Shown here: positions 1-64,000 of the stretch, in pieces
Numbering within the stretch: the stretch's first letter is position 1
How the letters are laid out: every line of letters begins with the position of its first letter
From: an uncultured Verrucomicrobiales bacterium
Lineage (GTDB): Bacteria; Verrucomicrobiota; Verrucomicrobiia; Verrucomicrobiales; Akkermansiaceae
Length of the DNA stretch: 64,000 nt
Assembly: GCA_937928545.1 (NCBI GenBank)
Contig: CALGJQ010000036.1
Span: 1-64,000, forward strand
Reading direction: 5' to 3'
Notes under the pieces: generated by a model
Databases searched by the model: none
What the model was told of the DNA's origin: nothing
What the model saw: only the letters and a program-made list of their open reading frames with translations
Program-made: the position numbers and the translations under genes

Positions 1-2205
1 CTCTCCAAAATTTTCCAAGCCGCCGACTGATTCGCGGCTTGGAATTGAAGTGCGGTAGGGATCTTTGCGAAGGCCGATTTTGGGGAAGATGGTGTTGAGG
101 TTTGGGAACTTGCTCAAGATGATGGAGTTTTGGGTTCGCAAGTCCATTTTGGGATAGTCTCGGAAACCGACGGTGTTGATGGGGCCTACTTCGACGTTGT
201 TTTCGATGAGGACGGTTCCTTTGTTTGGGCCTCGCCAATTATTACTTTCGACGGTGACGTTGTTGACGAAGCGGGAACCGTTGGGGTGCTCGGGTTGCCA
301 TTCTGGGTTTAGGACGTCGGTCCAAAGTTGAGTGCTGAGGCGATGTTCTTTTTGAAGTTTTTGGCCGTATGATTTCCAAGGTTCTTCGAGGGGCTTGAAG
401 GCACGGAGGCGGTCTTCGTAGCGGGTTCCGAGGCGGTAGTTGCGTGAGATGCCGCGGTCGTCGATGCGCTGTTGAGAATTTTGAATGAGGAGGTTGTGTT
501 CGCCGATGTTGTCGTGGCCGCCTCCGAACTTTAAGGCATCGATGCATTGGTGGATGATGTTGTAATAGTGGAAGTCTCCGCTGTCGCCATCATCGCAGTA
601 GAATCCATTGGCGCGTTTGTTGTGGTGGATGAAGTTGTAGCGGAAAATATTTCCGTAGGTGTGCCATTCTCCGTAGCCGTAGGTGGCACCGGTGTCGGAG
701 GTTTGGAGGGCGCAGTTGTGGATTTCGTTGTATTCAAAAATGACGTTGTTGTCGTTTCGGTGCTCGTAGGCGCGGGAGGGGGTGTGGTGGATGAGGTTGT
801 GGGAGATGGTGAGGCCGATGACTTCGTTCACTCTGATTCCGCCGGTGTCGAGATGGAGTTGGCCGGTGTGATGGATGTGGTTGTTGGTGATGACGGAGTT
901 GCCGGGGGTGAGGTTTTTGCGGTCTCCGATTTTGTTGAGAGTGATTCCGGAGTGACCAATTTCTTTGAGGTCGTTGCTTTGGATGAGGTGGTGGCTTCCT
1001 CCATTTATGACGATTCCGTTTTCGCCGATGGCATCGATGAGGCAGCCTCGGATGGCGAGGTGCTTGCAGTGATCGAAAATGAGGCCTGTTCCGAGTCCGC
1101 CTTGGAAGGTGAGGTGGTCGAAGCTGAGGTGGTCGGTCTTGGTGGCTTTGATGATGGGCTTTGCGGAATCGACGAGGGTGATTTGGAGATTCTTTAGATC
1201 ATCGGTGGGGTAGAAGTAGACTTTGCGGTCTTGGAAATCGATGGCGTACTCGCCGGGTTGGTCGATCTCCTCGAGTAGGTTGAGGGCGTAGTAGCGTTCC
1301 GTTCCTGATCCTGAGCGGTATGTTTTTCCGTCATAGGAGGTGAAGTTTTTACTGTACTTTGAGCCCATGCCGCCGGGGGGGACTTTGGTGAGCTTGAGCC
1401 ATTTTTGATCGAGATTGATTTCGCGGACGAGGGAGAGTCGGGGGGACCAAGTGGTTCTCCAGTGGCCGCGAAGCCAGAGGTCGTGGCCGGAGTCCATGCG
1501 TTGTTTCCAGCGCTTGGCGCGCTGGGTGCCATCGAGGTCGAGTTCATTGGTGTGATCGCCGTTGGTGGGCTTTCCGCCGGTGTCGAAGTAGAAGCTCTCG
1601 TTGTCGCGGGTTCCGTTGGGAGTTGCCCAGCCGGGGTCATTTTTCGGGGTGATTTTTTCATTGTGGTTGGGCCACTGGGCGAGGCGTTGGCGTTTGCCGT
1701 TGACGAAGAGGACGAAGGATTCTGTTGCTCCGGCGCTTTGTTCAGACTTGGCGAGTCGGTCGCTGTTTTCGATGCCTAGAGCTGCGTAGTCGAGTTGGTA
1801 GAGGAGCTTGGATTTGGTTTTGGGGTGGACTCGGGCGGCGGCTTTTTTTGAGAGTGCTTGCCAAGAGTTTGGGGAAATTTTTTTGCCCGAAAAGAGATGG
1901 GCAGATTCTTTTGGCGGCGACTGATAGATGATGGGGGCCGTGGGCGAGCCGCTGTCTTGGGCTTCGAGGAGGAAGGTCTCGTGTCGCTCATGGATGCCAC
2001 CATGAATCGAGACAATGGCACCGTTTTTCAGGCTTGCGGGGGATGATTTTTTGAGTCGGCGGATTTCATCGCGTGCTCTTTCGAGAGTGGCGAAGGGGGA
2101 TGTTTGGGAGCCGTTTGCGGAGTCGTCGCCTGTTGTTGCGACGTGGAGTGAGAGGGGGCTTGCGTGGAGAAGGGATGTGAGAAGAAGGAGAAGAAGGGTT
2201 TTCAT
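1..2205 (-). CDS. Exported right-handed beta-helix protein, C-terminus cut by window edge
   Basis: This frame starts at an ATG at 2205 and stays open to base 1, giving 735 residues with no stop, so the gene runs off the left edge. Residues 1-15 are a hydrophobic signal peptide rich in Leu. After it comes a stretch (A-T-T-G-D-D-S-A-N-G then P-F-A-T-L-E-R-A-R-D) typical of the start of secreted parallel beta-helix enzymes. From about residue 350 on there are repeated short turns rich in G, N, H and I, including N-N-H-I-H-H-T-G and N-F-I-H-H-N, which fit the coils of a pectate-lyase-like solenoid. Such proteins are polysaccharide lyases or glycosidases, for example GH141-like ones, acting outside the cell. 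The neighbouring sulfatases point to a sulfated glycan, but the substrate cannot be read from the sequence. Confidence 0.8.
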   Translation of the reverse strand, partial: MKTLLLLLLTSLLHASPLSLHVATTGDDSANGSQTSPFATLERARDEIRRLKKSSPASLKNGAIVSIHGGIHERHETFLLEAQDSGSPTAPIIYQSPPKESAHLFSGKKISPNSWQALSKKAAARVHPKTKSKLLYQLDYAALGIENSDRLAKSEQSAGATESFVLFVNGKRQRLAQWPNHNEKITPKNDPGWATPNGTRDNESFYFDTGGKPTNGDHTNELDLDGTQRAKRWKQRMDSGHDLWLRGHWRTTWSPRLSLVREINLDQKWLKLTKVPPGGMGSKYSKNFTSYDGKTYRSGSGTERYYALNLLEEIDQPGEYAIDFQDRKVYFYPTDDLKNLQITLVDSAKPIIKATKTDHLSFDHLTFQGGLGTGLIFDHCKHLAIRGCLIDAIGENGIVINGGSHHLIQSNDLKEIGHSGITLNKIGDRKNLTPGNSVITNNHIHHTGQLHLDTGGIRVNEVIGLTISHNLIHHTPSRAYEHRNDNNVIFEYNEIHNCALQTSDTGATYGYGEWHTYGNIFRYNFIHHNKRANGFYCDDGDSGDFHYYNIIHQCIDALKFGGGHDNIGEHNLLIQNSQQRIDDRGISRNYRLGTRYEDRLRAFKPLEEPWKSYGQKLQKEHRLSTQLWTDVLNPEWQPEHPNGSRFVNNVTVESNNWRGPNKGTVLIENNVEVGPINTVGFRDYPKMDLRTQNSIILSKFPNLNTIFPKIGLRKDPYRTSIPSRESVGGLENFGE

Positions 2206-2390
2206 GCAGGGGCTTGAACTGCAGGCGGATACGAAGGGAATCCAAGGTGTATTGCAAAAATCATTTGAGAGGGCTCTTGATTTTGGGTGTTGTGAAATGA
2301 CTTTGAGATCAAGGTGAGTGTGGGGTTTTAGGTTTCTTGGGCTTATATTTTTTTGCAAAACTCATCGCCTTCTGACATTCCCTTGGGGTG

Positions 2391-4319
2391 ATGGATCTTC
2401 ATAAATCGATTTTGCCCCTGTTCTTAGCTTTCATGTTGATTTCGCCCAGTGTGGCGACACAGCCCAATGTCATTCTGATTACAGTTGATGACCTTAATGA
2501 CTGGATCGAGCCATACGGCGGTCATCCTCAAGTTAAGACTCCGGAAATGGAAAAATTTTGCAAAGGTGATGTCTCTACTCCGGGAGCGATCGTTTTCCGC
2601 AATGCCGTTTGTGCTGCTCCTGTTTGTGGTCCCTCTCGGTCCGCGATGATGTGTGGCTATATGCCTCATCGCACTGGGATTTATAACAATAGCACGAACA
2701 TGCTCGACTCGCCTCTGGTGCAGCAAAACCCCACGTTGCCGGAATATTTCCGCCTTCACGGTTATTACACTCTTTCGACTGGGAAGTTTTTCCATGGTCA
2801 TCAATCGGTGAATGGTCAGGACTATGGGCACTGGGCCTTTGACCTCCATGAGTGGACTTCGCTCTTCGATAAATCCGACCCGTCTCAAGAGACCGTCAGC
2901 AAAACAAACACCTTCAAGGGTGTCGTCGATGCCACTTCCAACTACGGAAATTTCGCGCAAACCAAGGGCCTTTCCTGGGGGCCATCGCTGAATCCAAGTT
3001 TCTCCGCTCAGAAAGATTATGGCAAAGCCACTTGGGCCAAAAATCAACTTGAAGGTAATCTCCAAGAGCCTTTCTTCATGGCGGTGGGAATTTACAAACC
3101 TCACTTTCCATGGTTCGTGGCGCAAGAGTTCATCGACCTCTACGATGAGTTTGATTCCGCTCCCGGTGCGGGTGATCTTGCCAATCTGGTCACCCCCACG
3201 GTTCTTGCGACGGACCTTGACGACATCGACCGCATCTCAAACGGAAACAATACCTTTTCCTCGATGAAAGACCATGACTGGATCGTAGCCAACGACGCTG
3301 AGCATAACACGATAAAGGAAGCGACCCGCCACTATCTCGCGTGCGTGAGTCAGTCTGACAAATGTCTCGGGCGCATCATGGATGCCTTGAACGCCAGTCC
3401 CTACAAGGACAACACGATCGTTGTGATCGTGGGCGACCATGGCTGGCATCTTGGAGAAAAACTTCAGTATCATAAGCAGACTCTCTGGGCTGAGTCCGTG
3501 CTCACTCCTATGATGATTCGCACCCCGTCCACTCCTGCCTCAGCGAGTTATCAGTATTGCGATAACCCGGTTGGCCTTATCGATCTCTACCCAACGCTCA
3601 TCGATCTCTGCGGACTGCAGCCCAAGCCTGATCTCGACGGATCAATCCTCAGTCCCATGCTCGCCAATCCATCTGTGGATACCGGCAGCGCCGCGATCAC
3701 GGTGAGCGCCAAAGGAGTTTCCGTCCTCACGAAGGATTGGCATTACATTGAAGATCGCCCCAAGGACAACGTCGGTAATCTCGTTTCCAAACAGCTCTAT
3801 GATCGCAATGCCGATCCCATGGAGCACAACAATCTTAATGCGGGGAACAATCCCAGTGCTGCGGCCTTAGCGAAGATGGCAGAGTTGGATGACCTCGCTC
3901 CTCAGGTCTTCGCGGCTAATGTCGAAGTCGATCACGGCAACGCGCCTAACAAAGATAAGGACACCACGATCAAGCCACTACGTCTCATCGGAGATTATGA
4001 CGGGGACGGCTACAACGACCTTTTTGAGCAATTCCTCGGCACCAACGGCGCCCTCGCTAGATCCGCCGATCCTAATGCTGCGGCTTACCCGAGAATTTCA
4101 CTGAAGGCGAATGGAAAGCGTGCTTTCCACTACGGGGTATCGTCGTCGTTCAGCAGCTTCACCTTTACCCACAAGCTTCAAAAAAGCAGTTCTTTGGAAA
4201 ACTGGAGTCTGGGATTTGATGCCACGGTTAGCAGCGATTTCCCCAATTCTTACGAGTATGAATTTCCCCTCGCGGAGGACAAAGAATTTGTCAGGCTCGA
4301 AGTGAGCGCCTCTGAGTAG
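2391..4319 (+). CDS. Exported sulfatase with calcium-repeat C-terminal tail
   Basis: Predicted exported hydrolase that removes sulfate esters from sugars. Residues 1-23 look like a signal peptide. The metal site begins with T-V-D-D (near residue 32), and the formylglycine motif is C79-G-P-S-R, the classic C-x-P-S-R. V-G-D-H-G-W-H-L-G-E further on is the second metal-binding block. The layout resembles iduronate-2-sulfatase-like members of family S1. The last 100 or so residues are an extra module starting with a D-x-D-G-D-G-Y-N-D calcium loop followed by a beta-rich domain, as seen on surface proteins of this phylum. The ATG at 2391 is chosen; a GTG one codon earlier is equally possible. The gene faces away from the beta-helix gene and toward the sulfatase-glycosidase fusion, 12 bases from that gene's stop. 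Confidence 0.9.
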   Translation: MDLHKSILPLFLAFMLISPSVATQPNVILITVDDLNDWIEPYGGHPQVKTPEMEKFCKGDVSTPGAIVFRNAVCAAPVCGPSRSAMMCGYMPHRTGIYNNSTNMLDSPLVQQNPTLPEYFRLHGYYTLSTGKFFHGHQSVNGQDYGHWAFDLHEWTSLFDKSDPSQETVSKTNTFKGVVDATSNYGNFAQTKGLSWGPSLNPSFSAQKDYGKATWAKNQLEGNLQEPFFMAVGIYKPHFPWFVAQEFIDLYDEFDSAPGAGDLANLVTPTVLATDLDDIDRISNGNNTFSSMKDHDWIVANDAEHNTIKEATRHYLACVSQSDKCLGRIMDALNASPYKDNTIVVIVGDHGWHLGEKLQYHKQTLWAESVLTPMMIRTPSTPASASYQYCDNPVGLIDLYPTLIDLCGLQPKPDLDGSILSPMLANPSVDTGSAAITVSAKGVSVLTKDWHYIEDRPKDNVGNLVSKQLYDRNADPMEHNNLNAGNNPSAAALAKMAELDDLAPQVFAANVEVDHGNAPNKDKDTTIKPLRLIGDYDGDGYNDLFEQFLGTNGALARSADPNAAAYPRISLKANGKRAFHYGVSSSFSSFTFTHKLQKSSSLENWSLGFDATVSSDFPNSYEYEFPLAEDKEFVRLEVSASE

Positions 4320-4331
4320 CGTGATTTTAAA

Positions 4332-7300
4332 TTAGAGGGCGCGGGCGGTGCGGAGCTGGACGGAGGTGATGGTGGTTCCGGCTTCGGAGGTGATTTTGAT
4401 CTGGTTGTTCTCGCGGAGAAGCTCGACGGGCACTTGAGTTTCGAGAGGGGCGAAGAATTCGCTGAACTCGTGGGCGTCGCCGAGGTTGATGGGGATGGTT
4501 GTGCCATTGACGGAAACAATGAGAGCTTCGGAGAGGCCGCCGCGGCGGTGAGCGCCGATGATGAGGCGGGCTTTCTTGGCGGTTTTTGCTTGGTCAACTT
4601 TGACGTCAAAGGTCTGTGGTTTTCCGGCGGTGGCGACGGCGGTTTGGTGGGCGAACCAGCGGTCGAGGGTGAGGGTGCCAGCGGGCTGGAGTGGAGCGCT
4701 GGCGGTGAGGTGGATCACGGTGGTTTCGTTGACATCGATGGGGATTGCGGAGGCCGAGACATCGTGGCGGGCTTGGAAGATGACTTCGCCTTTGTGGTAG
4801 TTCAGTCGGGTTTGCTGGGCGGTCTTTGCGCCGATTGTTTGAGCGAGCTTAGAGAGGTCGAGCGAGAGTTGGCGTCCGCCCATGTTAGTGACGGCGAGGG
4901 AGATGGTGTTGTCTTTGTGGACGGCGACGACGTCGAGGTAGTCGCGCTCGAAGTAGACGGGGAGACGTTTGCCCTCGAAGTCCCGCCAGAGTTCGAAGAA
5001 GTGGGCGATGGGGGTGGGTTCAAAGTCGTCGATGGTCCACGGTTTTTTGATGTCGGTTTTTGGAGTGAAGGCGGCGTCGCCACTGAGGGGATTCCACGAC
5101 ATGTGGAGGAAGACGAAGGGGACGAAGAGGTCGATTTGGTCGGGCCGTTGCATCGACTTGGTGAGGTAGGCGTTCCAGGCGTGGAGGCGGAGCCAGTTGT
5201 CGGATGGCTCGCGGCCATTTTGGAGGGAGCCGCACTCGGTGATGAGGATGGGGAGGACGTTATCGACCTTGTGCATGTGGGCGCGGAGCATGTCGAGGGT
5301 GGCCTCGTAGCGGCCGAGGAGGTAGTTTGAGTAGCCGAGGCCACGACGTTCGTGGGCGCCGAGGGTGAGGGCGTTTTCGTAGAAATGGTGGGAGAAGAAA
5401 TCGAGGTGGCCTTTGGTCTCGGTGATGAAGCGGGCTTGGTCGCGGAAGAGTTTGAAGTCGCCGACATGGACCTGCATGTAGGCGGAGGAAGGGCCGCCGA
5501 CTTTGGTGTTGGGTGATTTTTGGTGAATGGCATCGGCGACCTTATTGTGGAAGTCGGCGAGGAGTCCCCAGCCATCGATGCCTTGTTTTTCTTTCCAGTG
5601 GTGGGCCCACTCGGATTGGACGCTACTTTCGTTTTTGACCTCCCACCAGGTGGCGGTGAAGCCGGCGTCTTTGACTTGGTCGGCGACGAAGGCGGCGGCG
5701 AGTTCGGCGGCTTGATCAAAGTGATCGATGAGCGGGGTGCCGCGGCCGGTGAGGGGGACGGACATGAAATCGGGCCAGTCGTTGAAGCAGGAAGTGAAGG
5801 GGATGGCTTGGTATTCGGGGATCGCTTGGCGGAGGGCGGAGCCAGCGTTGTAGCGTTCGAAGAAGGAGAGGTCGGCGGAGCCGGGTTTGTCGGCGCGTTC
5901 TTTGAGTTGGGGTGGGTTTTTGCCGTATCCTCGGGTCAGAGCGGGGTTGAATTTCATGAAGCCTCGGGCGGGGTGGAAGCCGCGTGCGAGGGCCCATTTC
6001 TCGAAGGACTGATGGGTCGCGCCGGGGGTGGTGTGAGTGCGGAACCAGCGGTCGCGTTTTAGCTCTGAGCTGCCGCCGATGGAGAGCTCATGGGTGGTGT
6101 CGACGAGGACCTCGACGCGTTCGCGTGGATGCTCGGAGCCGAGGTCGCGATAGGGGATGTCGTCGAAGGCGGGGGGGATTTGTTTTTGGGCGATGAAGAC
6201 GAGGTCGTCGATGCGGCAGGTGTCGCTTTCCTTTTTCATGAGGACGCGAATTTTCATGGGCTCGTAGGGTTTGTCGGTGACGGGGAGGGAGGGCATTTGG
6301 ACGCGGTAGAAGTCTTTGGTCTGCTTGCTGCGGGGTGGAGCTGAGTTGGGGGAGAAGGGGAAGACGTGGACTTCCTTGATGAGGTCGAGATTGGCTCCGT
6401 GGAAGGCGAAGTGACGGAAGAGGCCGGCGATTTTTTCGGCGCCTGGTGGGAGGGCGAGTTCATCGCCGTGGCGAATTTCGCGGGCTTCTTTGAGGATGGT
6501 GAGTTCTTTGAGGCCCTTGTCTCGACCTTCACCGCGGTAGCTTGTTTTACGGTCTTTGGCGAAGGTTTGGAAGAGGTAGTCGTGGGTGGCTTTTTTGCGT
6601 TGGCCTTCGGGGCTGAGGGTTTGTTCCTTTTTGAGAACGGGTATGATGTCGGAGGGGATATCGAGTTTTCCATCGTGGGCTCCGGCGGCGAAGGTGCTGA
6701 GGTGGTAGGTGTCCTTTTTTGACCAGTCGGCTTCGAGGCGCTGGTCTCCGAGGATGATGCGGCCGAGTTTTTGGCGGAACCATTCGGCAAGTTTTTGGTA
6801 GTCGGAATGGGCGGCGATGTTGTTGGTTTCGCCGGGGTCAGAGCGGAGGTCGAAGAGGGCGAGTTCGACCTTGGCGGTGTCGGTGGTGAGGGCCCATTTG
6901 ATGTTTTCACCGGGAGGGTGTCCCCATTTTTCGCCAGGCTTGCCGTCCTTTTCACGGTAGCGCATGGAGAAGGCGAAGTGATCGGAACGGAGGTAGGCGC
7001 GGGGTCCGATAACGTGGCACATTTCGCCGATGACATAGTCGCGCTTTTTCTTTTGGGTGAGGATGTCGTCGAGGGGGAAGCCGTCGAGATGTTGGTATTT
7101 TTCTTCGCTGAGTTTAGCTCCGGCGGTGCGGAGAATGGTGGGGGCGAAGTCGACGAACTCGACCCAGTTGTGAGAGATTTTTCCGGCGGGGAATTTCTTT
7201 TTATCAGAGGAGACGGCGATGACGGCGCAGTGGTTCGAGGTGTCGTAGGGAGCGAACTTTGCCTCGCCGCCTTGTTCGCCGAGGTGCCAACCGTGGTCGC

Positions 7301-8465
7301 CGATGACGTAGAGGATGAGCCATTCACGGTTTTGTTTTTTGGAGTAGTCCTTGAAGGCTTGGATGGACTGGCCGACGAGGGAGTCGCCCATGGCGCAGAA
7401 GGCGTAGTAGTCGCGGATGGCCTGTTGTTTGTCCTCGGGGGTCATGTCGGCGAAGTTGGTTTTTTTGAACCAGGTGAGGAGTTGTGGCGGAAGGGTTTTG
7501 TGGGATTCTTTGGAGAAGTCGGGGACTTGGTAGACTTTATCTTTGAATTGGTCGCGGAATTCCTTCGAGGGAAGTACGGGGGTGTGTGGGAAGTGGAACC
7601 AGAGGCTGGCGAAGAGGGGTTTGTCGCTGGGTGGTCCGGTGACTTTTCGATTCCAAGGGGTGCGATATTCTGAGTCGGGATGGGTGAGGAATTGGCGGAA
7701 GGCGGCATCAAATTCGCCGTCTTGGGTTTTGGCGGTGGGTTGTGGGCTGACGCCGCCTATAATGAGGTTGGGGTTGTCGCGGGTGTAGGAGTAAAGGAGG
7801 TCGAGCTCGCGATCGATGCGAGTTTTATTTTGCATGACTTTGTCGGCGGGGTCTCCATCGATGGGGTAGAAGAGGGTGACGGGGGCATTGGGCATGTTCC
7901 AAAAGACTTCCTCGCCGGTGAACCCAGTCTTGTCCCAAGTCTTGGCTTTTGACCAATCGGTATAGCGTTTTTTGCGGGTTTCTTTTTGTCCGATTTCGAT
8001 GTCGTGGAGGGCTGTTTTCTCGAGTTTCTTTTTTCCGTGGTGGAAGATGCCGATGCCGTTTTTTCCGAAGTGAGCGGTGTGGTAGCCGAGGTCTTTGGCG
8101 AGCTCGGGAACGGTGGGTTTGGCGAGGTCGTAGTCGCGGTGGGAGTTTTCAAACCCGAGGTGGCCGGAGCGGTGAGGGTAGCGGCCATAGATCATGGAGG
8201 TGCGGCTTGGGCAGCAGCCGGGGGAGTTGCAATAGGCGCGAGTGAAGAGAGTGCCTTGGGCGGCGAGTTTGTCAGCTTGGGGCGAGCTGACGTAGCCTAG
8301 AGCGCTGTGGTCGCGGTTGGAGGTGGCGCGGTTGTAGGCGCCGATGGAGTCGGCCCGGTGGTCATCGGTGACGACCCAGAGGATATTGGGCTGAGCGGCG
8401 CTCAGAAATCCGAGATTTGAAAGGAGGAAAAATGCTAAAAAAGAGAGGAAGAGGTGGTTCCGCAT
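4332..8465 (-). CDS. Exported sulfatase fused to a GH86-like glycoside hydrolase
   Basis: A 1377-residue protein with two catalytic halves. Residues 1-23 are a signal peptide. Residues 25-575 are a sulfatase: T-D-D at 33-35, formylglycine motif C84-C-P-S-R88, and G-D-H-G-W-H-L-G-E near 390. A linker of about 200 residues (600-780) follows, possibly a carbohydrate-binding module. Residues about 790-1180 resemble a clan GH-A TIM barrel, with W-W-E-V-K-N-E-S giving a likely acid/base Glu946 and L-I-T-E-C-G giving a likely nucleophile Glu1077. The opening of that domain (I-G-G-S-S-E-L-K-R-D-R-W-F) recalls GH86 agarases and porphyranases. The tail (1180-1377) looks beta-rich. One chain could desulfate and cut a sulfated galactan. 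The sulfatase call is firm; the exact GH family is an inference. Confidence 0.85.
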   Translation of the reverse strand: MRNHLFLSFLAFFLLSNLGFLSAAQPNILWVVTDDHRADSIGAYNRATSNRDHSALGYVSSPQADKLAAQGTLFTRAYCNSPGCCPSRTSMIYGRYPHRSGHLGFENSHRDYDLAKPTVPELAKDLGYHTAHFGKNGIGIFHHGKKKLEKTALHDIEIGQKETRKKRYTDWSKAKTWDKTGFTGEEVFWNMPNAPVTLFYPIDGDPADKVMQNKTRIDRELDLLYSYTRDNPNLIIGGVSPQPTAKTQDGEFDAAFRQFLTHPDSEYRTPWNRKVTGPPSDKPLFASLWFHFPHTPVLPSKEFRDQFKDKVYQVPDFSKESHKTLPPQLLTWFKKTNFADMTPEDKQQAIRDYYAFCAMGDSLVGQSIQAFKDYSKKQNREWLILYVIGDHGWHLGEQGGEAKFAPYDTSNHCAVIAVSSDKKKFPAGKISHNWVEFVDFAPTILRTAGAKLSEEKYQHLDGFPLDDILTQKKKRDYVIGEMCHVIGPRAYLRSDHFAFSMRYREKDGKPGEKWGHPPGENIKWALTTDTAKVELALFDLRSDPGETNNIAAHSDYQKLAEWFRQKLGRIILGDQRLEADWSKKDTYHLSTFAAGAHDGKLDIPSDIIPVLKKEQTLSPEGQRKKATHDYLFQTFAKDRKTSYRGEGRDKGLKELTILKEAREIRHGDELALPPGAEKIAGLFRHFAFHGANLDLIKEVHVFPFSPNSAPPRSKQTKDFYRVQMPSLPVTDKPYEPMKIRVLMKKESDTCRIDDLVFIAQKQIPPAFDDIPYRDLGSEHPRERVEVLVDTTHELSIGGSSELKRDRWFRTHTTPGATHQSFEKWALARGFHPARGFMKFNPALTRGYGKNPPQLKERADKPGSADLSFFERYNAGSALRQAIPEYQAIPFTSCFNDWPDFMSVPLTGRGTPLIDHFDQAAELAAAFVADQVKDAGFTATWWEVKNESSVQSEWAHHWKEKQGIDGWGLLADFHNKVADAIHQKSPNTKVGGPSSAYMQVHVGDFKLFRDQARFITETKGHLDFFSHHFYENALTLGAHERRGLGYSNYLLGRYEATLDMLRAHMHKVDNVLPILITECGSLQNGREPSDNWLRLHAWNAYLTKSMQRPDQIDLFVPFVFLHMSWNPLSGDAAFTPKTDIKKPWTIDDFEPTPIAHFFELWRDFEGKRLPVYFERDYLDVVAVHKDNTISLAVTNMGGRQLSLDLSKLAQTIGAKTAQQTRLNYHKGEVIFQARHDVSASAIPIDVNETTVIHLTASAPLQPAGTLTLDRWFAHQTAVATAGKPQTFDVKVDQAKTAKKARLIIGAHRRGGLSEALIVSVNGTTIPINLGDAHEFSEFFAPLETQVPVELLRENNQIKITSEAGTTITSVQLRTARAL

Positions 8466-8531
8466 AAAGGGGAACTTGCCAGCCCAATTTATGAATGACG
8501 ATGGGAAAAATTTTGAGGGCGTGGTCAGGGT

Positions 8532-8640
8532 TTACTTTACCGATTTGATCCGCTTGATGATGGCCTTTTGTCCATCGAGCGAAAGTCCAGCGATTCGAAA
8601 GCTATCAAGTGAATAACCATTTTGGCTTCCTGCGATGCGC
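8532..8640 (-). pseudogene. Possible decayed gene tail (about 35 codons)
   Basis: Between the fusion gene and the sigma factor gene, the minus strand keeps an open frame of about 35 codons that ends in TAA at 8532 and reads like a protein C-terminus (S-L-D-G-Q-K-A-I-I-K-R-I-K-S-V-K). No start codon or upstream domain remains. It may be the leftover tail of a lost gene or chance. No source gene was recognised in the window. Confidence 0.22.
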
Positions 8641-8714
8641 GCTCGAAAAAAAAATCAAGATCGATGTCACAATGTTGGCCCCTAGTGTCAATACTCTCTG
8701 TGAACTCTCTCGCT

Positions 8715-9236
8715 ATGTCAGCCAGCTCTGAAAAACCTACTCCACGTCAGACTTTTTCGGTGCTGGCCCGTGAACACCATCGTATGGCCCTCCTCTATGC
8801 GCGCACCCTTGCTGGTGAGGAGCACACGGCTCGTGATCTTGCGCAGGATGCCTTTCTCCTAGCTTGGCAGAATTGGGATCGCTTTGAGGTCACCCGTGAC
8901 TTTGGCTCCTGGCTCCGCGGGATCATCCGGAATAAATGGCGAGAACACTGCCGGAAGAATTCCCGCGTCAGCTCGTGGGATGATGAGGCGCTTTCGCAGT
9001 TGGAAGACACGCTCAAAGAAATTCCCCAGGCTGGATTCTTCGATGAGCTCAAAGACTGCCTCGATAAGCTTCCCGAAACTCTGCTCGGCCCGGTCCTAGC
9101 CCACTACTACCAAGACCTTTCCACGGCGGAAACCGCCAATCAATTCAATGCCTCTGAGCCTGCCACCCGCAAGCGCCTCCAACGAGCTCGCGCCGCCCTC
9201 AAGACCTGCCTCACTTCTAAAACCTCTCACGCTTAA
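8715..9236 (+). CDS. ECF-type RNA polymerase sigma factor
   Basis: A 173-residue sigma-70 family protein of the extracytoplasmic-function class, which directs RNA polymerase to a private set of promoters. Region 2 is visible at about residues 20-80 (A-R-D-L-A-Q-D-A-F-L-L-A-W, then F-G-S-W-L-R-G-I-I-R-N-K-W), and region 4 at about 115-165 (L-P-E-T-L-L, then a helix-turn-helix ending in R-K-R-L-Q-R-A-R-A-A-L). Region 3 and region 1 are absent, as expected for the class. The ATG at 8715 is preferred over an in-frame ATG at 8622, since the extra 31 residues look untranslated. The stop is 5 bases before the VWA gene, so the two are almost certainly co-transcribed and that partner may control this factor. 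Confidence 0.88.
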   Translation: MSASSEKPTPRQTFSVLAREHHRMALLYARTLAGEEHTARDLAQDAFLLAWQNWDRFEVTRDFGSWLRGIIRNKWREHCRKNSRVSSWDDEALSQLEDTLKEIPQAGFFDELKDCLDKLPETLLGPVLAHYYQDLSTAETANQFNASEPATRKRLQRARAALKTCLTSKTSHA

Positions 9237-9241
9237 GACCT

Positions 9242-11257
9242 ATGAATGACGACAATTTTATCGACCAAGCCCTCAAGGAACACGCCCGACTTGAAGGAAA
9301 AGATGATCAAGCCTTCCTCGACCAGTTGGAAGAAGAGCTCGACCAACATCCTGTCAAAAATGAGAAGGCGATTAGCAAAAAGAAAAGAGGTTCAGCCTTT
9401 TCCGCGATCGCAGCCCTCTTCCTGATCACTGGGACCGCTCTTGGGATCTTTTTCCTCAGTGAAAAAATGAAGGAGCGCGCGGCAGACGATGTTGCGATTC
9501 TTAGTGTGGATGAACCTCAATCTATGGACATTCAAGAAAGTGTTCAGCTTTCAAGAGGAAGAATCCAGTCCTCAACGAGTCCAGCGCCTTCGGGCTCTAT
9601 TTCTACCGTTCCATTGGGAGGTTCTGTGAATGGGCCTGTTGATTTTCTTGTGGAAGGTGAAGGCTCTAGGGGGAGGTATCCTTTAGCGACTCCTGCGCCA
9701 ATGGTCCTAGGATCTAGTGAATCAACGAGGAAGGTAGGAAGCCAGGGGATTATTGATGCGGAAGAAGCTCCTCGATTCAGAAGTATTCCTGCCGTAGGTC
9801 GTCTTTTTGGAGACGCGAAAGAAGTTCCTTCCGGTGAGCAATATGGCCAGCTCATCGAGACCTCTTTTCTCTCGCCGCTCAAAGCGCCGCTTTCGACCTT
9901 CTCGACCGATGTCGATACCGCGTCTTATACGAACATTCGTCGTCACGTGCAGAACAATCAGGCGATCAATCCGAATGCCGTTCGCATCGAGGAAATGATC
10001 AATTATTTCGACTACTCCTACCCGCAGCCAGAGGGCGCGCATCCCTTCGCTGTTCAGAGTGAGGTTGCGTCGTGTCCGTGGAATGAGAATCACCGCCTCG
10101 TGAAAATTGGCCTGCAAGGAAAGTCCGTGAATCAGGGCGAGCGCAAGGCCGCGAATCTGGTCTTCCTCATCGATGTCTCAGGCTCGATGAGTAACGCCGA
10201 TAAACTCCCGCTCCTCGTCCAATCGTTCCAACTTCTTCTTAAAGAATTGAATGAAGATGACCGCGTCAGCCTCGTCGTTTACGCCGGACGCCAAGCCGTT
10301 CTTCTCGCTCCCACTGCGATCGATGACTCTGGCCGAAGCCAAGTTGCGAAGGCTCTTCAAAACCTTTCTGCTGGAGGCTCCACGCATGGCTCTGCGGGAA
10401 TCACCACTGCTTACGAACTCGCTCGCAAGGCTTTCATTACGGGAGGGGTGAATCGCGTCATCCTTGCCACGGATGGTGACTTCAACGTCGGCGTCACCAA
10501 TCATGAAGCCCTTCTGCAGCTCGTCAAAAAGCAAGCCGATGGCAACATCTCCCTCACCGTTCTTGGCTTCGGTCAGGGGAATCTCAATGATGCTCTTCTC
10601 GAAAATCTCACGAACAAGGGCGATGGGAATTACTACTACCTCGACTCCCTCCGCGAGGGGCGAAAAGTCTTCCAAAGCGGCCTTACGGGCACGATTCAGA
10701 CCATTGCGAAAGATGTAAAAATTCAGGTCGAGTTCAACCCCGGGAAAGTCGCGCAGTATCGCCTCATCGGCTATGGGAATCGCCGCTTGCGGGATGAAGA
10801 TTTTGCGAATGATAAGATCGATGCCGGTGACATTGGCGCGGGCCATCGTGTCACTGCGCTCTACGAAGTCATTCCCGTCGGAGCCGAGCAGTCCGCGCTT
10901 CCCAGTGGTCTGAAATATCAGAAACAAGAAGAAGCGATCGTGCCAAAAGCGAAGCTCATTGATTCTCCCGAACTCCTCACAGTGAAGCTCCGCTACAAGC
11001 AGCCCGATGGCGATGTTTCTACCGAGATGAGTGAGGCTCTGATTGATGAAAATAGTCAATGGCAGCAAGCGAGTGAAGACTTCCGCTTCGCTTCCGCGGT
11101 AAGTCTGTGGGGAATGCTCCTGCGCAGTTCGGAACACGTTGGGAGCGGTAATCCTGAGCTAGTCACCCAACTCGCTCTCAGTGGAAGAGGTGATGATGAA
11201 AAAGGCGAGCGCGCTGAGTTCTTAGATCTCCTTCGGCGCTGGTCCACGCGTCGCTAG
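9242..11257 (+). CDS. Membrane-anchored VWA-domain protein (YfbK-like), possible sigma regulator
   Basis: A 671-residue protein of the YfbK-like von Willebrand factor A group. Residues 1-50 are charged and probably cytoplasmic, residues 51-72 form a single membrane helix, and the rest should lie outside the cytoplasm. A YfbK-type domain at about 200-300 precedes the VWA domain, whose metal-ion site D311-V-S-G-S-M-S is intact (D-x-S-x-S). A-T-D-G-D-F-N-V-G supplies a later MIDAS residue. The C-terminal 150 residues match the layout of the domain that closes this family. The placement directly behind an ECF sigma gene, with a short cytoplasmic N-terminus before a membrane helix, is like a membrane anti-sigma factor, so control of the sigma factor by an envelope ligand is plausible but inferred. 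Confidence 0.85.
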   Translation: MNDDNFIDQALKEHARLEGKDDQAFLDQLEEELDQHPVKNEKAISKKKRGSAFSAIAALFLITGTALGIFFLSEKMKERAADDVAILSVDEPQSMDIQESVQLSRGRIQSSTSPAPSGSISTVPLGGSVNGPVDFLVEGEGSRGRYPLATPAPMVLGSSESTRKVGSQGIIDAEEAPRFRSIPAVGRLFGDAKEVPSGEQYGQLIETSFLSPLKAPLSTFSTDVDTASYTNIRRHVQNNQAINPNAVRIEEMINYFDYSYPQPEGAHPFAVQSEVASCPWNENHRLVKIGLQGKSVNQGERKAANLVFLIDVSGSMSNADKLPLLVQSFQLLLKELNEDDRVSLVVYAGRQAVLLAPTAIDDSGRSQVAKALQNLSAGGSTHGSAGITTAYELARKAFITGGVNRVILATDGDFNVGVTNHEALLQLVKKQADGNISLTVLGFGQGNLNDALLENLTNKGDGNYYYLDSLREGRKVFQSGLTGTIQTIAKDVKIQVEFNPGKVAQYRLIGYGNRRLRDEDFANDKIDAGDIGAGHRVTALYEVIPVGAEQSALPSGLKYQKQEEAIVPKAKLIDSPELLTVKLRYKQPDGDVSTEMSEALIDENSQWQQASEDFRFASAVSLWGMLLRSSEHVGSGNPELVTQLALSGRGDDEKGERAEFLDLLRRWSTRR

Positions 11258-11341
11258 GAGAGCGTTGTTTTCTGTCGCAGCAGAAAGGCCGCCAGTCAAA
11301 GTGGTGGGGAGGGTGATCCTTAAAATGTTTCGACGTTTCAT
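11222..11341 (-). pseudogene. Leftover gene start with a Tat-type signal peptide
   Basis: A 39-codon minus-strand frame begins M-K-R-R-N-I-L-R-I-T-L-P and runs into a hydrophobic stretch ending in S-A-A, i.e. a twin-arginine signal peptide much like that of the PhoD-like protein at 26630. It then meets a stop inside the antisense of the VWA gene's 3' end. It looks like the head of a vanished exported-protein gene. A short real peptide or chance cannot be excluded. Confidence 0.3.
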
Positions 11342-11373
11342 TTTGGATTAGTGGGTGAGATGAATTTTCATCG

Positions 11374-11904
11374 TCATTCGTTCGTAGAACGGTTGGGGTT
11401 CCCGTAAACAAAATACCGCACTCCTTGCTCGCTGTCTTCGTAATATTCGACCATACCATTGCGGACTTTTAGGAAAGCGCCGCCTTCCTTGTGGTAGATT
11501 TTTCCATCAGTAGAGATTGATTCTAAGTCTAGTCCAATGAGGCCTCCTGCTCGTGTCACTTCCCTGAAATTTTGTTTTATATTCCAAGCGGAGAATGGCG
11601 GCACTTCGTGAGTGAGCGCTTGAACGAGTCCTGCCACTGTTTGATCAAATTCGGTCATTTCACAAAACTCCATGAGCGGTGCTTTGACGTCATCGATCTC
11701 GAAAGTGACCCAAGAACTTTGGATGTGCTCGAGGAACCGTTCCTCTTTGTAGCCGATGGCAATACTTTCGAAGGTGTTGGAATTTGCTTCCTCTTTGAGT
11801 CGTTCGTAGGAGTTGAAAGCTGAAAGGTAATCGAGTGCCGCAAAGATCAAGACGATCAAGGTGGCTGCGGCGATGATGAATTTTGGGCTCAGTTTCATTC
11901 TCAT
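11374..11904 (-). CDS. Membrane-anchored protein of unknown function
   Basis: This 176-residue protein is not recognised. Residues 8-28 form one hydrophobic helix (F-I-I-A-A-A-T-L-I-V-L-I-F-A-A-L), which could be an uncleaved signal anchor, and the rest is soluble, acidic and mixed in structure, probably on the outer side of the membrane. Its ATG overlaps the TGA of the SpmAB-like gene upstream by 4 bases (ATGA), so the pair is very likely translationally coupled, and the product may assist that membrane protein. The coupling and clean coding character support a real gene. Confidence 0.6.
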   Translation of the reverse strand: MRMKLSPKFIIAAATLIVLIFAALDYLSAFNSYERLKEEANSNTFESIAIGYKEERFLEHIQSSWVTFEIDDVKAPLMEFCEMTEFDQTVAGLVQALTHEVPPFSAWNIKQNFREVTRAGGLIGLDLESISTDGKIYHKEGGAFLKVRNGMVEYYEDSEQGVRYFVYGNPNRSTNE

Positions 11905-13133
11905 CCAAAGAAGCCGTATGCCACAAAGATCGCGGCGATGATGCCGGCAAAGTCGGCGGCGAGACCGGCGAGGAGGGCGTAGCGGGTGCGGCGGATTCCT
12001 ACCGAACCGAAGTAGACGGCGAGGACGTAGAAGGTGGTTTCGGTGGAGCCTTGGAAGGTGCAGGCGAGGCGGGCGGCGAAGCTATCGACACCGTGGGTTT
12101 CCATTGCTTCGGCGGCGAGTCCCCGTGCCCCGGATCCGGAGAGAGGTTTCATGAGGGCAGTGGGGACGGCTTCGACCCAGCGGTCATCAACTTGGGCGCT
12201 CTGGGCTCCCTTTGAGATGGTATCAGTGATGGCGGTGAAGCTGCCGGATGCGCGGAAGACTCCGACCGCGACAAGCATCGCGACGAGGAAGGGGATGATC
12301 TTTACCGCGACGCCGAAGCCTTCTTTCGCACCTTCGACGAATTCCTCGTAGACATTGATCTTACGCAGGGCGCCGAGTGTGAAGAAGCCCACGACGATCG
12401 AGAAGATGACGAAGGCGGCGAGGAGGGCGGATTGGGATTCGACGGCGCTTTGAGAGAGTTGTTGGAAGTAGTAGGCAAGTCCGGCGATCGCAGTGGTCAT
12501 TCCGAGAAGCCAGACGAAGACGATGGGGCGGAAGAGGTTAATCTTTTGAATGAGAGAGACAATGGTGAGCCCGGCGAGTGAGGAGCAGTAGGTGGCGATG
12601 AGGATGGGGACAAAGATATCAGCCGGGTTTTCCGCACCAGCGGCGGAGCGAAGAATCATGACCGAGACGGGGATGATGGTGAGGCCACTCGTATTTAGGA
12701 CGAGGAACATGATCTGGGCATTTGAGGCGGTGTCTTTCTTGGGGTTGATTTCCTGGAGGTCCTTCATTGCTTTGAGGCCCAGCGGGGTGGCGGCATTGTC
12801 GAGGCCGAGGAGGTTGGCGGCGAAGTTCATGATGATGGAACCTTGAGCGGGGTGGCCTTTGGGGACTTCGGGAAAGAGTCGCACGAAGAGGGGGCTGAGG
12901 AGTCGGGCGAGGATGTTTACGGAGCCGGACTTTTCGCCGACTCGCATGATGCCGAGCCAGAGGGCCATGCCGCCGATGTAGCCGAGGGAGAGGGTGGTGC
13001 CGATCTTTGCCATGTCGAAGAGGGCAGTCATCATGGCCGGGAAGACGCTGTAGTCTTGCCAGAAGATTGTTTTGGCGAGGGCGACGATGAAGGCGATGAG
13101 GAAGAAGCCGAGCCAGATGAAGTTGAGGGCCAT
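11901..13133 (-). CDS. SpmA/SpmB-like nucleoside-recognition (Gate) membrane protein
   Basis: A 410-residue polytopic membrane protein with about ten hydrophobic helices. It matches the fused form of the spore maturation proteins SpmA and SpmB found in non-sporulating bacteria: the N-terminal half carries N-F-A-A-N-L-L-G-L-D-N-A-A-T-P-L-G, the hallmark loop of SpmA, and a second Gate domain follows after about residue 220, with P-L-S-G-S-G-A-R-G as its loop. Gate domains are thought to form transport cores, but the substrate is unknown in this group. The gene overlaps the next one by 4 bases. Confidence 0.85.
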   Translation of the reverse strand: MALNFIWLGFFLIAFIVALAKTIFWQDYSVFPAMMTALFDMAKIGTTLSLGYIGGMALWLGIMRVGEKSGSVNILARLLSPLFVRLFPEVPKGHPAQGSIIMNFAANLLGLDNAATPLGLKAMKDLQEINPKKDTASNAQIMFLVLNTSGLTIIPVSVMILRSAAGAENPADIFVPILIATYCSSLAGLTIVSLIQKINLFRPIVFVWLLGMTTAIAGLAYYFQQLSQSAVESQSALLAAFVIFSIVVGFFTLGALRKINVYEEFVEGAKEGFGVAVKIIPFLVAMLVAVGVFRASGSFTAITDTISKGAQSAQVDDRWVEAVPTALMKPLSGSGARGLAAEAMETHGVDSFAARLACTFQGSTETTFYVLAVYFGSVGIRRTRYALLAGLAADFAGIIAAIFVAYGFFG

Positions 13134-13295
13134 TCCTTAGAGTCTTGGTTCTGGAGGGAAGAGTCAAGAAGGGGGCACGGAGGATTCCAGTTGACTCAGG
13201 CCGTCATCGAACCTAAACGAACGGCGTTCCTGAGATTGCTCTAGCCAACCGAATGGGACTTTTCACCTCCTTACTGCTAGGAACAAACTACGATC

Positions 13296-13499
13296 ATGGC
13301 CTCCACAGAAGAACGCAACAAAAACAGAACTCGTCCCTCAAAGTCGAATTCAGCGAGAAACAAACGTCAAGCTGACCACCGTAAGCGTCTCATCGCCTTG
13401 GGAGTGGACGAAGCGATTGTCGCAAAAATGACCCCGAAAGAGGTTCGCGATAAGTTGAAGTACCCAGCCAAAGTGGCGAAGGAGTTCGGCTCGAAGTAA
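13296..13499 (+). CDS. Small basic protein of unknown function
   Basis: A 67-residue, Lys/Arg/Asn-rich protein whose first third looks disordered (N-K-N-R-T-R-P-S-K) and whose second half predicts a short helical unit (D-E-A-I-V-A-K-M-T-P-K-E-V-R-D-K-L). It could bind nucleic acid, but no family is recognised. Support for a real gene comes from a clean ATG, its own upstream intergenic space and a strong terminator 30 bases past the stop. Confidence 0.55.
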   Translation: MASTEERNKNRTRPSKSNSARNKRQADHRKRLIALGVDEAIVAKMTPKEVRDKLKYPAKVAKEFGSK

Positions 13500-13527
13500 T
13501 CCTCATTGGATTCATAAATAGATTTTT

Positions 13528-13557
13528 AAAAGGCCGCATTGAGTGCGGCCTTTTTTT
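13528..13557 (+). terminator. Rho-independent terminator
   Basis: Stem AGGCCGCA / TGCGGCCT (13531-13538 with 13544-13551) closes a 5-base TTGAG loop and is followed directly by a run of seven T. It ends the small basic-protein transcript. The preceding A run also gives partial function on the other strand. Confidence 0.9.
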
Positions 13558-13620
13558 GTGTTCTTCGGAATCCTCTCATTCTCTCTTTTCGCAATCGTTC
13601 AGAATGAATATGACCTCGCC

Positions 13621-13971
13621 ATGAGCATTCAGAGACAGGAGACCAAGCAACGGATGAGCCGCGTCGTCATTCACAACGACACCATCTACCTCTGCGGACA
13701 GGTCGCGAAAGACTCCAGCCAAGGGGTCACGGAGCAGACCGCCACGATGCTTGAGAAAGTGGATGACTTACTCCTTCAGTCTGGCTCAGACCGTGAGCAT
13801 CTCCTTTCTGCAACCATCTATGTGCGAGACATGAAGGATTTTGCAGCGATGAATGACGTTTGGGACGCCTGGGTGCCAGAAGGTCATGCCCCAGCGCGAG
13901 CCTGCGTGGAGGCGCGGATGGCACGGGCCGAACTCTTAGTGGAGATCTCAGTGGTTGCGGCCGTGAGATGA
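13621..13971 (+). CDS. RidA/YjgF-family protein
   Basis: A 116-residue member of the Rid family, small cytosolic proteins that form trimers. The founding members hydrolyse reactive enamine/imine intermediates from amino-acid metabolism. The fold signature is present: L-C-G-Q-V-A, then a central [13 protein letters not shown], and near the end [11 protein letters not shown], where the first Arg is the usual catalytic residue. A longer reading from 13543 is rejected because it would begin inside the preceding terminator, so ATG 13621 is used. Which Rid subgroup this is cannot be said, and deaminase activity is not certain. Confidence 0.82.
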
Positions 13972-13988
13972 ATCGTGAATTTTGAGGG

Positions 13989-14055
13989 TGGACTGGTGAG
14001 TTGCGGATGGGGCTCTCTCCGTCAAAGCGAAAGCTCCCAAAAATTCACCAGTCCA
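13989..14055. repeat. Spaced inverted repeat
   Basis: TGGACTGGTGA (13989-13999) is repeated as its exact reverse complement TCACCAGTCCA (14045-14055) with 45 bases between. It lies after the RidA gene. No T run follows, so it is not a standard terminator. It could be a large hairpin or a small repeat element. Confidence 0.5.
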
Positions 14056-14192
14056 CATTCACCATTCTAATCTCCCGCTCACTCGACCACCCCCAAATTT
14101 GCCCACATCAAACTAGCTCAGATCACCAAAAATCATTAAAAATTGAGGGATTGAGCAGACTTCTCTTTTTGTAAGCTCGGCATGAATGGCAA

Positions 14193-14417
14193 ATGGACGG
14201 CGAAGTAAATTTCAGCACGGTCGACACCGAAGACCCACAAGGGCTCACCCCAGAATCGTTCCAATCTAATCTCACCGAATCCGAAATCCATCTTTACGAT
14301 GGCGGGAACGTCCTCATCCCAATCATTGGCGAAGACGGAACTCCCATGATTCAAATCATTACCTTCGAGCGACTCGATGCGACCGGAAAACGATTCTGGC
14401 CACCAAGCTCAGAGTAA
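14193..14417 (+). CDS. Small acidic protein of unknown function
   Basis: A 74-residue acidic open frame with no recognised family. It lacks a signal peptide or membrane helix and predicts mostly beta structure (N-V-L-I-P-I-I-G, then M-I-Q-I-I-T-F). It sits alone between the RidA gene and the convergent CBASS operon, with no strong ribosome binding site in front of the ATG. It is a modest candidate. Confidence 0.4.
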   Translation: MDGEVNFSTVDTEDPQGLTPESFQSNLTESEIHLYDGGNVLIPIIGEDGTPMIQIITFERLDATGKRFWPPSSE

Positions 14418-14451
14418 GTCGCTGGTCTTCACTGAGCGACTCGTAGGGATC

Positions 14452-14580
14452 TCAGTTCGCACCGGAGGAGCCTCCAGTGTTGCTGTCCCAGATCAGCTCC
14501 ATTTCAGTCATCTCTATAATTCGATAACCTACTTCAAATGAGTTCTTAGGGAGTGTTTCACCTTGTTGTATGCTTGGCAT
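14452..14580 (-). CDS. Possible 42-residue peptide at the end of the CBASS operon
   Basis: A 42-codon frame begins 21 bases after the cap5 stop, on the same strand. The peptide is acidic and ends in a Gly/Ser-rich tail (N-T-G-G-S-S-G-A-N). It reads like coding sequence, but no good ribosome binding site stands before its ATG and no family is recognised. It may be a small accessory gene of the operon or chance. Confidence 0.3.
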   Translation of the reverse strand: MPSIQQGETLPKNSFEVGYRIIEMTEMELIWDSNTGGSSGAN

Positions 14581-14601
14581 ACGAATTTTCAGACTTTCAA
14601 G

Positions 14602-16185
14602 TCAGTCCTCCGTTGGACTGGACAACGAAGGACCACATTCAGTTGGTGAAATTTTAATCCTAGGAACTACTTTATCTTTGGTAAGAAAGTCAGAGACGAT
14701 AACCTTCGGATGATATTGTTCAATGGCTCTCCCGAAATATAAGCAGGCTGCGTTAGAGGCACATGGTAGAAGGTGAATTGTAGAAACTTTATAGTCAGTA
14801 GAAATTTTATGGAGAAGAATATTCATGAGGTGCTGGAATTCCAGCCCATCAGCTGGGTGGCCGATGCAATTACCTGACTGCTCTTTAACTGTGACAATGA
14901 TTTCACTCGAATTTTCCTGACTTAGGATCTCTTCTGATCTTTTCGATAAAGAGTTCGGGCTTGCGGTCAACTCGAGTCGGATAACAACAGAGTCCAAATT
15001 CTGAGGGATTATTGGAGGCTCAACGATCAGTATCTTAGCTCCAACGGGTTCTTGAAGCGGCCAACACCACTGTCCCAATTCTCTGGTTCGTAACGCAGCC
15101 ATAACGTTGTTCTTGTTCCCGATTAGAGCCCCTAATGACACGAGAAGGGGCATAGGGCCACTTGCAAAAATCCCATAAGATTGGCCACTAGACTGGGCTG
15201 TCTGTTCTAAGTGGGCATGAGACGCTCTTAACATGTGAGGAGCAAACTTCCAAAAATCATCGGACTTGTCGTCTTTGGATCCAGAAATGTTTGAATCATC
15301 AATGATTTGAAGTTCTCCACTGGATCTCAGAAACGAAGTAGCCAAGCAGTTGCTCACTTCTCGGGGTGTTGGAGGAGAAACGGGCTGGCCGTTTATTGGC
15401 CAACAAAAACTATAGGTTTTGACTGGGTGAAACTTAAGAAGGTCAAGAAGAGCATTCTTGTCGGTGATGAATCTCGTCCTCATCGCTTCAAGCCTATCTC
15501 TAGGGAAATCTGCGCAAGCAACTCTGTCGATCAAGCGGTGGCACTTGTCGCAGAGTAGCATCACATTGGAAGGAACATCGGATAGCAGCGCAGATTCTCC
15601 GACTTCTCCTCGTGGTCCTTCTTCAGAGGATGCGACGATATGGGCAAGGTAGCCAAAATAAGAATCATCCCCGGAAAGCTCGTTTTGGTTGAGTTTCTCG
15701 GCGCAACCTTCGAACATGCATCTCATCGAAGCGTCGTCGAACACTTTCCGCCCTGTATCTGTACTGAATTTCTCTCCTCGGCCTTTCCCATGTTTGACGC
15801 CTTTTTTGGGTTCTTCGAAAACCTGTTTAAGATGTTTTTGAATCAATCCATCTCTTGAGCAATGGGCTAGAAAAACAGAGACTTTCTCAAGAGATAAAAT
15901 GTCTTCTTTCTGAATGCTTGATTTCGATGTGAACAGAAATCGCGACTGTCTTTTAGGGGCAAATAGGTTTGTGACTTTCCATGCGTCTTTCTCACAAATA
16001 TTGGCACGGAATGCTGCTATAACCACTTCGTTTTCAAGAAGGACAAAAATCGAGTTGTGATGATTCTCGTCGGTTAGCAGTCCAAATTCAGACCACAAAG
16101 TGTTCTCGTTTTCTAGGGTTTCGAAGTAGTTCGAGACATCTAGGTAGCTGGAGAATGGAGGGCTTTCAGTCTGCATTTTTTTCAT
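14602..16185 (-). CDS. cap5: CBASS effector Cap5: HNH nuclease with SAVED sensor, extra N-terminal domain
   Basis: Effector nuclease of a CBASS anti-phage system: a cyclic nucleotide bound by the SAVED domain switches on DNA cutting by the HNH domain. HNH lies at about residues 143-240, with zinc pair C156-x4-C161, catalytic His182 in L-A-H-I-V-A, and C212-D-K-C215-H216. SAVED lies at about 255-500: I-F-A-S-G-P-M-P-L near 339 and a closing H-L-L-P-C-A-S-N-A-A-C-L-Y-F-G-R-A near 471-486. Typical Cap5 proteins are roughly 400 residues and begin close to the HNH domain. This one has 527, with about 140 additional N-terminal residues of mixed alpha/beta character and no recognised motif. The ATG overlaps the cap3 TGA (ATGA). 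The cyclic nucleotide it recognises cannot be deduced from sequence alone. Confidence 0.9.
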   Translation of the reverse strand: MKKMQTESPPFSSYLDVSNYFETLENENTLWSEFGLLTDENHHNSIFVLLENEVVIAAFRANICEKDAWKVTNLFAPKRQSRFLFTSKSSIQKEDILSLEKVSVFLAHCSRDGLIQKHLKQVFEEPKKGVKHGKGRGEKFSTDTGRKVFDDASMRCMFEGCAEKLNQNELSGDDSYFGYLAHIVASSEEGPRGEVGESALLSDVPSNVMLLCDKCHRLIDRVACADFPRDRLEAMRTRFITDKNALLDLLKFHPVKTYSFCWPINGQPVSPPTPREVSNCLATSFLRSSGELQIIDDSNISGSKDDKSDDFWKFAPHMLRASHAHLEQTAQSSGQSYGIFASGPMPLLVSLGALIGNKNNVMAALRTRELGQWCWPLQEPVGAKILIVEPPIIPQNLDSVVIRLELTASPNSLSKRSEEILSQENSSEIIVTVKEQSGNCIGHPADGLEFQHLMNILLHKISTDYKVSTIHLLPCASNAACLYFGRAIEQYHPKVIVSDFLTKDKVVPRIKISPTECGPSLSSPTED

Positions 16186-16679
16186 TTCTCTGTGGGTGTA
16201 TTTAGGCTGATGAACTTCATTTTGGTGATCCTATTATTCACCGAAAGATACGCTGATGTGCTTTTGAGCCCTACAATAACGAAACAGAATTCTCGGAATT
16301 GAGGGTTGGCTTCTTGCTGCCTCTCCCATCCCCGGAAATCAGCTTGAGATGGAGACGGGTCATCTTCGGGATGGGTGTGCCATGTTCCAAGTAATCGGAT
16401 TTTCCCTCCGGAATTTTTAGCTTCTAGATCAAGTTCTTTCTGATGATTTTTTCCTGAAATTTTGAAAGTGAACCGTGTTCGGTTGTCCGATTTTTTTGGC
16501 ACAGTGGCTTTTTCTAACCAAATGCGACTTGTATCAGAGTCAATCGAAGCCATCAAAATTCCACATGCTTCAGGAGTATCCGAATATTTTTGTCGGTGCT
16601 CGTCCCATTTTTTTTGGACAGAATCCTCGACAAGAAGGAGGACTCCTTTGTCTACGAAGCCAATTTTATAGCTCTTCAT
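16182..16679 (-). CDS. cap3: CBASS Cap3: JAMM-family deconjugating protease
   Basis: A 165-residue JAB/MPN metalloprotease. In type II CBASS, Cap3 cuts the isopeptide bond that Cap2 makes between the CD-NTase C-terminus and a target, reversing priming. The JAMM zinc motif is complete: Glu37 in P-E-A-C-G-I-L-M, then H101-T-H103-P, and after seven residues S111-Q-A-D114. An ATG at 16697 would give six more residues, but the ATG at 16679 is preferred because it makes the same 4-base ATGA overlap with the upstream stop that every other junction in the operon shows. Confidence 0.92.
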   Translation of the reverse strand: MKSYKIGFVDKGVLLLVEDSVQKKWDEHRQKYSDTPEACGILMASIDSDTSRIWLEKATVPKKSDNRTRFTFKISGKNHQKELDLEAKNSGGKIRLLGTWHTHPEDDPSPSQADFRGWERQQEANPQFREFCFVIVGLKSTSAYLSVNNRITKMKFISLNTPTEK

Positions 16680-18418
16680 TTTGAGCAGAGCGCGCATAGT
16701 TGATTTTTGGTTGGGATTTCTTTAAGCTGGCTTTCAAATTGGAAATATCGGTCGGTAAATTTTAGGTTAGGTAGTTCTTCGTGAACGAGATTGCCGCGCC
16801 AGGAGACTTTTTTTCCTAGTTTAGTTTTTTCTAGGAGTGCTCTGATGGCTAATTTTGTTGCCATATTGGCAGTTTGCGAAGCGTCGAGTATTGAGTAGGG
16901 AAGAAATAGCGAACCGCAACTCCCCACGTGTTCTGTTACATTTTGATTTGGTTTTAGGAAATTTAGATTGGGTGTTAGAGATCGCTCACCTTCACCCCCA
17001 GGAATCAAGAAATTGCATTGGTGGCATCCGTTTTCATAATTTCCACCAACTAGAACAGCATGACCACCGATACCATTTGGTTCGAGCCACGTGTAGACTA
17101 CAGGAGTCTTAATCCCTCGAAGAATCAGCTTTTCATTGAATGCGAATTCATGGGTGGAATTTCCAATTGCGACAATTATGAGGTCAAAGCTTTTCAATTG
17201 AGAATCGGTGAGGCCAAGTAACTTAGATTTTGAATGTTCGAGCCTAGTAAAAGGAAATTTTTGACCAAGTTCAGTGGTAATTGCAGGTGCTTTGAGGATG
17301 CCATCCCACCTCATACTTAATAATGAGTGCCGATAAAGATTGTCTAGGCTGAATACGTCATGATCGGCTAGTGCTAGTTTACCGATTCCAGAGCTTGCTA
17401 AGGAACTTGCTATTACTGACCCGACCGATCCGCACCCAACTACTAAAGCTGATTTCTCTTGTAGTTGAGCAGTGCCACCACCACGGGGGATAAGATAATC
17501 TCTGGTATGAGGGTCTACAGTTCTGGCGGAAAAACTCCAATTATCCAGAAAGTCTAAGGCGATAGGAGCCTTCTCTTTATTGATCGAATTGGCAATTAGA
17601 GCAAACCAGATGTCTTGGTCCTCATAGCGAGTGCGGCAGACTATCCAGAATTCGGTTGATCGGGTGTGGCGGGCTTTATTTCGAAGTTCCTTTTTTTCTT
17701 CGTGCGTTTGGACCTGAAGAAAATGTCTCCACCACTGCTTCAGGTCATCGGTATGTGAGGGAGGGGCTATGAGCCCATTAAGATTTATTAGTAACCCTTT
17801 TCCTGAAGTGCGTCTGTCTTTTGATTCAGCTTCGATTCTAGGTAGGTAATTTTGAGATTGGCTGTCAAGTTCTTCTAGAAGAGCAATCGGTTTTGAGAGC
17901 AAGTTCTGAGACTTTGATTTGGGGCGAGTACAATGGAGATCAGTGATCGTTTTGGAGGATTCTCCGACCAGCAGTATGGGTTGGTCGGTTACTGCAAATT
18001 GCCAATGTCCCACAAATTCACGCAGGCATTCTTTCTCGTTTAAGTCGGGATCAAGAAATGCTGGTTTGAATGTCGCTATGGCCTTGTTTAATCCCGCCAA
18101 ATAAACTTTCTCAGGAGAATGAGAATCAAGTGCCAAGGCATCTGAACTTCCACCGCAAATAAGGCCAAGATCACTGAATTTCTCTTCGTTTTTTTGAACT
18201 AGGGTCCTTGGCCATCCCACGTGAGCTAGTCTGCCGTAAGAGCTTCGTTCACAGAGAAAATACTCTGGAAGCGAATGAGGAAAGGCTCCCTCCAAATTGC
18301 CAAGGATTTCAAGCGAGGAATCCCCAATTTGGTGTCGAGTCCGTATGTATCCCTCGGATGAATCGACAACCTGATTCCTCTCACTTTCTAAGTATGAAAT
18401 AACTCCAGCTACACTCAT
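16676..18418 (-). CDS. cap2: CBASS Cap2: E2-E1 fused ubiquitin-like ligase
   Basis: A 580-residue Cap2 protein that primes the CD-NTase by attaching its C-terminus to cellular targets. Residues 1-140 are the E2-like part, with H66-V-G-W and the likely active Cys88 in L-G-L-I-C-G-G. A linker region (about 150-310) leads to the E1 adenylation domain, which opens with the nucleotide loop V-V-G-C-G-S-V-G-S at about 326-334 and A-D-H-D-V-F-S-L-D-N, the ThiF/MoeB signature. V-G-S-C-G-S-L-F-L-P-Y-S near the end probably holds the E1 catalytic Cys. C-H-Q-C and the C-terminal C-A-L-C could share a zinc ion. The gene overlaps both neighbours by 4 bases. Confidence 0.93.
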   Translation of the reverse strand: MSVAGVISYLESERNQVVDSSEGYIRTRHQIGDSSLEILGNLEGAFPHSLPEYFLCERSSYGRLAHVGWPRTLVQKNEEKFSDLGLICGGSSDALALDSHSPEKVYLAGLNKAIATFKPAFLDPDLNEKECLREFVGHWQFAVTDQPILLVGESSKTITDLHCTRPKSKSQNLLSKPIALLEELDSQSQNYLPRIEAESKDRRTSGKGLLINLNGLIAPPSHTDDLKQWWRHFLQVQTHEEKKELRNKARHTRSTEFWIVCRTRYEDQDIWFALIANSINKEKAPIALDFLDNWSFSARTVDPHTRDYLIPRGGGTAQLQEKSALVVGCGSVGSVIASSLASSGIGKLALADHDVFSLDNLYRHSLLSMRWDGILKAPAITTELGQKFPFTRLEHSKSKLLGLTDSQLKSFDLIIVAIGNSTHEFAFNEKLILRGIKTPVVYTWLEPNGIGGHAVLVGGNYENGCHQCNFLIPGGEGERSLTPNLNFLKPNQNVTEHVGSCGSLFLPYSILDASQTANMATKLAIRALLEKTKLGKKVSWRGNLVHEELPNLKFTDRYFQFESQLKEIPTKNQLCALCSK

Positions 18419-19455
18419 GCTCCCGAAGGGTCACCAACAAGTCCGCTGCCAACGTAAATATTTTTCTTAACTGACTCCTTTTTCTCTGCGAGTGGAAAGT
18501 CGTCTCCGAACTGTTGACGTAGAATTTTGGACTGCTCGACCACGTCTTCCTCAATTATAGCCAAATCACATTTCTCAAGAAGCTTAACTAGTTTAGTGCG
18601 AAGAGGGGTTCCGACCGGAGAGCCATGGTTTTCGAAAATATCTCTCCACGGCCTAACTGGAAGGGGGACTCTAATTTTGTATTTAGTATTTTCAAAATCG
18701 ATTGGAGAAAAATAGGAACTTAGATAGAGAATGTTGTGAATTGTCTCTCTTAGCGCTAAGAGGTCATTGGCCACTCCATCTTCATTGACTTGTTTCGAGA
18801 AAGAGTCCTTGGCCATCAATGTGAGCCCGATGGAGTAGACTTTTTTCCTCGCTGTTTCGCTTTTGTATCTAACGTCCCTCCAGCGCTTGAGATATCGGGC
18901 GATTCGGCGATACTGGCTCTTTTCGAGAGAAGTTAAATATCCGTTTTTGTCTTTAAGGTGGTCAATTAGGCCCTTCGGATCGTTCCCATCCCAGATTCGA
19001 GTGGCGTCATTTGAAAATTCTTTTCCTACTGCGAGTTCAAGGTTTCCTAGTGAATCTTTACGGTAGATGGGGTAGTCAAAATGAAGATCATTGCCTACAT
19101 AATCGGCTGTAACACAGGGTTTTTTAATCGCGGGATTTGAGAATCTGCGATTCTTAAGTGTGTCGCGCAGAACTTTCTTTGGAGCGATTGGATCGTCTGG
19201 TGAATCTTCCGAATTAATGACAAGCGCCCGATCAATGTCTCTGTCGCCATATAGCGACACGATCCCTGTGTTCACTCCATCAGCCATCGAACCCTGAATG
19301 AAGTCTTCAACTATTGGGTATCCTGCCTTTTTAAAGGCGGACTTTATCTCAATTTTGATACTGTCGTCTTTTTGTCGAGCCTCTTTATAACGTTTGTCCT
19401 CGCGGGTTAGTTTGATGGCATTGTGGAATTTGTCGAATTGTGTTTGGATGCTCAT
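18415..19455 (-). CDS. CBASS CD-NTase (cyclic oligonucleotide synthase)
   Basis: A 346-residue cGAS/DncV-like nucleotidyltransferase that makes the cyclic nucleotide alarm when phage is sensed. The opening S-I-Q-T-Q-F-D-K-F-H is typical of the family. The active site is intact: G55-S56 in the G-S helix, the metal pair D73-x-D75 in D-R-D-I-D-R, and a third Asp (about 127) in H-F-D-Y-P-I-Y. The chain ends in a flexible D-P-S-G-A, which suits use of the C-terminus as the Cap2 conjugation point. ATG 19455 is preferred to ATG 19485: it fits the family start, and a TATAGT -10 element lies between the two. The product (cyclic di- or trinucleotide) cannot be read from sequence alone. Confidence 0.92.
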   Translation of the reverse strand: MSIQTQFDKFHNAIKLTREDKRYKEARQKDDSIKIEIKSAFKKAGYPIVEDFIQGSMADGVNTGIVSLYGDRDIDRALVINSEDSPDDPIAPKKVLRDTLKNRRFSNPAIKKPCVTADYVGNDLHFDYPIYRKDSLGNLELAVGKEFSNDATRIWDGNDPKGLIDHLKDKNGYLTSLEKSQYRRIARYLKRWRDVRYKSETARKKVYSIGLTLMAKDSFSKQVNEDGVANDLLALRETIHNILYLSSYFSPIDFENTKYKIRVPLPVRPWRDIFENHGSPVGTPLRTKLVKLLEKCDLAIIEEDVVEQSKILRQQFGDDFPLAEKKESVKKNIYVGSGLVGDPSGA

Positions 19456-19468
19456 TTTTCTGAATTGA

Positions 19469-19474
19469 ACTATA
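19469..19474 (-). promoter_or_regulatory. Candidate -10 element of the CBASS operon
   Basis: TATAGT on the minus strand, 13 bases before the CD-NTase ATG. It would start transcription near 19462 and leave a very short leader. No good -35 stands at the ideal spacing; the dyad at 19497-19514 lies where the -35 region would be. Confidence 0.35.
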
Positions 19475-19496
19475 CCTCTTTGCACCTTTCATGCCA

Positions 19497-19514
19497 TTTG
19501 TTCGGCTGAACAAA
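19497..19514. promoter_or_regulatory. LexA-like operator in front of the CBASS operon
   Basis: A perfect dyad, TTTGTTC-GGCT-GAACAAA, 41 bases upstream of the CD-NTase start. Its core TGTTC-N4-GAACA is the LexA binding motif reported for Verrucomicrobiota. It overlaps the expected -35 region, a natural place for a repressor. The match and position are seen directly; control by LexA is inferred. Confidence 0.6.
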
Positions 19515-20643
19515 CTCAGCCCAGCTCGCGATCTTATATTTTTAGTTGTTTTATCGCGATCGGACGCGATTACGTAAAAAGTGAGTCTCGCCGTTCGGGT
19601 AAGCACGGTGAATTTTTAAAAATAGCAATTTTGCGAGGATTTTGACGGTGGTGTATTTTTCATTGTCAACAAATCTTGATATGAATATATCTATTAAAAT
19701 TTTCGAGTTGGCTGTATCGAAGTGTCGCGATGTGTGACAAAATGCCCCATCTGTTTGCATTTGCGAAGTCAAAGGAAACTGTATCTTTCAAAGATATTAA
19801 AGGCCGGCTGCGTAAAGAAGGCAAAAGCCACTCCTGTCACAAAACTATGCCAGCCATATTTTGAAAGAAATTATGCTAAACCACTTGTCCATAAAGTCAT
19901 GCGGAGATTTTCAATGTTCAAAGTTGCCGCAGATTTGAGAAGGATTTCCGCAGATTAACGCAGATTTTTCTCGGAGGGTTCTCCGGCCTCTTAGAGCATC
20001 GGCGATGCTTAGCTCCCAGTTCCCCCAACCCCCAGAGTGCCCTTGGGTAAAAGGGGTGAACCAACGAAGCCCAGTGGCAGATCCCGCGCATGCGGGGGCC
20101 GCCCTGGGTCTTTGAGGCGGGATAAGGATGCGCGAGCCTTTGGATGCTGAATCGGATATGAGATGCCCGAAGCGCGCCGTTTCGGCATTGGAGCTGGCGG
20201 CGGGGGCATCGGGTGAGTGCTGTGAGATTCGACACGTTTTGCTCGCTCGGTTCTGGTCTATGCGCAGACCTAGGGCGGCGGTCGTCCTTCCTCTGCCCGT
20301 GGGCTACGATAGATCGCTCCGGTTGGGGCTGGAGGGCGAAGAAAGATCCTTGCGCTCACGCTTGATTGTTTGGCCTCTTGGCAGGGAGTTTTTAACACCG
20401 ATTTTAACACCGATTTATGAGGATGATTTTGGATTCTTGAAGATTGGGAGAGGGGCTTGAATTGAGGGAGGAGTGAGATTTGGTTTCTCGTCGTTTTGGG
20501 TTTCGACCTTCTGATTTTTGAAATTAGGATTTTCGTCTGCACATATCGTGAGTGAGCAGAGTTATTTCCTTAGCATGATTGCTTTGGACTCATCAGGGCT
20601 GTTTCAGCTTGCTGCGTGGGCAGATCTCCCTAAAGTTTTCTGT
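19515..20643. other. Gene-free stretch with repeat-like DNA
   Basis: About 1.1 kb between the divergent CBASS and metalloprotease genes. No frame reads as a protein. The first 400 bases are AT-rich. CGCAGATT occurs three times at 19928-19966. A GC-rich block of about 420 bases (19970-20390) follows, with the look of dispersed intergenic repeat DNA. A 12-base unit TTAACACCGATT is repeated twice in tandem at 20392-20415. The boundary of the transition from AT-rich to GC-rich is sharp, near 19970. Confidence 0.5.
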
Positions 20644-23600
20644 ATGACATCTCCCCCCATCTTTCGTTCGTTGATCTATTCTTTGGTAGTTTATGGGCTA
20701 ACGACCGGAGTTTCAGTGGCTTCTGCGGCGACAGAGCTCCAGGAGGAGAAGGTTCAGGTTTCAATGACGCTTCCCGATGGTGCGCCTGATCAGTTTTCGG
20801 CAGAGCTACCTTTCGAGGGAAGTTCTTTGAAGTTGCGGTTTTGGAAAAATAAGGTGACTGGTGAAAACACTCGCTTCCTAGTGCCCAATGAAGCGGGAGT
20901 GCTGGAAGAAGTGGCTTCTTGTGTTGAGGAAGCTTATTTGGGGGAAGTCAATAAGCGGCCTGACTATTCGGTCACTGCGGTTCTCACAAAGCAGGGCTTA
21001 CTTGCGACGCTAATACGGCCGGGGGAGTCGCCGATTACGGTGGAACCGGTATGGGCTTCCGGTGATCGGAGTCAGCATTGGGTTTCGGCGGGAGAATTAA
21101 TGGAGGATTGGGAGTGCCCTTGTGGAGGGCATGGTGAGAACGGTGGGCATGGGGATCCAGTTTCGGAGCTTTTGGAATCTCTTTCGGGCGAGACGGCAAA
21201 AGTGAAAAGCAGCCCGGCGCTGTTCTTAACAAGCCGGACGAAGAGCAACGGAAGTGCCACGCTTCCGCCGACGAGGGTGATCGAGGTTTTAGAATTTGAG
21301 GTTGGAGTGGAGATTGGGTCGCGAGCTTTTGAGGGGAACTATGGGGGGAATTTGGCGGCTGCTCAAGCGGCGGCGGCTTCGATTCCGGCAAATATGGATG
21401 CGCGGTATTTGCGAGGAGCGGGGATCAAGCATGTGCTGGGAACGATCATTATCCGAACGAATGCTGCGAGCGATCCGCTGCGAAATTCGGTCACTGCGAC
21501 CGGGACAGCGGGAGGAGCGGGAAGTAGTCTGGATGCGTTTCGTGATTATTGGAACGGGAATCCGGGCGAGGTTGGGAATACTCATGACCTAGCGGTGTAC
21601 CACGTGAGGTCGAATCCATCAGGTCTGGCGTGGGTGAATAGTGTGGGATCGGGCAATCGCTATGCGACGACCGGGAGTAATGGGCCGACGAGTTGGGCGG
21701 ATGGAACTCTGGTTCATGAGTTTGGGCATTCGTGGAACCTCCGCCATACGGGAGATGCTCCGATTAATGAGTATAATTATGGAAGTGGAGCCGTACCGCC
21801 AAATTCTTTTTATGAGGCGAAGCCCAGAGGCAATGGGAACGCTGCTGGGGGAGATCATACTTTCGTTTCGGTGATGCACGGATCAGGAAATAACAATATT
21901 GGGAGGCTTTCCACGGATGAGGCGGCGACCGTTTTTTCGGCAAAACAGAACAAGAGCTCGTTTGGAAGAGTGGTGACTAATCCGGGACAAGTTCCTCCCT
22001 TTGGCCATCGAGATTCTGCTTTCGTATCGGTAGGAGGTGCGGTGAGGATCGATGTGATCGAGAATGACTATGATGCGAATAATGACGTCTTGAATGCGGT
22101 TTTGCGAGATACCGTGAGTGAGCAAGGAGGGACGATTTCTTTATCGACTGGGACTGGGCCGGGGGGGCGAAATGAGCTGCTTTACACGCCACCAGCGAGT
22201 CCTTCAGGAGAGATCGACTTTTTTCACTACACGGTCTGTGACCCGAATGGGGGTACCGATTTTGGGGCGGTTTATGTGACGATTGGAGAAGATTTGTTAT
22301 TTGCGGAGAGCTTTATTTATCCGTCGGGGAGCTTAGATGGTCAGAGCAACTCGGGGATTGTTTGGGAAGATCGCTTTGGTAGTGGTCCGACAATGGTGGT
22401 GCCGAGTGAGAAGTTGTTGGAGATTTCAAACGGGGGGCCTTTGAGCGCTGGTGGAAAAGTTGTGCAAAGTGCGAGTGATCGCTTTGCGTTGGCATTACCA
22501 GCGAAGGCGGCAGGGGGAAGTAACGGGACGGTGCGTTATATCAGTTTTATTCAGAAGCTTACTTTTGCGGACGTAGGGCGCTCTCAGATTGTTGAGTTTT
22601 GGAATGGCGATCCGGTCAGTAATAATACGACGTTTTCATTTGGAACGGATACGAATGGGGATGCGCCAGACTACGGTTTGTTGATTGATAAGGATGGCGC
22701 GGGGATTCCGCTGGGGCTGGGAAGTCCTGATGCGGAGGCGCATTTGATCGTGTTAAAAGTCGAGTATGGATCGGGTGATGCGGACAAGGTCAGTGTGTTT
22801 TTGGACCCGGGAATGAGTGAGCCTGCTTCGCCCGATGCTTCAAGCAATGCGACGAATCTGGCCTTTAACCGGATTGGCTTTGGTTCCTTTCAAGGAGGGG
22901 GACAGGAGCTCGATGAGTTCCGGATCGGGACCACTTATGAAAGTGTGGTGCCGCAGGAGATGTCTGAGTTATTCTTTGAGGAGGACTTTACCTATCCCGC
23001 GGGAAATCTGGATGGCAGGACGAATGATGGGAACGCATGGGATGATCTGACGGGTGGGGGATCGACTGTGGTTTCAGGGGATCGAGCGGTTCAGACGGCT
23101 AGTGATCGAGTGGCGCTGATTCTTGATGAGGAAGCGGTGGGTGGAGTGAATCATAGCGTGCGCTACATTAGCTTTTTACAGAAATTTGCGAGCTCGGATA
23201 CGAATCGCACGCAGATTGTCGAGTTTTGGAATGGAAATCCGGTCGCTAGTAATACGGCATTTTCCTTCGGAACGGATACGAATGGAGCGGCTCCAGATTA
23301 CGGGCTTTTCGTCGATAAAGATGGTGAGAATATTCCGGTCGGTTTGGGAAGTCCTGATGTCGCGGAGCACCTCGTTGTCTTTAAAGTGGAATACGGTCCT
23401 GGTGGGGGAGACGCGATCAGTGTTTACATCGACCCCGGAGCGTCTGAGCCAGCGATGCCGGATGGAATTGCATTTCATTCTGATCTCTCATTTGACCGTT
23501 TGGGATTTGGGGCCTTTCAAGGTGGGGCGCAAGAGATCGATGAAATTCTGATTGGAGCAACTTACGGTGATGTGGTGACGATCGTTAATCCAGACTCTGA

Positions 23601-23970
23601 TAATGATGGCTTGCCGGATGATTTCGAGCGGATGTATTACCACCCCACTGATCTGAGTGTCACTGATGGAAGCGATGATTTGGATGGTGATGGCGTGAGC
23701 GATGGGGATGAATTCATTGCCGGGACTGATCCTGTCGATCCGAATTCACGTTTTAGGATTTCTTCGATTACAGAGATCGCAAATTCGGAGCTTCTGATCG
23801 AGTGGAGTTCTGTGGCTGGGATGAACTATTCGATTTGGAGAAGTGTGGACCTTTCTCCGGGGTCATGGACGCAAGTTCCCGGTTCAGTGACGGCGACTGG
23901 TCCGGTGACGGGGAAAACGGTTCCTAGTGCGAGCGATAAAGAATTTTTCCGAGTACGAGTAAACCCGTAG
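20644..23970 (+). CDS. Large exported metzincin-like metalloprotease
   Basis: A 1108-residue exported protein. The ATG at 20644 opens a clean signal peptide ending in V-A-S-A-A; earlier in-frame ATGs would bury it. The zinc site is H358-E-F-G-H362-S-W-N-L-R-H368, a metzincin HExxHxxxxxH in which the usual Gly is Asn, and the Met-turn is S-V-M411-H-G. After it comes a cadherin/Ig-like segment (N-D-Y-D-A-N-N-D-V-L), then two near-identical jelly-roll repeats of about 200 residues (nt 22290-22940 and 22965-23580). A thrombospondin-3-type calcium stretch follows (D-S-D-N-D-G-L-P-D-D, D-D-L-D-G-D-G-V-S-D-G-D), and the chain ends with a beta domain. It probably works outside the cell on proteins, with the repeats binding the surface or a glycan. 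Confidence 0.82.
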   Translation: MTSPPIFRSLIYSLVVYGLTTGVSVASAATELQEEKVQVSMTLPDGAPDQFSAELPFEGSSLKLRFWKNKVTGENTRFLVPNEAGVLEEVASCVEEAYLGEVNKRPDYSVTAVLTKQGLLATLIRPGESPITVEPVWASGDRSQHWVSAGELMEDWECPCGGHGENGGHGDPVSELLESLSGETAKVKSSPALFLTSRTKSNGSATLPPTRVIEVLEFEVGVEIGSRAFEGNYGGNLAAAQAAAASIPANMDARYLRGAGIKHVLGTIIIRTNAASDPLRNSVTATGTAGGAGSSLDAFRDYWNGNPGEVGNTHDLAVYHVRSNPSGLAWVNSVGSGNRYATTGSNGPTSWADGTLVHEFGHSWNLRHTGDAPINEYNYGSGAVPPNSFYEAKPRGNGNAAGGDHTFVSVMHGSGNNNIGRLSTDEAATVFSAKQNKSSFGRVVTNPGQVPPFGHRDSAFVSVGGAVRIDVIENDYDANNDVLNAVLRDTVSEQGGTISLSTGTGPGGRNELLYTPPASPSGEIDFFHYTVCDPNGGTDFGAVYVTIGEDLLFAESFIYPSGSLDGQSNSGIVWEDRFGSGPTMVVPSEKLLEISNGGPLSAGGKVVQSASDRFALALPAKAAGGSNGTVRYISFIQKLTFADVGRSQIVEFWNGDPVSNNTTFSFGTDTNGDAPDYGLLIDKDGAGIPLGLGSPDAEAHLIVLKVEYGSGDADKVSVFLDPGMSEPASPDASSNATNLAFNRIGFGSFQGGGQELDEFRIGTTYESVVPQEMSELFFEEDFTYPAGNLDGRTNDGNAWDDLTGGGSTVVSGDRAVQTASDRVALILDEEAVGGVNHSVRYISFLQKFASSDTNRTQIVEFWNGNPVASNTAFSFGTDTNGAAPDYGLFVDKDGENIPVGLGSPDVAEHLVVFKVEYGPGGGDAISVYIDPGASEPAMPDGIAFHSDLSFDRLGFGAFQGGAQEIDEILIGATYGDVVTIVNPDSDNDGLPDDFERMYYHPTDLSVTDGSDDLDGDGVSDGDEFIAGTDPVDPNSRFRISSITEIANSELLIEWSSVAGMNYSIWRSVDLSPGSWTQVPGSVTATGPVTGKTVPSASDKEFFRVRVNP

Positions 23971-23993
23971 TTCGGATTTTTGATGTTAACGAG

Positions 23994-26630
23994 CTAGAGG
24001 GTAGTGAGGGTTTGGGAGTGGGATTCTTTTCCGTCGTAGGCGGTGAGGATGAGCTGGGTTCCCGGTTTGATGTTGGGGAGGGATTTTAGGGGCATCGAGC
24101 CATCTGGGCGGGAGCGGGTGCCGCGGATGGGGCGGCCGTCGGGGTGGACGAGGCGGAGGTCGGCGTTGGGGAGGGTTTTTATTTCGGGGAGTTGGCAGGT
24201 GGGGAGTTGGCCGGATTGGGAAGCGGTTTCGGTGAGGGAGCCGCCGCCGCGTGGGGTTTCGGAAGGTGGGTCGATGAGGTTGCGGATGCGGAGGGCGATG
24301 GTGGGATCGGCGGGGGTGGGGTCGAATTCCATTTCGAGGAAGTTCCAGTAGTAAGGGTCGTTTTTTTGGTGCTTCTGGAGGTCGGGGGTGGCGTGGATGC
24401 TGTGGTAGAGGGAGTGGACGCTGAGGGGGCGGCCGTCGAAGTCTTTCATGGAGGGGCCGAAGCCGGGGATGACGGCGCGGCCGCCGGAGCGACCGATGGG
24501 GCCGAAGGAGGATTCGATGAGGCGGTAGTCGGTGTTTTTGATGATGGAGCCATTGTGGACGTCGCCGTAGACGGTGACGACGCCGTCGCGCTCAGAAAGG
24601 AGTTCGATGAGGCGGTCGGCGCCGGCTTTGACCCATCCGGCGTAGTCGGCGGCGACGCGGTCGCGTTGGTCGAAGGCGGTTTTGCCTCCTTTGGCTCCGG
24701 TCCAGATGGTGTGGAGGGCGTTGAGTCCGGTGAGGCAGATGAGGGGGGCGGAGTCGGTGCGGATGAGTTGCTGGAGCCAGGCGAATTGTTCTTCGCCGAG
24801 GAGGGCGCGGGTGGGGTCGGTGCGGTCGTAGGCGTTTTCGACGTGATCCCATCCCCAGTCTTTCCAGATGTTGGTGTCTTGGGAGCTGCGCCAGAGGCGG
24901 GCGTCGACGATGGTGAGGGTGAAGTCGCGGCGGGGCATTTTCCAAGCGCGCCATTTTTTGGGGTTGGCGAGGGGGTCGACTTCTTCGGCGCCGGTGACGA
25001 GGTGGTGGACGATTTGGAAGTTGCGTCGCATGTAGGAGGGGTCTTGTCCGAGGCCTTCGTGCTTGCGGATGGCGATTTGTTCGGGGCCTTTGACGTCGTC
25101 CATGCCGTAGTCGTGGTCGCCGGGGTTGATGATGTTCCAGTGTTGCATCATTTGCCAGCGGGAGGTGGGGCCGAAGATGGAGTTGGCGATGACTTTGTAG
25201 GCGTCATCGGTGCTGGGTGGGTAGAGGACGAGTTCCATGTACCAGACGTCGTCTTCCCAGACCATGATCTGGAAGTTGTAGTCGTGGAGGTGTTTGTAGG
25301 CTTCGAGGGTGGGTTGGTCGCGGACTTGCCAGTCGTCGCCTCCGCCGAGCATTTGGAAGCCGGCTTCGGTTCGTTGTTGGAGGCCGGAGGTGATGGCGTG
25401 GCAGCTGAGGCCGCAGAGTTTGTAGGGGGCTTTGAGTTGGGGAAGGCGTCCGACGTAGGAGCCGGAGGTGGGGACGTCTCCGACGAGTCCGGTGCCGGGT
25501 CCGCAGGCGTGGGTGCCGATGCGGGGGTCAGAGGTGACGTTTTTTCCATCTTTCCAGATGGTGTAGTAGAGGGTGGCGTCGCCGGGGCTTTTGGGGAGGG
25601 TGGCGGTGAGGATGGCGGTGTTTCGGCGGAAGTCGTTATTGACGATTTTTGCGCTGCCGGTGACGGGGACTGAGGACCAGCCGTCGGCGGGAGTCGGTGA
25701 GTCGGCGACGCGGATTTCGGCTTTGGTGCCATCGGATGCGAAGACGCTGACGAACTTGACCTGCCATTTGCCGTCGACCTTTTTTAGGGTGTCGCCGAGG
25801 GGGTAGCAGGCGGAGCAGTCGGCGTGGCCGACGGTGAGGGGTTCGTTTTCGCCGGGGTCGATGGAGAGGTCGGAGATTTCGAAGTCGATGAGGCCTTGGG
25901 TGGCGATGCCGAAGAAGCCATTGGTGCGGGTGCGGGGGATGTTTTTGAGGGTGAGGGTGATGGAGTTTTGGCCTGATTTCAGGGTGGTGGTGATGGTGGC
26001 TTTATCACTGCCGCTGACGGAGAGGGTAAGGGTGAATGGGTCGCCGGGTTTGAGGGCGGGGGTTTGGGTGGGTGGGGGTTGGGCGGATCGTTTCTTTTTG
26101 TTGGAGGGTTGTTTGAGGACGGCGACTTGGCCGTTGTCGCGGTAGCCGATGAGGGTGGCTTTTTTTGATTTGTTGTAGCCTTCGAAGAGGTTGCGACCGC
26201 CGATGGCGATGGCGATTTGTCCGTAGCCGGATTGGTACATTTTCCAGTCGGGGGAGTCGCCTGGGGGGACGGTGGGAGGGTCGGCGAGGTAGGTGCCTTT
26301 GAGGGTGATGGTGTAGTTGCCGCTGAGTTTCCAGTCGCGTCGCCAGAGGATGCCGTGGGGGAGAGATGGATCGTAGTCGGTTTCCATTTCTTTTTTGGCG
26401 TGGGTTTCGGAGTGGTAGGGGAAGCCGGTGCGGCGGGCGCGGTCGCCGATGTTTTTGAGGCGGCGGCGGAGGGCTCCGTTTTTGATCTGCCAGTAGCCGG
26501 GGTTGAGGGATTCCCATTCGGGGCCGTGGATGAGGGAGTCGGGGCCGGAGAAGGTGAAGGTTTGGCCTTTGAGAAGAGGGGCGGCGAGGAGGGAGGCGGA
26601 GGTGGTTTTGAGAAAGTGGCGGCGTTTCAT
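23994..26630 (-). CDS. Tat-exported PhoD-like metallophosphatase
   Basis: An 878-residue protein with a twin-arginine signal, K-R-R-H-F-L-K, followed by a hydrophobic stretch, so it should be exported folded. Residues about 50-270 look like a beta-sandwich module of the sugar-binding type. The rest resembles the PhoD/metallophosphatase fold: G-D-H-D-Y-G-M-D-D near residue 510 and V-Y-G-D-V-H-N-G-S near 715 supply metal-binding Asp and His residues. PhoD enzymes are calcium/iron phosphodiesterases and monoesterases. Activity on a phosphate ester is inferred; the N-terminal module may direct it to a polysaccharide. The gene converges with the metalloprotease gene, 23 bases apart. Confidence 0.7.
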   Translation of the reverse strand: MKRRHFLKTTSASLLAAPLLKGQTFTFSGPDSLIHGPEWESLNPGYWQIKNGALRRRLKNIGDRARRTGFPYHSETHAKKEMETDYDPSLPHGILWRRDWKLSGNYTITLKGTYLADPPTVPPGDSPDWKMYQSGYGQIAIAIGGRNLFEGYNKSKKATLIGYRDNGQVAVLKQPSNKKKRSAQPPPTQTPALKPGDPFTLTLSVSGSDKATITTTLKSGQNSITLTLKNIPRTRTNGFFGIATQGLIDFEISDLSIDPGENEPLTVGHADCSACYPLGDTLKKVDGKWQVKFVSVFASDGTKAEIRVADSPTPADGWSSVPVTGSAKIVNNDFRRNTAILTATLPKSPGDATLYYTIWKDGKNVTSDPRIGTHACGPGTGLVGDVPTSGSYVGRLPQLKAPYKLCGLSCHAITSGLQQRTEAGFQMLGGGDDWQVRDQPTLEAYKHLHDYNFQIMVWEDDVWYMELVLYPPSTDDAYKVIANSIFGPTSRWQMMQHWNIINPGDHDYGMDDVKGPEQIAIRKHEGLGQDPSYMRRNFQIVHHLVTGAEEVDPLANPKKWRAWKMPRRDFTLTIVDARLWRSSQDTNIWKDWGWDHVENAYDRTDPTRALLGEEQFAWLQQLIRTDSAPLICLTGLNALHTIWTGAKGGKTAFDQRDRVAADYAGWVKAGADRLIELLSERDGVVTVYGDVHNGSIIKNTDYRLIESSFGPIGRSGGRAVIPGFGPSMKDFDGRPLSVHSLYHSIHATPDLQKHQKNDPYYWNFLEMEFDPTPADPTIALRIRNLIDPPSETPRGGGSLTETASQSGQLPTCQLPEIKTLPNADLRLVHPDGRPIRGTRSRPDGSMPLKSLPNIKPGTQLILTAYDGKESHSQTLTTL

Positions 26631-26664
26631 GATTGGTTTTGGGTGAGGTGGAAAAGTTTGAGAA

Positions 26665-26766
26665 CTACTTTATTTTGTATTTCTCGAGAGTGTAGTCGGC
26701 TTTTTTACGCTTTGTTTTTAGCTGTTTGAGTTGGTCGGCGTATTAGGGGGCTTTGGCGAGATTGTC
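26665..26766 (-). pseudogene. Decayed sulfatase C-terminus
   Basis: Thirty-four minus-strand codons match the last residues of the sulfatase at 31259. The remnant reads D-N-L-A-K-A-P-stop-Y-A-D-Q-L-K-Q-L-K, then T-K-R-K-K-A-D-Y, and ends K-Y-K-I-K-stop. The intact gene has T-N-L-A-N-D-P-K-Y-A-D-R-L-N-Q-L-K, then T-K-R-K-E-A-G-Y and K-Y-K-M-K-stop. The Lys after Pro has become TAA. Only the tail survives, directly behind the LRR gene stop. Confidence 0.75.
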
Positions 26767-26768
26767 TT

Positions 26769-29700
26769 TTACGGCTCTTTTTCAACCTGGAAGAATCCTG
26801 ACTTTGAATTAGCATCTAGCGTAGCGAGGCCGATGCCGCTTGAGTTGGTCGTGATCGAGATGATTGCGCTAAAAGAAGAGAGGTCTGGAGAGTGTTTAAT
26901 AAGATAGCTCGTATTGGGAGCGCCGGTGATTTTAAGAGCAGCAGAGCCTTCAGTTATGGTGATTTGGGTAATGTGCGGTGTGTTGCTTATTAGTTGAACT
27001 GTTAGGCCATTCCACAGAGCCCCTTCTCCACCGAAGGTTTCTGCATCTGTGGGCCAGATTTGTGCGTGGGTCAGGGAGCGGATTTCGGGGATTTTCCAAG
27101 CTAGGTAGGAGCTGGGTGTTTCATCGAAGAGGACAGTTTTGAAATTGAGGCATATGCTAAAAGCATCATGCTCTAGAGTGGTGACGCTGTTGGGGATGTG
27201 GAGATGGGTAAGACTCAGGCAACGGTAAAAGGCAGAATTCCCGATGGTGGTGACGCTGTGAGGAATGGTGACGCTACTTAGGTTTGTACAGTGACTAAAC
27301 GTGAGTCTGTTGATGATCGTAACACTATCAGGAATGGTGATGCTGCTTATGCCATCGCAATATCTGAAAGCAGCGTTTCCAATGGAAGTGACTCCTTCGG
27401 GAATAACGATCTCAGTAAGGCCAGTGCAGCCTTCGAAGGCAGAGTCTCCGATGGAGGTCACGCTACTGGGGATGATGATATTAGTGAGTTCTTTTAGGTT
27501 TCGAAATGCAGAATCGCCAATCGTCGTCACTGTATTCGAGAGCGAGATATGGGAGAGATTATCGTTTTTATAAAACGGATCGTCTGGGATGGTTGTGACA
27601 CCTTCTCTAAAGGTCACTGAGGCAAGTTCCGGATAGCTGTAATAGCGAAAAGTGTCTGCTGTGAAATCGTTAGCGAGCGAAAGGCTGGTGATTTTTTCAC
27701 AACCATAGAATGTATTAAATCCGAAGGAGGATACCATGCTGCCAAGAGAAAGGGTTGCTAAATTTTCACAGGAGTTGAATGAGTTGTTCCCGATAGAGGT
27801 GACGCTGTCGGGAATGATCACCTCAGTCAGATTTGCATTTCGATTGAATGCGCTGTCTCCAATTGAAATGATCCCTTCAGGAATGGTGTAGCTTAACTCG
27901 GCTTTGTTTTTTGGGTAGGCGACAAGCAGGCTCATCGACTTGTCAAATAATACTCCATCAAGGGATCGATAATTGGGATTTAGAGGATCAACGGATATTG
28001 TGGAGAGGCTTGGGTTTTGCGAGAAATCTCCGCCTGCCGCGGCGGTGACGCCGTTTCCTAGAGTGATGGTGCTGAGACTTGGATAGTGAGAAAAGCGAAG
28101 AGCATCATAGCAGATGTCGTTTGCGAGTGAGAGGGTGGTGAGGTTCTCGCAACCGTCAAAGGCGTTGTAATCGATGGACGTAATGGTCGCAGGGAATGAG
28201 AGTGTCGTGAGACTTTGGCAGCGATTGAAGGCGTAGCTGCCAATGGAAGTGAGGCCCTCAGGAAAGGGAATGATATTGAGGTTTCCACAACTACTAAATG
28301 CGAAGGTCTCGATAGAGGTGAGACTGTCAGGAAGGGTGACGTTTGTGAGATTCTGAGAGCCAGAAAAGGCTGAGGCTCCAACGTGAGTGATCGCATTGGG
28401 GATTATGTAGTCCGATTCTGGTTTTCCAGATGGATACGTGATGAGCAGAGTCATCGACTGATTAAATAGCACTCCATCAAGCGATTTGAAATTTGGGTTT
28501 GCCGGATCGACGTCGATTCGGATCAAGCTGGTGCAGTCTGTAAAGGCTTGAAGATCTAGAGTGATGAGGCTGCTGGGGAGAGAGGCATTGATAAGGTTGT
28601 GACATCCTGAGAAGGCTCTTCTTCCTATGGATGTTACGCTCTCTGGCACCGAAATACTGGTGAGGCTCTCGCAATCCCAAAAAGCGAGTTCACCGATGGA
28701 GATTAGGCCGTTGGAGAGGTCAATGTTGTTGAGGCTGCTACATCCTGAGAAAGCACGGTTACCAATGGAGGTCACACTCGGGGGGATCACAATATTGACG
28801 AGATTTTCAGCATCTTCAAAAGTGTTAGCTGGAATCGAAGTAACTCCGCTGCCTAGCGTGATCGAGGTTGTGTTTGTGAAATTGTTAAAGGCTTCAAGAA
28901 CCAAGTCATTTCCTATCGAGGTTGTGGTGAGGGTCAGCAGGTTCGAGAATGCGCTGTCTCCAATTGTGATGATACTCTCAGGGATGGAGAGGGTGGTAAG
29001 ACTTCTGCAATTGTAGAAGGTGTTTTTCCCGACAGCGGTCACGCTTTCAGGCAGTGTAAGGGTGGTGAGATTTGTGCAATCGCTGAAGGCTCTTTCTTCA
29101 ATCGTAGTCACACTATTCGGGATCGTTATTGTGGTGAGGTTCTTGGCATTGATGAAGGCCCTGAATCCGATTGTTACGACCGTGTTTGGGATGCTGTATT
29201 GTTCTTCCTGTTTCCCTGCTGGGTAAGAGATGAGTAAGTCTAATGCCTGATTAAATAAAACTCCTTCGGCAGATCGGTAGTTCGTGTTTGTAGGATCAAC
29301 GGTAATCTTGGTGAGTGCGCTACAACCTTCGAAAAGGTTTTCCCCAATGGTTGTTACCATGCTTCCAAGAGAGATTGAAGTGAGCTCGTTGCAATATTTG
29401 AAGGCTTCTTTTCCGATGGAGCTGACGCTCTGGGGAATGGTAAGCTCGGATATTTTCAAACAGCTTTCAAAGGCGTTGTCTCCGATGGATGTGACGCTAC
29501 TTGGAATGGTGACGCTGGTGAGGCTTCCGCAGCCCTCAAGAACAGAATTTCCAAGGTGAGTAATGCCATTTCCCAGAGAAATGGATTCGAGATTGGTGCA
29601 TCGCAAAAAGGCGGAGTCTCCGATAGAGGTGACGCTATGAGGAAGAGAGAGGCTGTTAAGCAGGCTGCAGTAAGCAAAAGAGTAATTCCCAATTGAAGTG

Positions 29701-30938
29701 AGGTTGTCGGGGATGTTGATCGAGGTGATGCTAGGGCAATAAGAGAAAGCGTAATCCCCAATAGTGGTAACGCTATTTGGAAGGTTCAGAGTGGGTAAGC
29801 CGGAGCATCCTTGAAAGGACTTCTCACCAATTGAAGTAAGGCCGTTTGGAATGGTGATGCTGGTAAGTTCGGTAGCACCTTCGAATGCGAAGCGCCCAAT
29901 CGAAGTGACGCCATCAGGAATAGAGTAGTGTCCGTTCGTTTTTCCCTCGGGGTAGGCTATGACGGTATCCAGTGATTTGCTGAATAACACGCCATTGAGT
30001 GACTGGAAAATTGGGTGTGATGGCCCAACAACAATACTAGTGAGAGCGTCGCACCAAACAAAGTCTTCACCATTAACAGTGGTTACACCATCCCCTAGAA
30101 TGATAGAAGTAAGGTTAGATAATGAGTGGAAGTTGAGGCTTTCGATGCTGGTGTTATTATTTAGAGAGATTGCGGTTAGGGCATGAGACTGAAATAAAGC
30201 GTTAGGACTCAAAAAGGTGACACTGGCTGGAATGGAGATGCTGGTAAGATTATCACAATCGCTAAACGCAAAGCTGTCAATTGAGGTAAGAGTGGATGGG
30301 AGTGAAATTTCAGAGAGACTTGTACATCTGGAAAATGTGAAGGAATTGATGGTGGTGAGTGACTCGGGAAGTGAGATGCTAGTGAGGCTACTGCAGCTTC
30401 GGAATGCAGAACCTTCAATGGAGGTAACACCATTTGGTATGTTGATCTCAGTAAGGCTCTCGCAGCTGTGAAAAGCGTCTTCTCCAATTGAAACTAAACT
30501 GCTGGGTAGAGAGATCCCCGTCAGTTTATCGCAATATGCGAATGCGTCTTCACCGATAGAGGTGAGGCCATCGGGCAAAGAGATGCTGGTGAGGTTTTCA
30601 CAAGATGAGAATGTTGAAGGTGCGATGACGGTGATGTTTTCTGGGACAATGAAAGTAGTGAGCCCATCGCAGCCGCTAAAGGCTGAATTGCCAATAGACG
30701 TGACACTGGCGGGAAGTGAGATGGTTGTGAGGAATTGGCGGGAAGAAAAGGCAGAGGCCTTAATTGTGGTGACAGGGAGACCTTCAAGCGTGGCTGGGAT
30801 TTCTAAAGTGCCAGTAGCGAATGTTGAACATCTGGTAATGGTGATTTCGTTGTTCGCACTTGTCCAAGTCAGGTCATCGATCGAAGCGGCCTGCAGGGAG
30901 TCAATTGAGGTCAAGATGAGCGCGTAGAAAACTTTCAT
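26769..30938 (-). CDS. Giant exported BspA-type leucine-rich repeat protein
   Basis: A 1389-residue protein with a short signal peptide and roughly fifty LRR_5 repeats of about 23 residues (pattern L-T-S-I-x-I-P-x-S-V-T-S-I-G-x-x-A-F-x-x-C-x-x). Every few hundred residues the array is broken by a block with G-V-L-F-x-x-x-x-x-x-L-I-x-Y-P, seen four times or more. The C-terminal 90 residues are a beta domain of a kind that often closes exported proteins in this phylum. BspA-like proteins act at the cell surface in adhesion or binding. The repeats are diverged at DNA level, so the array is old. It sits between an intact sulfatase and a sulfatase tail relic. Confidence 0.85.
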   Translation of the reverse strand: MKVFYALILTSIDSLQAASIDDLTWTSANNEITITRCSTFATGTLEIPATLEGLPVTTIKASAFSSRQFLTTISLPASVTSIGNSAFSGCDGLTTFIVPENITVIAPSTFSSCENLTSISLPDGLTSIGEDAFAYCDKLTGISLPSSLVSIGEDAFHSCESLTEINIPNGVTSIEGSAFRSCSSLTSISLPESLTTINSFTFSRCTSLSEISLPSTLTSIDSFAFSDCDNLTSISIPASVTFLSPNALFQSHALTAISLNNNTSIESLNFHSLSNLTSIILGDGVTTVNGEDFVWCDALTSIVVGPSHPIFQSLNGVLFSKSLDTVIAYPEGKTNGHYSIPDGVTSIGRFAFEGATELTSITIPNGLTSIGEKSFQGCSGLPTLNLPNSVTTIGDYAFSYCPSITSINIPDNLTSIGNYSFAYCSLLNSLSLPHSVTSIGDSAFLRCTNLESISLGNGITHLGNSVLEGCGSLTSVTIPSSVTSIGDNAFESCLKISELTIPQSVSSIGKEAFKYCNELTSISLGSMVTTIGENLFEGCSALTKITVDPTNTNYRSAEGVLFNQALDLLISYPAGKQEEQYSIPNTVVTIGFRAFINAKNLTTITIPNSVTTIEERAFSDCTNLTTLTLPESVTAVGKNTFYNCRSLTTLSIPESIITIGDSAFSNLLTLTTTSIGNDLVLEAFNNFTNTTSITLGSGVTSIPANTFEDAENLVNIVIPPSVTSIGNRAFSGCSSLNNIDLSNGLISIGELAFWDCESLTSISVPESVTSIGRRAFSGCHNLINASLPSSLITLDLQAFTDCTSLIRIDVDPANPNFKSLDGVLFNQSMTLLITYPSGKPESDYIIPNAITHVGASAFSGSQNLTNVTLPDSLTSIETFAFSSCGNLNIIPFPEGLTSIGSYAFNRCQSLTTLSFPATITSIDYNAFDGCENLTTLSLANDICYDALRFSHYPSLSTITLGNGVTAAAGGDFSQNPSLSTISVDPLNPNYRSLDGVLFDKSMSLLVAYPKNKAELSYTIPEGIISIGDSAFNRNANLTEVIIPDSVTSIGNNSFNSCENLATLSLGSMVSSFGFNTFYGCEKITSLSLANDFTADTFRYYSYPELASVTFREGVTTIPDDPFYKNDNLSHISLSNTVTTIGDSAFRNLKELTNIIIPSSVTSIGDSAFEGCTGLTEIVIPEGVTSIGNAAFRYCDGISSITIPDSVTIINRLTFSHCTNLSSVTIPHSVTTIGNSAFYRCLSLTHLHIPNSVTTLEHDAFSICLNFKTVLFDETPSSYLAWKIPEIRSLTHAQIWPTDAETFGGEGALWNGLTVQLISNTPHITQITITEGSAALKITGAPNTSYLIKHSPDLSSFSAIISITTNSSGIGLATLDANSKSGFFQVEKEP

Positions 30939-31258
30939 ATCATTGCGAAATAGGTATTAGGAGAGATGAGTGACTCTTTGATGACTTGCAGTTTATTCTC
31001 AGACCTCTGCTTTCTTTATCATAGTGATGTGCAGGGCAGCGAGGATTTAGTTCTTGAGCAATTAATCGGAAAATTAATTTTTGGAGAAAGGACTTCTTGA
31101 TCTTTTTGTTCTTTCGTTCTGCTCTCGATCCAACGAAGGAGAGAGTCGTCTCGCTGTTGATGTGACTGGTTTGTTCGAGAATGGTGAAGAAATTGGGGGT
31201 TTTCGAATAGGTGCGAACCTTGGTTGGGGGGAGGATTAGGTGGTTCGGATCGCGGGCT
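30939..31258. other. Intergenic stretch, no gene seen
   Basis: 320 bases between the LRR gene start and the sulfatase stop. It must hold the LRR promoter, but no convincing -35/-10 pair was found. ATTAAT-N6-ATTAAT around 31071-31085 is a weak dyad. No open frame or RNA gene is apparent. Confidence 0.4.
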
Positions 31259-32686
31259 TCACTTCATTTTGTATTTCTTGGGATCGTATCCGGCTTCTTT
31301 ACGTTTCGTTTCTAAGCGTTTTTTAAGCTGATTGAGACGGTCGGCGTATTTGGGATCATTGGCGAGATTGGTGAATTCGCCGGGGTCGTTTTTTCGATCA
31401 TAAAGTTCTTCGCCTTTCGCACCGAATCCCCAATGGGTGAATCGCCAATCATGCGTGCGAATGGATTCACCTCCGCTGCGGCTGATGGTGAAGGCTAGAT
31501 CTTTGGCCCACTTCTTTGTTGAAGGGTTTTCAAGGAGAGGGATGAGGCTTTGGCCTTGAAGGTTTGTAGGAGGCGTTAATCCAGCGAGCCCAGCAAGCGT
31601 TGGGTAAAGGTCGACGAGTTCGGTAATCTGGTGGCATGCGTTTCCGTGTGAATCGGACATCCACGGAACGCTGAGGATAAACGGAACCCGGGTCGATTCT
31701 TCGAAGAGGTGCTGCTTTTGAAACTTATGATGATGACCCAAGAGATAGCCGTGGTCGCTGGAAAAAATGACGATGGTGTTTTCTCGCAGTCCCAGTTCGT
31801 CGAGGGTATCGAGCACGCGGCCGACCTGAGCATCCATGTAGGAAATGCTGGCGTAGTAGGCTTCCAGCAGTCCTTTGTGAAGCTCGGGAGTCACGCCGTA
31901 GCGATCGAGGGATTTATAGTTGCGAATGATTCCGGGGACATCGTCGAGATCGCCTTCGGGAACCTTTGGGGCGACCATGGCATCGCGATCGTAGAGGTCG
32001 AAATATTTGGATGGGGCGACGAGTGGGACGTGGGGGCGAACGAAGCCGCAGCCTAGGAAGAAGGGCTTGTCTTTGTTCTGCTTCAAGAACTCGATCGCGG
32101 CATCGGCGGCCATGCCGTCGGCATGTTCTAGGTCGCCGCTTGAGGCTTCCACTCCGGTAAAGGTTTGGGAGCTTTTGTCCTTGGGTGACCACTCGGTTTT
32201 CTTGCCGGGGGCGTTCTGTTCGGGTGCCTTGATGTTGACCGTTTCGTCCCATGATTGGGGGTCGTCATGGTCGGCTGTTCCCGCGATGATTTCGAAAGGG
32301 ATGCCCATGTGGTAGATCTTGCTGACGCGACCGGCATGATAGGAATTGTTGCGGAAGAGTTGGGAGAGAGTGACCACATTGGGGAGGTTTTTGCGAAGGT
32401 TACCGCTGTTGCCTAGCATGCCATTGGTGTAGGGATAGAGTCCGGTCATCAAGGACGCGCGGGAGGATCCACAGACCGGATACTGGCAGTGCATGTTTTC
32501 AAAGCGGAGGCCGCGCTTGGCGAGAGCATCGAGCTGTGGAGTTTTGCATTGGGGATGTCCGAATCCGCTGAGCGCGGTGTTGAGATCATCCGACAAAAGA
32601 AGGAGGATATTGGGTTTCCGCTCTTCGGCTTGGGATGATGGGGTGAGGCACATCGTCGCGAGAATGAGGGAAATAAGAATCTTCAT
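31259..32686 (-). CDS. Exported sulfatase with CGSSR active site
   Basis: A 475-residue family S1 sulfatase, iduronate-2-sulfatase-like. A signal peptide precedes R-K-P-N-I-L-L-L-L-S-D-D, the first metal block. Counting from the ATG at 32686, the formylglycine motif is C72-G-S-S-R, with Ser where Pro or Ala usually stands. S-S-D-H-G-Y-L-L-G-H-H is the second metal block. ATG 32686 is used; a TTG two codons earlier is unlikely. It is encoded behind another sulfatase on the same strand, about 230 bases apart. The Ser variant is seen in other sulfatases of planctomycetes and relatives, so activity is likely, but maturation may depend on the local formylglycine enzyme, which is not in the window. 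Confidence 0.88.
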   Translation of the reverse strand: MKILISLILATMCLTPSSQAEERKPNILLLLSDDLNTALSGFGHPQCKTPQLDALAKRGLRFENMHCQYPVCGSSRASLMTGLYPYTNGMLGNSGNLRKNLPNVVTLSQLFRNNSYHAGRVSKIYHMGIPFEIIAGTADHDDPQSWDETVNIKAPEQNAPGKKTEWSPKDKSSQTFTGVEASSGDLEHADGMAADAAIEFLKQNKDKPFFLGCGFVRPHVPLVAPSKYFDLYDRDAMVAPKVPEGDLDDVPGIIRNYKSLDRYGVTPELHKGLLEAYYASISYMDAQVGRVLDTLDELGLRENTIVIFSSDHGYLLGHHHKFQKQHLFEESTRVPFILSVPWMSDSHGNACHQITELVDLYPTLAGLAGLTPPTNLQGQSLIPLLENPSTKKWAKDLAFTISRSGGESIRTHDWRFTHWGFGAKGEELYDRKNDPGEFTNLANDPKYADRLNQLKKRLETKRKEAGYDPKKYKMK

Positions 32687-32792
32687 ACTCAAGTGAGGAT
32701 GGGGTGTTCATCGGCGGGTTCAAGTTTGATTCTGGCTTGCTGGGAATTTACTTTTGGCTGAGGCGGGATTCTGGCCCCCGCAGATCGGAGCA

Positions 32793-32826
32793 GCGGGGAC
32801 GACGGTCTCAGATCCCCGCCGTTTTT
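32793..32826 (+). repeat. GC-rich hairpin followed by T run
   Basis: GCGGGGA (32793-32799) pairs with TCCCCGC (32813-32819), and five T follow at 32822-32826. It has the form of a plus-strand terminator, yet both neighbouring genes are on the minus strand. It may belong to a small intergenic repeat element filling 32740-32910. Confidence 0.35.
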
Positions 32827-32918
32827 CTGCTGCGGAGTTTGCCGCGGAGTAGTGGGCCGATCGAGAAAGGCACTGGTTTCATATCGGGGGGACGCCTCCG
32901 CTCCCTGTTTAGTGAGAA

Positions 32919-34370
32919 TTATTTGATACGAAGCGGCTTTGCGTTGGGGGGAACCCAGCCGTCTTTGTCGCGCTTGCGCTTGATAACCCAAGCCTCTTTG
33001 GCTTCGGAGACTTGGGCTGCGGTTGGGCCAGCGAGGGGCCACTCGGGGTCTGCGCGGTGGGCGTCTTTGAAGATGGCTTCCGCTTTTACGACAAGGGCGG
33101 GTTTGTCTTTTGCGAGGTTGTTTTTTTCGCCGGGGTCTTTTGCAAGGTCGTAGATTTCGATGGCTTTTTGGTAGCCATTGCGGACGGCTTTCCAGTCACC
33201 CCAACGGGCGGCTTGGATGGGGTTTCCGGTGTGGAGTTCCCAGTAGAAGTAGTCGCGCTTTGGGGCCTCTCCACCTTTGAGGTAGGAGAGGAGGGAGTGG
33301 CCATCGGTTTCGTATCCTGTTGGTGGGGTGGCTCCGCTCATTTCTACGAAGGTGGGTATGAGGTCCCAGAGGGCCCAGGGGGATTTATCGACCCGACCGG
33401 CGGGGACGGTGCCGGGCCACCAAGCGAAGGCGGCTTGTCTCAAGGCTCCTTCGTACATGCCACGCTTGTATCCACGGAGGCCGTTGGCGTCTTGTTTGAA
33501 GAGTTTGCCGATTTCGGAAGAGGGGTTGAAGGAGGATCCGTTGTCGCCGGTGAAGACGATGAGGGTATTTTTATGGATACCGAGGTCACGGAGCGTGTCG
33601 ACGAGTTCGCCGATGTCGGAGTCCACACGAGTGACTTGGGCGGCGTAGGATTTTTGGAGGAGTGACCAGTCTTTGTCTTTGTAAATGCCGAGGTCATCGA
33701 TCTCATGTGCGCCGTGGGGCAGGGTGATGGCGTAGAACATCATGAAGGGATTTTCGGCGTTCCCTTTGACCCATTTGATCATCTCGTTTTGGATGAGTTC
33801 TTGGGCGTAGGTTTTGCCAAGGCCTTTTCCTTTGTTCCCGGGGAGGGCGATCGCTTGGTCGTCATCGTAGAGGTAGGTGGGGAAGTAGGAGTGGGCGTGG
33901 CGTTGGCAGTTATAGCCGTAGAAGCGGTCGATTCCTTGCTTGTGAGGGGAGCCGGGGGTGTCGAAAAATCCCATGCCCCATTTGCCGAAGGTGGAGGTGG
34001 CGTAGCCGGCAGATTTTGCGACTTCGCCGATCGTGACGGTGTCGGCGGGGATGGGCCATTGGCCTTCGGGAACCATTTCGCGGTTTCCGCGGACGGGGCA
34101 TTTTCCGGAGTGGAGTCCGGTGAAGAAGACGGAGCGGCAAGGGGCGCAGACGGAGGTGCCGCAGTAGGCTTGCATGTAGCGGGTGCCTTCTTTGGCGAGT
34201 TGGTCGATGCGGGGAGTCTTGATGAGCTCCTGACCATAGACGCCGACGTCTCCTTGGGCGATGTCATCAGAGAGGATGAAGATGAAATTGGGCTTCTTTT
34301 CTTCGGCGAGAGCGAGCGAGGTGCAGGAAGAGAAGAGGAGGATCCTTTTTAGGAGTTGAGAGAATCTCAT
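32919..34370 (-). CDS. Exported arylsulfatase A-like sulfatase
   Basis: A 483-residue exported sulfatase with a signal peptide ending near A-L-A22. First metal block F-I-L-S-D-D at 31-36; formylglycine motif C75-A-P-C-R79; F-G-K-W-G-M-G (usual K-W-H-L-G position) near 130; F-T-G-D-N-G-S-S near 280. It belongs to the arylsulfatase A/N-acetylgalactosamine-6-sulfatase type, unlike its neighbour at 31259, so the two probably act on different sulfate positions. It starts 14 bases after the COG4091-like gene and may be co-transcribed with it, though the functions do not obviously match. Confidence 0.9.
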
Positions 34371-34384
34371 GGGATAGAAATACG

Positions 34385-35386
34385 TTAGGATTGAGTTTGG
34401 CTTTCGATGATTTTTCGTTGTTCGACCCAGAGGTGAGTGAGGGGGGAGTCTGGAAGGGTGGTGTTTTCTAAAGTGGGGGAATCTTTGGGAGGAGAGTTTT
34501 GTGGAAGGAGGTAGTGGGGGACGAGTTCGTCAGTGTAGGGAAGGAGAATGGGATGGCCATCGGAGTCGGCGTAGACTTCGCAGCTGGGGTAGCCGGGGGT
34601 GAGGATGGGTTGGCCGGCGGAAGCGGCGAGGATTGCTTTTGGGGTTTCGAAATATCCAAGGGGGAGGTCACGGCGGAGGAGGAAGTACGGCTTATCTCCG
34701 ACTTGAGGGAATTGCTGATTTTTGAGATGAGCGATTTGTTCTGGGTTGAGGGGCTTTTTGGGCTTGATGATGAGGTAGAGGCCTTGTTTGGCAGTTGAGC
34801 TGCGGACGAAGTCGACTTTGGGAAAGTCTTGGTAGGATTCGAGGTCGAAGGCGGGGATGATTTGGTCTGGGGTATCGATTTCCGGTCCAGTCATGCCACC
34901 TTCGGGAGGGAGGAATCCGAAGCCGTTGGCGAGGGCGGCCATTTCGTATTGGAGTTTTGGGGAAGGATTTGTTGGGCAGATTTGGCCGGCTTGCACGGTG
35001 TCGAAGCCCATGATGTGGGCTTCTTGAATCATGCTGGCGAGAGTTCCATGAGGGGTGCCTGCATCGGAGGTGATGATGATGCCTCTTTCATAGGCTTCGG
35101 CTTGCAGCTTGAGGCCGATGGCGACATCTACGAGGGGATTGGTGAGGATGAGGTGGGCGTTGTGTGAGATGGCGAGGAGGGATGAATCGGCCGCGAGGTT
35201 AAGGTCGCCGCTGGCTTCGACGAAGACATCGATGGGTTCGTTTTTGAAGAGGTTGCGGATTTCATGGAGGCTCGTCTCGCAGCGCCAAGCGAGGTCCATG
35301 CCATCGGTAGCGGCGACTTGAAGGGCGACACCTTGAGCGATGGGGCTTGTTCCGATGATTCCGATCCTAAGGGGGGTGTCCAGCAT
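34385..35386 (-). CDS. NAD(P)-binding homoserine dehydrogenase-like protein (COG4091 type)
   Basis: A 333-residue cytosolic protein that opens with a Rossmann loop, G-I-I-G-T-S-P-I-A, and continues with D-V-F-V-E-A-S-G-D and N-P-L-V-D-V-A-I-G, as in the predicted homoserine dehydrogenases that end in an SAF domain. The C-terminal part (about 205-310) with R-R-D-L-P-L-G-Y-F fits such an SAF-like domain. Members of this group are linked to sugar or amino-acid side pathways and few have tested activity, so the reaction is left open. It lies 42 bases after gluQ and 14 before a sulfatase, all on one strand. Confidence 0.65.
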
Positions 35387-35428
35387 GGGGGAATGATAGG
35401 GGGATTTGGGATGGGGATAAGAGCGAAT

Positions 35429-36256
35429 TTATTTTTTGAACATGGATTGGATCATTTCGCCGATTTCTAAAGTTGTGAGACCTTGTTTCCGGAGGGTGGC
35501 GATTGCGAGGGAATCAGATCGCTTGGCGAGGCGTTCGCCGGAATCATCACAGACGAGGCGATGATGGTGATAATTGGGTTCAGGAAATTCGAGGAGGGAT
35601 TGGAGAATGCGATGAATGTGGGTTGAAGGGAGGAGGTCTTCGCCACGGGTGACGAGGGTGATGTCTTGTGCCGCGTCGTCGACGACGACGGCGAGATGGT
35701 AGGAGGTGCCGATGTCCTTTCTTGCGAGGATGACGTCGCCGAGGAGATCAGCTTTCACGTTTGTCTTCGTTCCTCGCTGAGTTTGGAAAGTCAGGGGACC
35801 AGTGAGGGATGAGGCAATTTTGGAGTCGAGGCGCCACGCGGGTTCGGGGTCACTGGGAGTTGCTTCGCGTTTGCGACAGGTCCCCGGATAGAGCGGTCCC
35901 TCGGGGCCATGAGGGGCGCGGGTCAGGTGAGAGAGTTCGCTTTTGATCTCCTTGCGAGTGCAGTAGCAGGGGTAAACAACGCCGATGTCTTTCAGTTTTT
36001 CCAAGGCCTCCTGATAGTGATCGAGGCGATCTGACTGTCGCCAAGGTTCCTCATCCCAAGTGAGGCCGAGCCAGGTGAGGTCTTCGATGATCCCGTCATA
36101 GAACTCGGGGCGGACGCGGGTGTGGTCGATATCTTCAAAGCGGAGGAGAAAGCGCCCGTTTTTCTGCCGCGCGGCGGAGTGAGCGATGATCGCGGAATAG
36201 GCGTGGCCGAGGTGGAGTCTTCCCGTGGGGCTGGGTGCGAAGCGTGTGATCTTCAT
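35429..36256 (-). CDS. gluQ: Glutamyl-Q tRNA(Asp) synthetase
   Basis: A 275-residue truncated glutamyl-tRNA synthetase paralogue that attaches glutamate to queuosine at position 34 of tRNA(Asp). The catalytic core is complete: P-S-P-T-G-R-L-H-L-G-H (HIGH motif), R-F-E-D-I-D, a zinc site built from C-Y-C-T-R-K-E and P-G-T-C, and E-R-L-A-K-R-S-D-S in place of KMSKS. The anticodon-binding domain of true GluRS is absent, which marks this family. The call implies the cell has queuosine, whose synthesis genes are not in the window. Confidence 0.92.
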   Translation of the reverse strand: MKITRFAPSPTGRLHLGHAYSAIIAHSAARQKNGRFLLRFEDIDHTRVRPEFYDGIIEDLTWLGLTWDEEPWRQSDRLDHYQEALEKLKDIGVVYPCYCTRKEIKSELSHLTRAPHGPEGPLYPGTCRKREATPSDPEPAWRLDSKIASSLTGPLTFQTQRGTKTNVKADLLGDVILARKDIGTSYHLAVVVDDAAQDITLVTRGEDLLPSTHIHRILQSLLEFPEPNYHHHRLVCDDSGERLAKRSDSLAIATLRKQGLTTLEIGEMIQSMFKK

Positions 36257-36313
36257 GAAGTTCTCAAAAAGTATTAGCCCGATCAGGAAACATCGTCTAC
36301 TTGTTTGGCGAAC

Positions 36314-37831
36314 ATGAAGAAGGTTGTGATTGTCGGTGCTGGTCCGGGAGGTTTGTCCTCTGCAATGATCTTAGCTCATCGCGGTTTTGATGTCACGGTG
36401 CTTGAGAAAGCTGATCGTGTTGGTGGTAGGAATTCGGAGCTGAAAGTGGGTGACTACACCTTCGATATGGGGCCGACTTTTTTGCATCAAAAATTTACCC
36501 TTGATGAGATCTTTGCCGAGACGGGGCGGGAGAGCGCGGACTATCTGGATTTTGTGAAGCTGGACCCGATGACGAGGTTGACTTGGGATGAAGAGACCTC
36601 GATCGAGACGACCAGTGACATCGAAAAAATGGCAGCGAATATTGCTGAGAATTTTCCGGGGAACGAGGATGGGTATCGACGGTTTATGGCAGATCATGCG
36701 GCTAAACTGCGCGCGATTTATCCAGTTCTACAGAAGCCGTATCATAAGGTGACCTCCTACCTGAGGTCGGAGATGCTTAAGGTGATCCCATACATCGCGA
36801 CGACGAAGACGGTGGTGGATGTGTTGGAAGATTATTTCGAAAATGATCGGCTTAAGTTGGCCTTCACTTTTCAGGCGAAGTATCTGGGGATGAGTCCTTG
36901 GAAATGCCCGGCGCTCTTCACGATCCTGTCCTATACCGAGTATAAGTATGGCATTTACCACGTGCAGGGTGGCTTGTCTCAAATTTCAGAGGCGATGGCG
37001 AAGGTGGCGCGGGAAGAAGGAGCAGAGATTCGGCTTTCGACTCCCATGAAAGAGGTGGTTTTCAAGGGGAAGGAAGCCAAAGGGGTCTTGCTTGAAAATG
37101 GAGAGATTTTGGAAGCGGACCATGTCTTCATGAATGCGGACTATGCGCATGCGATGGTGAACCTGATGAATAGTCAGAGTGTGAAGCAGGAGAAAATGGC
37201 GGAGAAGAAGTTCTCTTGTTCGACCTTCATGCTCTATCTCGGCTTGGACAAAGTTTACGAAGATGAGCCTCACCATCACATTCTTTTTGCGGATGACTAC
37301 GAGCGAAATGTCGATGAGATTCGGGGGGAGAAGGAAGTCTCGAAGGACATGTCAATCTACGTTCGCAATAGCAGCGTGATCGATCCGAAGGTGGCTCCGG
37401 AGGGGCATTCGCAGCTCTATGTTTTGGTGCCCACCATTAATACGCGTCACGGTCATGACTGGGAGGCGACGAAGCAGGAGTATCGGGATTTGATTCTGGA
37501 TAAGATTGAGGAAAAGACGGGGATGAAGGATCTGCGTGAGCACATTGTGGCGGAGCGGATTTTGACGCCGGAGGATTGGCGAGATGGGAGTGATATTTTC
37601 TTGGGCGCGACTTTTAATTTAGCCCACACGATTGACCAGATGCTCTACTTCCGCCCTCACAATCGCTTGAAGGGCTATGACAATCTTTACCTTGTGGGTG
37701 GGGGAACTCATCCGGGGAGTGGCTTGCCGACGATTTTGGAGAGCGGGCGGATTTCTTCAAACATGCTTTGTGATAAGCTTGGAAAGGAATACTCGCGTGC
37801 GGACCTTGCTCCCGCTTTCTTAGAGGCGTGA
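36314..37831 (+). CDS. CrtI-family carotenoid desaturase (phytoene desaturase type)
   Basis: A 505-residue FAD enzyme. The N-terminus has the dinucleotide loop V-I-V-G-A-G-P-G-G-L-S-S-A with the V-L-E-K that follows, and the end has the CrtI fingerprint N-L-Y-L-V-G-G-G-T-H-P-G-S-G-L-P. These enzymes introduce double bases into phytoene or diapophytoene on the way to pigments such as lycopene. The step range cannot be told from sequence. A TTG at 36305 could add three residues, but ATG 36314 gives the usual M-K-K-V-V start. Its TGA overlaps the trmO GTG. No other carotenoid gene is near, so the pathway must be split. Confidence 0.88.
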   Translation: MKKVVIVGAGPGGLSSAMILAHRGFDVTVLEKADRVGGRNSELKVGDYTFDMGPTFLHQKFTLDEIFAETGRESADYLDFVKLDPMTRLTWDEETSIETTSDIEKMAANIAENFPGNEDGYRRFMADHAAKLRAIYPVLQKPYHKVTSYLRSEMLKVIPYIATTKTVVDVLEDYFENDRLKLAFTFQAKYLGMSPWKCPALFTILSYTEYKYGIYHVQGGLSQISEAMAKVAREEGAEIRLSTPMKEVVFKGKEAKGVLLENGEILEADHVFMNADYAHAMVNLMNSQSVKQEKMAEKKFSCSTFMLYLGLDKVYEDEPHHHILFADDYERNVDEIRGEKEVSKDMSIYVRNSSVIDPKVAPEGHSQLYVLVPTINTRHGHDWEATKQEYRDLILDKIEEKTGMKDLREHIVAERILTPEDWRDGSDIFLGATFNLAHTIDQMLYFRPHNRLKGYDNLYLVGGGTHPGSGLPTILESGRISSNMLCDKLGKEYSRADLAPAFLEA

Positions 37832-38502
37832 GTGAGGAAATTTCCATGAAGCCGATTGGGCGAGTTGAGAGTTGCTTCGGCGAAAAATTTGGAACGCCGA
37901 GACAGAGTGGGATTGTGCCGGAGGCGAAGGGGCGGGTTGTTTTTGAAGATGAGGTGCCGGCGGGGGCGTGTCGGGGCTTGGAGGAGTTTAGTCATGTTTG
38001 GATTATTTTTCTTTTTGATCAGGTGGAGGAAGGGGAAGAGCGTTGGTTCGTGCGGCCGCCGCGCTTGGGTGGGAATGAGAAGAAGGGAGTCTTCGCGACG
38101 CGTTCGCCCTTTCGGCCGAATCGCATTGGGCTGTCATTGGTGAAGTTAGAGGCGGTGCATGATGATGCGATTGAGGTGAGCGGTTTGGATTTGGTTGATG
38201 GGACGCAGGTGCTGGATCTTAAACCTTACCTTCCTTTTGTGGAGGCGATTGCGGAGGCGGAAGGGGGCTTTGCGAAGGAGGCTCCTAAGGAACTGGGGGT
38301 TGAATTTCCGGGTGAACTACGGGCTGGGTTGGGGGAAGATGAGCTAGCTTTGATCACGCGGATTTTGGCGGTGGATCCTCGGCCGGCGTATCACGATGAC
38401 GATGATCGGGTTTATGGCTGCTTGATTGCGGGAAGCAATGTGAAGTGGCGTGTGGAAGGAGAGCGGGTGATCGTTCTTTCCAGAGATGCCGACATTCGTT
38501 AG
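37828..38502 (+). CDS. trmO: tRNA (t6A37) N6-methyltransferase TrmO
   Basis: A 224-residue TrmO/TsaA-family protein that methylates N6 of t6A37 in tRNA(Thr) with S-adenosylmethionine. Family marks are P-I-G-R-V-E-S, G-T-P-R-Q-S-G, F-S-H-V-W-I-I-F, and the strongly conserved R-S-P-F-R-P-N-R-I-G with L-D-L-K-P-Y. The GTG at 37828 overlaps the preceding stop (GTGA) and gives the N-terminal length of E. coli TrmO; ATG 37846 is the alternative. tadA follows after 9 bases, so these form a tRNA-modification pair. Confidence 0.9.
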   Translation: MSEEISMKPIGRVESCFGEKFGTPRQSGIVPEAKGRVVFEDEVPAGACRGLEEFSHVWIIFLFDQVEEGEERWFVRPPRLGGNEKKGVFATRSPFRPNRIGLSLVKLEAVHDDAIEVSGLDLVDGTQVLDLKPYLPFVEAIAEAEGGFAKEAPKELGVEFPGELRAGLGEDELALITRILAVDPRPAYHDDDDRVYGCLIAGSNVKWRVEGERVIVLSRDADIR

Positions 38503-38511
38503 TCAGGGGGT

Positions 38512-39045
38512 ATGAACTTTGACTTTGAGAGTGAGCAGTCGATAGATGCTCAGAGTGATCTCTTTTTTATGAGCCAAGCATTGCGAGAGGCGAGGCGGGC
38601 TTATGAAGTGGGGGAGGTGCCGATTGGGGCGGTCATTGTCAAAGATGGACAGGTGATTGCGCGCGGGTGGAATCAGGTTGAGACGCTGAAGGACGCGACG
38701 GCGCATGCCGAAATGCTCGCGCTGACCTCGGCTCAGACGGCCTATGGAGATTGGCGACTGGAGGGCTCGACACTTTATGTGACGAAGGAACCTTGTCCGA
38801 TGTGCGCGGGAGCGATCGTGCACTGTCGACCGGATCGAGTGGTTTACGGAGCGATGGATCCGAAGGGCGGTGCGGCGGGGGGTTGGATTAATTTGCTGCA
38901 GAGTAATCCGCCGCTGAACCATCGCTGTGAAATCACGATGGGCGTGATGGAGGAGGAGTGTGTGGGAATGTTGAAGAGTTTTTTTAAGGAAGCGCGGGAG
39001 AAGAAGGCGGCGTTGAAGGCGGCGCAGATTCCGCCTTCAGAGTGA
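38512..39045 (+). CDS. tadA: tRNA-specific adenosine deaminase
   Basis: A 177-residue zinc deaminase converting A34 to inosine in tRNA(Arg)ACG. The zinc and catalytic residues are intact: H-A-E-M-L-A-L, with Glu as proton shuttle, and P-C-P-M-C-A-G-A-I. V-G-E-V-P-I-G-A-V-I-V is the family's opening strand. The first 20 residues are an acidic extension, and the C-terminal helix ends in F-F-K-E-A-R-E-K-K plus a short tail. A decayed copy of that helix stands at 40919, beyond the next two genes. Confidence 0.93.
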   Translation: MNFDFESEQSIDAQSDLFFMSQALREARRAYEVGEVPIGAVIVKDGQVIARGWNQVETLKDATAHAEMLALTSAQTAYGDWRLEGSTLYVTKEPCPMCAGAIVHCRPDRVVYGAMDPKGGAAGGWINLLQSNPPLNHRCEITMGVMEEECVGMLKSFFKEAREKKAALKAAQIPPSE

Positions 39046-39081
39046 TTGAGCGAGATGAAGAGCTTTGAGACCTAAATAACA

Positions 39082-39837
39082 ATGACAGATAGTATTCAGA
39101 AATTACTCAGTGATCTGGAGTCTGAGCGTAGATTAGAGATTCTCTATGCTTGTGAATCGGGCAGTCGGGCGTGGGGATTTCATTCGCCGGACTCAGATTA
39201 CGATATTCGTTTTATTTATCGGCGTCCGGTCAAAGACTGTTACTTGGTGACAAGTGGCTCGGACACGATTGAGATTCCAATTAAAGATGACCTAGATCCC
39301 GGTGGGTGGGAGTTGCGGAAGGCACTCGGGCTTTTAGCGAAATCAAATGGCGCGCTCATCGAGTGGCTTCATTCGCCGATCGTGTATCGAGCGAATGAGG
39401 AGTTTCTCAAAGAAATGCGTGAATTGGCTCGTGATAATCTCTCGCGGCGTGGGCTTGCTAATCATTATCGAGGAATGGCGCACCGGGTGGTTGAGACAGG
39501 ATTGAAAGAGGAGTCGCCAAGTGGGAAGGCTTACCTCTATGCGGTAAGGGCGACTTTGGCGGCACAGCATGTGATCGAGACTGGCACACCTCCTCCGGTG
39601 GAGTTTTCGGATTTGCTCCACTATTTAATCCCAGAGGATCGTGAGGCAGTCGATTTTCTTCTAGAGTGGAAGAAGACAGCAGGGGAGAAAGATTCGCCCG
39701 AGCGTATGTCCACGATCGATCGGTTTGTGAAAGAATTGCTGGAGCAATTCGGGCGCATTTGTGATCAGCTTCCGAAGGACCCACCTTCGCAGGATCCTTT
39801 TAATGAGATGCTCCACCGTTGGACGCTATGGCCGTGA
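39082..39837 (+). CDS. RlaP/YcgL-like nucleotidyltransferase, first of a tandem pair
   Basis: A 251-residue predicted nucleotidyltransferase of the RlaP type (COG3541). The polymerase-beta-like active site is clear: G-S-R-A-W-G-F-H-S-P-D-S-D-Y-D-I-R-F-I-Y, with G-S and the D-x-D pair. A helical domain follows, including Y-R-G-M-A and K-A-Y-L-Y-A-V-R. Related proteins are predicted from genome context to take part in RNA end repair; no RNA ligase or kinase is encoded nearby. It stands 36 bases behind tadA. Its TGA overlaps the ATG of the second member by one base, so both are made together. Confidence 0.8.
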   Translation: MTDSIQKLLSDLESERRLEILYACESGSRAWGFHSPDSDYDIRFIYRRPVKDCYLVTSGSDTIEIPIKDDLDPGGWELRKALGLLAKSNGALIEWLHSPIVYRANEEFLKEMRELARDNLSRRGLANHYRGMAHRVVETGLKEESPSGKAYLYAVRATLAAQHVIETGTPPPVEFSDLLHYLIPEDREAVDFLLEWKKTAGEKDSPERMSTIDRFVKELLEQFGRICDQLPKDPPSQDPFNEMLHRWTLWP

Positions 39838-40907
39838 TGAAGAAGGAAGAATTCACGCTGGACCGGGTGCGTGAGCGGGACCTCTTGCTTTTTGAAGCAG
39901 TGAGTGGGAGTCGCTCCTTTGGAACTCATCATGAGCGGTCGGACACGGACTTACGCGGGATTTTTGTGGCCCCGGAATCGTTTCGTTTGGGTCTCGATGA
40001 GGTTGAGCAAGTGAGCGATGAAAAAAGTGACGAGGTCTATTATGAACTGGGTCGCTTTGTCAGCCTCTTGCTGAGCAACAATCCAAATATTGTTGAGCTT
40101 CTTTATACCCCGGAATCTTGCGTGAGGTATCGCCACCCGGCCTACGAGCTTCTGAAGCCGGAGATCTTTTTGTCGAAACTGTGCCGTAAGAGTTTTGGAA
40201 ACTATGCGATGGGGCAGATCCGCAAGGCGCGTGGATTGAATAAGAAGATTGTCAATCCAGAGCCAAAAGAGCGCCGCCATTTGCGAGAGTTCTGCCATGT
40301 ACTGGATGGGCAGGGTTCGCTGTCTTTGGTGGAGTGGCTGGAAAAGCTAGAGTTGAAAGAAGCGGACTGTGCTCTCGTCGCGGTGAATCATGCTCCGGGA
40401 ACCTATGCCATTTTTGATTTTCCGGATGGGCGGGGAATTTTCACCAACAAAGATGATTCGTCAGTGATTTGTTCCTCTGTTCCGAGAGAGGCTTACCCCG
40501 TGGCATGGATGAATTGCAATCTCGATGCCTTTAAAGCTCATTGTCGATCTCATCGGGAATACTGGCAATGGGTCGAGCTTCGAAATGAGGAGCGTTATGA
40601 AACGAATAGCGCACATGGGCAGGGATACGACTCGAAGAATCTTATGCATACTTTGCGCCTTCTGGAGCAGGCGATTGAGATCGCACGCGAAGGTCGGATT
40701 ATCCTTCCCCGACCGAATGCGGAGTGGCTTAAGAAGGTTAAGTCCGGGTGCTATGGATATGAAGATCTGTTGAAGATTGCGGAGGAGAGGAATGAGGAGA
40801 TGGAGGAGGCTTTTGAGAATAGCGGCCTTCCAGCAGCGCCATCACGTGAGGAGGCTCAAAATATCCTTCTTAAAATCCGTGAAAATTTTAGGAGCAATGG
40901 ATCCTAG
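39837..40907 (+). CDS. RlaP/YcgL-like nucleotidyltransferase, second of a tandem pair
   Basis: A 356-residue paralogue-like partner of the gene before it. The active site reads G-S-R-S-F-G-T-H-H-E-R-S-D-T-D-L-R-G-I-F, again with G-S and D-x-D. It is about 100 residues longer, mainly through a middle segment containing G-S-L-S-L-V-E-W-L and A-I-F-D-F-P-D-G-R-G. Sequence identity between the two is low outside the active site, so they are not a recent duplication. ATG 39837 is chosen because it overlaps the upstream TGA; ATGs at 39819 and 39828 are in frame. Function is likely nucleotidyl transfer to RNA or a related acceptor, unproven. Confidence 0.8.
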   Translation: MKKEEFTLDRVRERDLLLFEAVSGSRSFGTHHERSDTDLRGIFVAPESFRLGLDEVEQVSDEKSDEVYYELGRFVSLLLSNNPNIVELLYTPESCVRYRHPAYELLKPEIFLSKLCRKSFGNYAMGQIRKARGLNKKIVNPEPKERRHLREFCHVLDGQGSLSLVEWLEKLELKEADCALVAVNHAPGTYAIFDFPDGRGIFTNKDDSSVICSSVPREAYPVAWMNCNLDAFKAHCRSHREYWQWVELRNEERYETNSAHGQGYDSKNLMHTLRLLEQAIEIAREGRIILPRPNAEWLKKVKSGCYGYEDLLKIAEERNEEMEEAFENSGLPAAPSREEAQNILLKIRENFRSNGS

Positions 40908-40918
40908 AGTTGGCGCGG

Positions 40919-40984
40919 CTGCAAGTTGTGAAGTTTTTTAAAGAGGCGCGGGAGAGGAGGATTATCGGGCCTATTGGATTTTGA
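40919..40984 (+). pseudogene. Decayed tadA 3' end
   Basis: Twenty-one codons plus stop after the second nucleotidyltransferase. They encode F-F-K-E-A-R-E-R-R, against F-F-K-E-A-R-E-K-K in the C-terminal helix of TadA at 38974-39006, with 20 or so matching bases. The rest has drifted. It suggests that the two nucleotidyltransferase genes split or followed a tadA tail. Confidence 0.4.
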
Positions 40985-41780
40985 GTTTCGATGAGCTATC
41001 AGCATCAGCTTCCTTGAACTGACCCTCTTGTAAAAATCGCAAGGTCAGTTTGATTGCATCCGGGCGCTTCATAATCATCGGGTGGGTGCAATGCAGCACG
41101 ATATGGTCAGTCATCCCTTCAAGCTTGGTGTTCTCGATGGAGACTTTTCCATCATCCGACCCCGGAATCATAGCGCTGTTGATCGGGTTGATGGATCGGT
41201 CACCGGCGATAATGCCCACTGGGTAGTCAACTTTGCCGAGAGCGAGAGGAGGGCTTGTCTTGGCTGTTCCGAGTTGATCACCGGCAGGGCCATTGATCAT
41301 TTTGAAAGCGCGCCAGTGACCGATACGATCAACGACCTCACTGCCTTGGTTTGGTGGTGCCAGCATCACTACACGTCCCAGCTCCGGAGCTTGATGACGG
41401 GAGAGTAAGTCGCGAACTAAAATGCCTCCCAGTGAATGGGTCACGAAATGGATCTTTGTTGCGCCTTGGTTCCGACATTCCTGCACCGCGGGAGCAAGAT
41501 GCTCGTCCGCGAGCTGTCGAATGGTTTTCTTCCGTGACGGGTAATCGAGGATCGTCACGGTATAGCCTGCTTTTTGCAGGGTCTTAGCCATCGAGTTCAT
41601 CGAACTCGCGCTCCGGGCCATTCCATGCACCAAAATAACATGCTCGTTTTCATTCTCTATCCGATCTGCCTTCACCGTTTCAACATAAGGAGCGATCAAG
41701 ACAGCTGCAGTAGCGATTAGGCAGTAGAAGAAGATGGATTTTCGAGAGAGTCGAAAGGGGCGCTGAAATAGACTGAACAT
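40971..41780 (-). CDS. Exported or membrane-anchored alpha/beta hydrolase (lipase-like)
   Basis: A 269-residue alpha/beta hydrolase. Residues 16-34 are hydrophobic (signal peptide or anchor). H-V-I-L-V-H-G-M-A-R is the oxyanion region, T-H-S-L-G-G-I holds the nucleophile Ser, and a late H-C-T-H-P region may supply the catalytic His. It resembles PGAP1-like/triacylglycerol-lipase-type esterases. The substrate is unknown. It stands alone, converging with the nucleotidyltransferase pair. Confidence 0.78.
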   Translation of the reverse strand: MFSLFQRPFRLSRKSIFFYCLIATAAVLIAPYVETVKADRIENENEHVILVHGMARSASSMNSMAKTLQKAGYTVTILDYPSRKKTIRQLADEHLAPAVQECRNQGATKIHFVTHSLGGILVRDLLSRHQAPELGRVVMLAPPNQGSEVVDRIGHWRAFKMINGPAGDQLGTAKTSPPLALGKVDYPVGIIAGDRSINPINSAMIPGSDDGKVSIENTKLEGMTDHIVLHCTHPMIMKRPDAIKLTLRFLQEGQFKEADADSSSKLKIQ

Positions 41781-41789
41781 GGTGAAAGG

Positions 41790-41933
41790 CTAGACTGAAG
41801 TCTCTCGATCTGTCCCATTGATCATTTCAATCCAAGCATCGATTGAACGTGGGGTGTTCTGATGAAGCCAAAATAGGACTTCGGTATGGCAATCTTCACT
41901 CTGCCTCTTGTTTAAGTGGCGACCGCGAGTCAC
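41790..41933 (-). CDS. Possible 47-residue peptide or gene-tail relic
   Basis: A minus-strand frame from GTG 41933 to TAG 41790 encodes a protein-like sequence with V-L-F-W-L-H-Q-N-T-P-R-S and D-A-W-I-E-M-I-N-G. The frame is open for another 14 codons upstream without an ATG. It lies between the ROK gene side and the hydrolase. It may be the tail of a lost gene; no family is recognised. Confidence 0.28.
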   Translation of the reverse strand: MTRGRHLNKRQSEDCHTEVLFWLHQNTPRSIDAWIEMINGTDRETSV

Positions 41934-42039
41934 TCGACGGCTCAGTCTTACGCAGAAATCCAGATTCGATTAAGGAGATGAGGGTTTTGCCATTTTAGCC
42001 TGACAAGGCCCCGTCGCCTAGCGTGGAGGTGAAGGACTT

Positions 42040-42957
42040 CTATCGAGTGCAGATGCCGTCTTCCCGTGCGGCCAAAAGTAGTGCTCCTCGCAGGCCTGCT
42101 CGATCATTGAGTTCGGTTCTGAGGAGATACTTTTCGATCTCCGGTAAATCCCAATACTCGCTTCCGGCTTTTGCGAACGAGTGCTGAATCTTTCCGATCA
42201 GGGGTTCGAAATTAGACACGCCACCGCCAAAGACGATGGCGTCGGGGGAGTAGACTGCGGTGAGAGTGATGGCCAAGGAGGCGAGATATTCTCCTTCTAA
42301 GTCCCAGGCTGGGTGATCCGCATCCAAGTGGTCGGCGGTGATTCCCCAGCGAGTGATCATCGCAGTTCCACTAGCCTTTCCTTCGATACAGTCACGATGC
42401 AGTTCACAGACTGAGAATCCGCGCTTTGGTTCATGATCAGATTCTGGAACCAGCAGATGACCCATTTCTGGGTGCATTCGGCCGTGTAAAATCTCACCGT
42501 TCATGACAATCCCCCCTCCGATCCCAGTTCCTACCGTGATGTAGACGAGGGATTTTTTCCCTTTGCCGCCACCCAATTCATACTCTGCAAGCGCGGCGGC
42601 ATTCGCGTCAGTTTCCAAAGTAATGGGCATTTCATTTCCTAAGTGATTCCGAAGAGCGGATATCAAATGAAAACTCTTCCAAGCGGATTTTGGGGTATTG
42701 AGATAACGACCATATCTGGGGGAATCGCGATCTAACATCACGGGGCCAAAGGTCCCAATTCCTAAGCCCTCAAATTTCCCATACTTCTTTTGTAAATGAT
42801 CCAGCGAAGCTAAGACCTCTGGCATTGTTTCCTCGGGTCCCCGTGTTTCAATGATGATCTCTTCTTGGATCTCACCGCTGGCTGAACCGATTGCACAGAT
42901 CCACTTTGTGCCACCAGCTTCGATCGCTCCATAATAGCCACGTCCAACCTGTTTCAT
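42040..42957 (-). CDS. ROK-family sugar kinase (fructokinase/mannokinase type)
   Basis: A 305-residue cytosolic ROK kinase phosphorylating a hexose with ATP. It has the phosphate loop E-A-G-G-T-K near residue 13, E-T-D-A-N-A-A-A-L-A-E with the catalytic Asp, T-V-G-T-G-I-G-G-G-I, and the zinc site formed by H-P-E-M-G-H and C-E-L-H-R-D-C-I-E-G. The H-P-E-M-G-H form is typical of bacterial fructokinases that also take mannose, which fits the alpha-mannosidase and symporter upstream. It begins 110 bases past the symporter stop and is likely in the same operon. Confidence 0.87.
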   Translation of the reverse strand: MKQVGRGYYGAIEAGGTKWICAIGSASGEIQEEIIIETRGPEETMPEVLASLDHLQKKYGKFEGLGIGTFGPVMLDRDSPRYGRYLNTPKSAWKSFHLISALRNHLGNEMPITLETDANAAALAEYELGGGKGKKSLVYITVGTGIGGGIVMNGEILHGRMHPEMGHLLVPESDHEPKRGFSVCELHRDCIEGKASGTAMITRWGITADHLDADHPAWDLEGEYLASLAITLTAVYSPDAIVFGGGVSNFEPLIGKIQHSFAKAGSEYWDLPEIEKYLLRTELNDRAGLRGALLLAAREDGICTR

Positions 42958-43067
42958 GCTGCGAGAGGGTATCGGGGGGGCGGGAATCCGGCCACTTTTC
43001 TTTAGATCTTTTCAGAAGGTTTTAGAACTCAGAGCAAGCGTTCGAGTTCATCGTAGCTCCGGCCGTG

Positions 43068-44861
43068 TCATTCTTCCAGTCGACGATACCAGCTGTAGTA
43101 GAGGATGGTGGAGCCAACTACGAAGACCACTCCAGAGATTGCGGCATAAGTGAACCAGTGGCCCACGAGGTAGAGCGGGCCTACGAAGAGCGCCATGAGG
43201 GTGACCTTGCCCATGAGGATGTTAAAAATGATCCGCGAGGGGCGTTCCAAATTCTTAGGTCCATAATAGGCTTCTTCGCTGAGTGCGCTTTGTTCGCGAA
43301 CCGGTCCCCAACGCCCCTTCGGTCGCACCGCTTTGAAGAACTCCTGAAGACTTGCTGCTGAGGTCGCTTTGGTCTGCAAGGAGCCGAGGACGCAGGCGAT
43401 GAGAATGAGGACGCCAAAGAGTGGAAAAGTGTAGAGGGTGAAGGTTTGATCAGCCGACCACTGCGCGTAGAGTTCGGCCTGACCGATCATCCCGAAGAGG
43501 GACTCCTTAAAGTAATCCAAGGTGGCGAGCAAAAGACCGGTGATGACGCCAGCAGCATAGCCCCAGCCATTCATGCGCCACCAATACCAGCGGAGAAGGT
43601 TTGGGAAAAGAAGACTCGGCATGAGTGCCAGCTGCATCCATAAGAAAATCTTCTGAATCGAGTCCGCGTTCCAGCCAATCCAGATGCCGACTACGATGCA
43701 AATCCCCGTCACCAAATAACTCAACTTGACCAAAGACGCAGAGGTCAAACTCGGACGATGTGCTTGGAAGAGGTCACGAACAATGATCGAGCTCACCCCA
43801 TTGAGCGTAGAGCTGAAGGTCGACATGAAAGCAGCGAGAAGTCCTGTGATCAGGAAGCCACGGAGCCAGCCTGGCATCAGCTCAAAGACCGCTGCCGAAA
43901 GCACCTGTTCGGGGTCGGTCACGCCTTGCAGTTGAGTCAGACCCAAGAAGGCGATCGATCCCGCGAGCATCCAACGAAAGACCAAAAAGCCACCCCAAGC
44001 TGCACCTGTTTTGGCAGCATCTTTTGGGGAGGCCGCCGCAAGGAATCGCTGCTCTTCATAGCAGCCACCGGGGCTTGCCATCCCTCCCAAAATCCCCTTG
44101 CAAAGGAATAGCAAAAACAAAGGTCCAAATAGGGCATACTTTTGATAGCCCTCCGGAATCTTCGCTGCCGCCAGCTCAGGTGCGGACCAGGTCGGCCAAG
44201 GCGATGGATCCACCTGACTGTGAAGGAGGGGGATATCAAGATGCATAAAGGCGATCACGGCCACCGCGACCCCGCAGGCATTGAGGATGAAGGCTTGGAT
44301 GACATCGCTCAAAATGACCCCTTTGAAACCACCGAGGAGAACGTAGATGCCGGTGACTAGCATTAGCACGGTGGCGCAGAGCCTCTCGTCATAGTCTAAA
44401 AAGGCGGCGAGAAATTTACTGACACCGACAAACGAATACCCAAGGGCAAAAAGGAAAAAGACAACCGTGGCGACCGCAGCTGCCGAGCGGGCTACTCGGC
44501 CTCCGGTGTCATCACCGAAGCGGATTTTAATAAGCTCCGCCGCCGTCATCACCTTGGTCCGCCTGATCCATCCCGCGAGGTAGCTCATGAGGAAGGCGGC
44601 GATGAGAAAGGCAAAGGCCCAGAACATATTGAAGGCCTTAAATCCGAGGAAGAAAAACATTCCTACGATCCAAGTCGTGCCCGCAATGTCAAAGTTCGAG
44701 ACACTCCCAGAGAATCCAAGCATCCACCAAGGGGTCTTTCGACCACCGAGGAAGTAGGAATCGAGATTCTTTGCAGAGGCTCGGCGGTGCCAAATTCCGA
44801 TGCCGAGCATCCCTCCAAAATAGAGGATGATCAGCGCGATTTCGAAGAAGGTGAGATTCAT
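43068..44861 (-). CDS. Sodium:solute symporter (SSS family), sugar uptake
   Basis: A 597-residue membrane transporter with 13 or so helices. Family marks include W-M-L-G-F-S-G-S-V-S-N-F-D-I-A-G-T in helix 2 and G-L-L-A-A-F-M-S-T-F-S-S-T-L-N in helix 8, where the sodium site lies. Its ATG overlaps the stop of the GH38-like gene by 4 bases, so it probably imports the sugar or glycan fragment that those enzymes release. The exact solute is inferred from neighbours. Confidence 0.9.
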   Translation of the reverse strand: MNLTFFEIALIILYFGGMLGIGIWHRRASAKNLDSYFLGGRKTPWWMLGFSGSVSNFDIAGTTWIVGMFFFLGFKAFNMFWAFAFLIAAFLMSYLAGWIRRTKVMTAAELIKIRFGDDTGGRVARSAAAVATVVFFLFALGYSFVGVSKFLAAFLDYDERLCATVLMLVTGIYVLLGGFKGVILSDVIQAFILNACGVAVAVIAFMHLDIPLLHSQVDPSPWPTWSAPELAAAKIPEGYQKYALFGPLFLLFLCKGILGGMASPGGCYEEQRFLAAASPKDAAKTGAAWGGFLVFRWMLAGSIAFLGLTQLQGVTDPEQVLSAAVFELMPGWLRGFLITGLLAAFMSTFSSTLNGVSSIIVRDLFQAHRPSLTSASLVKLSYLVTGICIVVGIWIGWNADSIQKIFLWMQLALMPSLLFPNLLRWYWWRMNGWGYAAGVITGLLLATLDYFKESLFGMIGQAELYAQWSADQTFTLYTFPLFGVLILIACVLGSLQTKATSAASLQEFFKAVRPKGRWGPVREQSALSEEAYYGPKNLERPSRIIFNILMGKVTLMALFVGPLYLVGHWFTYAAISGVVFVVGSTILYYSWYRRLEE

Positions 44862-47221
44862 TCTGTGATCAGGGGGGTGACTCCCGTCGCTCCAGAAAGG
44901 ACAGGGTGAAATTCGACTGGAATGAGAGCGGTCCGACCAAAAGCGGCTGCTTTTTCCGCATCGAAGATCGCGGCAGAAGTGAGCTCATAGCGGAACCGCT
45001 GAAAGCCAGGTTGGCTCGCTGGGAAATTGGTATCCCAGTAGGTGTTCATAGGCCATGCAAGCAGCAGGCAGGAACGATTCCGCGGGACTGATTCCTGATT
45101 TTTCCCAAAATTAAAGCCCCCGATTTGGACCATCGCGGCATCTGGGCAAGCCAGCGAAACTTGGGCTTGATCACTGGCCACGGACACGAAGCTTTCCACC
45201 GTTTGGTAGTCGCGGACAGCTCCCGGGAGCTGCTCCGCATCCAACTCTACCGGAATGCTCGCGCTATCATACCAGGCGCGCCAATCTGTGAGCGCGAGTG
45301 GGAAGGTGAAGTAGATGCCCTCGGGAGAAAGGGTGTGGTTTTTGTGGAATCTCGCCTCCAGCATGATGGCCTTACGATCTGCAGGCAGGGTGATTTCCAG
45401 TTGCAGCTCGGTCACGCCCGGTGCACTCGGGTAGGTGATGAGCAGGCGCGGCCCCAGCGGGTGTGCGACCGCCTCGACCCGGCTCGGGCCAGTCGCCTTC
45501 TCGCGCAGGGCCGGCCAGTCGCTTTGCCAGCCTGACTCCATCCGCTCAGAGAGCTTTTCAAAATCCGTATCAAAGAGCGCATCGCGACCATGATACTTCG
45601 GCTTTCCCTCGTGCCTTGAGCCATCGACTGATTCGCGGACGAAGCCGAAAAAATCCCACTCGCTTTCGAGGTCGATGAGCTCTTTCCCGAGTTCCCGATC
45701 GATCACGGAAGTCACCGCGCCAGTTTTCTCATCAAACTCGAGGCGGTAGTGTGGCGACTCGATCACGCCCTCAGCGAGGCGGCAGTCTGGAGGCATGTCA
45801 TCCCGCATTCGCACGTCGGCCAAGTTCACCTTAGCATGTCCCATCGCGGGTAGTAAAAAGGGACCCACTTCTCGCTCCTCATCATCGGTGAGAAGAGCGG
45901 CGCGGACATCGAGGCTGTGGATGCGACTGGTGAAATGATGCCAGTCGTTTGTCGGAATCCGAGTCGGCACTGTCAGCATCACCGCGCGGGGATTCGGAGC
46001 CGGATTACAAATCGCGATCCCTTCTAATTCTCCGCCTTGCTTGGGGTTGCCGACCCACTTTTCGAGCGCTCGTCGCAGAACCCAAGAGGTCAGTGAACGG
46101 GCTTCATAGGCGTATGAAAATTTATGACAAATCCCTGCTGGTACATCATCGGCCTCGTGATTCCAAGTCGGGGCCCAGCTTCCCCAAGTGTGTTCATCGA
46201 AGACGAGGGCATTCCACCAAGCCTTATCGAGGTCCGCGATGTCGGACGCGAGTGCTCCACCCACTTTTGGAATGGTCGTGAGGCGCGCTTTGCTTTGCCG
46301 ATTGATGCGGGTTTCACGCGCGCTAGAAGCGCTGCCAAAGTTCCAAAAATCTGGCCAATCCCCTCGATGCCGTGGGACATCTTCCAGTGGGACTTGGTGC
46401 ATGTATTCCGCCAATTGATCGGAGGTGACACATTCGATGAGTGGACCATTCCCTGCTTCATTCCAACGGTGGACCATCTCTGCGACATGCTCGTCGGGAG
46501 GATTATTATCGACGAAATCAAAGTGAGTCGCCGAGAGAAGAATGAAGTCATGGGGGTAATCCGAGATGCGCTTTTCGAGACTTTCTAGATAGCGGTCCAG
46601 CCCCTCTGTCATCACCTGTAGCGAGCGCTCCTGCGGCTTCATCCAGCGGTGGAAGGAACAGTAGTGCTCCGAGTTAAAGGTGCGGATCGTTCTCCCATCC
46701 GGGCCTTCCCAATCGAAGATCAATGGACGCTCCAGCGGGTGCCCACCGAAGTGAGGATTGATTCCCATCATGAGGCTATCGACTCCGTGATCGAGAAGAT
46801 GGCTCACGACCGCCCACGGCAAGCCGTTGACATCGTGATTGATGGCCATGCGAAACGGAAGCCCGAGCGACTCGCGGAGGCGGAGAGCTGGCTGCAGCGA
46901 GCGGTCCAAATCAGCGGCTCCTAGCATGGGTGTCATGTTGAAAAAGAAAGCACCTGCTCCCATCTGGCCAGACTTCACAAGGCTGCGGAATCTCTCGATG
47001 TCTTCTTCACTCGCCTGCCCGAGCCAGTCTTCCAAGGTCGATGTTACCTCACAGGTCCAGCGAAGTCTGGAGGGCGCGGGGCGGTTCGCCGTCGCCTCGC
47101 AGAGATCGAGCGCGCTGTGGATAATATCGCGATGAAGCCGCCACACCACCGGCTGGCTATGGGTGTAGCCGAGGTCGGTATGGGTGTGGTTGATGAGGAG
47201 GATCTTTGAGATCTTTTTCAT
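44858..47221 (-). CDS. GH38-like glycoside hydrolase (alpha-mannosidase type)
   Basis: A 787-residue protein without a signal peptide. It starts with N-H-T-H-T-D-L-G-Y-T-H, the zinc-binding opening of GH38 (usual H-x-H-x-D-x-G-W). N-H-D-V-N-G-L-P-W near residue 178 probably holds the nucleophile Asp and a zinc ligand. A beta-rich C-terminal domain follows from about 480. It matches the GH38-related group with a DUF5054-type layout. GH38 enzymes remove alpha-mannose with a zinc ion; the precise linkage and sugar are not proven here. The ATG is 22 bases after the GH20-like gene, and the stop overlaps the symporter start. Confidence 0.8.
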   Translation of the reverse strand: MKKISKILLINHTHTDLGYTHSQPVVWRLHRDIIHSALDLCEATANRPAPSRLRWTCEVTSTLEDWLGQASEEDIERFRSLVKSGQMGAGAFFFNMTPMLGAADLDRSLQPALRLRESLGLPFRMAINHDVNGLPWAVVSHLLDHGVDSLMMGINPHFGGHPLERPLIFDWEGPDGRTIRTFNSEHYCSFHRWMKPQERSLQVMTEGLDRYLESLEKRISDYPHDFILLSATHFDFVDNNPPDEHVAEMVHRWNEAGNGPLIECVTSDQLAEYMHQVPLEDVPRHRGDWPDFWNFGSASSARETRINRQSKARLTTIPKVGGALASDIADLDKAWWNALVFDEHTWGSWAPTWNHEADDVPAGICHKFSYAYEARSLTSWVLRRALEKWVGNPKQGGELEGIAICNPAPNPRAVMLTVPTRIPTNDWHHFTSRIHSLDVRAALLTDDEEREVGPFLLPAMGHAKVNLADVRMRDDMPPDCRLAEGVIESPHYRLEFDEKTGAVTSVIDRELGKELIDLESEWDFFGFVRESVDGSRHEGKPKYHGRDALFDTDFEKLSERMESGWQSDWPALREKATGPSRVEAVAHPLGPRLLITYPSAPGVTELQLEITLPADRKAIMLEARFHKNHTLSPEGIYFTFPLALTDWRAWYDSASIPVELDAEQLPGAVRDYQTVESFVSVASDQAQVSLACPDAAMVQIGGFNFGKNQESVPRNRSCLLLAWPMNTYWDTNFPASQPGFQRFRYELTSAAIFDAEKAAAFGRTALIPVEFHPVLSGATGVTPLITE

Positions 47222-47243
47222 AAAGAAGCAAGTTGGACTGCTT

Positions 47244-50018
47244 TTACTTCACGGTGACTTTTCCTGCAAAGGACCACTCGGTCTCGTTGCGGTTCGCCGA
47301 TTGGTCGCGAGCTTTGACTCGGTAAGTATGAGTCCCGGGCTTCTTTCCCTTCACCCGATATTCGTTGGACTCCTGCCAGCCGCTCGTCTCCTTTGTCTCC
47401 ACGCACTCGAAGAGATATTCGACCCCGCTGGGGTCCTCGGCCTCGATGCAGATCATGAAAATCGAGCCATCATTCTGCTGGCTCGGCGGCCCGATCCAAG
47501 TCATGGGGGATGGATTAGGTGGGACTCGATCATCCGCGTTTACTAAGCCTCCCACGGATTTCCAGGAGGACCCTAGTCTCAATTCATCAACTAGGTAGTC
47601 GCCAAATCCGTAGCCTTGCATCTGAAGTCTGATCACATTCCCGCTGCCAATCTCGGCGGTCGCGGTGAGGTCTGCACCCGCGAGATCTGGCTTTTTGTCT
47701 AAGGGCGGATTGATCCACATCGCGATCTTATCTCCTTCGCCGAATTCATAGCGAGCGACTACGAAGTAGGTCTGATTCGCCTTCATCTTCACCTTGCTGT
47801 GGGCCATGTAGATTGAAAAGTCATCACCCCAGACCTTCCCGATGGCGGCCGGTTCATTGGCATTCGGGACCACGAAGACATCGCCGATTCCCACCTTCGA
47901 TGGACGGATCAGGTAGCTCATCCACATCGTGGTTTCATCGAGACCGATTCTCCCCGTGATTTCTCGGACCACTGAGCCGCCTTGCTTTTCTGCCTTTGGC
48001 TGCATTCGGATCGCTCCTCCCGAGCTTTCTAGTCCTTCATAGCTCAGGCCTTCTTCCTGAAAAGTGAAAGTCTCACCCCTCTTGAAGTCCCACGGACCTT
48101 TCCAGCCGACCCCGTTCTCGCCGGGATCTCCTTTTTTGTAATCGAAGGGCTCGTAGCTATTGATGTTTGCGATCCCGGTCCCGGCACTTCCTGAGACAAA
48201 GTCACTCCCTTCAGAGCTGCCGGCTTCATTGAAGGCGACCACCCAGTAGAAATACTCGACTCCTTGCTCCACGGAGCTATCGACAAATCTCTCGACCGTC
48301 GGGGGAAGGTCCGGCGAGACCTGCTTACCCTTTGCGCGGTTCTTACCCTCACTTCTCATCACGCGGAATCCGATGGGCGAGACTTGGCCGCCCCCGTTGC
48401 GCCACTCAAGTTTCACTTTGCCCTTCGCCGTGCCCATTGTCGCTACCACGAACTCTGGGGCGAGGGGCTTCTCGGCGGCCTCTCCCAGATACTTTGAGAG
48501 CGCGCGATTACTCGCCGTGAGTCTTTTTTCAAACTTGGCGTAGCTCTCTGCTGGGTATGGCCATTTTTGATAATTCCAAGCATGCTCTCCCATCGCGGGG
48601 ACTCGGAGGCGGACCCGCTCAAGGTGATATTTCAGAGGCGTCTCCCAAGTCGTTAACATCCCGCCGAGGATCTTACTTCCCAGTTCCTCGTCCGCCACCT
48701 GCTCCCAAGTGACCGCACCATATCCACCGGGAATGCCGTCTGATCCCTGACGCATCAGGTTCCAATCAGAGTAAACTTTCTCCACTGGTCGGGCCAACTT
48801 AGAACCCACAACGTAGAGAGGACTCCAGGCTGAGTTCACCACGGGCCACCCTTCCTTGAGGTAGCTCTCCATCGGGCTCGCCCCGAATTCGTCGTCATAA
48901 TACGCGACGACGCATTGCTCTTTCAAAGGACCCAAGTGTGAGTCTTTTGCGTTCGGTCCATTCCAAAACATCATCTTGGTTTCAGGACTCTTCTTCGTGA
49001 TCATCTTGAGAATCTTAGCCGCAAGCTCCGAGTTCATCCCGCCTTCTCCAAAGACTGGTCCCACGTGGTAATAAGGGAGCTTCCCATCTGGGTATCCTGC
49101 TGAGAATTGCTCGATCGCCTGATCGATCGAGATTTCCATCAACTTCAACCAGCGATCTTCCGCTTTTCCGGTAAAGTCAGCGTAGCTTCCCTTGCCATCC
49201 AGCTCATCTGGGAAGCCCGCGAAATCGTCCGAGGGATTATAGTCCTTCTGCATCGCATTTTTCATGTGATTGAAGCTCGGGGTGCATTCATTATGAGGGA
49301 GGAAATAGACTCCTCGCTCATGGCCGTATGCGATGAGTCCATCCATCTCCTCTTTAGAATAGAGGCGGTGTTTTTTTCTCTCCTCGGCGGTCATCTTCCC
49401 AGTCTGCGAAAGGAGTGCGCCGATCCACTGATCCTCGCCGGTGTGGAGGGAAATATAACGGACCTTATACCAGCGGCAGAGGTCCACGAATTTCTTAAGA
49501 TCGTCAATCGAGTGCCACTGGTTTTTCACATCGATCATGTGAGCCCGGAAAGCGGACGAGGGGTGATCTTTGATCGAGAGGGCTGGCATTGAGACCTTCC
49601 CCTCGACCTGCGATAGCGCTTGTAACATCGTCACCGAAGCCGCTTGTAGGCCATCCATCTGTGCCGCTTTGAGGTGAATTCCTTTCAGAGATTTCAGCTC
49701 ATATTCTTCTGCTTTCGCAGCGAATCCCTTGTCCAAATCGAGAAAGATATCTCCCGCTTCTGGGCTTCCACTGCTGATAAGCTCCAACTTGAGCCCAAAT
49801 AAGCGGTCCAAGTCTGACCGTAAGATTGTTGCCAGATCGCTGGCCTCAGCCTGCGTGTAGACAATCCGACTTGCTGACGTGATTTCCGTCCAGCCTTCGC
49901 TCATTGTGACCTCCTTTGGCAAAGGAATCAGGGGGAGGGATTGGGTCGCAAAACAGGCCTGTGACGCCGAAAAAGCCATCGACAATAGTGCCGCGCAATT
50001 GTTCCGTAAAATTCTCAT
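47244..50018 (-). CDS. Exported GH20-like protein with altered catalytic motif
   Basis: A 924-residue exported protein; ATG 50018 opens a signal peptide, while 15 residues upstream from ATG 50063 look untranslated. Residues 30-150 fit the GH20b domain and 155-500 the GH20 TIM barrel (A-F-R-A-H-M-I-D-V, then C-R-W-Y-K-V-R-Y-I-S). In GH20 the barrel carries H-x-G-G-D-E; here the place reads H318-V-G-P-V-F-G-E325, so the Asp that helps the substrate N-acetyl group is missing. After the barrel come an FN3 domain (about 525-615), a jelly-roll module and a second Ig-like domain. It may act on a non-acetylated glycan or only bind. It heads the operon with the GH38-like, SSS and ROK genes. Confidence 0.8.
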   Translation of the reverse strand: MRILRNNCAALLSMAFSASQACFATQSLPLIPLPKEVTMSEGWTEITSASRIVYTQAEASDLATILRSDLDRLFGLKLELISSGSPEAGDIFLDLDKGFAAKAEEYELKSLKGIHLKAAQMDGLQAASVTMLQALSQVEGKVSMPALSIKDHPSSAFRAHMIDVKNQWHSIDDLKKFVDLCRWYKVRYISLHTGEDQWIGALLSQTGKMTAEERKKHRLYSKEEMDGLIAYGHERGVYFLPHNECTPSFNHMKNAMQKDYNPSDDFAGFPDELDGKGSYADFTGKAEDRWLKLMEISIDQAIEQFSAGYPDGKLPYYHVGPVFGEGGMNSELAAKILKMITKKSPETKMMFWNGPNAKDSHLGPLKEQCVVAYYDDEFGASPMESYLKEGWPVVNSAWSPLYVVGSKLARPVEKVYSDWNLMRQGSDGIPGGYGAVTWEQVADEELGSKILGGMLTTWETPLKYHLERVRLRVPAMGEHAWNYQKWPYPAESYAKFEKRLTASNRALSKYLGEAAEKPLAPEFVVATMGTAKGKVKLEWRNGGGQVSPIGFRVMRSEGKNRAKGKQVSPDLPPTVERFVDSSVEQGVEYFYWVVAFNEAGSSEGSDFVSGSAGTGIANINSYEPFDYKKGDPGENGVGWKGPWDFKRGETFTFQEEGLSYEGLESSGGAIRMQPKAEKQGGSVVREITGRIGLDETTMWMSYLIRPSKVGIGDVFVVPNANEPAAIGKVWGDDFSIYMAHSKVKMKANQTYFVVARYEFGEGDKIAMWINPPLDKKPDLAGADLTATAEIGSGNVIRLQMQGYGFGDYLVDELRLGSSWKSVGGLVNADDRVPPNPSPMTWIGPPSQQNDGSIFMICIEAEDPSGVEYLFECVETKETSGWQESNEYRVKGKKPGTHTYRVKARDQSANRNETEWSFAGKVTVK

Positions 50019-50206
50019 AAAATAAGAGCCGAAGGAACAATATCGCCCGATCAATTCAAGCAAATAAGACGATTCCCCCTTTAAAAACTCATTTTTGACC
50101 CCAAAGCCGTCGTTTGATCCTTCTTTACGACTTTGCTCACTGCCGGTGTCCCTTTTCTCGGCGGCGTTTCAGCGATGAGAAGAAGGTGGGATAACATAGC
50201 TTCCGC

Positions 50207-51436
50207 TTACGATGGTGCGGCGATGGCGGTACCGGCGAGGTGGGCGGTGGTCCAGGCGGCTTGGAAGTTGAAGCCGCCGGTGATGCCGTCGATGTCTAGG
50301 ACTTCGCCCGCGAAGTGGAGGCCGGGGACTTCTTTGCTTTCCATCGTTTTGAGCTGGAGATCATCCAGCGAGACGCCGCCGCAGGTGACGAATTCGTCTT
50401 TGTTGAGGCTTTTTCCATCGACCACGAAGGTGGCTTTGACGAGTTCTCCGATGAATGCCGTACTTTGGGCTTTGGTGATGGTGGCCCAGGTGGTGTCTTC
50501 GGTGATTTTTGAGGTCTCGCACATGCGGTGCCAGAGGCGTTTAGAGATGCCTTCGATGAGGCTGCGTTTCATGACCTTCCAGGTGCCGTTTTCTTTACGG
50601 TGTTTTTCGAAGATGCTGGCGACGCTTTCGGGGCTTTCGGAGCCGGTCCAGTTAACTTCGACTTTGAAGCGGTAGTCGCGGTTGGCGAGGTCGCGCGCAC
50701 CCCATGCGGAGGCTTTGAGGATGGCGGGGCCGCTGAGTCCCCAGTGGGTGATGAGGAGGGGGCCTTGGGATTCGAGTGAGTCGATTTTGACGTGAGCGTG
50801 GGGGACGGAGACGCCTTGGAGGTCGTGAAGGCGGATGTCGCCGATCTTGAAGGTGAAGAGGGAGGGGACGGCTTCGCTTGTGCTGTGGCCAAGGTCGTCG
50901 ACGGGTTTTGCGGCGTCGCTACTGCGGATGCCTCCGGTGGCGATGAGGAGTTTTTTGCTGCGGTAGGTTTGTCCGAGGCTGGTGTAGATTTCGAAGCCGT
51001 CTTCGATGACTTTGACATCAGCTACGCCACAACGGGTGCGCCAAATGACGCCGTGATCTCGGGCGGTGTCGATGAGGCAGTTGATGATGGTTTCTGACTT
51101 GTCGGTGGTGGGGAACATGCGGCCATCGGCTTCGGCTTTGAGTTCGACGCCGCGTTGCTCGAACCAGGTGATGGTGTCGGCGGGTTGGAAGCGGTGGAAG
51201 GGGCCGATGAGGTTTCTTTGCCCGCGAGGGTAGCTTTGGACGAGGTCGCGTGGGTCGTAGCAATCGTGGGTGACATTGCAGCGGCCACCGCCGGAGATGC
51301 GGACTTTGGTGAGGACTTCGGCGCTTTTTTCGAGGATGAGGATTTTTTTGAGTCCAGCCTCGGCGGCGGTGATGGCTCCGAAGAATCCGGCGGCTCCTCC
51401 GCCGATGACGATGAGATTGAGTTCTTCGGTGACCAT
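50207..51436 (-). CDS. HI0933/BaiN-family flavoprotein
   Basis: A 409-residue FAD protein of the YhiN/BaiN group. It opens with N-L-I-V-I-G-G-G-A-A-G-F-F-G and has the family mark V-R-I-S-G-G-G-R-C-N-V-T-H near residue 50, A-T-G-G-I in the middle, and F-A-G-E-V-L-D-I-D-G-I-T-G-G-F-N near the end. BaiN reduces bile acid intermediates in gut clostridia; most family members have unknown substrates. ATG 51436 is used because 39 residues upstream from 51553 have no family match. It is divergent from mlaF. Confidence 0.88.
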   Translation of the reverse strand: MVTEELNLIVIGGGAAGFFGAITAAEAGLKKILILEKSAEVLTKVRISGGGRCNVTHDCYDPRDLVQSYPRGQRNLIGPFHRFQPADTITWFEQRGVELKAEADGRMFPTTDKSETIINCLIDTARDHGVIWRTRCGVADVKVIEDGFEIYTSLGQTYRSKKLLIATGGIRSSDAAKPVDDLGHSTSEAVPSLFTFKIGDIRLHDLQGVSVPHAHVKIDSLESQGPLLITHWGLSGPAILKASAWGARDLANRDYRFKVEVNWTGSESPESVASIFEKHRKENGTWKVMKRSLIEGISKRLWHRMCETSKITEDTTWATITKAQSTAFIGELVKATFVVDGKSLNKDEFVTCGGVSLDDLQLKTMESKEVPGLHFAGEVLDIDGITGGFNFQAAWTTAHLAGTAIAAPS

Positions 51437-51551
51437 GTGGAGGGGACTTAAGGCTAATTTTGACTGAAGTGCCAATCTTTCAGCTGAGCTTGGGGTGGAC
51501 ACTCGGGAGAGTGTCCTTCCATGCGGTGCGATGATGAAGTAGATCTTGAGC

Positions 51552-52307
51552 ATGAAAGGGGAAGTCTTCCTAGAGATGCGCGGGATCGAGAAGAGCTTCG
51601 GTTCTCAGACGGTGCTGCGTGGGGTGGATCTGGATGTTTATCGGGGGGAGACCTTGGTTCTGCTTGGGGGATCGGGTGGAGGAAAGTCGGTGCTGATGAA
51701 GCACATGGTGGGACTGTTGCAGCCGGATGCGGGGACGGTGACTTTGGAGGGGAAGGTGATTTCCGATCTTTCAGAGCGTGAGCTCTCGTGGGCACGGCGG
51801 AAGATTAGTATGATGTTTCAAAATGGGGCGCTCTTTGACTCGCTCACAGTGGGGGGGAATATCGCGTTTCCGTTGGTGGAAGCGGGGGTTAAGGATGCTG
51901 AGGAGATTGCCAAGCGAGTGGAGGAGGCCTTGAAGATTGTGAAGTTGCCGAAGCAGAAGGAGAAGATGCCTTCTGATCTTTCGGGCGGAATGCGGAAGCG
52001 GGTGGCTTTGGCACGGGCGGTGGTGGAGAAGCCATGTTGTGTGCTTTATGATGAACCTCATGCAGGGTTGGATCCGGTGACGGGGGACTCGATTGATCAT
52101 TTGATTCGTGATTTGGCACGGGATCATGGGATTACCAATGTGGTGATCACGCACGAGATTCGGAGCGTGTTCCGAATCGCGGATCGGATTGTTTTTATGA
52201 AGGAAGGGCTCGTTTACTGGGTGGGGACTCCGGATGAGCTTAAGGCGAGCAACGATCCGGTCTTGGTGAATTTCATTGAAGGTCGTTCAGAAGATTCGGA
52301 TTTGTGA
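51552..52307 (+). CDS. ABC transporter ATPase, MlaF type
   Basis: A 251-residue ABC ATPase of the MlaF/Mkl group that powers phospholipid traffic between inner and outer membranes. Walker A is G-G-S-G-G-G-K-S, the Q loop is M-F-Q-N-G-A-L-F-D-S, the signature is L-S-G-G-M-R-K-R, and Walker B is C-V-L-Y-D-E-P with H-A-G-L-D. G-A-L-F-D-S and P-H-A-G-L-D-P are typical of this subgroup. ATG 51552 is preferred to a TTG at 51546. The MCE gene follows after 28 bases; the permease MlaE is not beside it. Confidence 0.87.
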   Translation: MKGEVFLEMRGIEKSFGSQTVLRGVDLDVYRGETLVLLGGSGGGKSVLMKHMVGLLQPDAGTVTLEGKVISDLSERELSWARRKISMMFQNGALFDSLTVGGNIAFPLVEAGVKDAEEIAKRVEEALKIVKLPKQKEKMPSDLSGGMRKRVALARAVVEKPCCVLYDEPHAGLDPVTGDSIDHLIRDLARDHGITNVVITHEIRSVFRIADRIVFMKEGLVYWVGTPDELKASNDPVLVNFIEGRSEDSDL

Positions 52308-52335
52308 TTTGGCTTTTCGTGAGCATACTTTTGCC

Positions 52336-53397
52336 ATGGCGACCAAATCCAGAAAGACCGAAACACTTGTCGGGCTTTTTCTTTTCATCGGCTTAGCGCT
52401 GTTGGCCGGGATTATTCTGCTCTTTGGGAATATCGGGGATTTTTTCAAGGGCCGCTATGAGATTAAGGTCAATTTTACGGAGGCCTCAGGAGTGATTAAG
52501 GGGAGCACGGTGCGGCTTCGCGGTGCTAAGGTTGGCGAGGTGGCTACTAAGCCAGTTTTGACGGGAGATTCGATGATTCAGGTGACATTGCAGATCGATG
52601 ACCGCTTTCAAATTGATCAGGGGTCTGTTTTCCAGATCGGACAGGCGAGCCTTTTGGGTGATAAGGAAATTATTATCACTCCACCGGTCAGTAGTTCGAA
52701 TCTTTACCTAAATCCGGGAGCTGTGGTGATGGGGAGCGACCCGGGTGGATTGGATTTGCTTCAGAGTGAGGCGGAGGTGATTGCGGTGGATGCTCGGATG
52801 CTCTTGCAAGATGCGAAGGGGACTTTGTTGAAGCTAGAGAGCTCGATGGATGAGATTCGCAAAGTGGTGGAGAAAATGGGGACGACAATGGATACGGTGA
52901 ATAGTGGGCTTTTGACGGAGAAAAACATCGGGGCTTTTGGAAGCACTTTGGCCAATCTTGATCGAGCAAGTGCGACCTTTGCAGATCTTGGCGAGAGGTT
53001 AGATCCGGTGGTGGGAGAGGTGGAATTGGCGGTGAAGGAAGTCCGTGAGACGAATGAAACGGCTCAGGAAACGATTACGACGGTAAAGGGGGCGATCGAG
53101 ACGGCACAAGGAACGATGAAGACGATGCAGGGGACGATAGCGAAAGTTGATCCCGCTTTGGAGAGTGTGCCTCGGGTTTTGAATTCGATTGAAAAAACGG
53201 CGGATCGCGCGTCGGCGGCGATTGAAAAAGTGGACAATAAGAAGGGGGCCTTGGGAGCGCTGGTTTCGGATCAAGAGTTGAAGACGGATATGAAAGATTT
53301 TGTGAGGAATTTGAAGAAGAACGGGGTCTTGCGCTATAAGGACGAGGATGAGAAAGAGGAGGATCCGCGTGATCGCTTCAAAGGGAGACGGAGATAG
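52336..53397 (+). CDS. MCE-domain lipid transport protein, MlaD type
   Basis: A 353-residue protein with one N-terminal membrane helix (about residues 12-33) and an MCE domain at about 40-130 (F-T-E-A-S-G-V-I-K-G-S-T-V-R-L-R-G-A-K-V-G-E-V), as in MlaD, which forms a hexameric ring carrying lipids. From residue 150 to 320 it has long helical, coiled-coil-like segments with an E-T-A-Q-G-T-M-K-T-M repeat, longer than in E. coli MlaD, perhaps reaching across the periplasm. ATG 52336 is preferred; a start at 52276 would overlap mlaF and add no MCE sequence. Confidence 0.86.
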   Translation: MATKSRKTETLVGLFLFIGLALLAGIILLFGNIGDFFKGRYEIKVNFTEASGVIKGSTVRLRGAKVGEVATKPVLTGDSMIQVTLQIDDRFQIDQGSVFQIGQASLLGDKEIIITPPVSSSNLYLNPGAVVMGSDPGGLDLLQSEAEVIAVDARMLLQDAKGTLLKLESSMDEIRKVVEKMGTTMDTVNSGLLTEKNIGAFGSTLANLDRASATFADLGERLDPVVGEVELAVKEVRETNETAQETITTVKGAIETAQGTMKTMQGTIAKVDPALESVPRVLNSIEKTADRASAAIEKVDNKKGALGALVSDQELKTDMKDFVRNLKKNGVLRYKDEDEKEEDPRDRFKGRRR

Positions 53398-53447
53398 GAA
53401 CCCGGTCTTGCCAGAGGTGTGGGCATCTCACGCTTCGAGGTGATTCT

Positions 53448-54677
53448 CTATTTAGAATCATGAGGGCCGAGGAGGCCTCCATCGAGTGGTGTTTCTTCGG
53501 GTTCTTCCTTAATTCCAGAACAAGCTTTCCGGAGGAAGATGACGCCGAAGATGGCCGAGAGAAACGAGCCGACTAGGATTCCTATGCGGTCATCAACGCC
53601 GGGCGATGATCCGGATCCTCCCTCAAAGGCAAGTGAACCGATGAAGAGGCTCATGGTGAAGCCGATGCCGCAGAGGCAGGAAAGTCCATAGATCTGACGC
53701 CAGGTCACATTGTTTGGAAGTTTCGCAAGGCCGGACTTCACCACGATTAAGGCAGCTCCAAAAATACCGATCTGTTTTCCAAAGAAGAGGCCGGCTGCGA
53801 TGCCGAGTGGGACGGGTTCAAGCAGCATCGCTGCGCTCATTCCGAGAATGGGAACTCCGGCATTCGCGAAGGCGAAAACAGGGAGGATCATGAAGACCAC
53901 CCAGGGGTGGAGTCCGTGCTCCATTCGGTAGGTGAGCCCTGTTTCATCCTTAGCGTCTTTTCCGGTTGGAATGAAGGCAGCGAGGGCAACTCCAGCCAAG
54001 GTGGCGTGGACTCCTGATTTTAAAACCGCGATCCAGAGAATGATTCCAATGAGCACATAAGGAGTCGCTGATTTGATGCCAGCTTTGTTCAAGCTGAATA
54101 AGCCAATGAGTGCGGCGAGGGCCCAGGCCAGCGAGGTCATGGAAAGTTGATCGGTATAGAAAATCGCGATGATAACGATGGCGGCGAGATCATCGATCAC
54201 GGCGACCGAGGTGAGGAGAACTTTCAGGGCGACGGGAACTCGGCTGCCTAGCAATGCGAGGATGCCGAGAGCGAAGGCGATGTCAGTGGCAGCGGGAATG
54301 GCCCAGCCATTAATGGCCACGGGGTCACCCCAGTTGATAAGGGCATAGATGCTGGAAGGGACGGCGATTCCTCCGATGGCGGCGAAGAGTGGTAAGATGA
54401 TCTTTTTCCGGTCGGAGAGTTCTCCGTAAAGAACCTCTCGTTTCAATTCGAGGCCGACGAGCAGGAAGAAGACCGCCATGAGGCCGTCATTGATCCAGAG
54501 GATCAGCGGCTTTTTGATTTCCCATTCACCGATGCCAACGCGGGCGTATGTTTCGAAAAGCTGAGCATACCAGCTAACGCCAGAGTTCGCGACGACGAGT
54601 GCGGCGGCCATGGCGATCATGAGGAGAACACCTGGGGTGGCGTCGTGGTGGAGGGCGTGTTTGAGCTTTTTGTTCAT
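53448..54677 (-). CDS. nhaA: Na+/H+ antiporter NhaA
   Basis: A 409-residue membrane antiporter exchanging sodium for protons to hold pH and salt. Twelve hydrophobic helices are visible. The family marks are strong: L-K-R-E-V-L-Y-G-E-L, P-A-A-T-D-I-A-F-A-L-G, and T-S-V-A-V-I-D-D-L-A-A-I, whose Asp pair binds the ions. A short acidic C-terminal tail follows the last helix. It stands alone, convergent with mlaD. Its presence fits a salty habitat. Confidence 0.94.
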   Translation of the reverse strand: MNKKLKHALHHDATPGVLLMIAMAAALVVANSGVSWYAQLFETYARVGIGEWEIKKPLILWINDGLMAVFFLLVGLELKREVLYGELSDRKKIILPLFAAIGGIAVPSSIYALINWGDPVAINGWAIPAATDIAFALGILALLGSRVPVALKVLLTSVAVIDDLAAIVIIAIFYTDQLSMTSLAWALAALIGLFSLNKAGIKSATPYVLIGIILWIAVLKSGVHATLAGVALAAFIPTGKDAKDETGLTYRMEHGLHPWVVFMILPVFAFANAGVPILGMSAAMLLEPVPLGIAAGLFFGKQIGIFGAALIVVKSGLAKLPNNVTWRQIYGLSCLCGIGFTMSLFIGSLAFEGGSGSSPGVDDRIGILVGSFLSAIFGVIFLRKACSGIKEEPEETPLDGGLLGPHDSK

Positions 54678-54873
54678 CGGTGGCTTTCACGCCTCTGGTT
54701 CTCTATGATCCTAAATACGGAGGACAGATGGCTTATGTTTTGGGGTGTGCAACCGCTTTTCATTTTTTCAAGATCCTAGGCCGTGAGTGTCTAGGAGCGT
54801 GGTGGGGTGGTCGTTAGAAAAGGGGGCGGTTTTTGTAATCAAAAAATCAGAAACGATGCCGCTGATCTTTTGT

Positions 54874-55563
54874 ATGAAAAATTACCTGAAGAAAAAATGG
54901 CAAGACTGGCGTGGCACGATTCTTTTTATCACATGTGTGGTTTTGCCGGTCAGGGCGAGCATTGCCGCGATCAACTTTGTGCCGACGGGGTCGATGAATC
55001 CCACGATTCTTGAGGGGGACTTTGTCTTTGCGAATCATCTCTCATACAGCCTGCGAATTCCGATGACGGATTATCGGGTGGCCCAGTGGGGGAATCCTGA
55101 GCGGGGAGATGTCGTGATTTGTTTTTCGCCAGACGATGGCATCAGGTTGGTGAAGCGGGTGATTGGGATTCCGGGTGATGTGATTGAGATGCGGAATCAG
55201 CAAGTGTCGATCAATGGAAAGGTTCTGGAGTATGGTGAACTGGACGAGGAGGTAATCTCTGAAATGAACCCTGCGCTGCGAAGTCAGGCGATCTTTGCGA
55301 GTGAGAAATTAGGTGATCGTGATCATCCCGTGATGGCTCTTCCGAGGGTGTATTCACCTCATCGTAGTTTCCCGAAAAAGGCGCTGGGAGAAGGTGAGTA
55401 TTTTGTGATGGGAGACAATCGGGACAAATCCAAGGATTCACGAGTTTTTGGGATCGTTCCGCGCGAGAAGATCGTGGGCGAGGCGACGCATGTTCTGATC
55501 TCTTTTGATAAGACTGACAAGTTTCAGCCGAGGTGGGGTAGGTTCTTTACAGAAATGAAGTAG
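54874..55563 (+). CDS. lepB: Signal peptidase I
   Basis: A 229-residue membrane protease that cleaves signal peptides from exported proteins. The N-terminal helix is followed by V-P-T-G-S-M-N-P-T-I with the catalytic Ser, and R-L-V-K-R-V-I-G-I-P-G-D holds the general-base Lys. G-D-N-R-D-K-S-K-D-S-R is the closing family box. ATG 54874 (M-K-N-Y-L-K-K-K) is taken as the start; ATG 54856 and a GTG near 54787 are in frame. It stands alone. The many exported proteins in the window would be its clients. Confidence 0.9.
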   Translation: MKNYLKKKWQDWRGTILFITCVVLPVRASIAAINFVPTGSMNPTILEGDFVFANHLSYSLRIPMTDYRVAQWGNPERGDVVICFSPDDGIRLVKRVIGIPGDVIEMRNQQVSINGKVLEYGELDEEVISEMNPALRSQAIFASEKLGDRDHPVMALPRVYSPHRSFPKKALGEGEYFVMGDNRDKSKDSRVFGIVPREKIVGEATHVLISFDKTDKFQPRWGRFFTEMK

Positions 55564-55662
55564 GGGGACGGGCTTCTTGAAAAATCAATGGGCTAATTCA
55601 ACTCCGAGCTTCAAGAGGGACAAATGAGTTTTTGTCGGTTTTTGAGGTCTCGCAATTACCAC

Positions 55663-55692
55663 AAAAAAACGACGACACGAGTGCCGTCGTTC
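55663..55692 (-). terminator. Rho-independent terminator of the PUR-domain gene
   Basis: Read on the minus strand, AACGACGGCACTCGTGTCGTCGTT forms an almost perfect hairpin with a 2-base tip and one bulged G, followed by seven T. It stands 27 bases beyond the stop of the small gene at 55719. Confidence 0.88.
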
Positions 55693-55718
55693 AAAATTCG
55701 TTGAGTAAAGCGATTTGC

Positions 55719-55946
55719 TTACTCCTCGTCGCTATCGCTCGCTCCGCTGTCTGCGGTTTCCTTAATGTCGGTGAGAGCTTCGATGAAGTCACCGAGGATT
55801 TCGGCAGGAACCATGATGGTGTCACGATTTCCACTGACGTCTTCGGTAATCTTAACGACGCGACCGCGGCTGTTTTCTTTGAGATCGAGAAAGAAAATTT
55901 TACGATCAGCGAGGATTTTTTCAGTGTGAAGGACTTCCTGGTTCAT
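55719..55946 (-). CDS. PUR-domain (DUF3276-like) nucleic-acid-binding protein
   Basis: A 75-residue protein matching the bacterial PUR-alpha-like domain: R-K-I-F-F-L-D-L-K-E-N then R-V-V-K-I-T-E and I-M-V-P-A-E-I-L-G-D-F-I-E-A-L. Such proteins bind single-stranded DNA or RNA as dimers. The acidic tail (S-D-S-D-E-E) lies outside the fold. ATG 55946 gives the usual short lead; a GTG at 55970 would add eight residues. The role in bacteria is unclear. Confidence 0.75.
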   Translation of the reverse strand: MNQEVLHTEKILADRKIFFLDLKENSRGRVVKITEDVSGNRDTIMVPAEILGDFIEALTDIKETADSGASDSDEE

Positions 55947-56002
55947 GGCTTTTACGACTTGAGAATTCACGTGGACCCTTGCAAAGTCAACGTGAAATTT
56001 AC

Positions 56003-57022
56003 TTAGAGGAATTGTGAAAAGCCACAGAAGAGCTTGGAATTTTCAGATGGGAGATCTGGAGCGGGATCATGGGAGTCGAGATAGTGACGACAGATGGCAA
56101 AAAATTCGGCTTTGGTTTTGACGCGGCGGATGTCGTGTTCGAAGCCTGCGTCGTATCCCTGCACGATGTAAACGAGGTATTTTTTCATCTTCTGGACGTG
56201 TTTGTTTTCGACGAAGTCTGAGATGACTGCGGCAGTTTCTTCAAAGAGGCGTTCGATGTAATTGAGGACCATACGCTTGGTAACCATTGGAGATGGTGCG
56301 TCGGAGAGGGAGGCGCGGATTTGTTCAAAAATCCACGGATTACGGATCGCACCGCGCCCGATCATGAGGCCGGCGGCTTGGGTGCATTTAAGGTAGGCGA
56401 GCCCGGTTTGACAATTGACGACGTTGCCATTTGCGATGACGGGGCAGGGCATTTGCTCGACGGCACGGCGGACCCAATCATCATGAACGGGAGTTTGGTA
56501 ACGTTCTTTGACAGTGCGGCCGTGGATTGTGAGGAGGTCGATGGCGTGTTTTTTGAAGATGTGAAGGAGGGATTCAAATTCGTCTTCGGATTCGAAACCG
56601 ATTCGCGTTTTCACGGTGAAAGGAAGTTCTCCGCAGGCTTCGCGGAGGCGTCCGAGGAGGGTGTCGATCTGATCGGGTTTTCGGAGTAAGCCGCCTCCGG
56701 CATTCTTGCGATAAACGACGGGAGCGGGGCAGCCGAGGTTGAGATCGACTCCGGCAATGGGGTGCTTTTTGAGCTCAAGAGCTGTGCGGACGAGTTCGTC
56801 AGCATCTTGCCCGATCATTTGTGCGATGATGGGACGGTCGGTGGGGTTTTCGGTGATGGAGCGAAGGATGTAGGGCTCGATGCGGGAGTGGATGTGGACG
56901 CGAAAGTATTCGGTGACATAGACATCCGCTCCTCCAAAGGCGGCCATCGTTCGAAGGAAGGGGAGGTCGGTGACGTCCTGCATGGGAGCCAGAAAAAGAG
57001 CAGGACGGTCTGAAGGGAGCAT
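56003..57022 (-). CDS. tRNA-dihydrouridine synthase
   Basis: A 339-residue FMN enzyme reducing uridine to dihydrouridine in tRNA. The N-terminal L-A-P-M-Q-D-V-T-D is the FMN loop, N-L-G-C-P-A-P holds the catalytic Cys, and I-H-G-R-T and A-N-G-N-V complete the barrel signature, with a helical C-terminal domain from about 250. Its subgroup (DusA, B or C) is not certain. ATG 57022 is preferred; a GTG three codons earlier is possible. A decayed copy of its first 20 or so codons is at 60114. Confidence 0.9.
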   Translation of the reverse strand: MLPSDRPALFLAPMQDVTDLPFLRTMAAFGGADVYVTEYFRVHIHSRIEPYILRSITENPTDRPIIAQMIGQDADELVRTALELKKHPIAGVDLNLGCPAPVVYRKNAGGGLLRKPDQIDTLLGRLREACGELPFTVKTRIGFESEDEFESLLHIFKKHAIDLLTIHGRTVKERYQTPVHDDWVRRAVEQMPCPVIANGNVVNCQTGLAYLKCTQAAGLMIGRGAIRNPWIFEQIRASLSDAPSPMVTKRMVLNYIERLFEETAAVISDFVENKHVQKMKKYLVYIVQGYDAGFEHDIRRVKTKAEFFAICRHYLDSHDPAPDLPSENSKLFCGFSQFL

Positions 57023-57172
57023 TAATTTCACGGGAAGTGACGGGGCGAGCGTGGCAGGAATGAGCTGGGTTTGGGAGGAAAAGAAGTGGGCCTGCGATCG
57101 TTGGCAGATCTGAGGAGGGTGAAAAAAGATGAAAAAAATTTAGGGGCTTGGTGATTCGGTGACGACTTAATG

Positions 57173-57283
57173 GGTAGAGGGCTATCCTCCAATTCCTGAT
57201 GCAACGACCCAAAATAGAACTTGAAGCCCTTCCTGAGCGAGAATCAGGAAGGGTTGATTGGGGGCGTTCGCTGGAAAATTAAT
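57173..57283 (+). pseudogene. Truncated copy of the ECF sigma gene start
   Basis: About 110 bases repeat the upstream region and first 27 codons of the sigma gene at 58223 (copy at 58197-58307) with only about eight differences. The copied frame runs from ATG 57199 (M-Q-R-P-K-I-E-L-E-A-L-P-E-R-E-S) to a TAA at 57280-57282. The two copies lie on either side of the PEP-CTERM gene in the same orientation. This is a fairly recent duplication. Confidence 0.9.
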
Positions 57284-57349
57284 GTGGTTTCCTATGAAAT
57301 TACGAAAAGAAACAAGATCTCTTAATATAAAATAAATCCTAAAAATAGA

Positions 57350-58201
57350 ATGAATCTGTATCGTTTAATGCTTGTTGGCCTGGGCGTGCTTGGAGCAACA
57401 CCTGCTAGCGCTGTCTTACTCTCTTATATGCCGTTTAACGGAGGAGCAATTGGCCAGTCCTTGGCTGATAGCGTTCATTCGGGGAATGGTGCGGTTGGTT
57501 TTGGTTTTGCCCCAACCTTCACAGCAATTACAAATGACACTAATGGGGTCTATGTGGCTGGCTTGACCGGTAGTATGGGTGGTTCGGGCAATGCCTTTTT
57601 AGCCGGAGACGGAGGTAGCCATCGGAATCGCTTCGTTATTGATGGTGCGACAGCCGCTTATCAAAATTCTAATCTGCTGGTGGGTCAAAGTAACCTTATT
57701 ACCTTTGGCACGCTTTTTGGAAGCTTCCTCGTGGCTAACCCAAATGGAGCGCCCACGGGCTTTTCTGGTTTGGAGTTTTCGCGTGGTGATGCGACCACGA
57801 ATCGCAGACTCACTATCGGGGAGGCCGCTGGCTCGAACGATTGGGTTGTTCTGAGTGCAGGGCAAGCCGCAGCTACCGCAGATGCGAGCAACCTTGCTTT
57901 GCCAACAGCGGATTCGACTACAACCCGTGAAGTCGTTTTTCGAATCGACTATAATGATCCTGGTGTAGGAGTGGACACCTTTACCTTGATCAACGCAGAC
58001 GGAAGCGACGGTGACTCGGGAGTAGGGGATTTTGCTTTTAGCAGCCTTCATCTCGCGAGTTTCGGTGGTAGCCCCGGTGTTGTTTACGATGAAATCCGTC
58101 TTGGAACGACTTTGGCAGATGTTTACACAGTAGTCCCTGAGCCGTCGGTAGCTCTTCTCGGTGGATTAGGCCTTCTAGGTCTGCTTCGTCGTCGTCGATA
58201 G
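57350..58201 (+). CDS. PEP-CTERM surface protein
   Basis: A 283-residue exported protein with a signal peptide and a C-terminal sorting tail: V-P-E-P-S, a hydrophobic helix (V-A-L-L-G-G-L-G-L-L-G-L-L) and R-R-R-R. PEP-CTERM tails are processed by exosortase, which places proteins on the surface or in the exopolysaccharide. The body is one jelly-roll-like domain ending in Y-D-E-I-R-L-G-T-T, related to modules in the metalloprotease and GH20-like proteins of this window. It lies inside the duplication of the sigma gene start and directly before the intact sigma gene. Confidence 0.85.
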   Translation: MNLYRLMLVGLGVLGATPASAVLLSYMPFNGGAIGQSLADSVHSGNGAVGFGFAPTFTAITNDTNGVYVAGLTGSMGGSGNAFLAGDGGSHRNRFVIDGATAAYQNSNLLVGQSNLITFGTLFGSFLVANPNGAPTGFSGLEFSRGDATTNRRLTIGEAAGSNDWVVLSAGQAAATADASNLALPTADSTTTREVVFRIDYNDPGVGVDTFTLINADGSDGDSGVGDFAFSSLHLASFGGSPGVVYDEIRLGTTLADVYTVVPEPSVALLGGLGLLGLLRRRR

Positions 58202-58222
58202 AAGGTTATCCTCCAATTCCTG

Positions 58223-58783
58223 ATGCAACGATCCAAAATAGAACTTGAAGCCCTTCCTGAGCGAGAATCAGGAAGGGTTGATTGGGGGCGTGCACTGGAA
58301 GATCATGAAGCTGAGTTGAGGAATCTTGTTAGGAAGAGGCTTGCTGGCTCAGGAGAGGGAGCGGTGGATGATGTTTTGCAGGAGGTGGCGATCGCCGCGC
58401 ATTCGCAAGGGGGATTAAAGGTCAGTCTTGGAAGTGAAAAGGCGTGGTTGAGGCAAGTGGCGATTAATAAGGTGAAAGACTACTGGAGAAGGACCGAGAG
58501 GAGGGGCGCCTTGGATCAAAAATATCGCAGTGAAAAGGGAGCTTCCGCGCCTGAAGTCGAGTCTCCTTATGAATGGGTTCTGGCCTTAGAGACGAGTAAA
58601 GTGGTTGAAGGAGCTTTGGCTCAGATCGGTGAGGAAGAGAGGGATGCGCTTGTTCAGAAATATTTACAGGGACGAAGCTGCCGCGATATTGCGGAAGGCG
58701 AGGGATTGCCTGAGAAAGCGATCGAATACCGGCTGAAAAAAGCCCGGGAAACGATGCGGACGATTTTAACGAAACTTATTTAA
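58223..58783 (+). CDS. ECF-type RNA polymerase sigma factor
   Basis: A 186-residue sigma factor. Region 2 at about 25-95 (V-D-D-V-L-Q-E-V-A-I-A-A-H, then A-W-L-R-Q-V-A-I-N-K-V-K-D-Y-W-R-R) and region 4 at about 130-180 (E-E-E-R-D-A-L-V-Q-K-Y, then C-R-D-I-A-E-G-E-G-L and a recognition helix) are clear. The first 20 residues are an extra lead that is duplicated at 57199. The next gene encodes a likely membrane-bound partner 18 bases downstream. Confidence 0.88.
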   Translation: MQRSKIELEALPERESGRVDWGRALEDHEAELRNLVRKRLAGSGEGAVDDVLQEVAIAAHSQGGLKVSLGSEKAWLRQVAINKVKDYWRRTERRGALDQKYRSEKGASAPEVESPYEWVLALETSKVVEGALAQIGEEERDALVQKYLQGRSCRDIAEGEGLPEKAIEYRLKKARETMRTILTKLI

Positions 58784-58801
58784 AACCAACAACTTGAGAT
58801 A

Positions 58802-59299
58802 ATGGAAAAAAACCAAGAAATGATTGCCCGTCTTATTGACGGAGAGCTTAGCGATCATGAGAGATCCGATTTTCTGACTTTTCTTGATCACGGGGGCTCT
58901 GAAGATTGGAGGTCTCTAGCCCTAGGATTTGTGGAACGTCAGATGATCACTGAGGCTCTATGGAAGATGGAGGGGAAGACGGCGAAGGTGGTGAGTTTAC
59001 CAGAGAAGAAGAGGAATGGGGTAGGTGGCTGGATGAGCTGCGCTGCGATGCTGATCTTTGGCTTGTTCGTAGGCATCGTCGGCCCTGATCTGAGTGGCAA
59101 GAAATCAGGAGAGGTCGTAAGTGGAGACTCCCAAAAAATCCTTTCCAGTGAGGAAGATTTGAGAGAGCTGGTGCCATTGGTTCACACTGCGAACACCTCT
59201 GGCCATTCTTCGATGAGGCTTGGTTATATCTCTGCAGATTTCCGGGATGGAAGCCAGTTGATCGTGCCAGTTAACTACATTCTCGATCAAGATCGCTAA
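58802..59299 (+). CDS. Putative membrane anti-sigma factor
   Basis: A 165-residue single-pass membrane protein. Residues 1-75 are cytoplasmic and begin I-A-R-L-I-D-G-E-L-S-D-H-E-R, as in many anti-sigma N-terminal domains, though no zinc H-x3-C-x2-C motif is present. Residues 77-95 form the membrane helix, and about 70 residues remain outside. Its place behind an ECF sigma gene supports the call. No direct family match was recognised. Confidence 0.65.
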   Translation: MEKNQEMIARLIDGELSDHERSDFLTFLDHGGSEDWRSLALGFVERQMITEALWKMEGKTAKVVSLPEKKRNGVGGWMSCAAMLIFGLFVGIVGPDLSGKKSGEVVSGDSQKILSSEEDLRELVPLVHTANTSGHSSMRLGYISADFRDGSQLIVPVNYILDQDR

Positions 59300-59330
59300 A
59301 AAATCTAAAAGCCAAAACCAAAAAAAATCT

Positions 59331-59996
59331 ATGAAAAAAACAATACAAAATGTCGTGCTTGGAGGACTTTCCTCACTTGCTTTAGTCGCTGGTTCAGCCT
59401 TTGCCGATGAAAAGGAAAAGGCTCCCAAGGGAGGTGTCCTAAAGAAAGAACTCTCCGGAATTGAAACCCAAGTCCGTGAGCAGCTTAAGGGAAGTGGACT
59501 CTCTGAAGATATGATCAAACAGGTCTTGAAGAGCGTTGAGGGATCGGGAGCTGCCAAGAAGAGTAATGCCAAAGTCATCGCTCGGACGATGGTGATCGGT
59601 CCAGATGGGAAGCTTCTCAGCGAATCGGCAGGCAAGGACGGTCAAAAAGCGCCTTGTGAGAAAGGTGGGGTCGAAGGAATTGCTGGCCTTGAGAAACTTC
59701 TTTCAGAGATCGAAGACGACGACATCAAAAAGCTTCTTGAAAAGAACAAGGATGAAATTGTCTCAGGCAAGGTCGTTATGATCGATGAGGAAGGAAATCG
59801 GATCGAACAAAATCTGACCGAAGGTCAGAGCCTCGATAAGATGTTAAAAGAGGCTCTTGGTGGCATTGATCAAGATATTAGGGCCGACGTGACGGGTCAG
59901 AACGTCAAAGTATTGGCGGGTAAAGTCGATCAACTGCAAGCCGAAATGGCGGCCCAACGTCTTCTCCTTGAGAAGATTCTCAAGAAATTGGACTAA
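59331..59996 (+). CDS. Exported coiled-coil-rich protein of unknown function
   Basis: A 221-residue protein with a signal peptide (K-K-T-I-Q-N then a hydrophobic stretch to S-A-F-A). The mature part is charged and helical, with a predicted C-terminal coiled coil (V-D-Q-L-Q-A-E-M-A-A-Q-R-L-L-L-E-K-I-L-K-K-L). It is third in the sigma/anti-sigma unit, 31 bases behind, and the operon ends here with a terminator. It may be the envelope sensor or an output of the sigma system. Confidence 0.65.
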   Translation: MKKTIQNVVLGGLSSLALVAGSAFADEKEKAPKGGVLKKELSGIETQVREQLKGSGLSEDMIKQVLKSVEGSGAAKKSNAKVIARTMVIGPDGKLLSESAGKDGQKAPCEKGGVEGIAGLEKLLSEIEDDDIKKLLEKNKDEIVSGKVVMIDEEGNRIEQNLTEGQSLDKMLKEALGGIDQDIRADVTGQNVKVLAGKVDQLQAEMAAQRLLLEKILKKLD

Positions 59997-60031
59997 TTTT
60001 GGCTTTCAGCCTAAAGATAGAATTAATTGCA

Positions 60032-60069
60032 GTGGCCGGGCTCTTTAAGAGTCCGGCCACCTTCTTTTG
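60032..60069 (+). terminator. Rho-independent terminator of the sigma operon
   Basis: GTGGCCGGGCTCT pairs with AGAGTCCGGCCAC (one wobble) around a TTA tip, followed by a pyrimidine-rich CTTCTTTT tail. It lies about 35 bases after the exported-protein stop. Confidence 0.8.
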
Positions 60070-60113
60070 AGCTTGGCGATTTCTGAGGCAAAGCCGGAGG
60101 AGAAGATGGAGTA

Positions 60114-60176
60114 GTCCGAGAGGTCCTACCTGGGAGCCAGAAAAAGAGCAGGACGGTTGGCGGGGAGTATGGACTT
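60114..60176 (-). pseudogene. Decayed dus 5' end
   Basis: Twenty-one minus-strand codons correspond to the start of the dus gene at 57031, with 27 bases identical (60131-60157 against 56983-57009). They read K-S-I-L-P-A-N-R-P-A-L-F-L-A-P-R-stop-D-L-S-D against K-L-M-L-P-S-D-R-P-A-L-F-L-A-P-M-Q-D-V-T-D. The start ATG has become ATA, and a stop replaces Gln. It lies directly behind the FAH-family gene stop. Confidence 0.75.
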
Positions 60177-61033
60177 TAGGGCGCGGCAATGGCGCTTTGT
60201 TTTTGGGTGCCAAGGCCATCGACGCCGAGTTCTACGGTGTCGCCGGGTTTTAGGAAAATGGGGTCCGGTTTGATGCCCATGCCGACGCCGGGAGGGGTGC
60301 CGGTGCTGATGAGGTCGCCCGGAAGAAGGGTCATGAATTGGCTGATGTAGCTGATGACTTGGGGGACATTAAAGATCATCTGAGCGGTGCTGCTGTTTTG
60401 AAGGGTCTCGCCGTTCAGCTTGAGCCAGAGTTTCAGATTGTGAGGATCGGGGATCTCATCGGGAGTGGCGAGGAAGGGGCCGAGCGGTGCGAAGGTGTCG
60501 CAGCTTTTGCCTTTGACCCATTGCCCGCCGCGTTCGAGCTGCCATTCGCGTTCGCTGTAGTCGTTGTGAAGGGCGTAGCCTGCGACGTGTTGGAGGGCGT
60601 TGGATTCGGAGACGTAGGAGGCTTTTTTGCCGATGACGATGGCGAGTTCGACTTCCCAGTCGGTTTTTTCTGATTTGCGGGGAATGATGACTTGGTCATT
60701 GGGTCCGCAAAGAGCGGAGGTCGCTTTGAAGAAGAGGATGGGTTCTTTTGGGATCTCGGCTCCGGCTTCCTTAGCGTGGTCGGCGTAGTTGAGACCGACG
60801 CAGATGATCTTACTGGGGCGAGCGATGCAGGAGGCAAGGCGGGTCGAGTCGTCGATAGTGGGAGCGGAGTCGGCATGCTCGGCGGCCCAAGTGCTGAGGA
60901 GGGCGAGTCCGTCGCCGCCGAAGAATGATTCGTCGTAGTCGGAGCCGTATGCGGAGGCATCGATGCGGCGGCCGTCGGGGAGTTGTAGTCCGGGTTTTTC
61001 TTGTCCGGGATTTCCGAAGCGGATGAGTTTCAT
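60176..61033 (-). CDS. FAH-family hydrolase, likely 2,4-diketo-3-deoxy-L-fuconate or -rhamnonate hydrolase
   Basis: A 285-residue fumarylacetoacetate hydrolase family enzyme. Metal ligands appear in the late block: D-W-E-V-E-L-A-I-V-I-G-K (acidic ligands) and H-N-D-Y-S-E-R-E-W-Q, and G-D-L-I-S-T-G-T-P-P-G-V-G is the closing family box. The N-terminal small domain (M-K-L-I-R-F-G-x-x-G-Q-E-K-P-G) matches diketo-deoxy-sugar-acid hydrolases. With two SDR dehydrogenases and a lactate-dehydrogenase-like protein beside it, it would split a C6 diketo acid into pyruvate and lactate. Exact substrate inferred from neighbours. It lies 101 bases past the SDR gene. Confidence 0.85.
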   Translation of the reverse strand: MKLIRFGNPGQEKPGLQLPDGRRIDASAYGSDYDESFFGGDGLALLSTWAAEHADSAPTIDDSTRLASCIARPSKIICVGLNYADHAKEAGAEIPKEPILFFKATSALCGPNDQVIIPRKSEKTDWEVELAIVIGKKASYVSESNALQHVAGYALHNDYSEREWQLERGGQWVKGKSCDTFAPLGPFLATPDEIPDPHNLKLWLKLNGETLQNSSTAQMIFNVPQVISYISQFMTLLPGDLISTGTPPGVGMGIKPDPIFLKPGDTVELGVDGLGTQKQSAIAAP

Positions 61034-61060
61034 GTTTTAGATTTGGAAATTTTGATGGGG

Positions 61061-61127
61061 CTTGGTTGAGGGGGATGTCTCACGCAGAGGCGCGGAGGCG
61101 CAGAGAGGTTTTTGGGACTTGGTTGAG
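61061..61127. repeat. Short intergenic element between 10-base direct repeats
   Basis: CTTGGTTGAG occurs at 61061-61070 and 61118-61127. Between lies a 47-base segment with CACGCAGAGGCGCGGAGGCG (61081-61100) and more, a repeated A/C-G-C-A-G/G-A-G phrase of a type seen between genes in many bacteria. The flanks look like a target-site duplication. It sits inside the deoxysugar operon. Confidence 0.5.
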
Positions 61128-61134
61128 GTTTTCT

Positions 61135-61914
61135 TTAGCGGAGAGTCATGGTGCCGCCGTCTACTGGCATGGCGGTGCCGGTGATGAAGGAGGCTTCATC
61201 CGAGCAGAGGAAGAGGGCGGAGGCGGCGATTTCGTCGGGTTGTGCCATGCGGCCGATGGGTTGGGCTTTGGAGAGTTTTTGGAACATCTCGGCTTGGTTG
61301 TCGGGGTAGTTTTTTGCGATGAAGCCATCGACAAAAGGGGTGTGGACGCGTCCGGGCATGAGGGCGTTGCAGCGGATTTTTTGATCGAGGAAATCTTTTG
61401 CGATGGCGTAGGTCATGGTGAGGACGGCTCCCTTGCTGGTGGCGTAGGCGAAGCGGTCGGCGATGGCTGAGACGGCCGCGATGGATGCTAGGTTGAGGAT
61501 GACGCCGCCGTGGTCGTTTTTGATCATGTGGGAGAGGGCGGATCGGGTGCAGTTGGCGGGGCCAAAGACGTTGATTCGCTGGATGCGTTCGAAGTCTTCG
61601 GGGGAGGTGTCGAGGGCGTTGCCGACGTGGGCGATGCCGGCGTTGTTGACTAAGATGTCGATGCTCCCACGTCGTTCGGCGATGGTATTGATGACTTGGT
61701 CGACTTGTTGGTGGTCTGAGACATCGCAGAGGGTTGTTTGGACGTCACCACCCGCGGCGCGGATCGCTTCGACCGCTTCATCCATGGCTTTTTGATTGAG
61801 GTCTAGAATTTCGACGCGGGCGTGCGAGGCGGCGAAGCGTTTTGAGATCGCCAGGCCGATGCCAAGGGCTCCTCCAGTGACGATGGCGGTGCGGTTTTGG
61901 AGGTCGATGGTCAT
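61135..61914 (-). CDS. SDR dehydrogenase, likely 2-keto-3-deoxy-L-fuconate/rhamnonate dehydrogenase
   Basis: A 259-residue short-chain dehydrogenase with the NAD loop T-G-G-A-L-G-I-G, N-N-A-G-I-A, catalytic Ser in N-L-A-S-I-A-A and Y-A-T-S-K. The stretch R-C-N-A-L-M-P-G-R-V-H-T-P-F-V-D is close to dehydrogenases of the deoxy-L-fuconate and L-rhamnonate routes. It would oxidise the C4 hydroxyl to give the diketo acid for the FAH-family enzyme. ATG 61914 overlaps the upstream TGA by 4 bases (ATGA). Confidence 0.85.
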   Translation of the reverse strand: MTIDLQNRTAIVTGGALGIGLAISKRFAASHARVEILDLNQKAMDEAVEAIRAAGGDVQTTLCDVSDHQQVDQVINTIAERRGSIDILVNNAGIAHVGNALDTSPEDFERIQRINVFGPANCTRSALSHMIKNDHGGVILNLASIAAVSAIADRFAYATSKGAVLTMTYAIAKDFLDQKIRCNALMPGRVHTPFVDGFIAKNYPDNQAEMFQKLSKAQPIGRMAQPDEIAASALFLCSDEASFITGTAMPVDGGTMTLR

Positions 61915-62690
61915 GAATTTTCGTGGTTGGTGTAGCGGCCAATCAGAGGGTATTGCTCAAGTTCCAAGACGGAGCCGGTGATGGGGCGGGAAGTACGAGA
62001 AGCCCAGTAGACGGCGGCTTCGGCGATCTCTTCCGGAGTGACGAGTCGGCCGGAGGGAGCGGCGTATTCGGGGAGGGTTTCGGGCCAATCGGCGGGGAGG
62101 CCGTCGTTGAGTTTTACTTGGTATTCGTTTTCGGTGAGGGTCCAGCCGACGTTGAGTTGATTAAAGCGAACCTTCTTTGGGCCGAAGGCATCGGAGAGGT
62201 TTCGGGTCATGGTCATGAGGCCTCCCTTGCTGATGGAGTAGGCGAGGAGGTTGGCTTGTCCGCAGTGGGCGAGGACGCTGCCGATGTTGACGACGCAGCC
62301 TTCGCTTTTCTCAAGAGCGGGCATGAGGGCGCGGATGAGTTGAAGGGGGGCGCGGAGATTGACGGCGATGATGCGGTCGAAGAATTCGACGTCAGTATCT
62401 TGAAGATGGCCGCGAGTGGTGAAGGCGGCATTGTTGATGAGGCAGTCGAGGCGGCCGAAGGCGGCGAGGGCCTCGGTCGCGATTTGAGCGGGGGCTTCGG
62501 GTGATTCGAGGTTGCCTTGGATGAAGGCCGTATTGTCATGGCCAAGTTCATCTCGCAGGGCGTTGGCGCGTTCTAAGTCACGGCCGTGGAGGATGACTTT
62601 GGCACCTTCGCTGACGAAGAGTCGGGCCATCGCGGCGCCAATGCCGGTGGTGCTGCCAGTGATGAGGATGACTTGGTCTTGGAGTCTCAT
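61911..62690 (-). CDS. SDR dehydrogenase, possibly L-fucose or sugar dehydrogenase
   Basis: A 259-residue SDR with T-G-S-T-T-G-I-G, N-N-A-A-F, Ser in V-N-I-G-S-V-L, and Y-S-I-S-K. It differs from its neighbour, including a longer P-E-T-L-P-E-Y-A-A-P substrate loop. In this operon it could be the first sugar dehydrogenase or act on another intermediate. The sugar is not determined. Its stop overlaps the next gene by 4 bases, and it begins 3 bases past the FAD/Fe-S gene. Confidence 0.82.
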   Translation of the reverse strand: MRLQDQVILITGSTTGIGAAMARLFVSEGAKVILHGRDLERANALRDELGHDNTAFIQGNLESPEAPAQIATEALAAFGRLDCLINNAAFTTRGHLQDTDVEFFDRIIAVNLRAPLQLIRALMPALEKSEGCVVNIGSVLAHCGQANLLAYSISKGGLMTMTRNLSDAFGPKKVRFNQLNVGWTLTENEYQVKLNDGLPADWPETLPEYAAPSGRLVTPEEIAEAAVYWASRTSRPITGSVLELEQYPLIGRYTNHENS

Positions 62691-62693
62691 GGT

Positions 62694-64000
62694 TTAGTCG
62701 AGGAGGGCGTTGCGGAGGATTTGGGCGGGGTGGAGAGCTTTTCGTTCGGTGCCGTCGTGGATTTGGTGGCGGCAGGAGGTTCCGGGGGCGGCGATGAGGT
62801 CATCTTGATCTGCGGCGCGGACGGCGGGAAGGAGAACGAGTTCGCCGATTTGATTGGAGATTTCGAAGTGTTCCTTTTCGTAGCCGAAGGATCCGGCCAT
62901 GCCGCAGCAACCGCTGGGGATGACTTTGACTTGGTAGTTTTGTGGGAGGGCGAGGGCGGTTTCAGAGGCGGAGGTGCCAGCGAGCGCTTTTTGAAAACAG
63001 TGGCCGTGGAGGTGGACGGTTTTGCTTTCGCTGGTGAAGGAGGCGGAGGTGATGCGACCGGCGGCGGCTTCGCGAGTGAGGAATTCCTCAAGCATGAGGC
63101 AGTTTTTGGAGAGGTTTTTCGCTCGCTTGTCGGAGCAGAGGTCGAGGGCTTCGTCTCGGAAGGTGAGGATGGCGGAGGGCTCGATGCCGATGAGGGGGCT
63201 GTCTTCAGTGATCTTGTCGGAGAGGAGGCGGAGGTTCTCGTGGATGATTGCCTTGGCCTTGCGGAGGAAGCCTTTGGAGAGCCAAGTGCGGGCGCTTTCG
63301 AGGTGCTCGGGGATCTCGACGGAGTAGCCGAGTTGTTCGAGAAGTTCGACGGTTGCGATGCCGGCGGAGCAGTCGTGGTAGTTGGTGAACTCGTCGTTGA
63401 AGAGGTGGACCTTGCTTAGGGTTCCTGCATTGGGATGAGGTTTGTGGCTTTTGAACCACTTGGCGAGGGTTTGTTTTTGTACGAGGGGAATCGTACGTTG
63501 AGGGTGGAAGCCGGTGAGTTTGTTGAAGCTGCGTCGGAGGAGGGGGGTGCCGAAGAGGAAGTTCCAAGCCCAAGGCACGCGGGAGGCGAGGCTTTGGCTG
63601 CGGGTGAAGTTGGCGATGAGTTTTGAACGGAGAGGAGCGCCGTTGGCATCGTAGTCCTGTTGTTGGAATTCGGCCTTCATTTTGGCCATGTCGATGGTGG
63701 AGGGGCATTCCTTTTTGCAACCCTTACAAGAGAGACAGAGGTCGAGGACTTCGCGTAGCTCTTCGTTGGCGAGGGGATGTTGCTCGCGCGAGTTGGTGAT
63801 GACGTTGCGGAGGGTATTGGCGCGGGCGCGGGTGCTGTCTTTTTCATTCCGCGTGGCCATGTAGCTGGGACACATCGTGCCGCCTGCGAGGTGGATTTTT
63901 CGGCAGTCGCCGGAGCCGTTGCACATTTCCGCCGCGCCGAGAATGCCTTGGGTGGCGGACCAGTCGAAGATGGTTTCTACCTTGGCGGGCTTCGCTTCGA
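62694..64000 (-). CDS. FAD/Fe-S dehydrogenase C-terminal part (D-lactate dehydrogenase-like), cut by window edge
   Basis: The frame is open from the window edge to the stop at 62694, giving 435 residues of a larger protein. It shows the Fe-S half of YdiJ/GlcF-like FAD-linked enzymes of about 1000 residues: C-N-G-S-G-D-C-R-K with T-M-C-P-S-Y, then a 4Fe-4S site C-L-S-C-K-G-C-K-K-E-C-P, and the CCG domain with H-D-C-S-A-G, H-G-H-C-F-Q and G-C-C-G-M-A. The FAD part must lie beyond 64000. Such enzymes oxidise lactate or 2-hydroxyacids and pass electrons to the membrane. Here it probably takes lactate from the deoxysugar route. The gene ends 3 bases before the SDR gene. Confidence 0.86.
   Translation of the reverse strand, partial: EAKPAKVETIFDWSATQGILGAAEMCNGSGDCRKIHLAGGTMCPSYMATRNEKDSTRARANTLRNVITNSREQHPLANEELREVLDLCLSCKGCKKECPSTIDMAKMKAEFQQQDYDANGAPLRSKLIANFTRSQSLASRVPWAWNFLFGTPLLRRSFNKLTGFHPQRTIPLVQKQTLAKWFKSHKPHPNAGTLSKVHLFNDEFTNYHDCSAGIATVELLEQLGYSVEIPEHLESARTWLSKGFLRKAKAIIHENLRLLSDKITEDSPLIGIEPSAILTFRDEALDLCSDKRAKNLSKNCLMLEEFLTREAAAGRITSASFTSESKTVHLHGHCFQKALAGTSASETALALPQNYQVKVIPSGCCGMAGSFGYEKEHFEISNQIGELVLLPAVRAADQDDLIAAPGTSCRHQIHDGTERKALHPAQILRNALLD

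Follow-up and report, generated by a model that had tools for sequence, protein, structure and literature searches.

A LexA-type box in front of a type II CBASS operon in an Akkermansiaceae genome

How a self-killing defence stays quiet, and when it is released, is an open question, and CapH/CapP already ties some CBASS operons to DNA damage. The operon studied here lies in a 64,000-nucleotide window (the whole stretch of DNA analyzed) and comprises four genes on the minus strand. The CBASS assignment made in the first-pass annotation was confirmed by PADLOC matches to all four: the CD-NTase or CBASS oligonucleotide cyclase (346 aa, 18415..19455; Cyclase PDLC00795, 1.8e-101), in which the GS...DID motif is present; Cap2, an E1-E2 fusion with a ThiF domain (16676..18418; PDLC00843, 3.2e-146); Cap3, a JAB-type peptidase (16182..16697; PDLC00894, 5.6e-42); and a Cap5-like effector, in which an HNH nuclease is fused to a SAVED sensor (14602..16185; PDLC00738, 5.3e-143; SAVED, 3.6e-25). 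The operon is intact, and the type II set of CD-NTase, Cap2, Cap3, and effector is thus complete in one operon. The ATG of the CD-NTase at 19455 is supported by an annotated homologue on a V. mediterranei plasmid, whose own first residue aligns to residue 1 of the CD-NTase. Among the open reading frames of the window, no regulator gene adjoins the operon, so that it has neither a CapH/CapP nor a WYL (CapW) neighbor, and CapP found no match in the genome, in agreement with the earlier statement that none of the regulators proper to CBASS is present. The Cap2 subfamily occurs in 0 of 259 other genomes of the family, and the GC content of the operon is 44% against 53% for the window, from which we argue that the operon was acquired. 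An empty insertion site was sought, but the nearest genome with a neighboring gene has only that gene in common, and no relative of the operon was found in phage records.

What might regulate such an operon is suggested by the region in front of it. The perfect dyad TTTGTTCGGCTGAACAAA (TTTGTTC-GGCT-GAACAAA) was read directly from the sequence at 19497-19514, with its core TGTTC-N4-GAACA at 19499-19512, and 41 bases (19456-19496) separate it from the minus-strand CD-NTase ATG, exactly as first described. We call it a LexA-type box, without assigning it a strand, on the basis of the lineage motif and the matrix score given below. Its arms form 7 perfect base pairs, and ten core positions match the half-sites and spacing of the lineage LexA box. 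The exact core is present as a single copy in the window, where shuffled sequences lead one to expect 0.05 copies (5 of 100 shuffles had at least one). The low-GC stretch takes in the box. The annotation had further placed it on top of the -35 region, and this part stood only in a weaker form. On the minus strand, the sequence most like a promoter, ATGGCA-N17-TATAGT (19469..19497), has a putative -35 element beginning at 19497, which shares one base with the dyad and otherwise abuts it; this match has 9 of 12 consensus bases and does not exceed chance, as shuffles give 1.7 for the 1 seen. On the other flank of the box, about 1 kb holds no convincing gene, leaving no other obvious gene for the box to serve. 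A second inverted repeat, GGCTGA-N6-TCAGCC (19504-19521), overlaps the box.

An SOS regulon with the box TGTTC-N4-GAACA has reportedly been described for Verrucomicrobia. The first-pass annotation, which relied on this motif, would have been refuted by the absence of LexA from the genome or by a different motif upstream of its lexA and recA, and neither result was obtained. LexA is encoded in the organism's own assembly (3.98 Mb in 75 contigs, about 92% complete) at contig C31:979-1578 (E = 2.7e-47), where it keeps the AAG cleavage site and the Ser/Lys catalytic motifs, and RecA is encoded as well. Its recognition helix, ASQTAAMSHLRALERKG, is identical in relatives that carry exact boxes. LexA is present in 49 of 60 family genomes examined, and the regions upstream of lexA in about 50 family genomes contain the exact motif in roughly half of the cases, typically some 20 nt upstream of the gene, while most of the remainder have one or two mismatches to it. 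Within the genus, an exact box stands a few nucleotides before imuA in nine genomes, including the one studied here, and two genomes have one 24 nt upstream of dnaE2; exact sites across 27 genus genomes number 94 against 23 for a reversed control. Occurrence before lexA of relatives, imuA, dnaE2, and dinB thus identifies TGTTC-N4-GAACA, from sequence comparison, as the LexA box of the lineage. The proposed scan upstream of lexA, recA, and other SOS genes gave a divided answer in the genome itself: imuA, dinB, and an integron-type integrase gene have exact boxes, and lexA and recA have degenerate ones. The box before lexA, TGTTCATGAAACCA, has 2 mismatches and is conserved in the genus, where a one- or two-mismatch box TGTTCATSRAAMCA precedes lexA. 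Rather than one exact box, lexA and recA each have several degenerate ones, at intervals of about 15 nt. Elsewhere in the family, all five sampled genomes of genus g2 (G005, G021, G024, G027, and G030) gave no LexA match.

The genome has 7 exact sites, against 2 for the reversed control, and six of them stand 2-43 nt before intact genes. The genes behind these six sites are dinB, imuA (followed by imuB and dnaE2), the integron-type integrase gene, an HD hydrolase gene, a C5 methyltransferase/HNH pair, and the CBASS operon; the seventh site lies between convergent genes. One-mismatch sites were left out of this candidate regulon because they are hardly more frequent than in the control (63 versus 54). 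Its position groups the CBASS site with the real boxes.

Sequence beyond the core is less favorable to it. Scored with a matrix derived from 37 trusted boxes (those of lexA of relatives, imuA, dnaE2, dinB, and intI), the CBASS site reached 16.8 bits, below all trusted sites (19.1-26.5) and lowest among the seven exact sites of the genome; even the seventh site, which is not in a promoter and is probably a chance site, scored 18.7 bits. The low score is due to the GC-rich spacer GGCT and the flanks, as trusted boxes prefer T/T/A/A in the spacer; some of the trusted boxes also have a GC-rich spacer (e.g., CACC before lexA of genome G244). The site could accordingly be read as a chance palindrome with an exact core that LexA does not use, CBASS being constitutively low or otherwise controlled. 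To judge from the reversed controls, chance alone would place a few exact sites in each genome, and the box is not conserved at other CBASS loci of the phylum. Chance sites should rarely precede genes, yet six of seven do; by chance, about 0.15 exact sites would be expected this close upstream of genes, so that position favors a real box by a factor of about 40, with spacer and flanks weighing against it by a factor of about 10. Furthermore, an exact site within 100 nt before the operon is expected at about 8e-5 (calculated from some 3 per genome, the shuffle rate), and chance does not readily account for arms that run to 7 perfect base pairs. We therefore consider a chance palindrome improbable. 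This rough weighing, an estimate and not a computed probability, leaves LexA control of the CBASS site likely.

Related operons, whose upstream regions the first-pass annotation had suggested comparing, lent the box no support within the phylum, where no box was found at the other CD-NTase loci in 388 genomes. The family offers no close orthologue, as the Cap2 subfamily is in none of its other genomes. The nearest operons are carried by plasmids of gammaproteobacteria; they share the gene order, and their CD-NTases are 46-49% identical. In Shewanella ANA-3 and Enterobacter hormaechei, genes for a helix-turn-helix protein and an ImmA/IrrE peptidase lie divergent to these operons, and the Shewanella pair matches CapH (4.6e-16) and CapP (1.2e-43) in PADLOC. 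CapH and CapP are known DNA-damage-sensing regulators of CBASS (Lau et al. 2022, EMBO J, as described in PMC10693628). The genome collection scanned with the CD-NTase yielded one distant relative, in Parabeggiatoa, upstream of which neither an exact LexA box nor one with a single mismatch was present. At the thresholds used, a LexA box was likewise not found before the CBASS operons of enterobacterial, Vibrio, Acinetobacter, Deinococcus, Desulfovibrio-group, and Firmicutes plasmids.

In a Klebsiella/Raoultella homologue that lacks CapH/CapP, another perfect dyad, ATTTGTTGT-N7-ACAACAAAT (5965-5989 of the Raoultella plasmid locus, L118), precedes the CD-NTase ATG by 11 nt; it may be an operator or a hairpin. 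Since such dyads are used by many repressors, and a second dyad overlaps the box in our operon, the site could also be the operator of another dimeric regulator, encoded elsewhere for instance, its likeness to a LexA box being coincidental. We regard this as very unlikely given that all ten half-site positions and the spacing fit the lineage box, that no regulator gene adjoins the operon, and that the genome has no CapP match. Finally, binding of LexA upstream of the -35 element without repression, or with modulation only, would fit the one-base overlap with the predicted -35 but seems equally unlikely, as the promoter prediction is weak and the true start may be elsewhere. The imuA, dinB, and lexA boxes are within about 25 nt of their genes and thus closer than the CBASS box, though their promoters are likewise unmapped.

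LexA repression of the CBASS operon, with the dyad as operator for the cell's own LexA, is in our judgment the probable reading. The first-pass annotation had proposed that LexA holds the operon and DNA damage releases it; LexA control is well supported by the sequence evidence, and LexA binding, repression, induction by damage, and feedback are steps that we infer. During normal growth, LexA bound beside the -35 element of the CBASS promoter would keep expression of the four genes low. Damage, stalled replication, phage replication, or prophage induction would generate single-stranded DNA and load RecA, which would promote self-cleavage of LexA and hence stronger expression of CBASS. Expression alone should not kill, since the CD-NTase would still need its trigger, and Cap2, Cap3, and the effector would act as in other type II systems. 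As the effector is predicted to be a DNase, its first cuts could release more CBASS, closing a positive feedback loop through RecA and LexA. In this scheme, LexA would supply the DNA-damage input that CapH/CapP gives in related operons; it is a plausible substitute with the same input because the operon has no CapH/CapP beside it and the genome no CapP, and it may have taken over from that pair.

Cyanobacterial plasmids offer a lead to a second occurrence, which emerged after about 40 promoters had been looked at with several motifs. On the Nostoc plasmid pNPM2, an exact AGTAC-N4-GTACT (AGTACTTTTGTACT) lies 143 nt before the CD-NTase of a CBASS operon and occurs nowhere else in the 167-kb plasmid, and a Calothrix plasmid CBASS, 73% identical to the Nostoc operon, has AGTACTGATGTACG 80 nt before the CD-NTase start. 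Both sites fit the LexA motif of Nostoc PCC 7120, RGTACNNNDGTWCB (PMC3091678). Shuffling of the 9-kb loci leads one to expect 0.05-0.12 matches, and each locus has a single one; the Nostoc palindrome gives a count of 2 because it is read on both strands. A different CBASS operon in Geminocystis showed no cyanobacterial LexA motif. It is conceivable, though we lean slightly against it, that host LexA has gained control, independently in two or more phyla, of CBASS operons devoid of damage-sensing regulators of their own, in each case through boxes of the host's type and with a DNase effector closing the RecA/LexA loop.

LexA regulates integron integrases, and an exact box precedes the integron-type integrase gene of this genome; what such regulation governs is recombination and not defence. 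The Verrucomicrobia SOS regulon has the same half-sites and spacing, and dinB and imuA-imuB-dnaE2 carry the box here, but the additional candidate target is a phage-defence operon, and the literature search turned up no paper naming an operon of this sort, such as CBASS, as a target. Among regulated CBASS systems, those with CapH/CapP, as described in PMC10693628, are likewise type II, with a CD-NTase about 48% identical, the same gene order, and a tie to DNA damage through sensing of single-stranded DNA; in contrast, CapH/CapP is missing here, and the input would pass through host RecA and LexA, with no dedicated pair. CapW-regulated CBASS (PMC9122588) similarly has a repressor at a palindrome in the CBASS promoter, but the gene for CapW, a WYL protein, sits next to the operon that it controls, and none adjoins ours. 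In the titles, abstracts, and text passages covered by a literature search that paired LexA or the SOS response with CBASS, CD-NTases, or defence islands and had few subscription papers within reach, no LexA-controlled CBASS was reported. On present evidence, what is new is probably a regulatory variant, with LexA as the input, of a known system, type II CBASS. If so, one 14-bp site can wire mobile defence operons into the core stress response of the host, and interplay with prophage induction and DNA-damaging antibiotics is predicted; if the same holds elsewhere, DNA damage would be a general license for CBASS and not the quirk of one regulator.

Other exact boxes of the genome and genus have neighbors of interest. 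The integron-type integrase gene (contig C18, 238-1514) has its box 27 nt upstream. On contig C27 (65-1514), an exact box stands just before the HD-domain hydrolase gene, whose product weakly matches dGTPase defence proteins (7e-9). On contig C50 (593-2170), the C5 cytosine methyltransferase gene, which is followed by the HNH nuclease gene, has an exact box whose end is 2 nt upstream of it, and the pair is possibly a second defence locus under LexA. Conservation of this box in a further genome (G597) was considered and rejected, as a different gene occupies that place. In genus relatives (loci L109 and L114, at about 1501), TGTTCTTATGAACA lies six bases before an apparent IS91-type transposase gene, which may be SOS regulated.
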